From NCBI GenBank assembly GCA_029251005.1, contig JAQXEE010000052.1, positions 1 through 44,768 of the forward strand: 44,768 nt of DNA, in the 5' to 3' direction. The DNA comes from Flavobacteriales bacterium (GTDB lineage: Bacteria > Bacteroidota > Bacteroidia > Flavobacteriales_C > GCA-002722245). The position numbers and the translations under genes are program-made. Below the pieces are notes generated by a model. The model ran no database searches. It worked only from the letters and a program-made list of their open reading frames with translations, and was not told the origin of the DNA. Shown here one piece after another: positions 1 through 44,768 of this stretch. Numbering within the stretch: position 1 is the stretch's first letter; each line of letters starts with the position of its first letter.

Positions 1-705
1 GGTGTTCACAGAGCATCAAGTATAAAAGTAGCTGAAGCTGCAAAAATCATAGAAAATACTCAACGAGATGTAAACATTGCTTTAATGAATGAGTTGTCTA
101 TGATTTTCAATAAAATTGGAATCAATACATATGAAGTGTTGGAAGCTTCAGGAACGAAGTGGAATTTCCTTAAGTTTTTCCCTGGTTTAGTTGGAGGGCA
201 CTGTATTGGTGTCGATCCGTACTACTTAACCTACAAAGCAAGAGAATTGGGTTACCACTCTAAAATTATTAATTCAGGGAGAGCTCTTAATGATTCAATG
301 GGTCCTTACTTAGCGAGACAAACTGTTAAAAAGTTAATTGCTAATGGTAAAGATATAGTTCAATCGAGAATTCTTGTAATGGGCGCTACGTTTAAAGAAG
401 ATGTTAGTGACATTAGAAACTCAAAAGTAGCGTCCGTAATAGATGAACTTAAAAGTTTTGGTGTCAATGTAGAGGTACATGATCCTTTTGCCTCAAGTGA
501 TGAAATAAACCATGAATATGGATTCACTTTAATTCCAGAAATTAAAGGTAAATATGACGCAGTTGTTGTTGCTGTAAACCACTCAGAATATTTGGAACTA
601 AAAGAAAATTACTTTAAAAGTCTATTAACTGACAAAGGATTACTTGTAGATGTAAAAGGAATCTATAGAAATTCGATTAAAGAACTAGACTACTTAAGCC
701 TATAA
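1..705 (+). CDS. tviB: UDP-N-acetylhexosamine dehydrogenase (TviB/WbpO type), 5' end outside window
   Basis: C-terminal part of a nucleotide-sugar 6-dehydrogenase, which oxidises a UDP-sugar to its uronic acid in two NAD-dependent steps in the cytoplasm. The frame is open from base 1 (GVHRASSIKVAEAAK...), so the gene starts upstream and the Met at 85 is internal. The catalytic-cysteine motif GGHCIGVDPYY is visible, followed by the C-terminal domain (MGATFKEDVSDIRNSK). The stretch FPGLVGGHCIGVDPYYLTYKA is, from family knowledge, typical of the TviB/WbpO group acting on UDP-GlcNAc or UDP-GalNAc rather than of UDP-glucose dehydrogenases. It is 1 base from galE and shares a transcript direction with a UDP-GlcNAc 4-epimerase three genes on, fitting UDP-GalNAcA synthesis. 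Exact substrate is inferred. Confidence 0.88.
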   Translation, partial: GVHRASSIKVAEAAKIIENTQRDVNIALMNELSMIFNKIGINTYEVLEASGTKWNFLKFFPGLVGGHCIGVDPYYLTYKARELGYHSKIINSGRALNDSMGPYLARQTVKKLIANGKDIVQSRILVMGATFKEDVSDIRNSKVASVIDELKSFGVNVEVHDPFASSDEINHEYGFTLIPEIKGKYDAVVVAVNHSEYLELKENYFKSLLTDKGLLVDVKGIYRNSIKELDYLSL

Positions 706-706
706 C

Positions 707-1708
707 ATGATTTTAGTTACCGGTGGTGCTGGATATATAGGAAGTCATACTATTGTTGAGCTACTAAATAAAAACTTTGAGGTCCTTGTAATTGATAACT
801 TCTCTAATTCAGAGTTGTCAGCACTAAATTCAATTGAAAAAATCACAGGTAAGTCCATTTCATTTATTGAAATGGACTTACGCAATTATGACCTATTAAT
901 AGAAAAAACCAAAGAATTTGACATCGAGGGAATAATACATTTCGCCGCATACAAATCAGTTGGAGAGTCTGTTTTTGAACCCTTAAAATATTATGACAAC
1001 AATATTAATTCGCTAATTAATATTTTAAATTTTTTAAAAGAGAGAAGCATATCAAATTTTGTATTTTCTTCTTCATGCACTGTTTACGGTTCTCCTGAAA
1101 TAATCCCAGTAACAGAAAAATCTGAGGTTAAAAAGGGTGAATCGCCTTACGGGAAATCGAAAATAATTGGAGAGGAAATTATAAATGATTTTAACGCTTC
1201 ACATACCTTCTCCGCAATCAACCTCCGTTACTTTAATCCCATAGGTGCACACAGCAGTGGACTAATAGGCGACAAACCAAGTGGTAAGCCCAACAATCTA
1301 TTGCCATTCGTAACTCAAGTTGCAATTGGTAAAAGAGAGGTTCTATCTATATTTGGAGGCGATTACGACACTCCTGATGGAACCTGCTTAAGAGATTACA
1401 TTCATGTTACTGATTTAGCCAAAGCGCATGTTTCAGCTATAGAGTATAATAGAAAAAACCACAATAAAGTGATTCCAATTAACCTAGGAACTGGTAACGG
1501 ATCTAGTGTTTTAGAAATCGTCAATACTTTTGAAAAAGTAACAAAAATAAAAATAAACTTCAAAATAAATCCGAGAAGAAAAGGAGATGTTCCAGCAATT
1601 TTTGGAGACTGTAGTCTCTCTAAAAAACTCTTAGGTTGGGAAGCTCAATTAAGTTTAGAGGATATGCTTTCCTCTGCTTGGAATTTTGAAAAAAATATAA
1701 AAAATTAA
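707..1708 (+). CDS. galE: UDP-glucose 4-epimerase
   Basis: Extended short-chain dehydrogenase that interconverts UDP-glucose and UDP-galactose with bound NAD. The N-terminus has the Rossmann motif TGGAGYIGSH (residues 5-14), then SSSCTVYG with the catalytic Ser/Thr near residue 125 and the YxxxK pair Y148/K152. The 333-residue length is normal for GalE. The C-terminal region (NLGTGNGSSVLEIV, then RRKGDVPAIFGD) is typical of the GalE family. It begins 1 base after the dehydrogenase stop and ends 1 base before rfbB, so it is part of the polysaccharide operon. Activity on N-acetylated UDP-sugars cannot be excluded, because the operon encodes a second epimerase. Confidence 0.93.
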   Translation: MILVTGGAGYIGSHTIVELLNKNFEVLVIDNFSNSELSALNSIEKITGKSISFIEMDLRNYDLLIEKTKEFDIEGIIHFAAYKSVGESVFEPLKYYDNNINSLINILNFLKERSISNFVFSSSCTVYGSPEIIPVTEKSEVKKGESPYGKSKIIGEEIINDFNASHTFSAINLRYFNPIGAHSSGLIGDKPSGKPNNLLPFVTQVAIGKREVLSIFGGDYDTPDGTCLRDYIHVTDLAKAHVSAIEYNRKNHNKVIPINLGTGNGSSVLEIVNTFEKVTKIKINFKINPRRKGDVPAIFGDCSLSKKLLGWEAQLSLEDMLSSAWNFEKNIKN

Positions 1709-1709
1709 T

Positions 1710-2771
1710 ATGATTCACTTTGATAAAAACATTTTAGTAACTGGTGGAGCAGGATTTATTGGTAGCCACTTGGTTCGATTATTGGTGAACAAATACCCAA
1801 ATTACAAAATCGTCAATTTAGATAAATTAACTTATGCGGGGAACCTTGATAATTTAAAAGATATTGAGCAAACTGATAACTACACCTTTGTAAAGGCTGA
1901 CATCTGTAACGAGAAAGAATTAGAATCAATTTTTGATCAATTCAAAATAGATAATGTAATTCATTTAGCCGCTGAATCACACGTGGACAGGTCAATATCG
2001 AATCCTTTAGAATTTGTAACTACAAATGTAATTGGAACAGTTAACTTACTTAACGTAGCTAAAAGAAAATGGGACCTGACGTCAGATAATATCTTTTATC
2101 ATGTATCAACCGATGAAGTATATGGGTCTTTAGGGGAAACAGGCTTGTTCACAGAAACTACTTCATACGATCCAAGATCACCGTACAGTGCATCAAAAGC
2201 AAGTTCAGATCATTTTGTTAGAGCTTATCATGAAACCTATGGTTTAAAAATAAAAATCTCTAATTGTTCAAACAATTATGGCTCTCACCAGTTTCCTGAA
2301 AAATTGATTCCTTTAATAATTAACAATATTGTAGAAAATAACCCCCTGCCTATTTACGGAAAGGGTGACAATATTAGAGATTGGTTACATGTTATTGATC
2401 ATGCCGAGGCTATTGATTTAATATTTCATAAAGGTGAAATAGGTGAAACCTTCAACATAGGTGGACACAATGAAAAACAAAACATTGAATTAGTCCATTT
2501 GCTAATTAAACTAGTCGATCAAAAACTAGGCAGAGAAGATGGTGAATCCCTTAAATTAATCACCTACGTCAAAGATAGAGCTGGTCATGATCAACGCTAT
2601 GCTATTGATGCAGAAAAGCTTCAAAATATACTAGGGTGGACACCAAAGTATACAGTAGAAAAAGGGATTGAGGAAACCGTTAACTGGTTTTTATCAAACA
2701 AAGATTGGATAAATAACATAATCAGTGGTGACTACCTAAATTATTACGAAGGTCAATATGCAAAAAGATAA
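1710..2771 (+). CDS. rfbB: dTDP-glucose 4,6-dehydratase
   Basis: Converts dTDP-glucose to dTDP-4-keto-6-deoxyglucose, the entry step to dTDP-linked deoxysugars such as rhamnose. Motifs: TGGAGFIGSH (11-20), the dehydratase-specific STDEVYGS (T134, D135, E136 as catalytic triad members), and PYSASK (Y159, K163). Its 353 residues match the family. The partner genes rfbA, rfbC and rfbD are not in the window and may lie upstream. Its last 14 bases overlap the next gene, implying coupled translation. The D-E pair separates it from simple epimerases, so I am confident of the dehydratase assignment. Confidence 0.94.
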   Translation: MIHFDKNILVTGGAGFIGSHLVRLLVNKYPNYKIVNLDKLTYAGNLDNLKDIEQTDNYTFVKADICNEKELESIFDQFKIDNVIHLAAESHVDRSISNPLEFVTTNVIGTVNLLNVAKRKWDLTSDNIFYHVSTDEVYGSLGETGLFTETTSYDPRSPYSASKASSDHFVRAYHETYGLKIKISNCSNNYGSHQFPEKLIPLIINNIVENNPLPIYGKGDNIRDWLHVIDHAEAIDLIFHKGEIGETFNIGGHNEKQNIELVHLLIKLVDQKLGREDGESLKLITYVKDRAGHDQRYAIDAEKLQNILGWTPKYTVEKGIEETVNWFLSNKDWINNIISGDYLNYYEGQYAKR

Positions 2772-3774
2772 ATGGAAAATAACTAGAAAATATCATTCAA
2801 CTGATCTTTCTAAAAAGTCGTTTTTAATAACGGGTGGAGCAGGATTTATAGGGTCCAATTTAGCGCAATATCTATTAGATTTTGGGGCTAAAAAAGTGAG
2901 AATTCTTGACGACTTAAGTAATGGATACTTAAAGAATCTTGATCCCTACAAAAATGACTCAAGACTGGAGTTTATTGAAGGAGATATCACAAATGAAAAA
3001 ACTTGTGATGAGGCTGTAATTGGTATGGATCATATTTCCCATCAAGCTGCCTTAGGTTCGGTTCCGAGATCATTGAGAACACCTTTGTTAACGCATGAAG
3101 CTAACGCTACTGGTTTTTTAAACATGCTTACTGCTGCTAAGGATGCAGGAATAAAATCTTTCGTTTTTGCGAGTAGTAGTTCTGTTTATGGAGACCATAA
3201 AGGATTACCTAAATATGAAGATAAAACAGGAAATCCGTTAAGTCCTTACGCAGTATCCAAAAAGACAAATGAGCTTTACGCAAAAGTATTTTATGAAGCA
3301 TTTGGATTTAATACAATTGGATTAAGATATTTTAATATTTTCGGACCAAATCAAAGCCCGAACGGACCTTACGCAGCTGTAATACCATTATATATGAACG
3401 CTTTATTGCAAAATGAAGCTGGAGTTATTTTTGGAGATGGTGAACAATCAAGAGATTTTACTTTTGTAGAAAACGCAGTACAAGCTAATATAAAAGCAAT
3501 GCTGTGTGAGAATCCAGATGCATTTGGTGAATCATACAATATCGCTTGTGGGTATAAGTCATCTGTAATAGAGCTTTATAATATACTAAAGGATGCAGCC
3601 AAATCTGATAAATCCCCTAAAATGTGTCCTCCACGAGTTGGAGATATTAGAGATTCATTAGCAAATATTGAAAAAGCGCAAAAAAACTTCAATTACCAAC
3701 CCGAGGTTGACATTAAAGAAGGTTTAGAAATTACTCTAGAATGGTTTAAAAATGAATTTTATCCTGAATTGTAA
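2758..3774 (+). CDS. tviC: UDP-N-acetylglucosamine 4-epimerase (WbpP/TviC type)
   Basis: Extended SDR epimerase, 338 residues, with an N-terminal extension of about 20 residues before the Rossmann motif TGGAGFIGSN (25-34), as in the WbpP/TviC group. Catalytic region: SSSSVYGD (139-146) and PYAVSKK (Y164, K168). The segment ALGSVPRSLRTP and the downstream GDGEQSRDFTFVENAVQAN are, from family knowledge, typical of UDP-GlcNAc/UDP-GalNAc 4-epimerases. Its start lies inside the rfbB 3' end (14-base overlap). Paired with the TviB/WbpO-like dehydrogenase at the head of this run, it would supply UDP-GalNAc for UDP-GalNAcA synthesis; that pathway link is inferred from context. Confidence 0.87.
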   Translation: MQKDKWKITRKYHSTDLSKKSFLITGGAGFIGSNLAQYLLDFGAKKVRILDDLSNGYLKNLDPYKNDSRLEFIEGDITNEKTCDEAVIGMDHISHQAALGSVPRSLRTPLLTHEANATGFLNMLTAAKDAGIKSFVFASSSSVYGDHKGLPKYEDKTGNPLSPYAVSKKTNELYAKVFYEAFGFNTIGLRYFNIFGPNQSPNGPYAAVIPLYMNALLQNEAGVIFGDGEQSRDFTFVENAVQANIKAMLCENPDAFGESYNIACGYKSSVIELYNILKDAAKSDKSPKMCPPRVGDIRDSLANIEKAQKNFNYQPEVDIKEGLEITLEWFKNEFYPEL

Positions 3775-3780
3775 TTTTTA

Positions 3781-4545
3781 ATGGGACTCTTTTCTAACAT
3801 TTTCAAAAAGGCTCAAGTAGAGGCTATTCTTGAGCCTTTAGATATAGGTTCATTAATTAAGAATGATATGCACTCTCATATCATTCATGGAATTGATGAT
3901 GGATCTGACTCTCTTGAAAATTCTTTAGAAATCATAAAAGGTCTACAAAATTTTGGATATCAAAAATTACTCTGTACGCCTCATGTAATGAATGATTTTT
4001 ATAGAAATTCATCTGATACTATACTAAGCAGATTGGACGAGACAAGGAATGCTCTTGCGAAAACAAACTCTCCTATTGAATTAGATGCTTCTGCTGAATA
4101 TTACTTCGACGAAGAATTAAACTTAAGATTAAAGAAAAACGATATTCTTAGTTTCGGCAAAGAGAAATATTTACTATTTGAATTCTCTTATTTTAATGAG
4201 CACCACGGAGTAACCGAAGGTATCACCGACATGTTCATGAAAGGCTACACACCTGTTTTAGCCCACCCTGAACGTTATCCATACTTTGTTTCTGACTTGG
4301 AAAAATACAATAAACTAAAAGAATTAGGAGTGAAATTTCAACTAAACCTACTTTCTTTCACAGGGCATTACGGAGAAAGCGCAATTCACGGGGCAAATTA
4401 TTTAATCGATAATAATTTTGTTGATTTTATAGGAACAGACATTCACAGATTAAGTCATCTGCCAATAATAGCAAAGGCGCTCAAAAATGAACGCCTTCAT
4501 AAACTTGTAAATACAGGTAACCTCTTAAATTCTTCCTTGTCTTAA
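3781..4545 (+). CDS. CpsB/CapC (YwqE)-like PHP-domain tyrosine-protein phosphatase
   Basis: Metal-dependent phosphoesterase of the PHP family, usually removing phosphate from bacterial tyrosine kinases that control polysaccharide chain length and export. Visible metal-ligand motifs: NDMHSHIIHGIDDGS (H31, H33, D39, D40), CTPHVMNDF, AHPERYP and GTDIHR, in the family order. Its 254 residues match CpsB. It is 6 bases after the epimerase stop and is the last gene of the polysaccharide operon; its stop codon directly abuts the stop of convergent fabD. The cognate tyrosine kinase/Wzc is not in the window and presumably lies upstream. The phosphatase role is from family knowledge. Confidence 0.85.
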   Translation: MGLFSNIFKKAQVEAILEPLDIGSLIKNDMHSHIIHGIDDGSDSLENSLEIIKGLQNFGYQKLLCTPHVMNDFYRNSSDTILSRLDETRNALAKTNSPIELDASAEYYFDEELNLRLKKNDILSFGKEKYLLFEFSYFNEHHGVTEGITDMFMKGYTPVLAHPERYPYFVSDLEKYNKLKELGVKFQLNLLSFTGHYGESAIHGANYLIDNNFVDFIGTDIHRLSHLPIIAKALKNERLHKLVNTGNLLNSSLS

Positions 4546-5421
4546 TTACTGAACACCAACAGTCTCAATTTGTCTATCCACTTTTTTAACCAAGCCTTGT
4601 AATGTTTTACCTGGTCCCATTTCTGTAAAAACAGAAGCTCCATCGGATAACATATTTTTTACAATTTGCGTCCATCTTACTGGAGCTGTTAATTGTGAAA
4701 TAAGATTTTGTTTAATAATTTCAGGATTTTTCACCGGTTGCGCATTAACGTTTTGATAAACAGGACAAATCGGCTCTTTAAATTCAGTTGAATTTATAAC
4801 TTCCGCTAATTCTTCTTTAGCGGGATCCATTAAAGGAGAATGAAAAGCTCCCCCTACAGGCAATATAAGAGCTCTTTTGGCACCAGCCTCTTTTAAAGCT
4901 TCACAAGCTATGTTTACGGCATTCGATTCCCCTGATATGACCAATTGGCCAGGACAGTTGTAATTCGCAGCGACAACTACACCTTGAGTTTCTTTACATA
5001 TTGTTTCAACCACATTATCTTCTAACGCTAAAATAGCAGCCATTGATCCCGCTTTTAATTCACAAGCCTTCTGCATTGCTTGCGCCCTTTTAGACACAAT
5101 ATTTAAACCATCCTCAAATGAAATAACTTTTGCTGCAACTAATGCGGACAGTTCTCCCAATGAGTGCCCTGCGACCATCTCTGGTGCAAAACCTTCTGTC
5201 GTAAGTGCAATAGCAACACTGTGCAAAAAAACAGCAGGTTGAGTTACTTTAGTTTCCTTTAAATCGTCAGCTGAACCTTCAAACATTATTTTAGAAATAT
5301 CGAAACCGAGAATATCATTTGCTTTAACAAACAACTCTTTAGCTTTTGGATTCGACTCAAACAATTCCTTCCCCATTCCTGTAAATTGGGCTCCTTGACC
5401 TGGAAATAAATATGCCTTCAT
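4546..5421 (-). CDS. fabD: Malonyl-CoA:acyl-carrier-protein transacylase
   Basis: Transfers malonyl groups from CoA to acyl carrier protein to feed fatty-acid elongation. The N-terminus PGQGAQFTGMG (7-17), nucleophile elbow GHSLGE (S87) and AFHSPLM (H194) give the Ser-His pair of the family; 291 residues is a usual length. It follows folE with a 1-base gap and is the third gene of the pterin-synthase/folE/fabD transcript. That is an unusual home for fabD, which often sits with fabH, fabG and acpP. The stop codon abuts that of the convergent CpsB-like gene without any spacer. Confidence 0.95.
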   Translation of the reverse strand: MKAYLFPGQGAQFTGMGKELFESNPKAKELFVKANDILGFDISKIMFEGSADDLKETKVTQPAVFLHSVAIALTTEGFAPEMVAGHSLGELSALVAAKVISFEDGLNIVSKRAQAMQKACELKAGSMAAILALEDNVVETICKETQGVVVAANYNCPGQLVISGESNAVNIACEALKEAGAKRALILPVGGAFHSPLMDPAKEELAEVINSTEFKEPICPVYQNVNAQPVKNPEIIKQNLISQLTAPVRWTQIVKNMLSDGASVFTEMGPGKTLQGLVKKVDRQIETVGVQ

Positions 5422-5422
5422 A

Positions 5423-6019
5423 TTATTTTAAATTAGCTGATAACAAATTAATAAACTCTTTTCTAGTTGAATCTTTTTCAAAAGCTCCTGTAAACGAAGA
5501 ACTTGTTGTTGAAGAATTCTGTTTTTGAACTCCTCTCATTTGCATACACATGTGAGAGGCCTCAATCACTACAGCAACTCCTTTTGGTTCTAAAACCTCT
5601 TGAATACAATCTCTTATCTCAGTAGTTAACCTTTCTTGAACCTGTAAACGACGGGCAAAAGCATCAACCACACGAGGTAATTTACTTAATCCGACAATTT
5701 TACCATTTGGAATATAAGCAATATGTGCTTTCCCAAAAAACGGTAACATGTGATGTTCACACATCGAATACACCTCAATATCTTTAACAATAACCATTTC
5801 ATCGTACTCTTCGTTAAATACAGCTGACTTTAAAATTTCAGCGGGATCTAAATCGTAACCATGGGTTAAGTATTGTAAAGCTTTAGCAACTCTTTCAGGT
5901 GTTTTAATTAAACCTTCTCTTGCTGGGTTTTCACCTATGTTTTGTAATATATCTGAATAATGATCTGAAATACTTTTTGTTACCTCAGTATCGTAATGAT
6001 TTTCTTGTTTAAATCCCAT
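5423..6019 (-). CDS. folE: GTP cyclohydrolase I
   Basis: Converts GTP to 7,8-dihydroneopterin triphosphate, first step of tetrahydrofolate, tetrahydrobiopterin and queuosine routes. Zinc and active-site motifs: [17 protein letters not shown], then [10 protein letters not shown] with the second zinc cysteine, and the family C-terminus [13 protein letters not shown] take the ATG at 6019 ([10 protein letters not shown]), giving 198 residues. A TTG seven codons upstream would overlap the preceding gene by 19 bases and is less likely. The ATG lies 2 bases after the stop of the pterin-synthase gene, so translation is probably coupled. Confidence 0.95.
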
Positions 6020-6021
6020 AG

Positions 6022-6441
6022 CTACATATTTGGGCCCCAATATTCAACAAAATTATTTTCTGTCTCCATTAATTTTATACGAAAGAGTTCAGCTCCTTGT
6101 GATAAAATATCGTCAGCAATTAATTTCCATATTTCAACAGCAATAACCTCGGTACTAACCATTTTCCCTTTCAAAAAAGGAACATCGAGATTGAGATTCA
6201 TATGATCTAACTGGTCAATCACCTTTCTATTTAAAAGATCACTTAACCATTTTAAATTTATAATAAATCCCGTCTCTTCTTGGATTTCACCTTTCACCGT
6301 TACAAACAGTTCATAGTTATGACCATGCCAATTTTCATTTGCACATTTCCCAAAAACTTCTTTGTTTTTCTCCGCACTCCATTTATCATTGTACAACTTG
6401 TGGGCTGCATTAAAGCGCTCTCTTCTAGTTATTGTAAGCAT
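6022..6441 (-). CDS. 6-pyruvoyl/6-carboxy-tetrahydropterin synthase family protein (PTPS/QueD)
   Basis: Zinc enzyme of the COG0720 family acting on dihydroneopterin triphosphate. Zinc ligands are H14 (NAAHKLYN), H39 and H41 (WHGHNYEL); the catalytic cysteine is C33, and H80 lies in the conserved DQLDHMNLN. The Cys-to-His spacing is C-x5-HGH, the pattern of animal 6-pyruvoyltetrahydropterin synthase (PTPS-II), not the C-x3-HGH of E. coli QueD. It is first in an operon with folE, which makes its substrate. Product could be 6-pyruvoyl-tetrahydropterin, a folate intermediate or carboxytetrahydropterin for queuosine; sequence alone does not decide. A TATTTTTG promoter element precedes it. Confidence 0.88.
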
Positions 6442-6459
6442 CCAATCAAATTTTGATTA

Positions 6460-6467
6460 CAAAAATA
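6460..6467 (-). promoter_or_regulatory. Bacteroidota -7 element for the pterin-synthase/folE/fabD operon
   Basis: On the minus strand this reads TATTTTTG, a full match to the TAnnTTTG consensus of Bacteroidota primary-sigma promoters, 18 bases before the start codon at 6441. No clear -33 TTG lies at the usual 19-base spacing, so strength is uncertain. Confidence 0.5.
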
Positions 6468-6548
6468 CGACTTAATAACCGTAGTGTTAAAAATTATAAG
6501 AATTAAAATTAAACAAGTCATATTAGTAATGAATATCTATCATTTAAT

Positions 6549-6556
6549 TACTTTTG
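6549..6556 (+). promoter_or_regulatory. -7 element for the heptose epimerase gene
   Basis: TACTTTTG matches TAnnTTTG. It ends 14 bases before the ATG at 6571, which supports that start over in-frame upstream codons, since those would lie upstream of or inside the promoter. The -33 element is not obvious. Confidence 0.45.
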
Positions 6557-6570
6557 TAAGAAAATATGAT

Positions 6571-7536
6571 ATGATTGTTATTACTGGTGCTGCAGGTTTT
6601 ATTAGTAGTTGTTTAATTGCTCATTTAAACGAACAAGGTTTTAAGGAGCTTATTTTAGTTGATGACTTTTCAATAGAATCTAAAAAACCAAACTATGAAA
6701 ACAAATTATACAAAGAACTTGTAGACCGTAAGGAATTTATTAATTGGTTAGATAAAAACCATCAGCTTACTCAAATCATCATCCATTTAGGGGCAAGAAC
6801 TGATACGACCGAGTTTGACAAAGAAATATTTGATGAATTAAATCTTAACTATTCCAAAGAAGTATGGAACAAATCAGTCCAATATTCTCTTCCATTAATA
6901 TACGCATCATCAGCAGCCACTTATGGACTAGGAGAATATGGATATAATGATAATCATGAAATCCCCAAAAAACTTAAACCACTAAATCCTTACGGAGATT
7001 CAAAAAACGACTTTGATGTTTGGGCATTAAAACAGGAAGAAAAACCTTTGTTTTGGGCTGGATTAAAATTCTTTAATGTTTATGGTCCAAATGAGTTTCA
7101 TAAGAGCAGAATGGCATCCGTGATTTTTCATACTTTCAACCAGATTCAAAAAACTGGAGAAATGAATTTATTCAAATCTCATATTCCAGAATACAAAGAT
7201 GGTGAGCAATTAAGAGATTTCATTTATGTTAAAGATGTCGTTAAGGTTATTACTTTCTTAATGAAAACACGTAAAAACTCTGGTCTTTACAATCTTGGAA
7301 CAGGGAAAGCTAGAACCTTTTACGACTTGGCTGCAAATACTTTTAAAGCACTTGATTTAGAGCCTAAGATCGGTTTCATAGATACTCCTGAAGACATTAG
7401 AGATAACTACCAGTATTTCACAGAAGCTAACATGCAAAAATTACTTAACCAAGGTTACAGCGAAGGATTCATGACTTTAGAAGAAGGGGTAAAAGATTAC
7501 GTTCAAAATCATTTAATCGGAAGTGAAATCTGGTAA
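6571..7536 (+). CDS. hldD: ADP-L-glycero-D-manno-heptose 6-epimerase
   Basis: NAD(P)-dependent SDR epimerase converting the D,D to the L,D form of ADP-heptose for lipopolysaccharide inner core. I start at the ATG at 6571 (MIVITGAAGFISSCL), giving 321 residues, close to the family length; the longer frame from 6484 would add 29 residues before the Rossmann motif and cross the promoter. Other motifs: ASSAATYG, NPYGDSKNDFD (YxxxK), FFNVYGPNE, and the family-typical C-terminal IDTPEDIRDNYQYFTEANM. The Rossmann motif reads GAAGFIS, with Ser in place of the usual third Gly, as in HldD. It is a single-gene unit convergent with a barstar-like gene. Confidence 0.93.
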   Translation: MIVITGAAGFISSCLIAHLNEQGFKELILVDDFSIESKKPNYENKLYKELVDRKEFINWLDKNHQLTQIIIHLGARTDTTEFDKEIFDELNLNYSKEVWNKSVQYSLPLIYASSAATYGLGEYGYNDNHEIPKKLKPLNPYGDSKNDFDVWALKQEEKPLFWAGLKFFNVYGPNEFHKSRMASVIFHTFNQIQKTGEMNLFKSHIPEYKDGEQLRDFIYVKDVVKVITFLMKTRKNSGLYNLGTGKARTFYDLAANTFKALDLEPKIGFIDTPEDIRDNYQYFTEANMQKLLNQGYSEGFMTLEEGVKDYVQNHLIGSEIW

Positions 7537-7558
7537 TTAATCTTTCGAGATTAATACC
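7532..7558. terminator. Hairpin spanning the convergent stop codons of hldD and the barstar-like gene
   Basis: An inverted repeat, arms GGTAATTAATCT and AGATTAATACC with one bulged A, closes a TTCG tetraloop (CGAA on the minus strand). It contains the hldD stop (7534-7536) and the opposite stop (7537-7539), so the two genes end back to back with no spacer. There is little T-tract, so it may act as an mRNA 3'-end stabiliser as well as a terminator. Confidence 0.55.
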
Positions 7559-7833
7559 AAAATCGGACTTTCAGCGTATTCGTTTTCCATTGCTTCTAAA
7601 AGAATTTGGAGTATCGTTTTACGGACTTGATTATCTTCTTCGATTAAGAATTCTTTTGCATTCGACAGGCTAATTCTAACTTTCACTCCTTCCAGCCAAG
7701 ATAAATCATTGATTTTATTTTCAAATGATTGGATATTACCTGAAAATTCAGGGAATTCTAATTCTATTGAAGCTTGTTTTAAAAATAAATGCAAAGTTGG
7801 AAAATCTGCACCATCTATCAATATCGTTTTCAT
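7537..7833 (-). CDS. Barstar-like (ribonuclease-inhibitor fold) protein
   Basis: A 98-residue protein with the layout of barstar: first strand MKTILIDGADF, a helix, then the ELEFPEFSGNIQSF segment that matches barstar's ELALPEYYGENLDAL, and a final strand SPILVLISKD. Barstar binds and blocks barnase-type ribonucleases. Here the acidic residues barstar uses to plug the RNase active site (D35 and D39 in the Bacillus protein) appear not to be conserved, falling on Q/S and N/K depending on alignment. No barnase-like gene is seen nearby, so it is an orphan; its partner, if any, is unknown. A -7 promoter element TACCTTTG lies 25 bases upstream. Confidence 0.72.
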   Translation of the reverse strand: MKTILIDGADFPTLHLFLKQASIELEFPEFSGNIQSFENKINDLSWLEGVKVRISLSNAKEFLIEEDNQVRKTILQILLEAMENEYAESPILVLISKD

Positions 7834-7858
7834 CTTCTTTGGTCTTGTGTTGTAGCCA

Positions 7859-7866
7859 CAAAGGTA
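7859..7866 (-). promoter_or_regulatory. -7 element for the barstar-like gene
   Basis: Minus-strand TACCTTTG matches TAnnTTTG; it lies 25 bases before the start at 7833. A TTG at 7890-7892 is 23 bases upstream, longer than the usual 19. Confidence 0.45.
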
Positions 7867-8045
7867 CGATTTAAAGATAAAAAAACGAACAAGCGAGAAT
7901 ATGTAATTGTTGATTTCATTCTTGTTTATTTAAGTGTCAATTCAAGCTAGAAATCTATTTTAAGTAATAAAAGTGTTGCGTTCTCATGCATGAAGTTTAG
8001 CAGAAACAACAATCCAACTTATTATAAATTTGAAAGATGAGCATT

Positions 8046-8073
8046 AAAAAAGCCCAAGTTTAAAACTTGGGCT
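8046..8073 (-). terminator. Rho-independent terminator of acnB
   Basis: Ten-base perfect arms, AGCCCAAGTT (8051-8060) and AACTTGGGCT (8064-8073), with loop TAA. On the minus strand the hairpin is followed by TTTTT, so it terminates acnB, which ends at 8104. The region from here to the barstar-like gene (7834-8045) shows its promoter but no convincing gene. Confidence 0.85.
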
Positions 8074-8103
8074 CTTATTAAATTATTTTTAAATAATTAA
8101 AAA

Positions 8104-10881
8104 CTATCTAACTAACTTCTGACTAGAAGGCTTAAAGCTCGTTAACTCAATACCCGCAACAGCTACTTTGTATTCTTCTATATTAGGAGTTCTTCCCAAT
8201 ACAGTTGACAATACAACTACAGGAGTAGAAGTTAATAAAGACTCCCCTTTCTTCTCATTCGTATCCTTCACAACCCTCCCCTGAAATAAACGAGTAGAAG
8301 TTGCCATTACAGTATCTCCAGGTGCAGCCTTCTCTTGATTACCCATACAAAGATTACATCCTGGACGCTCTAGGTACAATATATTTTCATAACTTGTTCT
8401 TGCAGCTCCTTTCGGTGCGTCATCATCAAATTCAAACCCTGAATACTTCTGTAACACTTCCCAGTCTCCTTCAGCTTTTAATTCATCCACAATATTGTAC
8501 GTTGGAGGAGCAACAACTAGCGGAGCCTTAAACTCAACCTTCCCTTTATTTGCTTCAATATTCTTTAACATTGCTGCTAAAATTTTCATATCACCTTTGT
8601 GAACCATACAAGATCCGATGAATCCCAAATCAACTTTCTTCTCTCCTCCGTAGTATGATAAAGGACGGATTGTATCGTGCGTATACCTTTTTGATACATC
8701 AATATTGTTTACATCAGGATCTGCAATCATTGGCTCAGACAAAGCATCTAAATCCACAACAACTTGAGCGTAGTAATTTGCGTCAGTATCCGGTCTTAAT
8801 GCTGGTTTACTCCCAGATCTAACCTCTTCGATTCTAGCGTTAGCCTTGTCGATTAATCCTTGAAGAACTTTACCTACATTGTCCATTCCTTTATCAATCA
8901 TGATTTGGATTCTAGCCTTCGCTATTTCTAAGGACTCGATTAAAGTTTCATCTTCTGAAATACAAACTGAAGCTTTCGCTTTCATCTCTGCAGTCCAATC
9001 GGTAAATGTAAATGCTTGATCAGCAGTTAACGTTCCAATATGTACCTCAATGATTCTTCCTTGGAATACATTTTCACCACCAAACTGAGCTAACATTTGC
9101 GCTTGGGTTCCATGAACAATATCACGAAAATCCATGTACTTAGCCATTTCACCTTTAAAAGTAACTTTTACAGACTCAGGGATTGGCATTGAAGCTTCCC
9201 CCGTAGCTAGTGCCAGAGCCACCGTTCCTGAATCAGCACCAAAAGCGACACCCTTAGACATTCTTGTATGAGAATCACCTCCAATAATGATGGCCCAATC
9301 ATCAATAACAATATCATTAAGTACTTTATGAATTACATCAGTCATTGCATGATATTCTCCTTTTGGATCACGAGCAGTAATTAACCCAAAATCATTCATA
9401 AACTTCATTAATCTTGGAATATTAGCTTGCGCTTTTTTATCCCAAACCGAAGCTGTATGACATCCTGATTGGTAAGCTCCATCAACAATTGGCGAAATAA
9501 TTGTCGCAGCCATCGCTTCTAATTCCTGAGAAGTCATCAAACCAGTAGTATCTTGGGATCCCACGATGTTTACCTCAACACGAACATCAGAACCCGCATG
9601 TAATGTTTTACCAGGAGTTATTCCTACTGCATTTTTATTGAATATTTTTTCAACTGCAGTTAAACCTTGACCTTCAATTGATATCTCTTTTGAAACAGCA
9701 TATACTTGAGGAGCTTTAATTCCTAAAGTTTGTGCCGCAAAAGTTTGAATCTTTTTACCAAATACAACAGCATAAGATCCTCCTGCTTTAATAAACTCAA
9801 CTTTTTGTGGAGTTAAAGAAGCAGACATATCGATCAACTCTTTATCTCCATTATATAATTTTTTCTCTTTTGTATTAATTGTTAAAACAGTCCCTGTTTC
9901 TACAGAGTAAGTTTGCTTTAAGATAGGATCTCCATCTTCATTACGAATAGTTTTTCCATTTTCATCTAGCTGCTTTACCCAGTTTTTGAGGTCAATTCCA
10001 ATCCCCCCTGTAACACCAACAGTTGTTAAAAAAATAGGTGAAATTCCATTTGTACCCGCAATAATTGGAGCCATGTTTATAAATGGAACATATGGACTTG
10101 CTTTAACACCTGTCCATAACGCAACATTATTCACACCAGACATTCTTGAAGACCCAACTCCCATTGTTCCTTTTTCAGCAATTAACATAACGCGCTTATC
10201 AGGATGTTGTGCTTTTAAAGCAGAGAGTTCTTTTTGCATCTCCTTATTGTGTTCGAATAAACACTGTCCATGTAATTCTCGATCTGATCTGGAGTGCGCA
10301 TCACCTCCAGGAGAAAGTAAATCTGTAGATATATCTCCTACACCTGCTATAAAGGTAACTATTTCAATTTCCTCATCTACTTCTGGCAGCTTGGTGAAAA
10401 ATTCTGCTTTAGCATAACTTTCTAATATATCTTTTGCAATCGTATTTCCGTTGTTAAATGCTTCAGCTAAACGTTCAGTATCTGCATCATAAAGGAATAC
10501 TTGGGTTTTCAAAACCTTTGCCGCTTGCTTCGCAATTTCAACATCATTACCAAGCGCTAAATCAAGAAGTACCTTAACTGAAGGACCTCCCTTCATGTGC
10601 GATAACAACTCAAATGCAAAAATTGGTGTGATTTCTTCTACTATTGATTCTCCAAGGATAATCTCTTTTAAAAATATTGCTTTTACACCTGCAGCACTCG
10701 TAGTACCAGGTAAGGCATTATAAATAAAAAAATTGATTGAGTCTTTTCTGTCTACATTACCTAAATCTTTAATTTGAGCAATGATTTCGCTCAACAACTC
10801 AGCACCATCGATTGGCTTTGGGTTAAGGTTTTGATTTTTTCTCTCATCGATTTCCTTGATATAATCTTTGTAAATACTCAT
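8104..10881 (-). CDS. acnB: Aconitate hydratase B
   Basis: Bifunctional aconitase/2-methylisocitrate dehydratase interconverting citrate and isocitrate in the TCA cycle. I choose the ATG at 10881 (MSIYKDYIKEIDERK), 925 residues; an ATG 14 codons upstream adds residues with no family counterpart. The AcnB-specific N-terminal HEAT-like domain begins with NLNPKPIDGAELLSEII. The three 4Fe-4S cysteines are in FIGSCMVHKG and RPGCNLCMGNQ near the C-terminus. At 925 residues it is somewhat longer than the 865 of E. coli AcnB. It stands alone, with a strong terminator behind it. The region upstream (10882-11102) contains no gene I can support, nor an exact TAnnTTTG match. Confidence 0.96.
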   Translation of the reverse strand: MSIYKDYIKEIDERKNQNLNPKPIDGAELLSEIIAQIKDLGNVDRKDSINFFIYNALPGTTSAAGVKAIFLKEIILGESIVEEITPIFAFELLSHMKGGPSVKVLLDLALGNDVEIAKQAAKVLKTQVFLYDADTERLAEAFNNGNTIAKDILESYAKAEFFTKLPEVDEEIEIVTFIAGVGDISTDLLSPGGDAHSRSDRELHGQCLFEHNKEMQKELSALKAQHPDKRVMLIAEKGTMGVGSSRMSGVNNVALWTGVKASPYVPFINMAPIIAGTNGISPIFLTTVGVTGGIGIDLKNWVKQLDENGKTIRNEDGDPILKQTYSVETGTVLTINTKEKKLYNGDKELIDMSASLTPQKVEFIKAGGSYAVVFGKKIQTFAAQTLGIKAPQVYAVSKEISIEGQGLTAVEKIFNKNAVGITPGKTLHAGSDVRVEVNIVGSQDTTGLMTSQELEAMAATIISPIVDGAYQSGCHTASVWDKKAQANIPRLMKFMNDFGLITARDPKGEYHAMTDVIHKVLNDIVIDDWAIIIGGDSHTRMSKGVAFGADSGTVALALATGEASMPIPESVKVTFKGEMAKYMDFRDIVHGTQAQMLAQFGGENVFQGRIIEVHIGTLTADQAFTFTDWTAEMKAKASVCISEDETLIESLEIAKARIQIMIDKGMDNVGKVLQGLIDKANARIEEVRSGSKPALRPDTDANYYAQVVVDLDALSEPMIADPDVNNIDVSKRYTHDTIRPLSYYGGEKKVDLGFIGSCMVHKGDMKILAAMLKNIEANKGKVEFKAPLVVAPPTYNIVDELKAEGDWEVLQKYSGFEFDDDAPKGAARTSYENILYLERPGCNLCMGNQEKAAPGDTVMATSTRLFQGRVVKDTNEKKGESLLTSTPVVVLSTVLGRTPNIEEYKVAVAGIELTSFKPSSQKLVR

Positions 10882-11102
10882 AATAGAAGTCTTTTTCTTG
10901 TTAGCGACAAATTCATAAAACAATCATTGTAGTGATCAATTCTGCCCTCTGCCTAAAGTCTATAATTTTTTTAAGTTAATCTAACTTTAAAAATAATAAA
11001 ACTAAATGTATTGTTTATTCAATTTAAGTACAAAATTGAGTTTTTAAGTCTATTTAAAATCACTATTTAATCGAACAATCACTAAACCAGTAATAAACAG
11101 AT

Positions 11103-11134
11103 AAAAAAAAAGGGAATCCAATGTGGACCCCCTT
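11103..11134 (-). terminator. Terminator of the rpsF-rpsR-rplI operon
   Basis: On the minus strand the arms AAGGGGGTCC and GGATTCCCTT enclose loop ACATT and are followed by a run of T. The RNA stem is ten pairs, two of them G-U, which form only in the minus-strand transcript; on the plus strand the same positions are A-C mismatches. This gives it a clear direction. Confidence 0.8.
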
Positions 11135-11155
11135 ATAATTCAATTATCTTAAAAA

Positions 11156-11602
11156 TTATCCTGCGATAATTTCGAAAGTAAATGTTGAAGTTACTTCTCT
11201 ATGAAGTTTAGCTTCAGCTTCGAAAGAACCTAACTCTTTAGGACTTCCTCCAATTACTTTAATCGCTTTTCTATCAACATCAACACCTGCTAATTTTAAT
11301 GCTTCAGCAATTTGAATATTGTTAATAGATCCAAAAATCTTACCAGAATCACCAGCTTTAGCAGAAACCTTTAGAGTTAACGCTTCAATTTTTGTAGCAA
11401 CAGTTTCAGCATCAGCTTTAAGCTTAGCATCTTTCTTTGCTCTTTGTTTGATAGTCTCAGCATGCATTTTTTTAGCCGACTCAGTCGCTAAAACTGCTTT
11501 ACCTTGAGGGATTAAAAAGTTTCTACCATAACCGTTTTTTACAGCTACAACATCATCTTTGAATCCCAATGGTTGCATATCTTCTTTTAAAATTACTTCC
11601 AT
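11156..11602 (-). CDS. rplI: Ribosomal protein bL9
   Basis: Large-subunit protein L9, 148 residues. The N-terminal domain begins MEVILKEDMQPLGFKDDVVAVKNGYGRNFLIP, the recognisable rRNA-binding fold, followed by the long connecting helix (residues about 40-75, rich in Lys/Ala/Glu) and the C-terminal domain. It is last in the rpsF-rpsR-rplI operon, 7 bases after rpsR, and a terminator follows. Confidence 0.97.
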   Translation of the reverse strand: MEVILKEDMQPLGFKDDVVAVKNGYGRNFLIPQGKAVLATESAKKMHAETIKQRAKKDAKLKADAETVATKIEALTLKVSAKAGDSGKIFGSINNIQIAEALKLAGVDVDRKAIKVIGGSPKELGSFEAEAKLHREVTSTFTFEIIAG

Positions 11603-11609
11603 TGTTAAA

Positions 11610-11870
11610 TTATTTTAAGTTATCAGCAACGTATGGTAATAGTCCAAGTTGACGTGATCTTTTTACAGCAGTCGAAACTTTTCTTTGGAATTTTAATGAT
11701 GTTCCAGTAATTCTTCTAGGAAGAATCTTACCTTGCTCATTTAAGAATCTTAATAAAAAATCTGGATTCTTATAGTCAATATGCTTGATTTTTTGTTTTA
11801 AAAATCTACAGTATTTTGATTTTTTGACCTCAATTGATGGAGGCGTTAAATATCTTACGTCGTCTGCCAT
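11610..11870 (-). CDS. rpsR: Ribosomal protein bS18
   Basis: Small-subunit protein S18, 86 residues. Shows the family core CRFLKQKIKHIDYKNPDFLLRFLNEQGKILPRRITGTSLKFQRKVSTAVKRSRQ in shortened quote: residues KYCRFLKQK near 20, ILPRRITGTS near 50, and RSRQLGLLPYV near the end. S18 forms a heterodimer with S6, whose gene is 5 bases upstream. Standard bacterial order. Confidence 0.97.
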   Translation of the reverse strand: MADDVRYLTPPSIEVKKSKYCRFLKQKIKHIDYKNPDFLLRFLNEQGKILPRRITGTSLKFQRKVSTAVKRSRQLGLLPYVADNLK

Positions 11871-11875
11871 TTTAA

Positions 11876-12214
11876 TTAAGCTTTAGTTTTTTTAGCACTT
11901 TTTCCTTTCGCATTAAACGATACTGCGTGCTTATCAAGCTTCACAGTTAAGAAACGTAATAATCTTTCGTCTCTGTTGTATGCGATTTCTAATTCTCCGA
12001 TAGCATTACCTGGAGCCTTAAATTCAAATAAATGATAGAAACCTGTTGATTTCTTTTTTATTGGGTAAGCTAATTTCTTAAGCCCCCAATTGTCTTCATT
12101 CACTATCACGGCACCTTTTTCCTTTAAAAAGGTCTTGTAATCGTTCACCGTTTCTTTTAGTTGTTCATCTGAAAGAACCGGAGTCATTACAAAAATAGTT
12201 TCGTATTGATTCAT
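11876..12214 (-). CDS. rpsF: Ribosomal protein bS6
   Basis: Small-subunit protein S6, 112 residues, with N-terminus MNQYETIFVMTPVLSDEQ, the central GLKKLAYPIKKKSTGFYHLFEF, and a Lys-rich C-terminal tail. First gene of the S6-S18-L9 operon. No ssb or priB lies between S6 and S18, unlike some other bacteria. A near-ideal Bacteroidota promoter and a short leader precede it. Confidence 0.97.
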   Translation of the reverse strand: MNQYETIFVMTPVLSDEQLKETVNDYKTFLKEKGAVIVNEDNWGLKKLAYPIKKKSTGFYHLFEFKAPGNAIGELEIAYNRDERLLRFLTVKLDKHAVSFNAKGKSAKKTKA

Positions 12215-12244
12215 TGTAAAACAATTTGGTTAAAAAAATATTAT

Positions 12245-12258
12245 TCCGAAAAATCGGA
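12245..12258 (-). promoter_or_regulatory. Small hairpin in the rpsF leader
   Basis: Minus-strand arms TCCGA and TCGGA close a TTTT loop, followed by a T-rich stretch. It sits at or just after the predicted transcript start. rpsF leaders in many bacteria bind the S6:S18 complex through a CCG-containing hairpin; whether this short element serves that role is speculative. Confidence 0.3.
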
Positions 12259-12261
12259 TGA

Positions 12262-12291
12262 CAAAGATACAAATTAAAATTAAATCGTCAA
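12262..12291 (-). promoter_or_regulatory. Promoter of the rpsF-rpsR-rplI operon
   Basis: On the minus strand TTG (12291-12289), 19 bases, then TATCTTTG (12269-12262). This matches both parts of the Bacteroidota consensus, TTG and TAnnTTTG, with ideal spacing. It is the clearest promoter in the window and predicts a leader of roughly 40 bases. Confidence 0.8.
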
Positions 12292-12362
12292 CTATAATTT
12301 TGATGAACAAAATTGAAATGAGGAAATAAGTCCTGTGTTTTATTATTAATATCTAAACTTCC

Positions 12363-12998
12363 TTATTTCTGTAGTGTATCTTGAAAGTTAATTGTGTTAC
12401 TGTTATTTATCCCGCTCTGTTTATTAGCATTTTCTGTAGTAGCTTTATTTGTTTTCTCTTTTGGTTTCATCGGATCAGGAAGTAATCCCATGAATGTTGA
12501 GTCTACAGCAAATAATACTGCTACACCAGCAACCAAGCCAATAACAAACAATAAAGAAAAAACAAAAACTCGAAGTTTTTTAGTCTCTTTATCTTTAATC
12601 ATCTGTCTAAAAACTCTTTTAATGTCATTTTGAACACGAATAAAAGCACTCTTATTTTTGACGACATAATCATAAGCTCCGTATTTAAGAGAATTTACAG
12701 CAACATCTATATTCTCTTGTCCAGAAAGCATAATCACTTCTGACTCCAATTTTGTTTGCTTAACCTGCTTAAGAATCTCTAATCCGCTAATTGCATTAGA
12801 ATCTTCAGAATTCAAAAAATAATCCAATACAATTACATGAGGTTTTCTTTTACTAGCCTTAGCAGCGGCCAAAGCTTTTTCTCCAGAAGTAAAACTTTTG
12901 ATATCAAATGATCTATTTTGCGACAATGTATGAACTGCCGTTTTTAAATACATTTCATCATCATCAACTAAATAAACTAATGTTCTTTTTGAAGCCAT
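12363..12998 (-). CDS. Response regulator receiver domain with C-terminal membrane helix
   Basis: A 211-residue protein. Residues 5-125 form a receiver domain: acidic pocket D12-D14, phospho-acceptor D59 (HVIVLDYF), S92 (MLSG) and K114 (YVVKN). No DNA-binding or enzyme domain follows. Instead there is a basic stretch (RQMIKDKETKKLR), a strongly hydrophobic helix at about 143-165, then a polar Asn/Lys/Thr-rich tail of about 45 residues that would lie outside the cytoplasm. It is last in the kinase-Hpt-receiver transcript, 11 bases after the Hpt gene, so it is the likely end acceptor of the relay. Output mechanism is unknown; a membrane-tethered phosphate sink or scaffold is possible. Confidence 0.82.
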   Translation of the reverse strand: MASKRTLVYLVDDDEMYLKTAVHTLSQNRSFDIKSFTSGEKALAAAKASKRKPHVIVLDYFLNSEDSNAISGLEILKQVKQTKLESEVIMLSGQENIDVAVNSLKYGAYDYVVKNKSAFIRVQNDIKRVFRQMIKDKETKKLRVFVFSLLFVIGLVAGVAVLFAVDSTFMGLLPDPMKPKEKTNKATTENANKQSGINNSNTINFQDTLQK

Positions 12999-13009
12999 AA
13001 CTATCCCAA

Positions 13010-13369
13010 TTAATTATTTTTTAATTCCTCTAATTCATTTTCCAATTCAACTTCTGACTTTAGGTAGTAGTCCTCTAATTCTTCAACCATCCTTGGTATA
13101 TCCTCAATCCGAGCTTCTAAACCCGCATCTTGAATCTCCCTACTAAGTTGTACCATATTTTCCATTCCAACAAACGAAAAACTTGTTTTCAGTTTATGCG
13201 CAACTCCACCTACCGTTTTCCAATTAGTTGCAGAGATAGCTTCTTTCATTTGCATAATTGATTCTGGAGTGCTTTTAAGAAATGACTCTATCATTTCTAC
13301 TTTAAATTCATTACTTCCAAGCGCTAACTCATCTAGGTAACTCATATCAATATGCTCGTATTTCCCCAT
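13010..13369 (-). CDS. Hpt domain phosphotransfer protein
   Basis: Free-standing histidine phosphotransfer protein of 119 residues. The phospho-histidine motif is GGVAHKLKTSFSFVG with H58; the rest is a helical bundle rich in Glu. Its ATG overlaps the stop of the hybrid kinase by one base (TAATG on the minus strand), so they are translationally coupled. It would pass phosphate from the C-terminal receiver of the kinase to the next receiver protein. Family role is well established; the specific partners are inferred from the operon. Confidence 0.9.
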   Translation of the reverse strand: MGKYEHIDMSYLDELALGSNEFKVEMIESFLKSTPESIMQMKEAISATNWKTVGGVAHKLKTSFSFVGMENMVQLSREIQDAGLEARIEDIPRMVEELEDYYLKSEVELENELEELKNN

Positions 13370-15369
13370 TAAATGCTCTTGTTGATTAAATTTGCAATTT
13401 TCAATTTTAAATTGTCAGGGTTGAAAGGTTTTAATATAAAATCATTCATTCCAGCATCTAAATATTTTTGATCATCTCCTTTTGTAAAAACAAAAGCTGT
13501 CATTGCCAAAATCGGAACATTCTTTTTCCTTCCTTCAAATTCAGTTCTAATAACCCTCGTAGCTTCTAATCCGTCCATTTCAGGCATCATAATATCCATT
13601 AAAATAATATCATAATCTTTCTCCCTCAGACAGTCTAAAGCTACCTGGCCGTTTTCAGCAACAGTTGGGTTTGCTCCAAAGCTCATAACAACCCTTTGCG
13701 CTAAAATTTGATTCATTGGATTGTCTTCCGCTAATAATATATTGGTGCCAGTTAAATCTACTTTTTCAGCGTCCAACACTATAGGGTCTTCTTCCTCTAG
13801 CTCACTATTAGATTCTTTCAGCGGTAATTTCACAATAAATCGAGAACCTTTACCAAAAACACTTTCCACGGAAATATCGCCCCCCATGAGATCTACTAAT
13901 TTTTTAACAATTGTTAAGCCCAATCCAGTCCCACCATACTTCCTTGTGGTATTTCCTTTTGCTTGGGTAAAACTTTCAAAAATCGTACTTAACTTTTCAT
14001 CGGAAATGCCAATACCTGTATCTTCACAAATTATTAAAATAAGTTCTTTATCTCCCTCTTTCCCTATATTGTCTACTCTAATCGTAACACCTCCTTTATG
14101 GGTGAATTTCAAGGCATTACTAACTAGATTAAGTAATATTTGATTTATTCTAACAGAATCTCCAATGATAACCTTCGGTACAAATTCAGAAATTTCCAAT
14201 TTTAAAAATAGATTTTGTTCTCTGGCAAAATTTATTTCTAAATCAATTACATTATTTAAAGTTTTCTCGAAGCTAAATTCAATCTCATTAATGTTCATTT
14301 TACCAGCTTCTATCTTTGAAAAATCTAAAATGTCATTGATTATCACCAGTAAATTTTCACCAGAGACTTGAATAGATTCTAAAAATCGCTGTTGTTCTTC
14401 TGTTATTTCAGACTTCAATAGTAAACTTGTAAAACCAATTATAGCATTCATAGGAGTGCGAATTTCATGACTCATATTCGCCATAAATTCTTCTTTAGCG
14501 TGCACAGACTCTTCAGCAACACGTTTAGCCTCTGCCAACTCTTTATTTACCTTAACTAAATAAGATAAGTTTTCACTTAACTTTTGCTCAGTTTGTTTTC
14601 TGATTGTAATATCCGAACCGTTTGCAAAACAAACTTCTCCTTTCACCACGATCTTCCACAGCATCCATTTTGTAGAACCGTCTTGGCCAATTACTTTGCT
14701 TTCAAAAACAACTATATCTTTTTTCTTTAGAATCTCTGACCGAATAACCCTTTCCGTATCCTCTTTGTTCTCAGAAGATAGGTAATCTAGAAAAGACTTG
14801 CCGATTACATCAATCAACTCATAGCCTAATAATGTTTTAAAGGTTCGATTTACCTCGGATATTTTAAAATTTTCTTTATTGAAAACGCATGTAACATTTA
14901 AAGAATTATTAACCAAACTAGAAAGATTCTCTAATTCTTCATTTTTAACATGAAGTCCTCTTTGTTGTTTATATAAACGAATGAAGGTGTTAACCTTTGC
15001 TCTAGTTATATCAACGTCTAAAGGTTTAAATAAGTAATCAACACCGCCAGAATCGTAGCCTTGAATAACATACTTAGCCTCTTTACTAATAGCAGTGACA
15101 AAAAGAATGGGGATGTTTTTAGTTTTTGGATTAGATTTTAGCAAATTAGCAACTTCAAGCCCATCCATATCTGGCATTTGAACATCTAACAAAATCAGAG
15201 CAATTTCATTATTTAATACCAACTTTAGTCCAATTTTCCACGATGTTGCCTTATGAAAAACACGATCATCTCCAGCTAACATTTTTTCTAACGCGAAAAG
15301 ATTTTCAATCTTATCGTCCACAAGTAAAACGTTTACTTTATGTTTTCTATTATCTACTAGCTTAAACAA
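13369..15369 (-). CDS. Hybrid sensor histidine kinase (REC-PAS-HisKA-HATPase-REC)
   Basis: A 666-residue cytoplasmic kinase; no membrane helix is seen. Domains in order: receiver (about 13-130, D62 in [12 protein letters not shown]115), PAS (about 145-260), coiled coil, HisKA with H301 in [11 protein letters not shown], HATPase with N-box [10 protein letters not shown]1 EDTGIGI (449-455) and G2 GGTGLGL (479-485), then a second receiver (543-660, D592, K647). The start is a TTG; no ATG is available before the first receiver motif. Signal input must come through the N-terminal receiver or PAS domain. A decayed membrane sensor kinase lies directly upstream and may once have been its partner. Confidence 0.92.
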
Positions 15370-15523
15370 GTGCTTGCTTTATATTGTATTACTAAGAAAT
15401 TAAAAAAATGTTTCCAATAGAATTAGATGTCAATACTAAAATTTGAATTCTAGATTTAAATAAATTTTTGGATTTCATTTTTCAAAGCAGTGATACTTGA
15501 AAAATCCGTAATCTTATTTCCTA

Positions 15524-16165
15524 CCCGATTTTAGTAACATTTAAATGATTTTGTTTAAGAAACTCAAGAATAGATTGTAGGTCGGAAGTCTCAACAGTTA
15601 CGCGATTCACTTATACCGCGGGGTAATCCAACATGTTTTCTCCTTGAGCTCACTTATAGAAAACGCTTCTTCTATTTCAATATTTAGACTAGATAAGTTG
15701 CTGATAGCTTAAAAGCAAACTAGGAGCCCACAGACGGAGTGAATTTCAGTGAGTTAGTAATCAGGTTTTTTTTTGATCTGACCCAATCTTATTTCATGAG
15801 AAGTAATCATTTAAGGAATTGTAGTCACTTGTACAATTGAGTACTCCAATCTATTTTCGAAAGCTACATTACTAAACAACATACAACAGTTATCCAATAC
15901 CTTAAAAACAAGCTACTTCCATTAAATCAACACCAAGTTTACCAGCTTTAATTTTAGATGAAAAAATTGAATGTCCTTTATTAGAAAAAATCGATGCCGA
16001 TTTATGAATTACCTCTACAAACTCTAATTGCTCATCATTTAAATCATCTTCTTTGTTTTCCTGAAGTAAGGATGCTAAAACCAACATGCTATTAAGAGGT
16101 CTTCTTAATTTATGACTCATCTTAGCAGAGAAATCTATTTTGTATTGAGAAGCTTCTCTTAACTG
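15524..16165 (-). pseudogene. Decayed kinase half of a NIT-HAMP histidine kinase
   Basis: Downstream of an in-frame TAA at 16166-16168 the same frame continues without a break into an H-box: QLREASQYKIDFSAKMSHKL, then RRPLNSMLVLASLL, to a stop at 15902. Past a frameshift, 15814-15870 reads as NVAFENRLEYSIVQVTTIP, then a TAA, then MITSHEIRLGQIKKK. After a further frameshift at a run of nine T (15766-15774 on the plus strand), LITNSLKFTPSVG (15764 downward) is a clear N-box. A possible receiver remnant lies at 15524-15595 (LQSILEFLKQNHLNVTKIG). The ATP-binding G boxes are gone. This is a kinase gene broken by several independent lesions, not a single sequencing error. 15370-15523 shows nothing recognisable. 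Confidence 0.85.
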
Positions 16166-17431
16166 TTAAGTTTTATTTTTTAACTCATCCGTTTTTGTCT
16201 TTAAGTTATCACGCATGATAAGTAAAGCTTTACCCAATATATCTTCTTCACTACGTTTTTCAAATACTGTTTCATAATTTCCTTTTCCAATATTCTCCGC
16301 CAAGGAAGCCATATCTGTAGCATCTTGAACCATTTCGTTAAAGGTACTCGCGAGTTTTCCAATTACATCATCCGATGTGATTTCAACTTTCACATCTGTT
16401 TTACCCAACTTTAAGTTATGCGCAACAAACTCAATTCGCTTTAGTTGCCTCGAAATACTATTGGCAATTAAACTAGCAAGTACAAGAACACTACCTAAAA
16501 CGATAGAAAGCATCAAATAAAGACCATTTATTTCATTTTCTAAATATTCTTCCTGTTTATTTAAACTTCCTTTTATATTACTTAATACGAATAGTTCTAA
16601 TTCGTGTAAGAGGTTAATTGAACCTGTTGCGCTAATCCACCAATCTGTAGCCGTAAACTCGGATAAATTATTCGTTTGATTTTCGAAGCAATAATTTATT
16701 ATATCCAAGGTGTTAATCATAGTTCCTGCTTGAATATCCATACTAAACCTAGATTTAAATTCATCAGGAGAATGTCTCAAAAACACATTCAAATTATTCT
16801 TAAAAGCGGCATTTAACTCACTAAAAGCGCCATATTCATAACCTTGAAAAACACTAAAAACAAGCGCTTTATTAATGACGTTTCTAATTCTACCTAAACT
16901 TTCTTTTGATTCTGCTAATGAAAGATAGGCTTTCATTTCTTCTTTTATTAATGGCGTATTAATACCAGATCCCACTTGAGCAACTATATCTAAAAAATTA
17001 GAAATAAGCTGGTTGTATCCTCTTTCAACTTGACTCGGTCCGAGTGAATAGCCCGTAATGTTGTTTCGTATCTTTTGGAAATCATTTAACATTTGTAAAC
17101 CTGATGTGTCCCTACCTGAATTGAGAACAAAACTTCTATAAGTAGATTGAACGGAATCGGTGAACTCGATTTGATTTCTTAATTCATTCTCGGCTGAAAA
17201 TAAGGGATTAAGTAAAAACTTAATTGCAAAATCTCTTTCTTTTTGAAATTCATGGGTTAATTCAGACACTTTTTCAAGCTTAACCATGTTTGCATGAATA
17301 TTTTCCATGTCGATAATTTTCACTTTCTCAAGATAAATCTTATCGAACGTAAAATAACCTAAAGCCAGAAAAGGCAATAGAACTAGTAATAAAAGCTTAT
17401 ATCTAAGTGATAGTTTTGATAACACCGGCAT
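16166..17431 (-). CDS. NIT-HAMP membrane sensor fragment (5' part of a broken histidine kinase)
   Basis: Open frame of 421 residues: membrane helix about 12-29, a periplasmic nitrate/nitrite-sensing (NIT) type helical domain (ERDFAIKFLL, ELRNQIEFTDSVQ, AYLSLAESKESLGRIR, TDWWISATGSINLL), second membrane helix about 303-325, HAMP to about 375 and a coiled-coil linker. It ends at a TAA inside that linker (DELKNKT), just 45 bases before the H-box of the decayed kinase in the same frame. So this is the intact input half of a former sensor kinase. If still made, it would lack any output domain; whether it has a residual function is unknown. Confidence 0.85.
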   Translation of the reverse strand: MPVLSKLSLRYKLLLLVLLPFLALGYFTFDKIYLEKVKIIDMENIHANMVKLEKVSELTHEFQKERDFAIKFLLNPLFSAENELRNQIEFTDSVQSTYRSFVLNSGRDTSGLQMLNDFQKIRNNITGYSLGPSQVERGYNQLISNFLDIVAQVGSGINTPLIKEEMKAYLSLAESKESLGRIRNVINKALVFSVFQGYEYGAFSELNAAFKNNLNVFLRHSPDEFKSRFSMDIQAGTMINTLDIINYCFENQTNNLSEFTATDWWISATGSINLLHELELFVLSNIKGSLNKQEEYLENEINGLYLMLSIVLGSVLVLASLIANSISRQLKRIEFVAHNLKLGKTDVKVEITSDDVIGKLASTFNEMVQDATDMASLAENIGKGNYETVFEKRSEEDILGKALLIMRDNLKTKTDELKNKT

Positions 17432-17469
17432 TTATTCAATACTTTAAACAGTTGTTCATATGATTTTGT

Positions 17470-19404
17470 TTAGCTAAACATTAACTTTCTTTTGTTTTCT
17501 AATACTTCAAGCTCTTCAGTAGCTCTTTCCCAATCCGACATCACTTCTAATAATTGAGCTTCAACCTTATTAAATTGACTAAAGACATCAGGGGAACTTG
17601 TGCCTAAATTCATCTTTTCCTCTAAATCAGACTTCTTATTTTCTAAGTCTAAAATTTTACGCTCAGTACTAGAAACCTTATTATTTGCTTTTTTGATAAT
17701 CGAATCCAATTCCTTCTTTGATTGGTAATCGTTATTTGCCCTTTCTTTAGAAGGCTTCGAGGGTGGTTTTTTAACTTCATTCAAATCATCTAACTGATTA
17801 ATTTTTCTTTGTGCTAAGAAAAAGTTTATACCCCCTGCATATTCCTTTATTGTTTGATTTTTAAACTCATAGACTTTATTTGTTAAATCCCTCAAAAACT
17901 CTCTATCATGAGAAACCACCAATAAAGCACCTTTAAAATTTACCAAGGCGTCTTTTAATATCTCCTTTGATGGAATATCTAAATGATTAGTTGGTTCATC
18001 TAAAACTAAAAAGTTATAGGGTTCTAGAAGGAGTTTACAAAGTGCTAACCTTCCTTTCTCTCCTCCTGAAAGTACTTTTACTTTTTTATCTACATCATTT
18101 CCTTTAAAAAGAAACGAACCTAAAAGCTCTCTAATTTTCTTTCTTATATCTCCTCTAGCAATATCATCAATAGTATCGAATACTGTTTTCTCTAAATCTA
18201 ATTCTTCAGCTTGGTTTTGTGCATAGTAGCCTAGATTAACATTATGTCCAATCTCGATATTACCTGTCCCTTTAACAGCACCAACAACCATTTTTGCCAA
18301 AGTAGATTTCCCCTCTCCATTCTTACCAACAAAGGCAATTTTCTCTCCTCTACCAACAATTAAATTTAATTCTTTTAAAATAACTTTATCTCCATAAGAC
18401 TTCGCAACCTTCTCCATTGTGACAATCGCTTTTCCTGATCTTGGTGGTTCAGGAAACCGCATACGCATAGAATCAACAACTCTCTCGTCAACTTGGATAC
18501 GCTCCATTTTCTCGAGCTGCTTTATCTTATTTTGAACAGAACTAGCCTTAGTCGCCTGAGCTCTAAAACGGTCGATAAATCGCTCCAACTCCTCTACTCT
18601 TTTATCCTGATTTACCTTAGCCGCTCTTTGCAAATCAAACAACTCTTCTCTTTGCGTTAAGTAGTTGCTATAACTTACTTTAAAATCGTAAATTTTACCT
18701 CCATTTATTTCAATAGTTCTATCTGTAACAGCATCTAAAAACTGTTGATCATGAGAAATCAATACTAAAATTCCCGTGTAATTTTTTAAATAATTCTCAA
18801 GCCAGTCAATGGATTCGATATCCAAGTGATTGGTTGGTTCGTCTAATAATAGGGCATCGGGAGCTTGCAAAAGAATTTTAGCCAACTCAACCCTCATTCT
18901 CCAACCTCCACTAAAATCCCTAATATTACGATCTAGTTCCTCTTGCTTGAATCCTAGTCCAATTAGTATTTTATCAACGTCTCCAACATTTTGGGACGAA
19001 CCATTCATTTCGAGTTCAGAACCTAAATCTGAAATTTTTTGAATTAAATCAGAATACGCAGCACTTTCATAATCAGTTCTTGTCTCCAATTCTTTTGTGA
19101 TTCGCTCATATTCCGCTTCTGCACTAGACGCTTCAGAAAACGCTTTCATGGCTTCATCACGAACAGTATTATCTCCTTGCTCCCCTAAATCTTGCTTTAA
19201 ATAACCAACACTATAACCTTTAGGAATAATCAGATTTCCATCCGTATATTCAATAAGACCAGTTAGTAATTTTAACAAAGTTGATTTACCCGCACCGTTC
19301 TTACCAACTAGTCCAACCTTTGTCCCATTCTTTAATTGAAACGAAACTTTCTTAAATAAATAGTTCCCATTAAAGGAAATGCCTATATTCTCAACTGAAA
19401 TCAT
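17470..19404 (-). CDS. ABC-F family ATPase (ribosome-associated type)
   Basis: Soluble protein with two ABC domains and no membrane segment, the ABC-F layout; members act on ribosomes or in antibiotic resistance. Walker A motifs GKNGAGKST and GKNGEGKST, signatures FSGGWRMR and LSGGEKGR, and two LLDEPTNHLD/VLDEPTNHLD Walker B segments. An Arg/Lys-rich linker (about 240-310) separates the domains, and a C-terminal coiled-coil domain (last ~90 residues, KPPSKPSKERANN...) resembles that of Uup/YheS. I start at the ATG at 19404 (MISVENIGISFNG), 644 residues, because a -7 promoter element lies 4 bases upstream and would be inside a longer gene. The exact subfamily is uncertain. Confidence 0.93.
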   Translation of the reverse strand: MISVENIGISFNGNYLFKKVSFQLKNGTKVGLVGKNGAGKSTLLKLLTGLIEYTDGNLIIPKGYSVGYLKQDLGEQGDNTVRDEAMKAFSEASSAEAEYERITKELETRTDYESAAYSDLIQKISDLGSELEMNGSSQNVGDVDKILIGLGFKQEELDRNIRDFSGGWRMRVELAKILLQAPDALLLDEPTNHLDIESIDWLENYLKNYTGILVLISHDQQFLDAVTDRTIEINGGKIYDFKVSYSNYLTQREELFDLQRAAKVNQDKRVEELERFIDRFRAQATKASSVQNKIKQLEKMERIQVDERVVDSMRMRFPEPPRSGKAIVTMEKVAKSYGDKVILKELNLIVGRGEKIAFVGKNGEGKSTLAKMVVGAVKGTGNIEIGHNVNLGYYAQNQAEELDLEKTVFDTIDDIARGDIRKKIRELLGSFLFKGNDVDKKVKVLSGGEKGRLALCKLLLEPYNFLVLDEPTNHLDIPSKEILKDALVNFKGALLVVSHDREFLRDLTNKVYEFKNQTIKEYAGGINFFLAQRKINQLDDLNEVKKPPSKPSKERANNDYQSKKELDSIIKKANNKVSSTERKILDLENKKSDLEEKMNLGTSSPDVFSQFNKVEAQLLEVMSDWERATEELEVLENKRKLMFS

Positions 19405-19408
19405 GGTA

Positions 19409-19416
19409 CAAAAATA
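19409..19416 (-). promoter_or_regulatory. -7 element directly upstream of the ABC-F gene
   Basis: Minus-strand TATTTTTG matches TAnnTTTG and ends only 4 bases before the ATG at 19404, so the transcript would be leaderless or nearly so. It also sits 4 bases from the start of the divergent hydrolase gene at 19421. Confidence 0.45.
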
Positions 19417-19420
19417 GTTA

Positions 19421-20011
19421 ATGCTGACAACAAAAAACATAATTACGCAAAAACACGCAAGAGTTTTTATTTCGAGTCCAAAAAACGGCTATAAAATCAC
19501 ATGGATTTTATTTCACGGATACGCCCAAAATATTGATGATTTTTTCCGATTTTTCGAAGCTTTTAAAAATGATGTTCGATTTATAATTCCTGAAGGATTA
19601 TCAAGGTTTTATCAGAAAGGATTGGATGGAAAGGTTGGTTCTAGCTGGATGACGTCTGAAGAGAGAGAATTCGAAATACTAGACCAATTTTATTTTCTCA
19701 ACAAAATGCTGAGAGACTTCAATATTAAAGTAGCGCAAACTAATGTTTTTGCTTTTAGTCAAGGAACAGCAACTGCTTGTAGATGGATTAACCAATTTAA
19801 ATTGGATTTTAATAAAGTTTGCTTTTGGAGTGGAATTATTGATTTTGAGAAACACACCAACCTCAATTTAAATAAAATAGAATTCTTCGTTGGTGATAAT
19901 GATCGATTTATAAACTCGGCTTTAAGGAAGTCAACTTTAAAATATTTTACTTACGAAGGGGGGCACTTCTTTACAACTAAATTATTACAACAATATATTT
20001 TCAACCAATAG
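19421..20011 (+). CDS. Alpha/beta hydrolase (carboxylesterase/phospholipase-like)
   Basis: A 196-residue serine hydrolase. The oxyanion-side motif ILFHGYAQN (30-37), nucleophile elbow FAFSQGTA (S113), acid region FVGDNDRF (D159 or D161) and EGGHFF (H182) form the triad in the normal order. The elbow is A-F-S-Q-G rather than the usual G-x-S-x-G. Resembles the short YpfH/carboxylesterase group; substrate unknown. Its start is 16 bases from that of the divergent ABC-F gene, so the promoters must overlap. No signal peptide, so it should be cytoplasmic. Confidence 0.8.
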   Translation: MLTTKNIITQKHARVFISSPKNGYKITWILFHGYAQNIDDFFRFFEAFKNDVRFIIPEGLSRFYQKGLDGKVGSSWMTSEEREFEILDQFYFLNKMLRDFNIKVAQTNVFAFSQGTATACRWINQFKLDFNKVCFWSGIIDFEKHTNLNLNKIEFFVGDNDRFINSALRKSTLKYFTYEGGHFFTTKLLQQYIFNQ

Positions 20012-20165
20012 AATTCCCTAATAGTTGCTTAAGATCATAAATCACGCTAAGTATCTTAGTTTCAACAACAATACCAATTAACTGAAAAGTTGAATATATA
20101 ATTGTAAAAACCCCAATTGTAAATAGTGAAGTAAATATTTTATCTTTTAAATTTAGCCTGATCAT
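20001..20165 (-). CDS. Possible small single-pass membrane protein
   Basis: A 54-codon frame, MIRLNLKDKIFTSLFTIGVF then TIIYSTFQLIGIVV, ending DLKQLLGNSIG. A short amphipathic start is followed by a hydrophobic helix at about 11-35. It occupies most of the otherwise empty 20012-20266 interval and overlaps the end of the convergent hydrolase by 11 bases. There is no exact promoter match and no recognised homologue. Hydrophobicity and position argue for coding, but at this length chance cannot be excluded. Confidence 0.35.
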   Translation of the reverse strand: MIRLNLKDKIFTSLFTIGVFTIIYSTFQLIGIVVETKILSVIYDLKQLLGNSIG

Positions 20166-20266
20166 AGTTATCTTTAACTTTTAAACGATGTTCATTTATA
20201 AGTATTTCACTACTAATGTTAACATCTGTTAAAGTATTATTTATTTTAGCGTAAACGTTAATTGCT

Positions 20267-21355
20267 ATGTTTAAGAAAAGTTGGATATTACCTGTTTTTA
20301 CACTGGGGTTAATTTGTGCCTTATTTTTGATTTTTAGAAGTGTGTTATCATACGTTTTAATTTCGGCAATACTTGCTTTAATTACTAGCCCAATATATTT
20401 AAAACTAAAAAAAATACACTTTAAATCAATTAAAATTAGTCCAGTAATTGCTGCTCTTTTATCGATCACAACACTTTATGCGGTTGTGTTTTCTCTAATT
20501 ATGATTTTTATTCCCTCAATAGTGGATGAAGCTAAAATAATCACTAAAATCAATCCACAGGAAGTTCTTAACAATATTCAACAACCAATAGAAGAAATTG
20601 AGGATATCTTAAACACTTTTACCGAGGAATCTGTTTCGCTTCAAAAATATGCTACCACAAAGGTAACCTCATTAATTAATGTCTCATCCGTATCCGCTTG
20701 GTTTAATGCCATCACAGCTTTTACAGGAAACTTATTCATTTCATTCTTTGCCATCACTTTTATCACGTTTTTCTTTTTAAAAGATTCCACAATAATAATT
20801 GGGAGTATGCAGAATATTCTTCCTTTTACTTTTAGAGATGAAGCGAGTGAAATTCTTATACAGGTGAAATCGAAACTAACGCGCTATTTTGTTGGACTTT
20901 GCGTTGAGATACTTCTCGTATTTACGATAAATGCGATAGGATTATGGACAATTGGTATTGAGAATTTTTTAATTATTGCGCTGTTTGCAGGTATAATTAA
21001 TGTTATTCCATATATAGGTCCTTTGATAGGTATCCTATTTGGAGCTATAATTGTTATCACAACAAACTATCAGTTGGGTTGGGAAAATGACTTATTGCCA
21101 CTTCTTGGATACACAGGTTTAATAATGATAATCACACAACTACTGGATAATTTTATTTTCCAACCCTTTATTTATTCAAACAGTGTTAACGCTCATCCGC
21201 TTGAAATATTTTTGGTAATCCTAGTTGCTGGTAACTTATATGGAATAATAGGAATGATGGTCGCTATACCTTCTTATAGCGTACTCAGAGTTATTATTAA
21301 AGAAATTAGAGATAGTTCTAAATTCTTAAATGACATCTACGATACTACTGAATAA
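20267..21355 (+). CDS. AI-2E family permease (PerM-like)
   Basis: A 362-residue polytopic membrane protein: two N-terminal helices (about 7-50), a third near 62-82, a central soluble region (about 85-140) and a bundle of C-terminal helices. The C-terminal motif GIINVIPYIGPLIG and LLDNFIFQPFIYSNSVNAHPLEIF (quoted in two parts: LLDNFIFQP, SNSVNAHPLEIF) are diagnostic of the AI-2E transporter family (PF01594). Members have been linked to autoinducer-2 export, Na+/H+ exchange or unknown transport; the substrate here is not known. Its last 11 bases overlap the convergent outer-membrane protein gene. Confidence 0.9.
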   Translation: MFKKSWILPVFTLGLICALFLIFRSVLSYVLISAILALITSPIYLKLKKIHFKSIKISPVIAALLSITTLYAVVFSLIMIFIPSIVDEAKIITKINPQEVLNNIQQPIEEIEDILNTFTEESVSLQKYATTKVTSLINVSSVSAWFNAITAFTGNLFISFFAITFITFFFLKDSTIIIGSMQNILPFTFRDEASEILIQVKSKLTRYFVGLCVEILLVFTINAIGLWTIGIENFLIIALFAGIINVIPYIGPLIGILFGAIIVITTNYQLGWENDLLPLLGYTGLIMIITQLLDNFIFQPFIYSNSVNAHPLEIFLVILVAGNLYGIIGMMVAIPSYSVLRVIIKEIRDSSKFLNDIYDTTE

Positions 21356-21845
21356 CGTAACGGAGAAAAAGACCAGCTCCAAACATGTTGGTATAAACCC
21401 GGTCTATCCCTTCAGGTTTATCAAACGGCATTAAATTATAATAACCTGTAATATCTAAACCAAAGGCCCATTGCTCTTTAAATAGATACTCTGCCCCTAA
21501 TCGAATGTCTGGTCCGAACGTTGTTTTGTTTTCTTTTACATCATCAGGATCAACATAATACCCTCCATGTATTCCAAAACCATAACTCCACGTTAATTCC
21601 TTTATTTGAAAATTTGTAGTATGAATTTTGTTTCTAAAATTAATCGTCGCTATAAGATCTCCTCCTTTAATTTGTTCACTTGATTGTCCCACACCTTCAA
21701 TGTTCAAAAAAGAAGCAGGAGAAAGAAATTGTTTGTATGACAAACCCACACCTCGTATTCCTCCTCTAACACCAAAAGAGTTAACATATTGGGAATAAGA
21801 TGACATAGAAACTAAAACAAAGGCGAGTAGGATAATCTTTTTCAT
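21345..21845 (-). CDS. Small outer-membrane beta-barrel protein
   Basis: A 166-residue protein with a signal peptide MKKIILLAFVLVSMSSYSQ, followed by alternating amphipathic strands (GVRGGIRGVGLSYKQF, FGPDIRLGAEYLF, AFGLDITGYYNLMPF) and a C-terminal aromatic strand MFGAGLFLRYVIQ, the pattern of an eight-strand-type outer-membrane barrel. No specific family is recognised. Single gene, tail-to-tail with the permease and divergent from fumarase. Confidence 0.75.
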   Translation of the reverse strand: MKKIILLAFVLVSMSSYSQYVNSFGVRGGIRGVGLSYKQFLSPASFLNIEGVGQSSEQIKGGDLIATINFRNKIHTTNFQIKELTWSYGFGIHGGYYVDPDDVKENKTTFGPDIRLGAEYLFKEQWAFGLDITGYYNLMPFDKPEGIDRVYTNMFGAGLFLRYVIQ

Positions 21846-21980
21846 AATCGAATTTCGATTTCATACGATTATAAATAAAGAATGTTACCATTTTTCGATT
21901 ATTCAGGTAATTTAATTTACCGCTTGTAGATTATCAAATAAGTTTACTGCTCATTTTTCAGCTAAAAGATTTGAATCCCT

Positions 21981-21988
21981 TATTTTTG
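21981..21988 (+). promoter_or_regulatory. -7 element for fumarase
   Basis: TATTTTTG matches TAnnTTTG, 19 bases before the ATG at 22008. The -33 position does not carry TTG. Confidence 0.45.
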
Positions 21989-22007
21989 CATCTCAAAAGA
22001 AACAAAT

Positions 22008-23612
22008 ATGTCTGAATTTAATTACCAAAAAGCATTTCCACTTAAAGGAGACAATACAGAATACAAGAAAATTTCTAGTGATTATGTATCAACAGTAGAT
22101 TTCGACGGACAAGAAGTTCTAAAAATAGAACCTAAAGCCCTTGAGGTATTAGCTGAAGCAGCATTGGCAGACGTATCCTTTTACCTAAGAAAATCACATT
22201 TAGAAAAGGTTGCCAAAATCTTAGATGATCCTGAAGCTACTGACAATGATAGGTTTGTCGCTTATACCCTTTTAGAAAACGCACAAACTGCTGCAGAAGG
22301 GGAACTTCCATCTTGTCAGGATACAGGAACTGCTATTGTAATGGGTAAAAAAGGTGAAAATGTATTTACCGGAACGAACGACGCCGAAGCCTTATCCAAA
22401 GGAATTTATAACACATATGCACAGAGAAATTTAAGATATTCTCAAATTGTTCCTTTAAGTATGTTTGAAGAGAAAAATTCAGGATCTAATCTTCCTGCTC
22501 AAATCGACTTGTATACTGAAAAAGGAAATGAATATAAGTTCCTCTTTATGGCTAAAGGTGGTGGATCTGCAAATAAGACTTATTTATACCAACAAACTAA
22601 AGCCTTATTAAACGAAGACTCCTTAACTGAGTTTATCACTGCTAAAATTAGAGATTTAGGAACAGCAGCTTGCCCTCCCTATCATTTGGCTTTTGTAGTA
22701 GGAGGAACTTCTGCTGAAGCAAATCTTAAAGCAGTAAAACTAGCGTCAGCTGGTTATTATGATGAATTACCTACCGAGGGGAATATGGGTGGTCAAGCTT
22801 TTAGAGATACTGAATGGGAAGATAAAATTCAAAAGATTTGTCAAGATTCATTAATTGGGGCTCAATTTGGAGGTAAATACTTCACGCATGATGTTAAAGT
22901 TATTAGATTACCAAGGCATGCAGCATCTTGTCCAGTAGGAATTGGTGTTTCTTGTTCAGCAGATAGAAATATCAAAGCAAAAATTAACAAGAACGGAATT
23001 TTTTTAGAACAATTAGAAATAAACCCCGGTAGATTATTGCCTGACAATCCTCCTCATTTGGAGAAAGCTGTTGAAATCGATTTAGACCAACCAATGGATT
23101 TAGTCTTGAAAATTCTTTCCCAATTCCCAATCAAAACAAGATTAAATCTTAGAGGGACTTTAATTGTTGCTAGAGATTCTGCTCATGCGAAAATTAAAGA
23201 ATTACTAGATGCGGGTAAACCAATGCCAGATTACTTTAAAAATCATCCTATTTACTATGCAGGACCTGCTAAAAAACCTGAAGGTTTACCTTCAGGTTCA
23301 TTCGGTCCTACAACTGCGGGAAGAATGGATCCTTATGTAGGTTTATTTCAATCAAATGGAGGTTCAAAAGTTATGCTGGCAAAAGGAAACAGATCACAAT
23401 CTGTGACAGACGCTTGTAAAGAACACGGAGGTTTCTACTTAGGTTCAATCGGAGGTCCAGCAGCTATTTTAGCAAAACAAAATATAAAATCAGTGGAGGT
23501 TGTTGACTTTCCAGAATTAGGAATGGAAGCGGTTAGAAAGATTGAGATAGAGAATTTCCCAGCGTTCATTATTTGTGATGATAAAGGAAATGATTTCTTT
23601 GCAGAGATATAA
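22008..23612 (+). CDS. fumA: Fumarate hydratase, class I (4Fe-4S)
   Basis: Oxygen-sensitive iron-sulphur fumarase interconverting fumarate and malate in the TCA cycle. The 534 residues match the single-chain class I enzymes. Cluster cysteines lie in [10 protein letters not shown] (C103), [11 protein letters not shown] and [11 protein letters not shown]; the C-terminal swivel domain carries [12 protein letters not shown] and [21 protein letters not shown] (in two parts). FumA and FumB cannot be told apart here. Single-gene transcript with a perfect hairpin behind it. With acnB it gives two Fe-S hydratases in the same window. Confidence 0.95.
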
Positions 23613-23629
23613 ATTCTATTTGCTACAAA

Positions 23630-23664
23630 CTAAAGCCATTTACTTTTTAAGTAAATGGCTTTAG
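23630..23664. terminator. Bidirectional terminator between fumarase and the DsbD-N protein
   Basis: Perfect 16-base arms, CTAAAGCCATTTACTT (23630-23645) and AAGTAAATGGCTTTAG (23649-23664), with loop TTT. It lies between two convergent genes, within 1 base of the stop of the minus-strand gene at 23665. T-tracts are modest on both sides. Confidence 0.75.
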
Positions 23665-24111
23665 TTATTCTACAACAACATCAACAACCTGTGGTGGTAA
23701 ACAAACGCCGCTTATTAAATTGCAACTCATAAATTCGAAACTTCCCAGTATTTTTGATTCTAACAAGGCTTCTCCTTTTTTAAAATTAAATACATAGCTT
23801 ACAGTATCTTTAAAGTACCATAAATCAACTTCGAAAATATCATCATACTTTGTTTTTAGATGCGGTTTTTCAACATTCAAGTAGGTGAGGTTTTGAATTC
23901 CATCAAAACTAAAAGTTAGTGGAATTGGTCCAAGATCGCTAGAAACAGAGTCGTATACCATCCAGTCGTTATCCACAATAAAATCTATAGTCAACTGTAA
24001 AGTATCACCTTTAATCATTTTTGATTGTGCTACAGTTACTGGACTTTCAGCTTGCGCTTGCAATAACCCGCTAGTCAAACACAAACAAATAAACAATAAA
24101 ATTCTATTCAT
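23665..24111 (-). CDS. Secreted protein with a DsbD N-terminal (alpha-like) domain
   Basis: A 148-residue protein with a signal peptide (MNRILLFICLCLTSGLLQAQA). The rest resembles the N-terminal periplasmic domain of DsbD (PF11412-like), ending in the redox-type pair C130-x6-C137 in MSCNLISGVCLPP. In DsbD this domain takes electrons from the membrane part and hands them to substrate proteins. The start ATG overlaps the dsbD stop by 4 bases (ATGA), so the two are made together. It looks like an additional, free-standing electron acceptor for DsbD. Function is inferred from the domain and operon. Confidence 0.8.
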   Translation of the reverse strand: MNRILLFICLCLTSGLLQAQAESPVTVAQSKMIKGDTLQLTIDFIVDNDWMVYDSVSSDLGPIPLTFSFDGIQNLTYLNVEKPHLKTKYDDIFEVDLWYFKDTVSYVFNFKKGEALLESKILGSFEFMSCNLISGVCLPPQVVDVVVE

Positions 24112-26144
24112 TTTTCCTTCTTATAATTATTTAAACTTTTCTTTAAAAACTTTAAAAAACCTGCTTTATCCTCAGCAACATCATATCCTATAGGAAAGTT
24201 TAACAATTCTTCGTTTACTCCTAGAGTAACATAGTAAGGCTGTGCATTTTTATTAAACCATACTTTTTGAATATCAGCATTCTTTTGACCAATTGTTTGA
24301 ATTTTAGTTTCCCCGTCAAACAAGGAAGTATACGGTTTTTGAATATCTAGTGTATGCTCATCGATATAAAGTGATATTATAACAAATTCATTTTTTAACA
24401 AATCTAAGATTTCCGGATCAGACCAGACATTATTTTCTAACGCTCTACAGTTTACGCAACCATGTCCTGTAAAATCAATAAAAACTGGTTTTCCTAAATC
24501 TTTTGCGCAACACATTCCTTCTTCGTAATCAAAATATCCATTTAAACCATGCGGTAAATGAAGCTTATCAGCAAATTGTGGTTTTTCACATAACTTACCT
24601 CCCTCTTCTATATTATCTCCAATTCTAAAGTCCATAGTACTCAAAGGAGGTAAATAACCACTTAAACTCCTTAAAGGTGCACCCCACATACCAGGCAATA
24701 AGTATACCACAAAAGCAAAGGTGAAAATTGCCATTACTAATCTTGGGACTCTTAAAAACGGTAAATCTGAATCGTGTGAGAATTTTAATTTGCCTAACAA
24801 ATAGAATCCCAGTAAAGTAAAAATAACAATCCAAAGCGCTAAATACACCTCTCGATCTAAAATCCCCCAATGAGCGGTTTGATCAGCTATACTTAAAAAC
24901 TTTAGCGCGAGTGCTAATTCTAAAAATCCAAAAACAACTTTTACTGAATTTAACCAACCGCCAGACTTTGGTAATGATTTTAACCAAGATGGGAAAAACG
25001 CAAACAAAGTAAACGGCAAGGCAAAAGCTGAACTAAAACCTAACATTCCAATTAAAGGTTCGATTCCTCCAACTTTAACAGACTCCACTAACACTGTCCC
25101 AATGATTGGACCTGTACAAGAAAAAGACACTAGGGATAGCGTTAGTGCCATAAAAACAGCTCCCCCTATACCTCCTTTATCTGCATTTTCATCCGATTTA
25201 TTACTCCATGAACTGGGTAAGGTTATTTCGAACATTCCTAAAAAAGATGCTGCAAAGAAGATGAATACTGCAAAGAAGAAAACATTGGGTAACCAATGCG
25301 TTGCTATTATATTTGCTGAATCAGGGCCAAACGCAAAACTAAAAATGGTGCCAATTAAACAGTAAATTACAATTATTGATAACCCAAATATTACAGCTAT
25401 AAACTTACCTTTGGACTTGTTTCCTGAACCCTTCAAGAAAAAAGAAACAGTCATAGGAATCATAGGGAAAACACACGGAGTTAACAAAGCTCCTAAGCCA
25501 AATACGAATGCTAAAATAAAAGTATTCCAATAAGAATCTTCTTTATTATCGTCAATAGACTGCCCGTTAAATGTTTTTACTTTCGGAACTGATTTTGAAA
25601 AGTCATAATTACATTCATCTTTTGAATTTAAAAATTCTTTATTACCAATACTTATTTTTTGGTTACCCTTAACAAAAGCTTTATTACCACCATCTCCTAC
25701 TTTTATTTGAAATTTAGGGTTTGGATATGGGGACGTAATACACCTCCCTTTATTGCAAACCTGCGCCTGATAATTCCCTGATATTGTAAAATCAGTAACA
25801 GTTGATTCTATTCTTCTTTTTACGACCAGCTCTTTTTCATTATAATAAGTTACATTTCCCTCAAAATCTTCTACATATTTCGATTTAAAAGGTGGAAAAA
25901 CCCAAGCATTTAATGGAGAATAATATCTAGAAGAATCTAAATTTAAAACTAACTCAGGGGGAGCAATCAGCGCATCACTGGATCCGTAAACAAAAGCACC
26001 TTCAGCCAACTTCATCCTAAAGGCTAACTCATATACCCCTTCCTTGTCAGAAGAAACACTAAACTCAACGGTAGCCAAATCTCCAAATTGTGCCTTAACT
26101 ACAACAGAAACAAATAACACTAATAATAAAATAATTCTTTTCAT
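24108..26144 (-). CDS. dsbD: Thiol:disulfide interchange protein DsbD
   Basis: Carries electrons from cytoplasmic thioredoxin across the inner membrane to periplasmic proteins. I start at MKRIILLLVLFVSVVVKA (ATG 26144; 678 residues), which gives a proper signal peptide; an upstream ATG adds 9 polar residues. N-terminal domain with C130 and C135 (VCNKGRC), eight-helix membrane domain with C224 (LTPCVFPMIP) and C343 (FSCTGPIIG), and a C-terminal thioredoxin-fold domain with C563-x2-C566 (GHGCVNCR). All three cysteine pairs are present. It is followed by a free-standing DsbD-N domain gene. Confidence 0.94.
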   Translation of the reverse strand: MKRIILLLVLFVSVVVKAQFGDLATVEFSVSSDKEGVYELAFRMKLAEGAFVYGSSDALIAPPELVLNLDSSRYYSPLNAWVFPPFKSKYVEDFEGNVTYYNEKELVVKRRIESTVTDFTISGNYQAQVCNKGRCITSPYPNPKFQIKVGDGGNKAFVKGNQKISIGNKEFLNSKDECNYDFSKSVPKVKTFNGQSIDDNKEDSYWNTFILAFVFGLGALLTPCVFPMIPMTVSFFLKGSGNKSKGKFIAVIFGLSIIVIYCLIGTIFSFAFGPDSANIIATHWLPNVFFFAVFIFFAASFLGMFEITLPSSWSNKSDENADKGGIGGAVFMALTLSLVSFSCTGPIIGTVLVESVKVGGIEPLIGMLGFSSAFALPFTLFAFFPSWLKSLPKSGGWLNSVKVVFGFLELALALKFLSIADQTAHWGILDREVYLALWIVIFTLLGFYLLGKLKFSHDSDLPFLRVPRLVMAIFTFAFVVYLLPGMWGAPLRSLSGYLPPLSTMDFRIGDNIEEGGKLCEKPQFADKLHLPHGLNGYFDYEEGMCCAKDLGKPVFIDFTGHGCVNCRALENNVWSDPEILDLLKNEFVIISLYIDEHTLDIQKPYTSLFDGETKIQTIGQKNADIQKVWFNKNAQPYYVTLGVNEELLNFPIGYDVAEDKAGFLKFLKKSLNNYKKEK

Positions 26145-26201
26145 ATACTTTGTATAACAGTCCAACATCACAAATGTTGTTGGTAATTATGTTAAAACAT
26201 T

Positions 26202-26897
26202 TTAAAATACAATTTCCTCACCAGGTCGAAGTTTAAAGTGTTTTCGAAGTAAAAATACTGAAACATATAGGATTGGAGTGTCAATCAAAGCGCAAATAAC
26301 TTTAAATAACCATCCGTCCGTAATCATAGAGGTTATTTCCTCTCCTGTTTTAACACCTATAAATAATACTGAAACAACTAATATAGTATCAGCCAGTTGA
26401 CTTAAAACCGTTGAGCCATTGTTTCTGAGCCACAGCATTCTGCCATTTGTTAACTTTTTCCAAAACTCATATAACTGAACATCTATAAATTGCGCGAACA
26501 AATAAGCCGTCATACTAGCACCGATAACACGCCATGAATTCCCGAATACAACATCATAGGTCGCATCTGAAACAGGACTTCCCTCAATGGCGTTAAACAC
26601 GCCACCCAACTTAAGGATTACTATAATTAAAAGTGAACATAAAAAACCAGTGAAAATTACATATGCAGTTCTTTTTCGCCCGTAAAACTCGGATAATAAA
26701 TCGGTTATTAAAAAAGTAATTGGATAAGGGAGAACACCTGCTGATACTATAAATGGCGCGTCTCTAAAAATCGTTTGAACAGAAATGAATTTGTTGGCAA
26801 TAAGATTACACACCACCAAAAAAGCAATGAAAAGACCGCCTAATAATAAATATACGCGAACGGCTTGATAGGAACGTTTTGGGCTTTTATCGAACAA
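26202..26897 (-). CDS. yhhQ: Queuosine precursor transporter (YhhQ/QPTR family)
   Basis: A 231-residue membrane protein of the VUT/QPTR family (PF02592), which imports queuosine precursors such as preQ0/preQ1. About six membrane helices. Family motifs: PYPITFLITDLLSEFYGRKR (near 60-80), AQFIDVQLYEFWKK, and STVLSQLADTILVV. It follows the 99-residue unknown gene by 7 bases and probably shares its transcript. The pterin-synthase gene at 6.4 kb is far away, so no operon link to queuosine synthesis is visible. Confidence 0.9.
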   Translation of the reverse strand: MFDKSPKRSYQAVRVYLLLGGLFIAFLVVCNLIANKFISVQTIFRDAPFIVSAGVLPYPITFLITDLLSEFYGRKRTAYVIFTGFLCSLLIIVILKLGGVFNAIEGSPVSDATYDVVFGNSWRVIGASMTAYLFAQFIDVQLYEFWKKLTNGRMLWLRNNGSTVLSQLADTILVVSVLFIGVKTGEEITSMITDGWLFKVICALIDTPILYVSVFLLRKHFKLRPGEEIVF

Positions 26898-26904
26898 ATC
26901 GAAT

Positions 26905-27204
26905 TTAGAAAAAACCTACTTTATATATAGACTTTAATGGAATCATAATTTCTCCTTTCAAAGAAACATTTCTTTCTGTTGCAGCCCAAACAGTTGCAAC
27001 GACCATAAACTTTTTACCTGAGTTGTCTACAAAATAAATTTTAATATTTGATTTACTTTGTGCACCTAAGGCAGAAGCTCTGTTCAAATCAATTTTACGT
27101 TGAAGAACATCTCTACTATCAGTTAAAATATCAGTTTCAGAAAACTGAACAGTTTTTACTTCTTCCTTTGGAATTTCAACTGGTTTTGTAGATGTTTGAC
27201 TCAT
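26905..27204 (-). CDS. Conserved hypothetical protein
   Basis: A 99-residue soluble protein without a signal peptide. The N-terminal 30 residues are polar (KPVEIPKEEVKTV). The remainder, RKIDLNRASALGAQSKSNIK then a VVATVWAATERNVSLKG segment and MIPLKSIYKVGFF, is likely a small beta-rich domain; I recall similar short proteins in flavobacteria but no assigned function. It lies 7 bases upstream of the queuosine-precursor transporter gene, so a shared transcript is likely, but this does not reveal a role. Confidence 0.72.
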   Translation of the reverse strand: MSQTSTKPVEIPKEEVKTVQFSETDILTDSRDVLQRKIDLNRASALGAQSKSNIKIYFVDNSGKKFMVVATVWAATERNVSLKGEIMIPLKSIYKVGFF

Positions 27205-27256
27205 ATTAATGCGTATTTGAATTATTCTTACGGTATAAATTTACAAATCGTTCCGT

Positions 27257-27727
27257 CTAATTTATAATTTTTTCGTTAATTAAACTGCTCAACTCCTCAA
27301 ATCTCTGAGAACCAATTCGATAAATCAACCCATCGTTGTCAGTTAACTCGACTGCAAGGTTTCCGTGTGTGAAAAATTTAACTTTCCCACGCATATGTAA
27401 ATTATAAACCGGACGATTCAATAGTATTTTACTGTATTGAACAATTTCTGCTTTTTTAATATTTCTTAAATCTATTTTAATTTTTCTAGTCGTCCAAAAT
27501 CCATCAATAATTAATGAGTTATCTTGAACTTGAGTCTTAATGTGCAACACAAAAAAAGACATTAAACTGATTACCAAAATTGCCAATCCAATTATTAGGA
27601 ATAAATCCGCTGTTTCGTCGTCGGAATCTGATACAAAATAGCTCAAAAATGAACCAAATGCGATAAATAACCTAATGAACAAATTAAATTTGTTATACCC
27701 TAAATATTGTTTTTCCTCGTATTCCAA
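27257..27727 (-). CDS. Membrane protein with two helices and a PH-like C-terminal domain
   Basis: A 156-residue protein beginning at TTG (an in-frame stop lies three codons upstream and no ATG is available before the first helix). Two membrane helices (about 14-32 and 42-62) are followed by a beta-rich domain of about 90 residues (VQDNSLIIDGFWTTRKIKIDL, in parts; YNLHMRGKVKFFTHGNLAVEL) resembling bacterial PH-type domains. It starts 11 bases after tilS, so it is the last gene of that operon. Function unknown. Confidence 0.68.
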   Translation of the reverse strand: MEYEEKQYLGYNKFNLFIRLFIAFGSFLSYFVSDSDDETADLFLIIGLAILVISLMSFFVLHIKTQVQDNSLIIDGFWTTRKIKIDLRNIKKAEIVQYSKILLNRPVYNLHMRGKVKFFTHGNLAVELTDNDGLIYRIGSQRFEELSSLINEKIIN

Positions 27728-27738
27728 ATTACACTAAT

Positions 27739-29037
27739 TTAAGCTTCATGTTTAACAATATATACATTTTTTGTTGTATCATCTACTCTATACCTATTGT
27801 CAGAGCGGTGGGAAACGATCCAAACTATCTTTTCAGAATCACAAAGTAACCAAGTATTTTCCTTTTCGGCAAGACTTAATTTCTTGTTTATAAAATAATC
27901 CGATATTTTTTGTTTTCCTCTCATTCCAAAAGGAATAAACCAATCACCTTTTCGCCACTTTCTCAATCGTAATTCCCCTTGAACTTTATCGGCATTAATA
28001 TAGGCTATACTTCTTGTTTTTTTAATATCAACAGGTGAATGGACAAGCTCAAAACTTAAATTTATTGGTAAACTTTCGGAAATAAAATACTCCTTAATGT
28101 CATCCTCATCTTGTATATACAATTCATACTGTTGGTTCCCTGTAATTACAACATATTTATTTTTACCATAAAACTTCTTACCCTTCTCACTATTCTTTGC
28201 GTTTAATATTGATTCTATATCAGAATATGAAAACCCTTTTGATCTTAACAATTGCTGAATAAACGAAATATTATTTTCTACAACTTCAGAAAAATCAATT
28301 TTAGTGACTCCGTTTTTAATCTCTAAACTTTCTTGCCAAGCTAAAAACTGACCATCCCAATTCACCTCAACATTTCTTAATCGCTCAGTAGTATTATTTA
28401 CTGCCTTAAATAAAGATGGATTAATTTCTTTTAAAACCGGAATTACTTGTTGTCTAATTTTATTTCTAAAATACTTTCCACTGGCGTTACTACTATCTTC
28501 TCTGAAAGGAATATGTTTATCAAACATAAACTCATTAATTTCATCTCTAGAGACACATAAAAGAGGGCGTATAATTTTCCCTCTTTTTTCTTTCATACCT
28601 CTCAATCCTTTTAATCCAGTACCTCTTGTTAAATTTATTAATATCGTTTCTAATTGATCATCTAAATGATGTGCAGTTGCTATTTTAGTTAAGTTCCTCT
28701 CTTTACTTAGCATCTCAAACCAGTCATATCTTAAATCCCTAGCCTTCATTTGAATACTAACTCCGTCTTTTTCTGCCAAATCTTTAGTATCGAATTTTCT
28801 TGAATGAAAGGGAACGCCCATTTTATCGGCTAGCTTTCGAACAAAGTCTTCATCATTATCAGATTCTTCAGCTCTCAATTTATAATTACAATGCGCAATC
28901 TCAACAGTATATCCTAATTGATACAATAAGATGAACAATAAGATAGAGTCTCTTCCACCACTTACTGCTATTAAAGTCTTATCTGATTTTGAAATAAGTT
29001 GAGTTTCTGAAATAAACCCTTGAATTTTTTTTAGCAT
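27739..29037 (-). CDS. tilS: tRNA(Ile)-lysidine synthetase
   Basis: ATP-dependent enzyme that adds lysine to cytidine 34 of the AUA-reading tRNA-Ile, changing both its codon and amino-acid identity. PP-loop motif AVSGGRDS (24-31), then AHCNYKLRAEES and ATAHHLDDQLETILINLTRG (in parts) of the TilS N-terminal domain, and a C-terminal domain with LRKWRKGDWFIPFGMRGKQKISDYF (in parts). 432 residues is a normal length. Starts 2 bases after pabB; pabB-tilS neighbours are common in Bacteroidota. Confidence 0.95.
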   Translation of the reverse strand: MLKKIQGFISETQLISKSDKTLIAVSGGRDSILLFILLYQLGYTVEIAHCNYKLRAEESDNDEDFVRKLADKMGVPFHSRKFDTKDLAEKDGVSIQMKARDLRYDWFEMLSKERNLTKIATAHHLDDQLETILINLTRGTGLKGLRGMKEKRGKIIRPLLCVSRDEINEFMFDKHIPFREDSSNASGKYFRNKIRQQVIPVLKEINPSLFKAVNNTTERLRNVEVNWDGQFLAWQESLEIKNGVTKIDFSEVVENNISFIQQLLRSKGFSYSDIESILNAKNSEKGKKFYGKNKYVVITGNQQYELYIQDEDDIKEYFISESLPINLSFELVHSPVDIKKTRSIAYINADKVQGELRLRKWRKGDWFIPFGMRGKQKISDYFINKKLSLAEKENTWLLCDSEKIVWIVSHRSDNRYRVDDTTKNVYIVKHEA

Positions 29038-29039
29038 AC

Positions 29040-30326
29040 TTAATTACCTAAAACTTCAAAAATAGCTTTCGCCTTTAATAGCGATTCTTGATATTCCAAT
29101 TCGGGTGTTGAACCATGCGTAATTGCTCCACCAACCGAAAATGACAAATAATTATTTTTTGAATTATATAATAAACTCCTAATCACTACATTAAAATCAA
29201 AATCACCTAAAGGATCAATATAACCAATTGCTCCACTATACAAACTTCTCTTCGTACTTTCATATTGCTCAATCAGTTTCATTGCGCGTACTTTTGGTGC
29301 ACCCGTCATGCTTCCCATTGGGAAACAGCTTTTTATAATATCAATTGATGATAATTCCAACTCAACCTCACACTTCACAGTACTAATCATTTGATGCACT
29401 TGAGGAAAAGTATAGATTCCCAGTAACTCTTCAACTTCCACAGAACCTTTTGCTGCTATTTTACTAAAATCATTACGAACTAAGTCAACAATCATTATAT
29501 TCTCAGAAATCTCTTTTTTGTTGTTTAAAAGTGTTGTTTTTAATTCTTCATCTAACTGCTCTGAAAAACCTCTTTTTATCGTACCCTTTATAGGCTGACT
29601 AATAACTTCAGTACTTTTCTTTTTAATAAATCTTTCTGGACTGGCGCACAAACAATACTTATCTCCAAATTTCAAATAGGAAGCAAAAGGGGTTTTAGAT
29701 ATTTTTTTGAGAGAATGATATACTGAAACTGGATCTAATTCGACTTTTTCAGCGAAATACTCTTGGCAAAAATTAACTTCAAAAATATCGCCTAACTGAA
29801 TATGGTTTAATAACTGTAGTACTTGTTTGATATATTTTTCTTTCGAAATTCGAGATTGGATATTAATTGGCTTTAAGGCTAAAGAAAATTCGATTTGAAC
29901 ATTTCTCAATTCAGATAGAAACGCAGCAGAACTATCACCCTCTAAAGTACAAATACCATCTTTTATTTTAACTAAAACTTCAGGTTCAAAAAAGGACAAT
30001 CCAGGAAATTCAAGTTTATCAAAATTCTCGCTTTTCAAATCTTCCAGTTGATTTTTCAAGTCATAACTTAAAAAGCCAAAAAGCCATGTCTTTTTTTTGT
30101 GAAGCGTCTCCAAATCGGAAAAATTATTTGAAGTCAAAATAGACTTCGCCCCAAAACCAGCAAGTAATTCATATTCCTGATGTGGAATATGAGTATATTG
30201 GTTAGAGTCTAATATCACGCTGTGATTATAATTATTAGACAGAATTAAAAGCTTGTCTTTAAAAACAGACAAACCATTATTTCCAGCGTTAGAAAAAGAT
30301 GCTATTTCAACTTGTAATGAAGCCAA
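29040..30326 (-). CDS. pabB: Aminodeoxychorismate synthase component I
   Basis: Chorismate-utilising enzyme making 4-amino-4-deoxychorismate for p-aminobenzoate and folate. Motifs: PFASYLKFGD, PERFIKK, PIKGTIKRG (the Lys of PIKGT is typical of PabB; anthranilate synthase has PIAGT), DLVRNDFSK, and GSMTGAPKVRAMK. 428 residues. The start is TTG, one base after the stop of the upstream unknown gene; no ATG is available nearby. The glutaminase partner PabA and lyase PabC are not in the window. Confidence 0.92.
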   Translation of the reverse strand: MASLQVEIASFSNAGNNGLSVFKDKLLILSNNYNHSVILDSNQYTHIPHQEYELLAGFGAKSILTSNNFSDLETLHKKKTWLFGFLSYDLKNQLEDLKSENFDKLEFPGLSFFEPEVLVKIKDGICTLEGDSSAAFLSELRNVQIEFSLALKPINIQSRISKEKYIKQVLQLLNHIQLGDIFEVNFCQEYFAEKVELDPVSVYHSLKKISKTPFASYLKFGDKYCLCASPERFIKKKSTEVISQPIKGTIKRGFSEQLDEELKTTLLNNKKEISENIMIVDLVRNDFSKIAAKGSVEVEELLGIYTFPQVHQMISTVKCEVELELSSIDIIKSCFPMGSMTGAPKVRAMKLIEQYESTKRSLYSGAIGYIDPLGDFDFNVVIRSLLYNSKNNYLSFSVGGAITHGSTPELEYQESLLKAKAIFEVLGN

Positions 30327-30327
30327 T

Positions 30328-30732
30328 TTATTTGATTATAATTTTATCCATAATTCCTTTAAATCTAGGCTTCCAAAAATAATTATTGCTTAAAGTGAGT
30401 GCCAATTGAACTTTTTCATTGCTCTTATTAAAAAATATTTCAAAAGACCCTAATCCAATCTCAATTGTAGGCTCTAAATAATATGAAACGAATACTTTTG
30501 AAAACATTAATGTTTTCTTACAATAAACTTTACGCAATAGTTCTTTGTGAAATTTTGAAACTACTTTTTTAATAAACGGTAAAGTAACTTTAAAAACGAA
30601 AAAAATTCTTTTTACATTTCCAAAGTCAATAACGCTTGAATCATTCAAAAACTCCTTAAAACATCTTCCAACTCCGGAAAATCTTCGTGAATTAAGAATA
30701 TCTTTCTCGACTATTAAAACAGCTGTTTTCAT
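30328..30732 (-). CDS. Unknown basic protein heading the pabB-tilS operon
   Basis: A 134-residue Lys-rich, Phe-rich protein starting at ATG 30732 (a GTG one codon upstream is also possible). No signal peptide and no family I recognise. Visible segments: an N-terminal VLIVEKDIL, central FHKELLRKVYC, EPTIEIGLGSFEIFF, and C-terminal NYFWKPRFKGIMDKIIIK. It ends 1 base before the pabB TTG start, so it should be cotranscribed and coupled. I checked it against RnpA, which is also small and basic, but the RnpA signature is absent. Confidence 0.55.
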   Translation of the reverse strand: MKTAVLIVEKDILNSRRFSGVGRCFKEFLNDSSVIDFGNVKRIFFVFKVTLPFIKKVVSKFHKELLRKVYCKKTLMFSKVFVSYYLEPTIEIGLGSFEIFFNKSNEKVQLALTLSNNYFWKPRFKGIMDKIIIK

Positions 30733-30783
30733 CACCTAAATTAGATTATCCAAAAATGCTAAAAAACGGCGTAAAGGCAATAA

Positions 30784-30811
30784 AAAAGGGCTAAGAAATC
30801 TTAGCCCTTTT
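30784..30811. terminator. Terminator of lpdA
   Basis: Thirteen-base arms AAAAGGGCTAAGA and TCTTAGCCCTTTT. On the minus strand the hairpin is followed by a T-rich run; it lies 20 bases after the lpdA stop. Confidence 0.85.
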
Positions 30812-30830
30812 AAAAAATTAATAACATTAA

Positions 30831-32240
30831 TTAAATATGTAGAGCTCTCTTACCTGTAGCATCTAATGCAGCCTCTTTAACAGCTTCAGAAAACGTAGGG
30901 TGCGCGTGACAAATTCTTGAAATATCTTCCGCTGTTGCTCTAAACTCCATAGCAGTAACTGCTTCTGCTATAAGGTCAGCACATCGCGGGCCGATCATGT
31001 GAACACCCAAAACCTCATCGGTTGTTTTATCCGCTAATATTTTAACAAACCCATAGTTTGCATCCATACTCGCTCTTGCCCTTCCACTTGCTTTAAATGG
31101 AAACATTCCTGATTTATATTCAACTTTAGCTTCTTTTAACTGCTCTTCTGTTTTACCAACAGCAGCAACTTCTGGCCAAGTATAAACAACACCTGGTATA
31201 AGGTTATGATCGATATGTGGTTTTTGTCCTGCTAAAACTTCAGCAACAAATACACCTTCCTCTTCGGCTTTATGCGCTAGCATAGCACCTTTAACGACGT
31301 CTCCAATTGCATAAATTCCACCAACGTTAGTTTGTAATTCTGCGTTAACCTCAACTCTTCCTCTATCGTCGACTTTAACTCCAGCATTTTCCAAACCTAA
31401 TTTATCTGTGTAAGGACGACGACCTACAGAAACTAAAGCATAATCAGCTTCAAACTCAACCAACTCACCTTTTTTGTTTTCTGCTTTAACGTAAGCTTTC
31501 TTATCATCACCTCTAACCTCAGTTACCTTGTGTGACAAATAAAATTCGAAGCCTAATTCTTTCTTCAAGTTTTTTTGTAATTCTTTACCAAGAGCTTTAT
31601 CCATTGTTGGAATAATTCCTCCTAAGTACTCAACTACAGATACTTTAGTTCCTAAACGAGCGTAAACAGATCCTAATTCTAAACCAATAACTCCACCCCC
31701 AATAACAACCATGTGTTTTGGAACTTCAGTAATCTCTAACGCTTCGGTAGATGTGATAACTCTCTTTTTATCCAGTTGAATAAAAGAAAAAGAACCAGGT
31801 TTAGAACCTGTTGCAATAATTGTGTTTTTTGTTTTCAACTCAAAAGAATTTCCGTCTTTAGGCGTAACTAAAACAGTGTTTTTATCTTTAAAAGAGCCAA
31901 AACCGTTATGTACGTCGATGTTGTTCTTTTTCATCAAGAAATCGATTCCGGCACAAGTTTGAGAAACAACTCCGCGCTTTCTTTCGATCATTTGCTCCAT
32001 ATTTACTTTCAAATCCTTTAACTCAATACCGTGAGTTTCAAAAGTATGTTTGGCGTTATGATAATGTTCAGAAGAATCAAGTAATGCCTTTGATGGAATA
32101 CACCCAACGTTTAAACACGTACCTCCCAAAGTATTGTATTTCTCTACAACAGCAGTCTTCATTCCTAGTTGTGCACATCTAATCGCTGATACATATCCAC
32201 CAGGACCAGAACCTATAACTATTACATCGTAATTGCTCAT
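30831..32240 (-). CDS. lpdA: Dihydrolipoyl dehydrogenase
   Basis: E3 flavoprotein of the pyruvate and 2-oxoglutarate dehydrogenase complexes, reoxidising dihydrolipoamide with NAD+. FAD-binding GSGPGGYVSA (10-19), redox disulfide GGTCLNVGCIP (C42, C47), NAD-binding GGGVIGLELGSVYARLG, and the C-terminal interface motif CHAHPTFSEA with the catalytic His-Glu. 469 residues, full length. Single-gene transcript with its own terminator; E1 and E2 genes are not in the window. Confidence 0.96.
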   Translation of the reverse strand: MSNYDVIVIGSGPGGYVSAIRCAQLGMKTAVVEKYNTLGGTCLNVGCIPSKALLDSSEHYHNAKHTFETHGIELKDLKVNMEQMIERKRGVVSQTCAGIDFLMKKNNIDVHNGFGSFKDKNTVLVTPKDGNSFELKTKNTIIATGSKPGSFSFIQLDKKRVITSTEALEITEVPKHMVVIGGGVIGLELGSVYARLGTKVSVVEYLGGIIPTMDKALGKELQKNLKKELGFEFYLSHKVTEVRGDDKKAYVKAENKKGELVEFEADYALVSVGRRPYTDKLGLENAGVKVDDRGRVEVNAELQTNVGGIYAIGDVVKGAMLAHKAEEEGVFVAEVLAGQKPHIDHNLIPGVVYTWPEVAAVGKTEEQLKEAKVEYKSGMFPFKASGRARASMDANYGFVKILADKTTDEVLGVHMIGPRCADLIAEAVTAMEFRATAEDISRICHAHPTFSEAVKEAALDATGKRALHI

Positions 32241-32426
32241 CTTAAAAGTTTCTCAAATTTTGTCTTGCTAAATTAAGTAAAAAGAATGTGTTGAGTGGTG
32301 GTGTTTAAGATAATTTGAGGAGTAATAATTTAATGATGCGAAAACACTTGATCTGAGCTACTAATTCGATCTTAAAATTATTAAGCCCTCTGAGAATAAA
32401 ACTTTTCCTCAAACCGCCTTTTTTCT

Positions 32427-32434
32427 TACATTTG
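32427..32434 (+). promoter_or_regulatory. -7 element directly upstream of dnaX
   Basis: TACATTTG matches TAnnTTTG and ends 5 bases before the ATG at 32440. The transcript would start at or within a few bases of the start codon, i.e. be leaderless. The -33 TTG is absent. Confidence 0.5.
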
Positions 32435-32439
32435 CGGAA

Positions 32440-33564
32440 ATGGAGAATTTTGTAGTCTCAGCAAGGAAATATCGCCCCGACAGTTTTGATACTGTTGTTG
32501 GACAATCTGCTATTACTTCAACATTAAAAAATTCCATTTTAAACAATCAAGTCGCTCAAGCGTTTTTATTTTGTGGCCCTCGTGGAGTTGGTAAAACAAC
32601 TTGTGCCAGAATCTTAGCTAAAACCATTAACTGTACTGATATTTCAGCAGTTGGCGAAGCGTGTAATAAATGTGAAAGCTGTACTTCATTTGCAAACGGG
32701 AACTCATTAAATATTTTTGAGTTAGATGCCGCTTCAAACAATTCGGTTGATGACATCCGTAACTTAATCAATCAAGTAAGAATTGCTCCTACAATAGGAA
32801 CAAAAAAAGCTTACATAATTGATGAGGTTCACATGTTATCTCAAGCTGCTTTTAATGCATTTTTAAAAACACTTGAAGAACCACCTAAACATGCTGTATT
32901 TATTTTAGCAACTACCGAAAAGCATAAAGTTTTACCTACTATTCTTTCTCGTTGTCAGATTTTCAATTTCAATAGAATTGTATCCGATGATATCGCATCT
33001 CACTTGCATGGGATTGCCGAAAAAGAAAATGTTAAAACAGAAAATGATGCTTTACATGTTATTGCTCAAAAAGCAGATGGTGGATTAAGAGATGCGCTTT
33101 CTATTTTCGATCAATTAATTAGTTTTTCGGAAGGTGAGTTAACCTATGATAAGGTGATTAAAAACCTTAACATTCTTGATTACGATTACTATTTTAAAAC
33201 TACCGATTTAATTAAAAACAAAAATTTAAGTGGCTTGTTATTGTTGCTCAATCAAGTTTTAACAAAGGGGTTTGAAGATGTTTTATTCATGAATGGATTA
33301 GCTTCTCATTTTAGAAATCTATTGGTTAGTAAAGATGAGTCTACTCTTGTTTTATTGGATGTTGGAGATAATATAAAAGAGAAATACAAAACTCAATCTC
33401 AGCAAAACGAGGTTAGATTTTTAATTAATGGGCTTGAAGTACTTAGTAATTTTGATGTTAGTTATAAAACATCAAAAAACAAACGGTTACTTACCGAAGT
33501 AACCTTAATGCAACTTTGCGCAGACGAACTAGTAGAGAGTAAAAAAAAAAGTCCCGTAGAATAA
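32440..33564 (+). CDS. dnaX: DNA polymerase III gamma/tau subunit, unshifted (gamma-like) product
   Basis: Clamp-loader ATPase. Starts MENFVVSARKYRPDSF, the usual Bacteroidota DnaX start. AAA+ motifs: Walker A GPRGVGKTT, zinc-module cysteines CTDISAVGEACNKCESC (in parts, C..CxxC), Walker B IDEVHML, sensor ATTEKHKVLPTI and SRCQIFNF. The frame ends at 374 residues with VESKKKSPVE just after a run of ten A (33541-33550). The tau-type C-terminal region is encoded in the -1 frame from there. This 374-residue product holds the complete ATPase and collar-type regions and would correspond to gamma in E. coli or Thermus. Confidence 0.93.
   Translation: MENFVVSARKYRPDSFDTVVGQSAITSTLKNSILNNQVAQAFLFCGPRGVGKTTCARILAKTINCTDISAVGEACNKCESCTSFANGNSLNIFELDAASNNSVDDIRNLINQVRIAPTIGTKKAYIIDEVHMLSQAAFNAFLKTLEEPPKHAVFILATTEKHKVLPTILSRCQIFNFNRIVSDDIASHLHGIAEKENVKTENDALHVIAQKADGGLRDALSIFDQLISFSEGELTYDKVIKNLNILDYDYYFKTTDLIKNKNLSGLLLLLNQVLTKGFEDVLFMNGLASHFRNLLVSKDESTLVLLDVGDNIKEKYKTQSQQNEVRFLINGLEVLSNFDVSYKTSKNKRLLTEVTLMQLCADELVESKKKSPVE
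33541..33550 (+). other. A10 slippage site in dnaX
   Basis: Ten consecutive A, read AAA AAA AAA A in the dnaX frame. A -1 ribosomal slip, or one extra A added by the RNA polymerase, leads into a long open frame to 34160. No strong downstream hairpin or upstream Shine-Dalgarno-like stimulator is visible, which fits transcriptional slippage of the Thermus type better than the E. coli mechanism. A one-base homopolymer sequencing error would look the same. Confidence 0.7.
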
Positions 33565-34160
33565 GATTACCTATTCCTGCAATTTGGGCAAGTAACGCTA
33601 TAACTCCAGAAAACGCACCTGTCCCAAAACACAATCACTCGCAAGTTAGGCAAAGATTAAATAAAGAAGAATCAATCCCAACTACTCGTAAGATTAATGT
33701 CGTAAACAGATCTCACCCTCAAGGAAAACATTCCTTAAAAACCTTACTCGATCCTAATGCAGGAAAGAAACAAGAGGAAGAAAAATTAGAAGAAAAGTCA
33801 GAAGAATTCACACAAGACCAACTGGTGGATAAATGGAGAAAATTTGCTTACTCTATTAAACTAAAAGACCTTGATCTATATTCGACCCTTAGTGCTAACG
33901 ATCCAATTTTAAGAGATAATTTCAGAATAGAACTTGATATTTACAATACTACTCAAGAATCCGACATCAATAGTAAAAGAAAAGATTTACTTCTCTATTT
34001 AAGAAAGCAACTAAACAATACAATTCTAGATCTTCACTTAGTTATCGATAAATCAAAAGAACCTAAAGGTGTTTTCACCGAAAAAGACAAATACAAAAAA
34101 CTCGTTGAAAAAAACCCTAAAGTAGATGAGCTCAGAAAAAAGTTCGGATTATCTTTTTAA
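33551..34160 (+). CDS. dnaX: dnaX tau-specific C-terminal region (-1 frame)
   Basis: From the A10 tract the -1 frame is open to a stop at 34158-34160 and encodes about 200 residues: a Pro/Asn/Gln-rich linker (IRLPIPAIWASNAITPENAP in parts; HNHSQVRQRLNKEES), an acidic Glu/Lys stretch, then a folded-looking domain (DKWRKFAYSIKLKDLDLYSTL in parts; LRKQLNNTILDLHLVID; VDELRKKFGLSF). Joined to the first part, the protein is 573 residues, a normal tau length. The ATG at 33825 is internal to this domain and not a separate gene start. Tau links clamp loader to polymerase and helicase; the domain here is judged by position. Confidence 0.8.
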
Positions 34161-34387
34161 AATACAATTAGTTACCAATAAATTCAAAAACAAACCTGTC
34201 TTATTCCCCTTTCCTCTAGAATTTACGAATTCATAAGTGCTCCAATAAACTAAAATCGTAATTCTACGATATCCGCAAACATCTTAATACGAAACAAAAA
34301 TTTTAAAAAAACCAATAAAAAATGTGACGAATCGTTTTTTGTGTGTTATGTATATAAATTAGGAAACCAAAAGTGAAATTAGCAAGA

Positions 34388-34957
34388 ATGAATATAAATC
34401 CTCAATACCATAAAACGAAGGAGCAAATACATTCTGAACAACAACTGGTTGAATACGCAAAAGCAAATTCAAAAGATTTTAAGCCATTGTATAATCAGTA
34501 TTATGAAATCGTATTCCGTTTCGTTTTTCAACGTACGGGTAACGAGAATTTAACCTCCGAAGTTGTTTCGAATGTGTTTTTTAAAGTATTAAGAAACCTA
34601 CATAAATATGAGTTCAGAGGACTACCCTTCTCAAGCTGGGTGTTAAGGATCGCTCATAACGAAACCTTTAAAGCATTTCGAAAAAGCAAAGACAAAAGAG
34701 TTGTTCGATTAGAAACCGAACATTTACAAAACTTAATATCGGAAAATGCCAATAATTATTTCGAAGAGCTTAAACCTGCTTTATTAAAAGCATTAAAAAC
34801 CTTAAAAGGAGATGATATGCAATTAATAGAAATGCGATTCTTTGAAGGTAGACCTTTTAAAGAAATGGCTGATATTTTAGAAAAGAAGGAATCCGCTGTT
34901 AAAATGAAGGTTTACAGAATACTAGAAAAACTAAAAAATTCACTTAGAAAAAATTAA
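34388..34957 (+). CDS. ECF-type RNA polymerase sigma factor
   Basis: Sigma-70 family factor of 189 residues from the ATG at 34388 (MNINPQYHK); a GTG five codons upstream is possible. Region 2: FKPLYNQYYEIVFRFVFQRT then FSSWVLRIAHNETFKAFRKSK. Region 4: LKTLKGDDMQLIEMRFFEG and FKEMADILEKKESAVKMKVY, a helix-turn-helix. No region 1 or 3, so ECF type. One base separates its stop from the next gene, which encodes a membrane protein with a short cytoplasmic N-terminus, the usual layout of a sigma/anti-sigma pair. 34161-34387 shows no gene; a promoter with clear consensus is not seen there. Confidence 0.9.
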   Translation: MNINPQYHKTKEQIHSEQQLVEYAKANSKDFKPLYNQYYEIVFRFVFQRTGNENLTSEVVSNVFFKVLRNLHKYEFRGLPFSSWVLRIAHNETFKAFRKSKDKRVVRLETEHLQNLISENANNYFEELKPALLKALKTLKGDDMQLIEMRFFEGRPFKEMADILEKKESAVKMKVYRILEKLKNSLRKN

Positions 34958-34958
34958 A

Positions 34959-36707
34959 ATGACCGATTATAAATTCAACATAGACGGCAAACAACTTTCA
35001 AGCGAAGAAATCCAAAAGAGAAAAGATTTCAATGCATTTCACAAAAAGTTTCAAGCGCAATCAAAAGCATTTTACCAACAAAATTGGTTTTGGAAAAGTA
35101 CTGGATTAGCCTCGGTTATTATTGTTTCCTTATTTATGATAATCTCCTCTAGTAAAAACAATTCAAAGAACCCCGTTGATGATAAGACATTCGAAATCGT
35201 AAACGAGAAGCTATTTATAAAACCACCTTTCAAAGATTTAAGGATTAAAGCAGATGCTTTTAAAGTTGATGCAAACAAAGGAGGAACTTTTAAAAGTAGG
35301 TTTGGAAGTATTATCAAAATACCCGCCTTTGCTTTTTCCAGAAAAAATGGAAAGACAATTAAAGATCAAACTGTTGAAATAAGGTTTACTGAGTACAAAG
35401 ATGTTGCAGATCAAATAATATCCGGCATACCGATGACGTATGATTCTGCAGGGACTAAGTACATGTTTTCTTCAGCAGGAATGGTTGAGATTAGGGGATT
35501 TATTGGCGACTCGTCTGTTAACCTTAATTCTCAAGAGCCTATTCAAATAGAAATGCAATCGGCATACAGTGGAACAGAATATAACTTTTACTGTTTAAAC
35601 GAAGAAGAAAAAAGTTGGGACTACTTAGGAAAAGATAGTGTTGTTAATCATGCGGAAGAAGCCTTTAAAAAACAAATACAAGAGAAATATCCTGAAATTC
35701 AGAAAAAAGATATTCAAATTTCCAACAAACAACTTGAGGCCCAGTTACAACGTATTCCAGAATACAAAAAAAGAAAAAAGAGAAAATTTCAAATACTACA
35801 AGACTTAAGGCAGTTAAACGCTATTTCCCCTACCAAACCTATTAAGGCAGACAAAGAAAAAGAGAAGTTCAGCCTAGACATCCTAGAAAAGGAAAACCCT
35901 GAGTTGGTTTCTTACAAAGATGTTCAGTTTGAATTAGCATTTGGCGAATCAATTAACCCTAAACATACCAATCAAAACTGGAATAATGTTGATATTAAAA
36001 AAGGAGAAGACAATGAAGTTTTAATTACTTTTTCAAAGTTAAATTCGAATCAGGAAATACAATACAAAGCAATTCCAGTTTTAGATGGAAAAGCTTTTGA
36101 GAATGCTCATAAAGCTTACTTAACCAGTGTAAATAATATAAATAAAAAGCGAAATGAGCTTAAAAAAGTTACTCAACAAATTAAATACTTACAAAGAGAA
36201 ATCAAAACTAAATCAATCGATAAAGCATTTATCCAAGCCAAACTAGACAGAACGGAACGGATTGCATATGCACAACTGGAAAGGAGAAATAAGGACGAAT
36301 TGGCTAGACTAGAACAACGTGCAACAGTTCAAAAAATTCAATTGCAAAATAAAAAGACACAGGAAAAAGTAACTAGGTGTTTTTCAGCTTCAAATTTTGG
36401 TGTATTTAATTGTGATAAAGCAATAGCAACCGGAGCTAACAAAAAATCTACTATTACTAACATTAAATTTCAAGAGGAAGTAAATGAAGCTATCGTTATT
36501 GATGTTTTCCAGCAAGCAAATGGAATATATAGTTGCATAGCAATGAAAAAAAAAGTCTTAAATCAATATGCTAATTCAACAATCACAATAGGAATAAGCA
36601 AGAATCAAATCGGTATTTTAAACCACACAAGCAAAGGAGAATTGAATTTTACAGTGAAAGGAGTACCAAAATCAAAAGCACAATTAATGGAATGGTTAGA
36701 GCTTTAA
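34959..36707 (+). CDS. Single-pass membrane protein, candidate anti-sigma factor
   Basis: A 582-residue protein: about 46 cytoplasmic residues, one membrane helix (47-64, STGLASVIIVSLFMIISS), then a large extracytoplasmic part. Residues about 95-200 are beta-rich (GGTFKSRFGSIIKIPAFAF, VEIRFTEYKDVADQIISGIP in parts), resembling beta-sandwich domains of Bacteroidota surface proteins. Two charged coiled-coil stretches follow (about 235-290 and 385-460), then a C-terminal domain with CFSASNFGVFNCDKA. The first gene upstream is an ECF sigma factor 1 base away, so an anti-sigma role is likely, but no zinc-type HxxxCxxC anti-sigma motif is seen. It overlaps the next gene by 16 bases. Confidence 0.7.
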   Translation: MTDYKFNIDGKQLSSEEIQKRKDFNAFHKKFQAQSKAFYQQNWFWKSTGLASVIIVSLFMIISSSKNNSKNPVDDKTFEIVNEKLFIKPPFKDLRIKADAFKVDANKGGTFKSRFGSIIKIPAFAFSRKNGKTIKDQTVEIRFTEYKDVADQIISGIPMTYDSAGTKYMFSSAGMVEIRGFIGDSSVNLNSQEPIQIEMQSAYSGTEYNFYCLNEEEKSWDYLGKDSVVNHAEEAFKKQIQEKYPEIQKKDIQISNKQLEAQLQRIPEYKKRKKRKFQILQDLRQLNAISPTKPIKADKEKEKFSLDILEKENPELVSYKDVQFELAFGESINPKHTNQNWNNVDIKKGEDNEVLITFSKLNSNQEIQYKAIPVLDGKAFENAHKAYLTSVNNINKKRNELKKVTQQIKYLQREIKTKSIDKAFIQAKLDRTERIAYAQLERRNKDELARLEQRATVQKIQLQNKKTQEKVTRCFSASNFGVFNCDKAIATGANKKSTITNIKFQEEVNEAIVIDVFQQANGIYSCIAMKKKVLNQYANSTITIGISKNQIGILNHTSKGELNFTVKGVPKSKAQLMEWLEL

Positions 36708-37678
36708 TATTTTTAATAATTTTTTCTTCGTCTCTTTTTAGTCAGTCAAACGACCCTGTTCAAATATTTAAAATTCGACCACCCGAAAAAAGAATTGAAG
36801 GGCTTTTTGCTGATACTGAGAATACATCGATTAAAACAATGTATTACTTTGCATTAGATGGAAGTATTTACATTTTTAAAACTAATCTTAACGAAGAAGA
36901 ATTCTTTAATAAACTAATAAGGGAACAAGAATACTTTCCGTATCAAAAAGCATACTACCAAATGGAACGCAGTAGTGAAAAAGTAATTATTACTGTTTCC
37001 GAAAAAACGGATACAAATTATTTACTTGGAAAGTATAGATCTGGTACTTTTTTCCTAGTACATAGTGATACCATTATACAGACTGACAATTGGAATGTAG
37101 GCTCATTTATCATTGCCAAAACAGAGATGGAAAAGGAAGAGCATAAACATCAAATGCAAATTTTTGAGGGAAGTATCTTCAGTAAAAACTGTAATCAAAA
37201 CTTCTTTTGGGGAGGAAACATTAAAACGATACAGTTAGATATCAACGACACTGCGGACTACCGAAAGAAAAAAGCTATAATATCAACAGTTCCAATCGGA
37301 AATATTGAGAGTATTATTGATAATAGGTTTAAATATTATACCGAAAAACATTGCAATTATTTTAATAATGACTCACAGGTCGTGTTTAAGACTCTAATAG
37401 GTAGTTGTTCTGAAGCTTTCACAGAGATTGACACAATTAAACAATTCCCTACCAGTTTACATCACTATGAAAGGTTTGGGGTGAAAAACTACCTAATAAA
37501 GTCTAACCATAAGACCCAATGGATTGTTAAACTGGGCTGTGAAGTAATCATTAAAACTCTACAATCGAAAAAAGTAGAATATTTACTGGAATTGGAAAGT
37601 AAAGAAGTTTTTGAAAAATTAAAAAACATAACACCCATTTCTACAATAAGTTTAAATAAACCCTGCGGAAAACAATAA
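36692..37678 (+). CDS. Secreted protein of unknown function, paralogue A
   Basis: A 328-residue protein with a signal peptide (MVRALIFLIIFSSSLFSQ). The N-terminal half is poorly conserved; the C-terminal half (about 165-325) matches the protein encoded next. Shared features: CNQNFFWGG, LDINDTA, FNNDSQVVF, GSCSEAF, KNYLIKS, KLGCEV, SKEVFEKLKNIT and a final Cys. Cysteines C167, C239, C283 and C325 correspond to C223, C295, C340 and C382 of the neighbour with nearly identical spacing (72, 44, 42 versus 72, 45, 42). The start lies 16 bases inside the membrane-protein gene. No known family recognised. Confidence 0.75.
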   Translation: MVRALIFLIIFSSSLFSQSNDPVQIFKIRPPEKRIEGLFADTENTSIKTMYYFALDGSIYIFKTNLNEEEFFNKLIREQEYFPYQKAYYQMERSSEKVIITVSEKTDTNYLLGKYRSGTFFLVHSDTIIQTDNWNVGSFIIAKTEMEKEEHKHQMQIFEGSIFSKNCNQNFFWGGNIKTIQLDINDTADYRKKKAIISTVPIGNIESIIDNRFKYYTEKHCNYFNNDSQVVFKTLIGSCSEAFTEIDTIKQFPTSLHHYERFGVKNYLIKSNHKTQWIVKLGCEVIIKTLQSKKVEYLLELESKEVFEKLKNITPISTISLNKPCGKQ

Positions 37679-37679
37679 T

Positions 37680-38834
37680 TTGAAAAAGACTTTACACATA
37701 TTATTTATTTTTCTCCTATGCGGTTCAATTTCGGCACAAAAACACGTTTTCAAAATCAGAAAAGTTCCACAATTAAAATATTTTGTATTTGCCGATGGCT
37801 TTAACAAGCACAACCTAGAAGAAAAAAAGCTAGAGAACAAAAGATTTCCAAAACGATTATACCTTCAAGTATATGAAAATGACACTTTTTTAATAAGATG
37901 GAGTGATTGGAAGCTCGCAGAAGCTAATATTAAATTAGATTATTTAAAACGTGACTCCCTAACATTCGCTGGTAAAGTCATCAGACAAAAAAAGACGGGT
38001 ATGAAATTTATTTTCCCTTATGAAGGAGAGACATTTCACATGTTTTCAATAAGTCAGGAGCCATTAGTAAAACAACGTAACTACAAAGCAGGGAAACCTG
38101 GGGAACAAAAAAAAAGAGTATCCTTTTATTTTACATATAAAGACAAATCCTTAATACTAGGCGACATGCTTCTCAAGCAAGTTAAAGAAAACCAGAAAAT
38201 AGAAGTAATTTTAAAATCAAGTGCAAGAATAAAACTTGGCTTCTATTCTAACGAACTATATGCGAATGATGCCATAGCTGAAGATTTACCCTTAAACATC
38301 GTAAACACCTACCCTGTTCACTTTATATTAGAGAACTCAAAAACTTGTCAGCAAACATTATTCTGGAATGGAGTACCAACTACTAAATACTTAAACATAA
38401 ATGACACTGCACAACTCAGTAAAGACCGAGCTTTCGTTAATAATTTACCCCCAGAAAACATTTTAAGCATCGATAACAATCAGGTAGAATATTATCAAGC
38501 GAGAAGATATGTTCACCTCGAAAACGATTCTCAATTAGTAGCGAGCGATTATAATAGAGGCTGTTCCTATTTTCAAAAAAAACTAAATGATCTCGACGGC
38601 ATACCTTTAGCACCTTATTGGGACACTCGAGATGGTATTAATAATTACTTAACACCAATAGGAAATAAATTATGGGGTTGGGTATCGAAATACGGATGTT
38701 TAATAGAATGGAAGGTTTATGAAGAAAATAAAATAAAAAACCTACTCTCTCTTCCTAGCCAAGAATTATTCAAACAACTTAATTATGTGACAGTTAAGTC
38801 TTCCGCAATTTTAAACCTCTCTTGCAAAAAATAA
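37680..38834 (+). CDS. Secreted protein of unknown function, paralogue B
   Basis: A 384-residue protein with a signal peptide (MKKTLHILFIFLLCGSISAQ). It begins at TTG, one base after the stop of paralogue A; an in-frame stop at 37653 and no ATG in between leave no better start. The N-terminal part (21-215) is beta-rich and basic; the C-terminal part (about 220-384) is the four-cysteine domain shared with paralogue A: CQQTLFWNG, LNINDTA, LENDSQLV, RGCSYF, NNYLTP, KYGCLIEW, SQELFKQLNYVT and SC near the end. Last gene of the sigma-factor operon. Two disulfides in the shared domain are likely. Function unknown. Confidence 0.75.
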   Translation: MKKTLHILFIFLLCGSISAQKHVFKIRKVPQLKYFVFADGFNKHNLEEKKLENKRFPKRLYLQVYENDTFLIRWSDWKLAEANIKLDYLKRDSLTFAGKVIRQKKTGMKFIFPYEGETFHMFSISQEPLVKQRNYKAGKPGEQKKRVSFYFTYKDKSLILGDMLLKQVKENQKIEVILKSSARIKLGFYSNELYANDAIAEDLPLNIVNTYPVHFILENSKTCQQTLFWNGVPTTKYLNINDTAQLSKDRAFVNNLPPENILSIDNNQVEYYQARRYVHLENDSQLVASDYNRGCSYFQKKLNDLDGIPLAPYWDTRDGINNYLTPIGNKLWGWVSKYGCLIEWKVYEENKIKNLLSLPSQELFKQLNYVTVKSSAILNLSCKK

Positions 38835-38872
38835 AAAACAGAACAAAGTTTTTATAAGTGAAATAAAAACTA

Positions 38873-38880
38873 TAAATTTG
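38873..38880 (+). promoter_or_regulatory. -7 element for tRNA-Phe
   Basis: TAAATTTG matches TAnnTTTG and lies 16 bases before the mature tRNA 5' end. It indicates that the tRNA has its own promoter rather than being read through from the sigma operon. Confidence 0.5.
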
Positions 38881-38896
38881 GCGTCCGATTACGGAT

Positions 38897-38969
38897 GGTG
38901 CCATAGCTCAGTTGGTAGAGCATAGGACTGAAAATCCTTGTGTCGTTGGTTCGATTCCAACTGGCACCA
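38897..38969 (+). tRNA. tRNA-Phe (GAA)
   Basis: A complete 73-base cloverleaf: acceptor arms GGTGCCA and TGGCACC, D stems GCTC/GAGC, anticodon loop CTGAAAA with GAA at positions 34-36, T arm GTTGG-TTCGATT-CCAAC, discriminator A. The CCA end is not encoded (next bases are CGA). One pair at the base of the anticodon stem is T-T. A hairpin terminator follows. Confidence 0.96.
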
Positions 38970-38971
38970 CG

Positions 38972-39004
38972 AAATAGAGAAGCAATTTGCTTCTCTATTT
39001 TTGT
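38972..39004 (+). terminator. Terminator after tRNA-Phe
   Basis: Arms AAATAGAGAAGC and GCTTCTCTATTT around an AATTT loop, followed on the plus strand by TTG then TTT. The T-tract favours the plus strand, matching the tRNA. Confidence 0.8.
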
Positions 39005-39086
39005 TTCTAGTCGTTTATGCTAATTCAATAATTCTTCTGACAACTCGCTCTATTGTTAAAAATAGTTTGGGTATTAAAAAAAGAGT

Positions 39087-40217
39087 CTAAAACATAAGCT
39101 TATCGCCATCCAATGTCTCCACAAGTTTCCCCATTTTCTTTTGAATTACCTTAAAATGATGCTCTTCCGCTTGGCTAACAAAAGTAATTGCTTCACCAGG
39201 ATTTTCAGCTCTTCCTGTACGTCCTATTCTATGAATGAAATCTTTTGGTGACCTTGGTAATTCGTAATTTATTACAAAAGGTAAAAATTCAATATCAATA
39301 CCACGAGCTAATAAATCGGTAGCAACTAAGGCGGTTATCGTTCCGTTTTTGAATTTCACTAAACTATCTGTTCTTGATCCTTGGCTTTTTTTACTATGAA
39401 TGGCTGTTGCTTTGATGCCATGCTTCACCAATTTCTTTGCAACATTATCGGCCTTAAAGGTTGAAGAAGTAAAAATCAAGACTTGATTAATCCCTTTATC
39501 TTCAATTATTTGCCTTAAAAATGGTCCTTTGTTTTCATTTTGAATAAAATAAGCGGTTTGATTAATTAAATCTAGGTTTTGATGTTTAGCTTTTATGTTA
39601 ATGATAATTGGCTTGCTTAAAACCAATTGATTAATGCTTTTGACATCATCGTTAAGAGTTGCAGAGAACAATAAGTTTTGTCTCTTTTTAGGTAAAAGCT
39701 TAATCAACTCATCCATCTCTTCCTTAAACCCTAAATTCAGCATCTTGTCAGCCTCATCAATCACTAAGGTATTTACTTTGGATAGCTGTAAAGCTTTTGC
39801 TCTTATCAACTCTAAAAGTCTTCCTGGAGTAGCAATTAAGATGTTTACACCAAACAATCCTTTCATTTGAGGATTAATAGATACCCCTCCAAAAACTGAG
39901 GAAATTTTAAATGGGGTTGGTAAGCTATAATTATAAAATTTAAAAACCTCTTCTACTTGAACAGCCAATTCTCTTGTTGGAACCAATACTAAGCAATCAA
40001 CCGATCTTGTTTTCTCTTCTTGTACTTTTAAGTTGTTCAAAATAGGCAAAACAAAACTATCCGTTTTCCCCGATCCAGTTTGGGCTATTCCAAGTAAATC
40101 CTTTCCTTTTAAGATAGCAGGAATTGCTTGTTGCTGAATTGGATAAGGTTTCTCGTACTTCTTATCTAGTAATCTGCTTAACAACTCTTTTGATAATCCT
40201 AAGGACGAAAATGGCAT
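39087..40217 (-). CDS. rhlE: DEAD-box RNA helicase (RhlE type)
   Basis: ATP-dependent RNA helicase of 376 residues from the ATG at 40217 (MPFSSLGLS). A start six codons upstream would overlap the promoter element. Motifs in order: Q-motif KPYPIQQQAIP, AQTGSGKT, PTRELAVQ, IATPGR, DEAD (VIDEADKML), SATL, and HRIGRTGR near the C-terminus. It has only the helicase core with almost no C-terminal extension, consistent with short RhlE-like proteins. Exact role (ribosome assembly or RNA decay) cannot be read from sequence. Confidence 0.94.
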   Translation of the reverse strand: MPFSSLGLSKELLSRLLDKKYEKPYPIQQQAIPAILKGKDLLGIAQTGSGKTDSFVLPILNNLKVQEEKTRSVDCLVLVPTRELAVQVEEVFKFYNYSLPTPFKISSVFGGVSINPQMKGLFGVNILIATPGRLLELIRAKALQLSKVNTLVIDEADKMLNLGFKEEMDELIKLLPKKRQNLLFSATLNDDVKSINQLVLSKPIIINIKAKHQNLDLINQTAYFIQNENKGPFLRQIIEDKGINQVLIFTSSTFKADNVAKKLVKHGIKATAIHSKKSQGSRTDSLVKFKNGTITALVATDLLARGIDIEFLPFVINYELPRSPKDFIHRIGRTGRAENPGEAITFVSQAEEHHFKVIQKKMGKLVETLDGDKLMF

Positions 40218-40232
40218 ACAATTAATTTTACA

Positions 40233-40240
40233 CAAAAGTA
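40233..40240 (-). promoter_or_regulatory. -7 element for the DEAD-box helicase gene
   Basis: Minus-strand TACTTTTG matches TAnnTTTG, 15 bases before the ATG at 40217. It supports that start codon. 40241-40515 holds no other feature that I can identify. Confidence 0.5.
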
Positions 40241-40515
40241 TGTTTTATTAAATTGAAAGCATACAAAAAGGGAAGTTCTTCAACTTAATGTATGATCTAT
40301 TAAGATTAACTAAAATTATCTTTCTATCAAGTCTAATTAGTTGAACGCTTAATAGTAAAGAAGATTAAGGCACAAAAAGAAGGGATAGAAACGTTTTTTT
40401 AAAAGCTTTATCGTATTATTAGCGACAGCTCATTTTTTCGAACTAAGTTAAATTTAACAAAGTAATAAATAACATTTAGAAATATTACTCTGCTATTTAA
40501 AATAAACCAAAAATA

Positions 40516-42936
40516 CTACCTAAGTTTTACACCCAATTTATCTTGAAATGCTTTCTGAAGTTTACGCATTACATTTTCAATCTGCTTCTCTTTTAAAGTG
40601 TCTTCATCAGACTGTAAAATAAAGCTTAAAGCGTAAGATTTTTTCCCTTGAGGTAATTTATCTCCTTGGTAAATGTCAAACAATTCAACTTCTTTTAAAA
40701 TATTCCGTTCGGACTCGAATGAAATTCTTTCTAAATCAGCGTATTTTACTTGCTCATCAATCAACAAAGATAAATCTCTCTTAACAGGATGAAATTTCGT
40801 AATAGGTGAGAATTTTGTTTTTACAAATTGAACAAGCTTTAAAACCTCCTCCCATTGAATGTCTGCATAATAAACATCTTGTTTAACACCCACTGATTTT
40901 AAGAATTCTTTTTTAACCTTTCCATACTCCGCTATTAGAGTCTTTTTCACATAAACACCTACACCTTCAACTAAAAATTCACTTTGTAATGCTTTTGTTC
41001 TCAATTTTGTAATTCCCAATCGATTAAACAATTGCGTTAAGTATCCTTTAATTGTATAATAAGAAACCTTTTGAGAATCTGAACTCCAACTTACATCAGA
41101 TTTCAGCCCTGTAATAAACAGCGCTAGATGCTTCTCTTCGTCAAAACTACCTTCTGATTTTTTCCAATACGTTTTCCCAAATTCAAAAAACTTCAAATTT
41201 GGATTTTTCATATTTTGATTTCTTGTAATACTTTCCAAACCACCAAATAATAGGTTTCTTCTTAGAATATTCAAATCTTGGCTTAACGGGTTAAGTAACT
41301 CAATGTGATTCTCCTCTAAAACAGAATCTAGACTCTTATAATATTCTTTCTTAGTTAAGGAATTATTTAAAATCTCGTTAAAGCCATTATTAACAAGTAA
41401 GTTAGAAATTTCTTTCACTACCTTTTCTTGAGGAATTCCATCATTAACGATTAGTGATGATTTTAATGAGCTTGGAATTGAAACAGAATTAAATCCATAA
41501 ACTCTTAAAATCTCTTCAATAACATCACACTCTCTTTGAACATCTACTCTATATGGAGGGACTGACAATTTTAAAGTGTCATCACTTTCTTCCAAAATTT
41601 CAATATCAAGACTTGATAAAACCCTTTTTATATTATCCTTAGGTAGTACTTCACCTATTAAACTATTGCATCGAGCAAAACTAAAATCAACTTCGAATGA
41701 TTTTATATCTGTAGTTTGAACATCTTGAATATCAGAAGCTAATTCTCCTCCGCAAATTTCTATGATTAAACCGGCTGCTCTAATTAAAGCACCAACCGTC
41801 ATTAAAGGATCAACTCCTCTCTCAAATCGGTAGGATGCGTCTGTTTTTAATGCATGGTTCTTACTAGTTTTTCTAACCGAAACAGGATTAAAATAGGCAC
41901 TTTCTAAAAACACATCAGTTGTCTTTTTAGAAACACCTGAAGTCTCACCCCCAAAAACACCTGCAATACACATTGGTGCTGTATTATTACAAATCATTAA
42001 CTGCCCGTTTTTCAACTCTCTTTCAATCCCGTCTAAGGTTGTAAACTTCTGACCTTCTAAATCACTTTTTACATTTATTATTTCTCCAGAAACTGCATAA
42101 TCAAAAGCATGAAGAGGCTGACCGAGTTCGTGCATTACAAAATTTGTAACATCAACAACATTATTTACGGGAGTTAAACCAATAGAATTTAATTTACTTT
42201 GTAACCAATCAGGTGAATCAGCAACTTGAACACCTTTAATTGTTAAACCTGAATATCTTGTACAAGCCTCTTTATCTTCAATGTTAATTACAAAAGGTAA
42301 ATCTGCTGTTTTCTCTAAAATTTCGGTATTTGGTAATTTAACCTGTATGTCTTTTCCATGGTATTGATAATAAGCAGCTAAATCCCTAGCAACTCCACAA
42401 TGAGATAGGGCATCAGCTCTATTTGGTGTTATATCTACATCTAAAATAAAATCTTCTTCAACTTTAAAATAGTCTTTTGCTAAAGTTCCAATAGGTACAT
42501 CTGCAGCAAGAACCATGATTCCATCGTGACTATTTCCTAATCCAACTTCATCCTCACCACAAAGCATACCTTCTGATAATTCTCCTCTTAATTTAGATTT
42601 TTTTATTTTAAAACTATCATCAGCAGTATACAAAGTTGTTCCAATTGTTGCAACCACAACCTTCTGTCCAGCTTCAACATTTGGAGCTCCGCATACAATA
42701 CTTAATAAAGCATCACCTCCAACATTAACTTTTGTACAACTTAACTTATCCGCGTTTGGATGCTGAACTTTCTCTACGACTTCTCCTATAATTAAGCCTG
42801 CTAAACCACCTTTAATTGACTCTCTTTTTTTAACCCCGCCAATTTCTAACCCAAGATCTGTAAGAATTTTGGACAAATCTTCTGGAGATTCATTGATTTT
42901 GATGTATTCTTTTAACCAATTATAAGAAATATTCAT
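40516..42936 (-). CDS. pheT: Phenylalanyl-tRNA synthetase beta subunit
   Basis: Beta chain of the alpha2-beta2 PheRS, containing the editing and tRNA-binding parts. Begins MNISYNWLKEYIKINES, the family start; N-terminal EMAP/OB-type domain (about 40-150, HPNADKLSCTKVNVG), B3/4 editing domain, B5 domain, the inactive synthetase-like core, and a C-terminal anticodon-binding fold (FHPVKRDLSLLID). 806 residues is full length. The alpha subunit gene pheS is not in the window, so pheS and pheT are unlinked here, as in many Bacteroidota. Confidence 0.97.
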   Translation of the reverse strand: MNISYNWLKEYIKINESPEDLSKILTDLGLEIGGVKKRESIKGGLAGLIIGEVVEKVQHPNADKLSCTKVNVGGDALLSIVCGAPNVEAGQKVVVATIGTTLYTADDSFKIKKSKLRGELSEGMLCGEDEVGLGNSHDGIMVLAADVPIGTLAKDYFKVEEDFILDVDITPNRADALSHCGVARDLAAYYQYHGKDIQVKLPNTEILEKTADLPFVINIEDKEACTRYSGLTIKGVQVADSPDWLQSKLNSIGLTPVNNVVDVTNFVMHELGQPLHAFDYAVSGEIINVKSDLEGQKFTTLDGIERELKNGQLMICNNTAPMCIAGVFGGETSGVSKKTTDVFLESAYFNPVSVRKTSKNHALKTDASYRFERGVDPLMTVGALIRAAGLIIEICGGELASDIQDVQTTDIKSFEVDFSFARCNSLIGEVLPKDNIKRVLSSLDIEILEESDDTLKLSVPPYRVDVQRECDVIEEILRVYGFNSVSIPSSLKSSLIVNDGIPQEKVVKEISNLLVNNGFNEILNNSLTKKEYYKSLDSVLEENHIELLNPLSQDLNILRRNLLFGGLESITRNQNMKNPNLKFFEFGKTYWKKSEGSFDEEKHLALFITGLKSDVSWSSDSQKVSYYTIKGYLTQLFNRLGITKLRTKALQSEFLVEGVGVYVKKTLIAEYGKVKKEFLKSVGVKQDVYYADIQWEEVLKLVQFVKTKFSPITKFHPVKRDLSLLIDEQVKYADLERISFESERNILKEVELFDIYQGDKLPQGKKSYALSFILQSDEDTLKEKQIENVMRKLQKAFQDKLGVKLR

Positions 42937-42953
42937 AATGAAAAAATTTTGCG

Positions 42954-42961
42954 CAAATTTA
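42954..42961 (-). promoter_or_regulatory. -7 element for pheT
   Basis: Minus-strand TAAATTTG matches TAnnTTTG, 17 bases before the ATG at 42936. Just upstream, CTCCC (42969-42973) and GGGAG (42982-42986) form a small inverted repeat that could end the yaaA transcript or influence the promoter. Confidence 0.45.
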
Positions 42962-43001
42962 CTAAATACTCCCTTAATCTCGGGAGGAAAGTCAATTAAT
43001 A

Positions 43002-43748
43002 TTAACGAGTAAAGATCCAGTCATCCTTTGAAGACAAGGCTTCGTTAAAGACATAGTTATCTTCAGTGAAATTCTTGAGACTTTCACCGTCTTCAACATC
43101 GTTTTTTATGATCCATTTAGCCATTGTACCCCGCGCTTTTTTAGCAAAAACCATGATTGTTTTATAATCACCATTTTTAAACTCTTTAAAATTAGGGGTA
43201 ATCACTCTTCCGGGAAACGATTTTAGTTTTGCGGCTTTATTATATTCGATTGAAGCTAGATTTACAATCAATTCCTGCTCCTCCTCTTTTAAATAGTTAA
43301 TAATGTCGTCTCCCCAAAATTCATACAAGCTATTAGCTCTTCCTACTTTTAACCTCGTACCCATCTCTAATCGGTAAGGTTCAATGATTGAGGATGGTTT
43401 TAAAACACCATATAATCCTGATAGAATTCTTAATTTTCCTTCTGCTATCTCTAATTCGGCCTTAGAAAAGTTAATTGCATCCAATCCAGAATAAACCTCA
43501 CCGTTAAAAGCATAAATAGCTTTAGATAGTTCGTTTCCGTTGTTACCCATACTTTGGAAGCGCGCGAAGTTTAATTCGGATAACGCTCCACTTAGCTTCA
43601 TAATCTCACCTATTGCCTTTGCCGATTTTTTTTTCAGTAAAGACTGAAGTCTTAAGGTCTTGGCTGAAAAAACAGAATTAGTAAGTAATAATTCTTCGGG
43701 TGACTTTGCAAAATTTAGCTTTTTAGCTGGAGACAGTAAAATCTTCAT
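43002..43748 (-). CDS. yaaA: Peroxide stress protein YaaA
   Basis: DUF328/YaaA family, 248 residues; in E. coli it limits free iron and damage under hydrogen peroxide. Diagnostic N-terminus MKILLSPAKKLNF, then ARFQSMGNNGN, AIYAFNGEVYSGLDA, LSGLYGVLKPSSIIEPYRLEM (in parts), NLASIEYNKA and KKARGTMAKWII. Full length. It lies upstream of pheT on the same strand with a 65-base gap containing a promoter element, so it is probably a separate transcript. Confidence 0.95.
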   Translation of the reverse strand: MKILLSPAKKLNFAKSPEELLLTNSVFSAKTLRLQSLLKKKSAKAIGEIMKLSGALSELNFARFQSMGNNGNELSKAIYAFNGEVYSGLDAINFSKAELEIAEGKLRILSGLYGVLKPSSIIEPYRLEMGTRLKVGRANSLYEFWGDDIINYLKEEEQELIVNLASIEYNKAAKLKSFPGRVITPNFKEFKNGDYKTIMVFAKKARGTMAKWIIKNDVEDGESLKNFTEDNYVFNEALSSKDDWIFTR

Positions 43749-44257
43749 ATTTAAATATTTTGTGACACTTCTAATTTATCGATTTTAACCTTTAACTGTT
43801 CAATTATTCTATAAAATTCAAAATAAATTTTATAGAATAATAAGTTGCCTCAATTAAATAAAAACGGAAACTATAAATGATAAAAACTTCTAAAGTCTGA
43901 TTGTTTTAAAATAATGAAACCTAAAAAGTCAGCTTTTATTAATAAATATTACGATCTAAAAAAACTACTGAAAACATTTAATAAGCACCATGGACAGAAA
44001 ATAATTAACATCGAAAAAGTAAATGTATTAAACGATATCCTTATCAAAATTAGTCACATAAGCTCTCCTTCATGAACTTCAAAGTAACCAAGAGGTTTAT
44101 TGAAAATAAAAAACAACTATTCCTTAAAAAATGGTTAAATAAATATGCTATATTTTATTAAACTTTAACTCAGGTAATTTCATATAATCCAATGAACATT
44201 GCAATAAAAACCTGTAATCCAGAAATAAAAAAATAATTCTTAAACATATAAACCACA
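43749..44257. other. Intergenic region between yaaA and gyrB
   Basis: About 500 very AT-rich bases with no recognised gene, tRNA or repeat. It contains two short plus-strand frames of low confidence: 43914-44075 and 44072-44161 (29 residues, MNFKVTKRFIENKKQ...), overlapping by ATGA. No TAnnTTTG element is seen in good position for either. Confidence 0.5.
43914..44075 (+). CDS. Possible small basic protein
   Basis: A 53-codon frame beginning MKPKKSAFINKYYDLKKLL, Lys- and Ile-rich, with a predicted helical character and no signal peptide. Its TGA overlaps the ATG of a 29-codon frame (ATGA), either a coupled pair or one frameshifted gene. AT-rich sequence gives Lys/Asn/Ile-rich chance frames, so this is only a candidate. 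Confidence 0.22.
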   Translation: MKPKKSAFINKYYDLKKLLKTFNKHHGQKIINIEKVNVLNDILIKISHISSPS

Positions 44258-44289
44258 AAAAAAGTCACATCATATGATGTGACTTTTTT
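44258..44289 (-). terminator. Terminator of gyrB
   Basis: A perfect 32-base palindrome: GTCACATCAT then ATGATGTGAC at its core (44264-44283), flanked by six A and six T. It lies 19 bases after the gyrB stop. Symmetric, so it would work on either strand, but no plus-strand gene clearly needs it. Confidence 0.85.
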
Positions 44290-44307
44290 AATATAATTTA
44301 ATTGATC

Positions 44308-44768
44308 TTAAGCATCAATATTTGCATAATGAGCATTGGTTTCAATAAACTCTCTACGCGGCGGTACTTCATCACCCATAAGCATAGAGAAAGTTCTGTC
44401 TGCTTCTTGTGCATTTTCGATAGTAACTTGTCTTAATGTACGAGCTTCTGGATCCATAGTAGTGCTCCATAACTGCTCAGCATTCATTTCTCCAAGACCT
44501 TTATAACGCTGAATACTTACACTTGATGCATTTCCTGCGCCTTTCATTTTTTGAACTGCCAAGTCTCGTTGATCATCATTCCAGCAATATTCTTGAGATT
44601 TACCTTTCTTAACTAAGTATAATGGAGGTGTAGCAATAAAGATATAACCAGCCTCAATTAATTCCTTCATGTGACGGAAGAAGAATGTTAAGATTAAGGT
44701 TGATATATGAGAACCATCAACATCGGCATCACACATGATAACGATCTTATGATACCTTAATTTCTCTG
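44308..44768 (-). CDS. gyrB: DNA gyrase subunit B, C-terminal part (5' end outside window)
   Basis: The C-terminal part of GyrB. The frame is open to the right edge and reads [20 protein letters not shown] (44767 downward): the TOPRIM metal motif DADVDGSH, followed by [20 protein letters not shown], then [15 protein letters not shown] and the C-terminus [17 protein letters not shown]. The Met at 44736 is internal. The lack of the ~170-residue insertion seen in E. coli GyrB fits the shorter form common outside gammaproteobacteria. ParE is an alternative, but the [10 protein letters not shown] and VPPRREFIE segments favour GyrB. Confidence 0.93.

Follow-up and report, generated by a model that had tools for sequence, protein, structure and literature searches.

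Organization of the locus

The analyzed window is a 44,768-nucleotide stretch of Flavobacteriales DNA, in which a first-pass annotation had described, at positions 34388–38834, an ECF sigma factor (P1), a single-pass membrane protein (P2) and two signal-peptide paralogues (P3 and P4). Rechecking the open reading frames confirmed all four, together with the spacing given for them: P1 and P2 are separated by one base (34957/34959), P2 and P3 overlap by 16 bases (36692–36707) and one base lies between P3 and P4 (37678/37680), the last of which starts with TTG. The features discussed below are as follows.

34323–34349, + strand: promoter-like TGTGAC-N16-GTTAT, probable P1-type autoregulatory promoter (pattern search; the motif also lies before porP-gldK in the same genome)
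34388–34957, + strand: P1, ECF sigma factor, 189 aa (Sigma70_r2, Sigma70_r4_2; sigma clade)
34959–36707, + strand: P2, probable anti-sigma factor and trans-membrane sensor, 582 aa (sigma linkage; predicted complex)
34959–35096, + strand: P2 residues 1–46, cytoplasmic and reaching slightly into the trans-membrane helix, probable sigma-binding region (alignment; P1-fused model)
35082–35147, + strand: P2 hydrophobic trans-membrane helix, residues 42–63 (AlphaFold model; hydrophobic sequence)
35241–35648, + strand: P2 residues 95–230, beta-rich periplasmic domain (alignment conservation; pLDDT mostly >90)
36087–36341, + strand: P2 residues 377–461, long helix, probable coiled coil (model)
36692–37678, + strand: P3, exported, 328 aa, probable recent duplicate (present in two genomes, G000 and G001; signal-peptide-like start)
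37181–37675, + strand: P3 domain common to P4 (35% identity, E = 3e-24)
37680–38834, + strand: P4, exported, 384 aa, TTG start (orthologues in G001, G002 and G004; signal-peptide-like start)
38337–38831, + strand: P4 domain common to P3 (35% identity, E = 3e-24)

P1 proved to be an ordinary ECF sigma factor, as had been claimed, with profile matches to Pfam PF04542 (Sigma70_r2, E = 1e-10) and PF08281 (Sigma70_r4_2, E = 4e-9) and to the NCBIfam sigma70-ECF model (77.7 bits against a cut-off of 42.9). Together with the other P2-linked sigmas it forms one clade (support 97/99). A second sigma of this clade is encoded in the same genome (G000) on contig C45, and its promoter there has the form TGTATCTTTT..CATTAT.

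The single-pass topology proposed for P2 agrees with its AlphaFold model, which contains one hydrophobic helix, a short cytoplasmic N-terminus and a large extracytoplasmic part. The earlier reading had recognized no family for P2, P3 or P4, and profile searches of Pfam and NCBIfam likewise matched none of the three. Foldseek comparison of the full P2 model with the PDB gave nothing usable (best E = 0.32), a PDB sequence search with P2 returned only a designed protein (E = 0.5) and known anti-sigma domains (zinc-finger type, RskA, FecR and others) were found in none of 34 P2 members at E values up to 0.1. Aligned members follow a common order of cytoplasmic motif, trans-membrane helix, beta-rich domain, long helix and C-terminal beta domain. 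The conserved cytoplasmic motif reads NxNRxxxSxEEIxKxKDFDxV, given for residues 1–46 as FNxxxxxxSSEEIxKxKDF, and the most conserved part of the protein is the beta-rich domain (SGIPMTYDSAG...SAGM). The latter domain recurs in other, unrelated exported proteins.

The sigma–P2 pair and its predicted complex

Of 149 related genomes, 63 contain P2 relatives when single-domain matches are included, and 42 have strong matches (E of about 1e-20 or better, plus G003 with an N-terminal match only); across the genome collection, 411 stretches with P2 relatives were confirmed. The closest named relative, from the Flavobacteriales MAG FRAM18_bin212, is 87% identical in P2, and Saccharicrinis aurantiacus also carries a relative. 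Among the best 80 P2 loci of named genomes, 74 had enough upstream DNA for inspection, and in 73 of these a P1-type sigma gene lies directly upstream on the same strand. Because P2 is found so widely and nearly always behind a P1-type sigma, the pairing is far above chance. Downstream, 81 of 90 same-strand neighbors at 101 loci have a signal-peptide-like start by a crude test. What is conserved is sigma plus P2 as a unit, with a secreted gene of some kind usually behind it. Conservation of gene order, on which the first-pass annotation had made its reading depend, thus extends for sigma and P2 across the class and recurs across Bacteroidota, and no match to an unrelated, well-characterized system emerged.

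The P2-type N-terminal motif behaves as a module. It stands nearly alone in an 86-aa trans-membrane protein beside a sigma gene (locus L094) and in a 108-aa trans-membrane protein next to a related sigma (L250), and in the C45 system of the window's own genome it heads a 314-aa trans-membrane protein with a different periplasmic part. A gene with a GldM-type N-terminus neighbors the L094 pair.

A complex between the sigma factor and the P2 N-terminus, suggested earlier as a check, was modeled by joining P1 to P2 residues 1–68 through one residue, the P1 stop (TAAA) being read as glycine, in a run that also comprised 14 other fused and 8 sigma-only rows and gave no PAE. The prediction is ordered: pLDDT of P2 residues 11–40 is about 55–68 for P2 alone and 81–94 when fused with P1. 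New strands appear at P2 residues 5–8 and at residues 105–108 of the P1 sigma linker, which suggests that the two pair in the modeled complex. Modeled P1 adopts a closed form like that of anti-sigma-bound ECFs, with SigW/RsiW (TMt 0.70) and CnrH/CnrY (0.68) among its closest solved matches, versus 0.33–0.41 for polymerase-bound ECFs. Class-wide gene order and the predicted complex both support one part of the earlier reading, in which sigma and anti-sigma form a pair and P2 serves as the trans-membrane sensor, and P2 is most likely the anti-sigma factor of P1. As an anti-sigma family, it is of a known kind and itself new.

In the model, the arrangement resembles that of CnrH/CnrY (4cxf), RseA and RsiW, in which a single-pass protein keeps the sigma factor closed through its short cytoplasmic N-terminus; no sequence relationship to them was found, and the periplasmic part of P2 is far larger and belongs to no known family. 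The succession of an ECF sigma gene and a trans-membrane regulator gene recalls FecI/FecR, but the FecR domain is missing from the 34 P2 proteins searched and the operon (sigma, P2, P3 and P4 only) contains no TonB-dependent receptor.

Exported products of the third and fourth genes

Signal-peptide-like starts on P3 and P4 and a common domain over their last ~165 residues had both been proposed and were both recovered. No genome outside the window's genus yielded a P4-type protein, and P3 was seen in the window's genome and the close relative G001 alone. In G002 and G004, a single P4-type gene overlaps P2 by 16 bases as P3 does here. This distribution and overlap make P3 look like the product of a recent tandem duplication, placed between P2 and P4.

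In several other clades, third-gene products match the third and fourth domains of the GldM C-terminal part, with hmmsearch E values from 3e-22 to 1e-7 and weaker against a profile built from 13 GldM proteins and an hhalign probability of 99.4%; the Pfam GldM_3rd and GldM_4th models agree weakly, at E of about 1e-3, below cut-off. Other third-gene products carry an FGE-sulfatase domain (E = 2.5e-19 and 6e-24). A domain of the FGE type is also part of GldK and GldJ. Across 102 non-redundant loci, about 20 to 21 third genes are GldM-like (a free-standing GldM C-terminal domain), 20 are of the FGE type, 23 belong to the TIKI family, 28 are other, and 12 loci have none or reach the contig end, the class counts overlapping by two. 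The recurrence of GldM-homologous or FGE-bearing secreted third genes in many clades, together with a promoter motif common to operon and T9SS genes, ties the operon to the T9SS machinery.

Several further relationships were rejected. Kinship of P3 and P4 with GldM reached an hhalign probability of at most 14% (0.2% without signal peptides), that of P4 with the TIKI family 6% (13% with P3), gone once signal peptides were removed, and a link between TIKI and GldM-like proteins fell from 95% to 44% without signal peptides. A TFKIRK/TIKVxK motif soon after the signal peptide is present in 32 of 81 exported neighbors, P4 included, versus 11 of 182 other signal-peptide proteins, and is possibly a common docking peptide.

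Promoter motif, candidate regulon and competing readings

In the window's genus, a TGTGAC −35 element precedes P1, and it also precedes porP-gldK in G000, G001, G002 and G004, with diverged spacers. In G000, the porP-gldK operon continues with ORFs that resemble GldL, GldM and GldN in size and N-terminus, GldK being assigned by profile. The strict pattern TGTGACKWWT-N12/13-RTTAT yielded nine matches in five genomes (five P1 promoters, three porP-gldK and one other); since the reversed control gave six, single sites of this kind carry little weight. The G001 P1-promoter match lies on a contig of its own. With a first relaxed motif, a second match in G000 (C43:30170) was discarded as chance, no correctly directed gene start lying behind it. 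In the sister genus g2, TGTAAC stands before both the P1-type sigma and porP-gldK, and this parallel −35 change (TGTGAC/TGTAAC) is the best evidence, at the level of sequence, that a P1-type sigma may read the T9SS promoter. G004 contains a C45-type sigma with the TGTATCTTTT..CATTAT promoter form, also found there before porE. The porP-gldK promoter of the genus combines TGTGAC with CATTAT, features of both sigmas' promoters, and therefore both P1 and the C45 sigma may act there.

On a wider scale, TGTRWC-N16/17-RTTA occurs upstream of 76 of 94 sigma genes compared with 20 of 579 other genes (controls: two in shuffles, none reversed), and scanning 12 genomes for the TGTATCTTT form gave 69 sites versus two in the reversed control. 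A stricter motif searched in 149 genomes averaged 3.8 sites in those with P2 (n = 42) and 0.79 in those without (n = 107), the latter's 84 sites in all being close to the reversed control (64). The difference has a Mann–Whitney p of 1e-10, which is nominal as the genomes are mutually related. By these site counts, the stricter motif is enriched genome-wide only in genomes carrying the sigma/P2 system. Co-occurrence of P2 with gldK was dropped as evidence because gldK is present in 141 of the 149 genomes; that many T9SS-bearing genomes lack P2 speaks against control of T9SS genes by P1.

Genes behind motif sites include gldJ (in two genomes), gldM, porP-gldK-gldL, porE and a CHU_C cargo protein, curated models naming the GldJ, GldM, PorE and PorP families among the targets. 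Others encode LRR proteins (at least one with a P2 domain), small exported TIKVSKP proteins and OmpA-like, TonB-type and MORN proteins. Of about 46 sites, at least nine stand before T9SS genes, which gives p of about 3e-7 at a 2% background, our own generous estimate; 5% would give 4e-4. In the window's genus, sRNA-like transcripts also lie behind motif sites, and an Rfam search with these candidates found no match. The wider target set bears the TGTATC form, which in this genus is that of the other sigma.

Taken together, P1 appears, from promoter and gene comparisons, to control T9SS/gliding motor genes, a layer of control so far undescribed for the P2 family. We consider it reasonably probable that P1 and P2 are a sigma/membrane anti-sigma pair controlling their own operon and porP-gldK-gldL-gldM-gldN, the core genes of the T9SS/gliding motor. 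For this explanation, gene order, promoter motif and targets were computed and the P1–P2 complex predicted only; that P1 reads the T9SS promoter is inferred, as are the signal, how P1 is released and what P3 and P4 do. At rest, the cytoplasmic N-terminus of P2 (~42 residues) is predicted to wrap P1, with one short strand paired to the linker that connects sigma regions 2 and 4, and P2 would thereby hold P1 at the membrane. A change felt by the large periplasmic part would free P1 through proteolysis or conformational change, and P1 would then transcribe its own operon and the motor core. The products of the third and fourth genes would end up in the periplasm or envelope and there probably either act on the machine or feed back on P2.

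Against an anti-sigma role, P2 could be an envelope protein with a function of its own that happens to lie in the same operon as P1, as its large periplasmic part and the presence of its main domain in unrelated exported proteins might suggest. We regard this as very improbable given the sigma linkage in 73 of 74 loci, the near-stand-alone N-terminal motif (86 or 108 aa, trans-membrane) next to related sigmas, the attachment of this motif to another kind of periplasmic part in the C45 system and the ordered complex predicted with P1. A different assignment of roles would make the P1 operon itself a target of the C45 (or a SigP-like) sigma, the true T9SS regulator, with P1 reading some other promoter. 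Membership of the C45 sigma in P1's clade, the TGTATC form before porE in G004 and the CATTAT end common to the porP-gldK and C45 promoters speak for it; the porP-gldK −35 of the genus (TGTGAC), however, fits the promoter of P1 and not that of C45 (TGTATC), and ECF sigma genes are usually autoregulated, which leaves this assignment decidedly unlikely.

The pair might instead serve general envelope stress like sigma-E/RseA, with the T9SS operon as one of several targets, sRNAs included. Sites before OmpA-like, TonB-type, MORN and LRR proteins and before sRNA-like transcripts in the genus are in keeping with such a role, but it is unlikely in view of the genus-conserved sites with a P1-type −35, which are those of P1 itself and porP-gldK, of the several GldM-like or FGE-bearing third genes and of the TGTATC form of the wider targets, the other sigma's in this genus. 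Still doubtful, if a little less so, is an assembly checkpoint in which the periplasmic part of P2 would sense the state of GldK-L-M-N, either itself or by way of exported proteins that mimic parts of the machine (those of the GldM C-terminal, FGE-domain or P4 type), and would release the sigma. Motor genes would then be expressed whenever the machine is absent or blocked, in a Bacteroidota counterpart of FliA/FlgM. The likeness to FliA/FlgM, an analogy only, lies in a sigma/anti-sigma pair linking expression to a motility and secretion machine; FlgM, unlike the membrane-fixed P2, is exported through its machine.

In our assessment the sigma/P2 system is real and conserved as a regulatory module, and it probably has a T9SS/gliding regulon. 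Regulation of T9SS and gliding outside Porphyromonas is a largely open field, into which this module would bring an unnamed anti-sigma family tied to the machine's core operon through a common promoter and homologous exported parts in many clades. It makes a sensor, a sigma factor, a promoter and a set of targets available for testing and hints at a way for a motor spanning the envelope to signal its own condition to the genome. In Porphyromonas gingivalis, T9SS component genes are under the control of the ECF sigma factor SigP, as is the SigP gene itself; the response regulator PorX activates SigP, for which no anti-sigma has been described (PMC4800418, PMC7712824). P1 would resemble SigP in that its putative motif precedes T9SS genes and its own gene; the published SigP motif, C(T)AAA(G/C/T)A(T)A(C)T(A/G)A, differs from the P1-type motif. 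By published regulon content, the closest described set is SM6 of Flavobacterium psychrophilum, an ECF-type motif with a CGT box at −10 that controls T9SS genes (gldN, porU and others), one ECF/anti-sigma pair (THC0290_1774/1773) and one small RNA, Rfp11 (PMC9723704). The authors of that study suggested THC0290_1774/1773 as the SM6 regulator, leaving the acting ECF open, and described neither an anti-sigma family nor exported GldM-like partners, unlike the present analysis (PMC9723704). Compared by description, P1/P2 looks like a phylum-wide version of the SM6 idea with its anti-sigma family identified.

Candidate small RNAs behind the CATTAT motif

The motif TGTATCTTTT..CATTAT was found in two settings: ahead of candidate ECF-driven small RNAs in the window's own genome and in two genomes of its genus (G002 and G004), and upstream of valS in G002 and G004.

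L328:227-345 (own genome, C43:7626), motif and two-hairpin transcript, candidate ECF-driven small RNA
L338 and L342 (G002 C25 and G004 C19), minus strand, same motif and two hairpins, candidate ECF-driven small RNA
L334:206-330 (G002), motif and terminator-like hairpin upstream of valS
L339:186-330 (G004), motif and terminator-like hairpin upstream of valS

In all three genomes, a two-hairpin transcript with a terminal T-run lies at most about 90 bases after the motif, in a region containing no ORF and with fold z-scores of −4.8 to −6.7. These sequence features suggest a candidate ECF-driven small RNA, for which Rfam returned no match. Similarly, the Flavobacterium psychrophilum promoter regulon SM6 drives a small RNA, Rfp11 (PMC9723704). 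The element upstream of valS has the appearance of another small RNA, or alternatively of a leader.

P2 variants and further sigma systems

The conserved periplasmic domain of P2, the operon's probable anti-sigma factor, also occurs in exported leucine-rich-repeat proteins, one in the related genome G106 and one in the own genome (L010, C75; weak match, E 0.002). The G106 gene is preceded by the promoter motif common to P1-type sigma genes.

L212:213-2822 (G106 C51), exported leucine-rich-repeat protein with P2 periplasmic domain
L346:1796-2984 (related genome G003), shortened P2 locus
L329:2029-3539 (own genome, C45), minus strand, paralogous sigma system, sigma and TM protein
L327 (own genome, C130:5000-11000), further ECF sigma operon

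The G003 P2 gene breaks off after 200 aa, with no P4-type gene behind it; the system may have decayed, or the assembly may be at fault. The C45 sigma falls in the clade of P1, the operon's ECF sigma factor; its partner, a 314-aa TM protein, combines the N-terminal motif of P2 with a different periplasmic part. In the C130 operon, another ECF sigma gene is grouped with genes for a probable anti-sigma of 570 aa, a protein resembling PorP/SprF and an additional exported protein.

Genes flanking the operon

Window 32440-34160, plus strand, dnaX (DNA polymerase III gamma/tau), apparently split
Window about 38898-38970, plus strand, putative tRNA-like sequence, anticodon GAA (Phe)

While dnaX in G002 is a single 571-aa ORF, in the window it appears as two ORFs, one of 374 aa and another of 111 aa that matches the C-terminus of the dnaX model; either a sequence error or a real split may account for this. 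The tRNA-like sequence, identified by eye, lies downstream of P4, the second exported paralogue.
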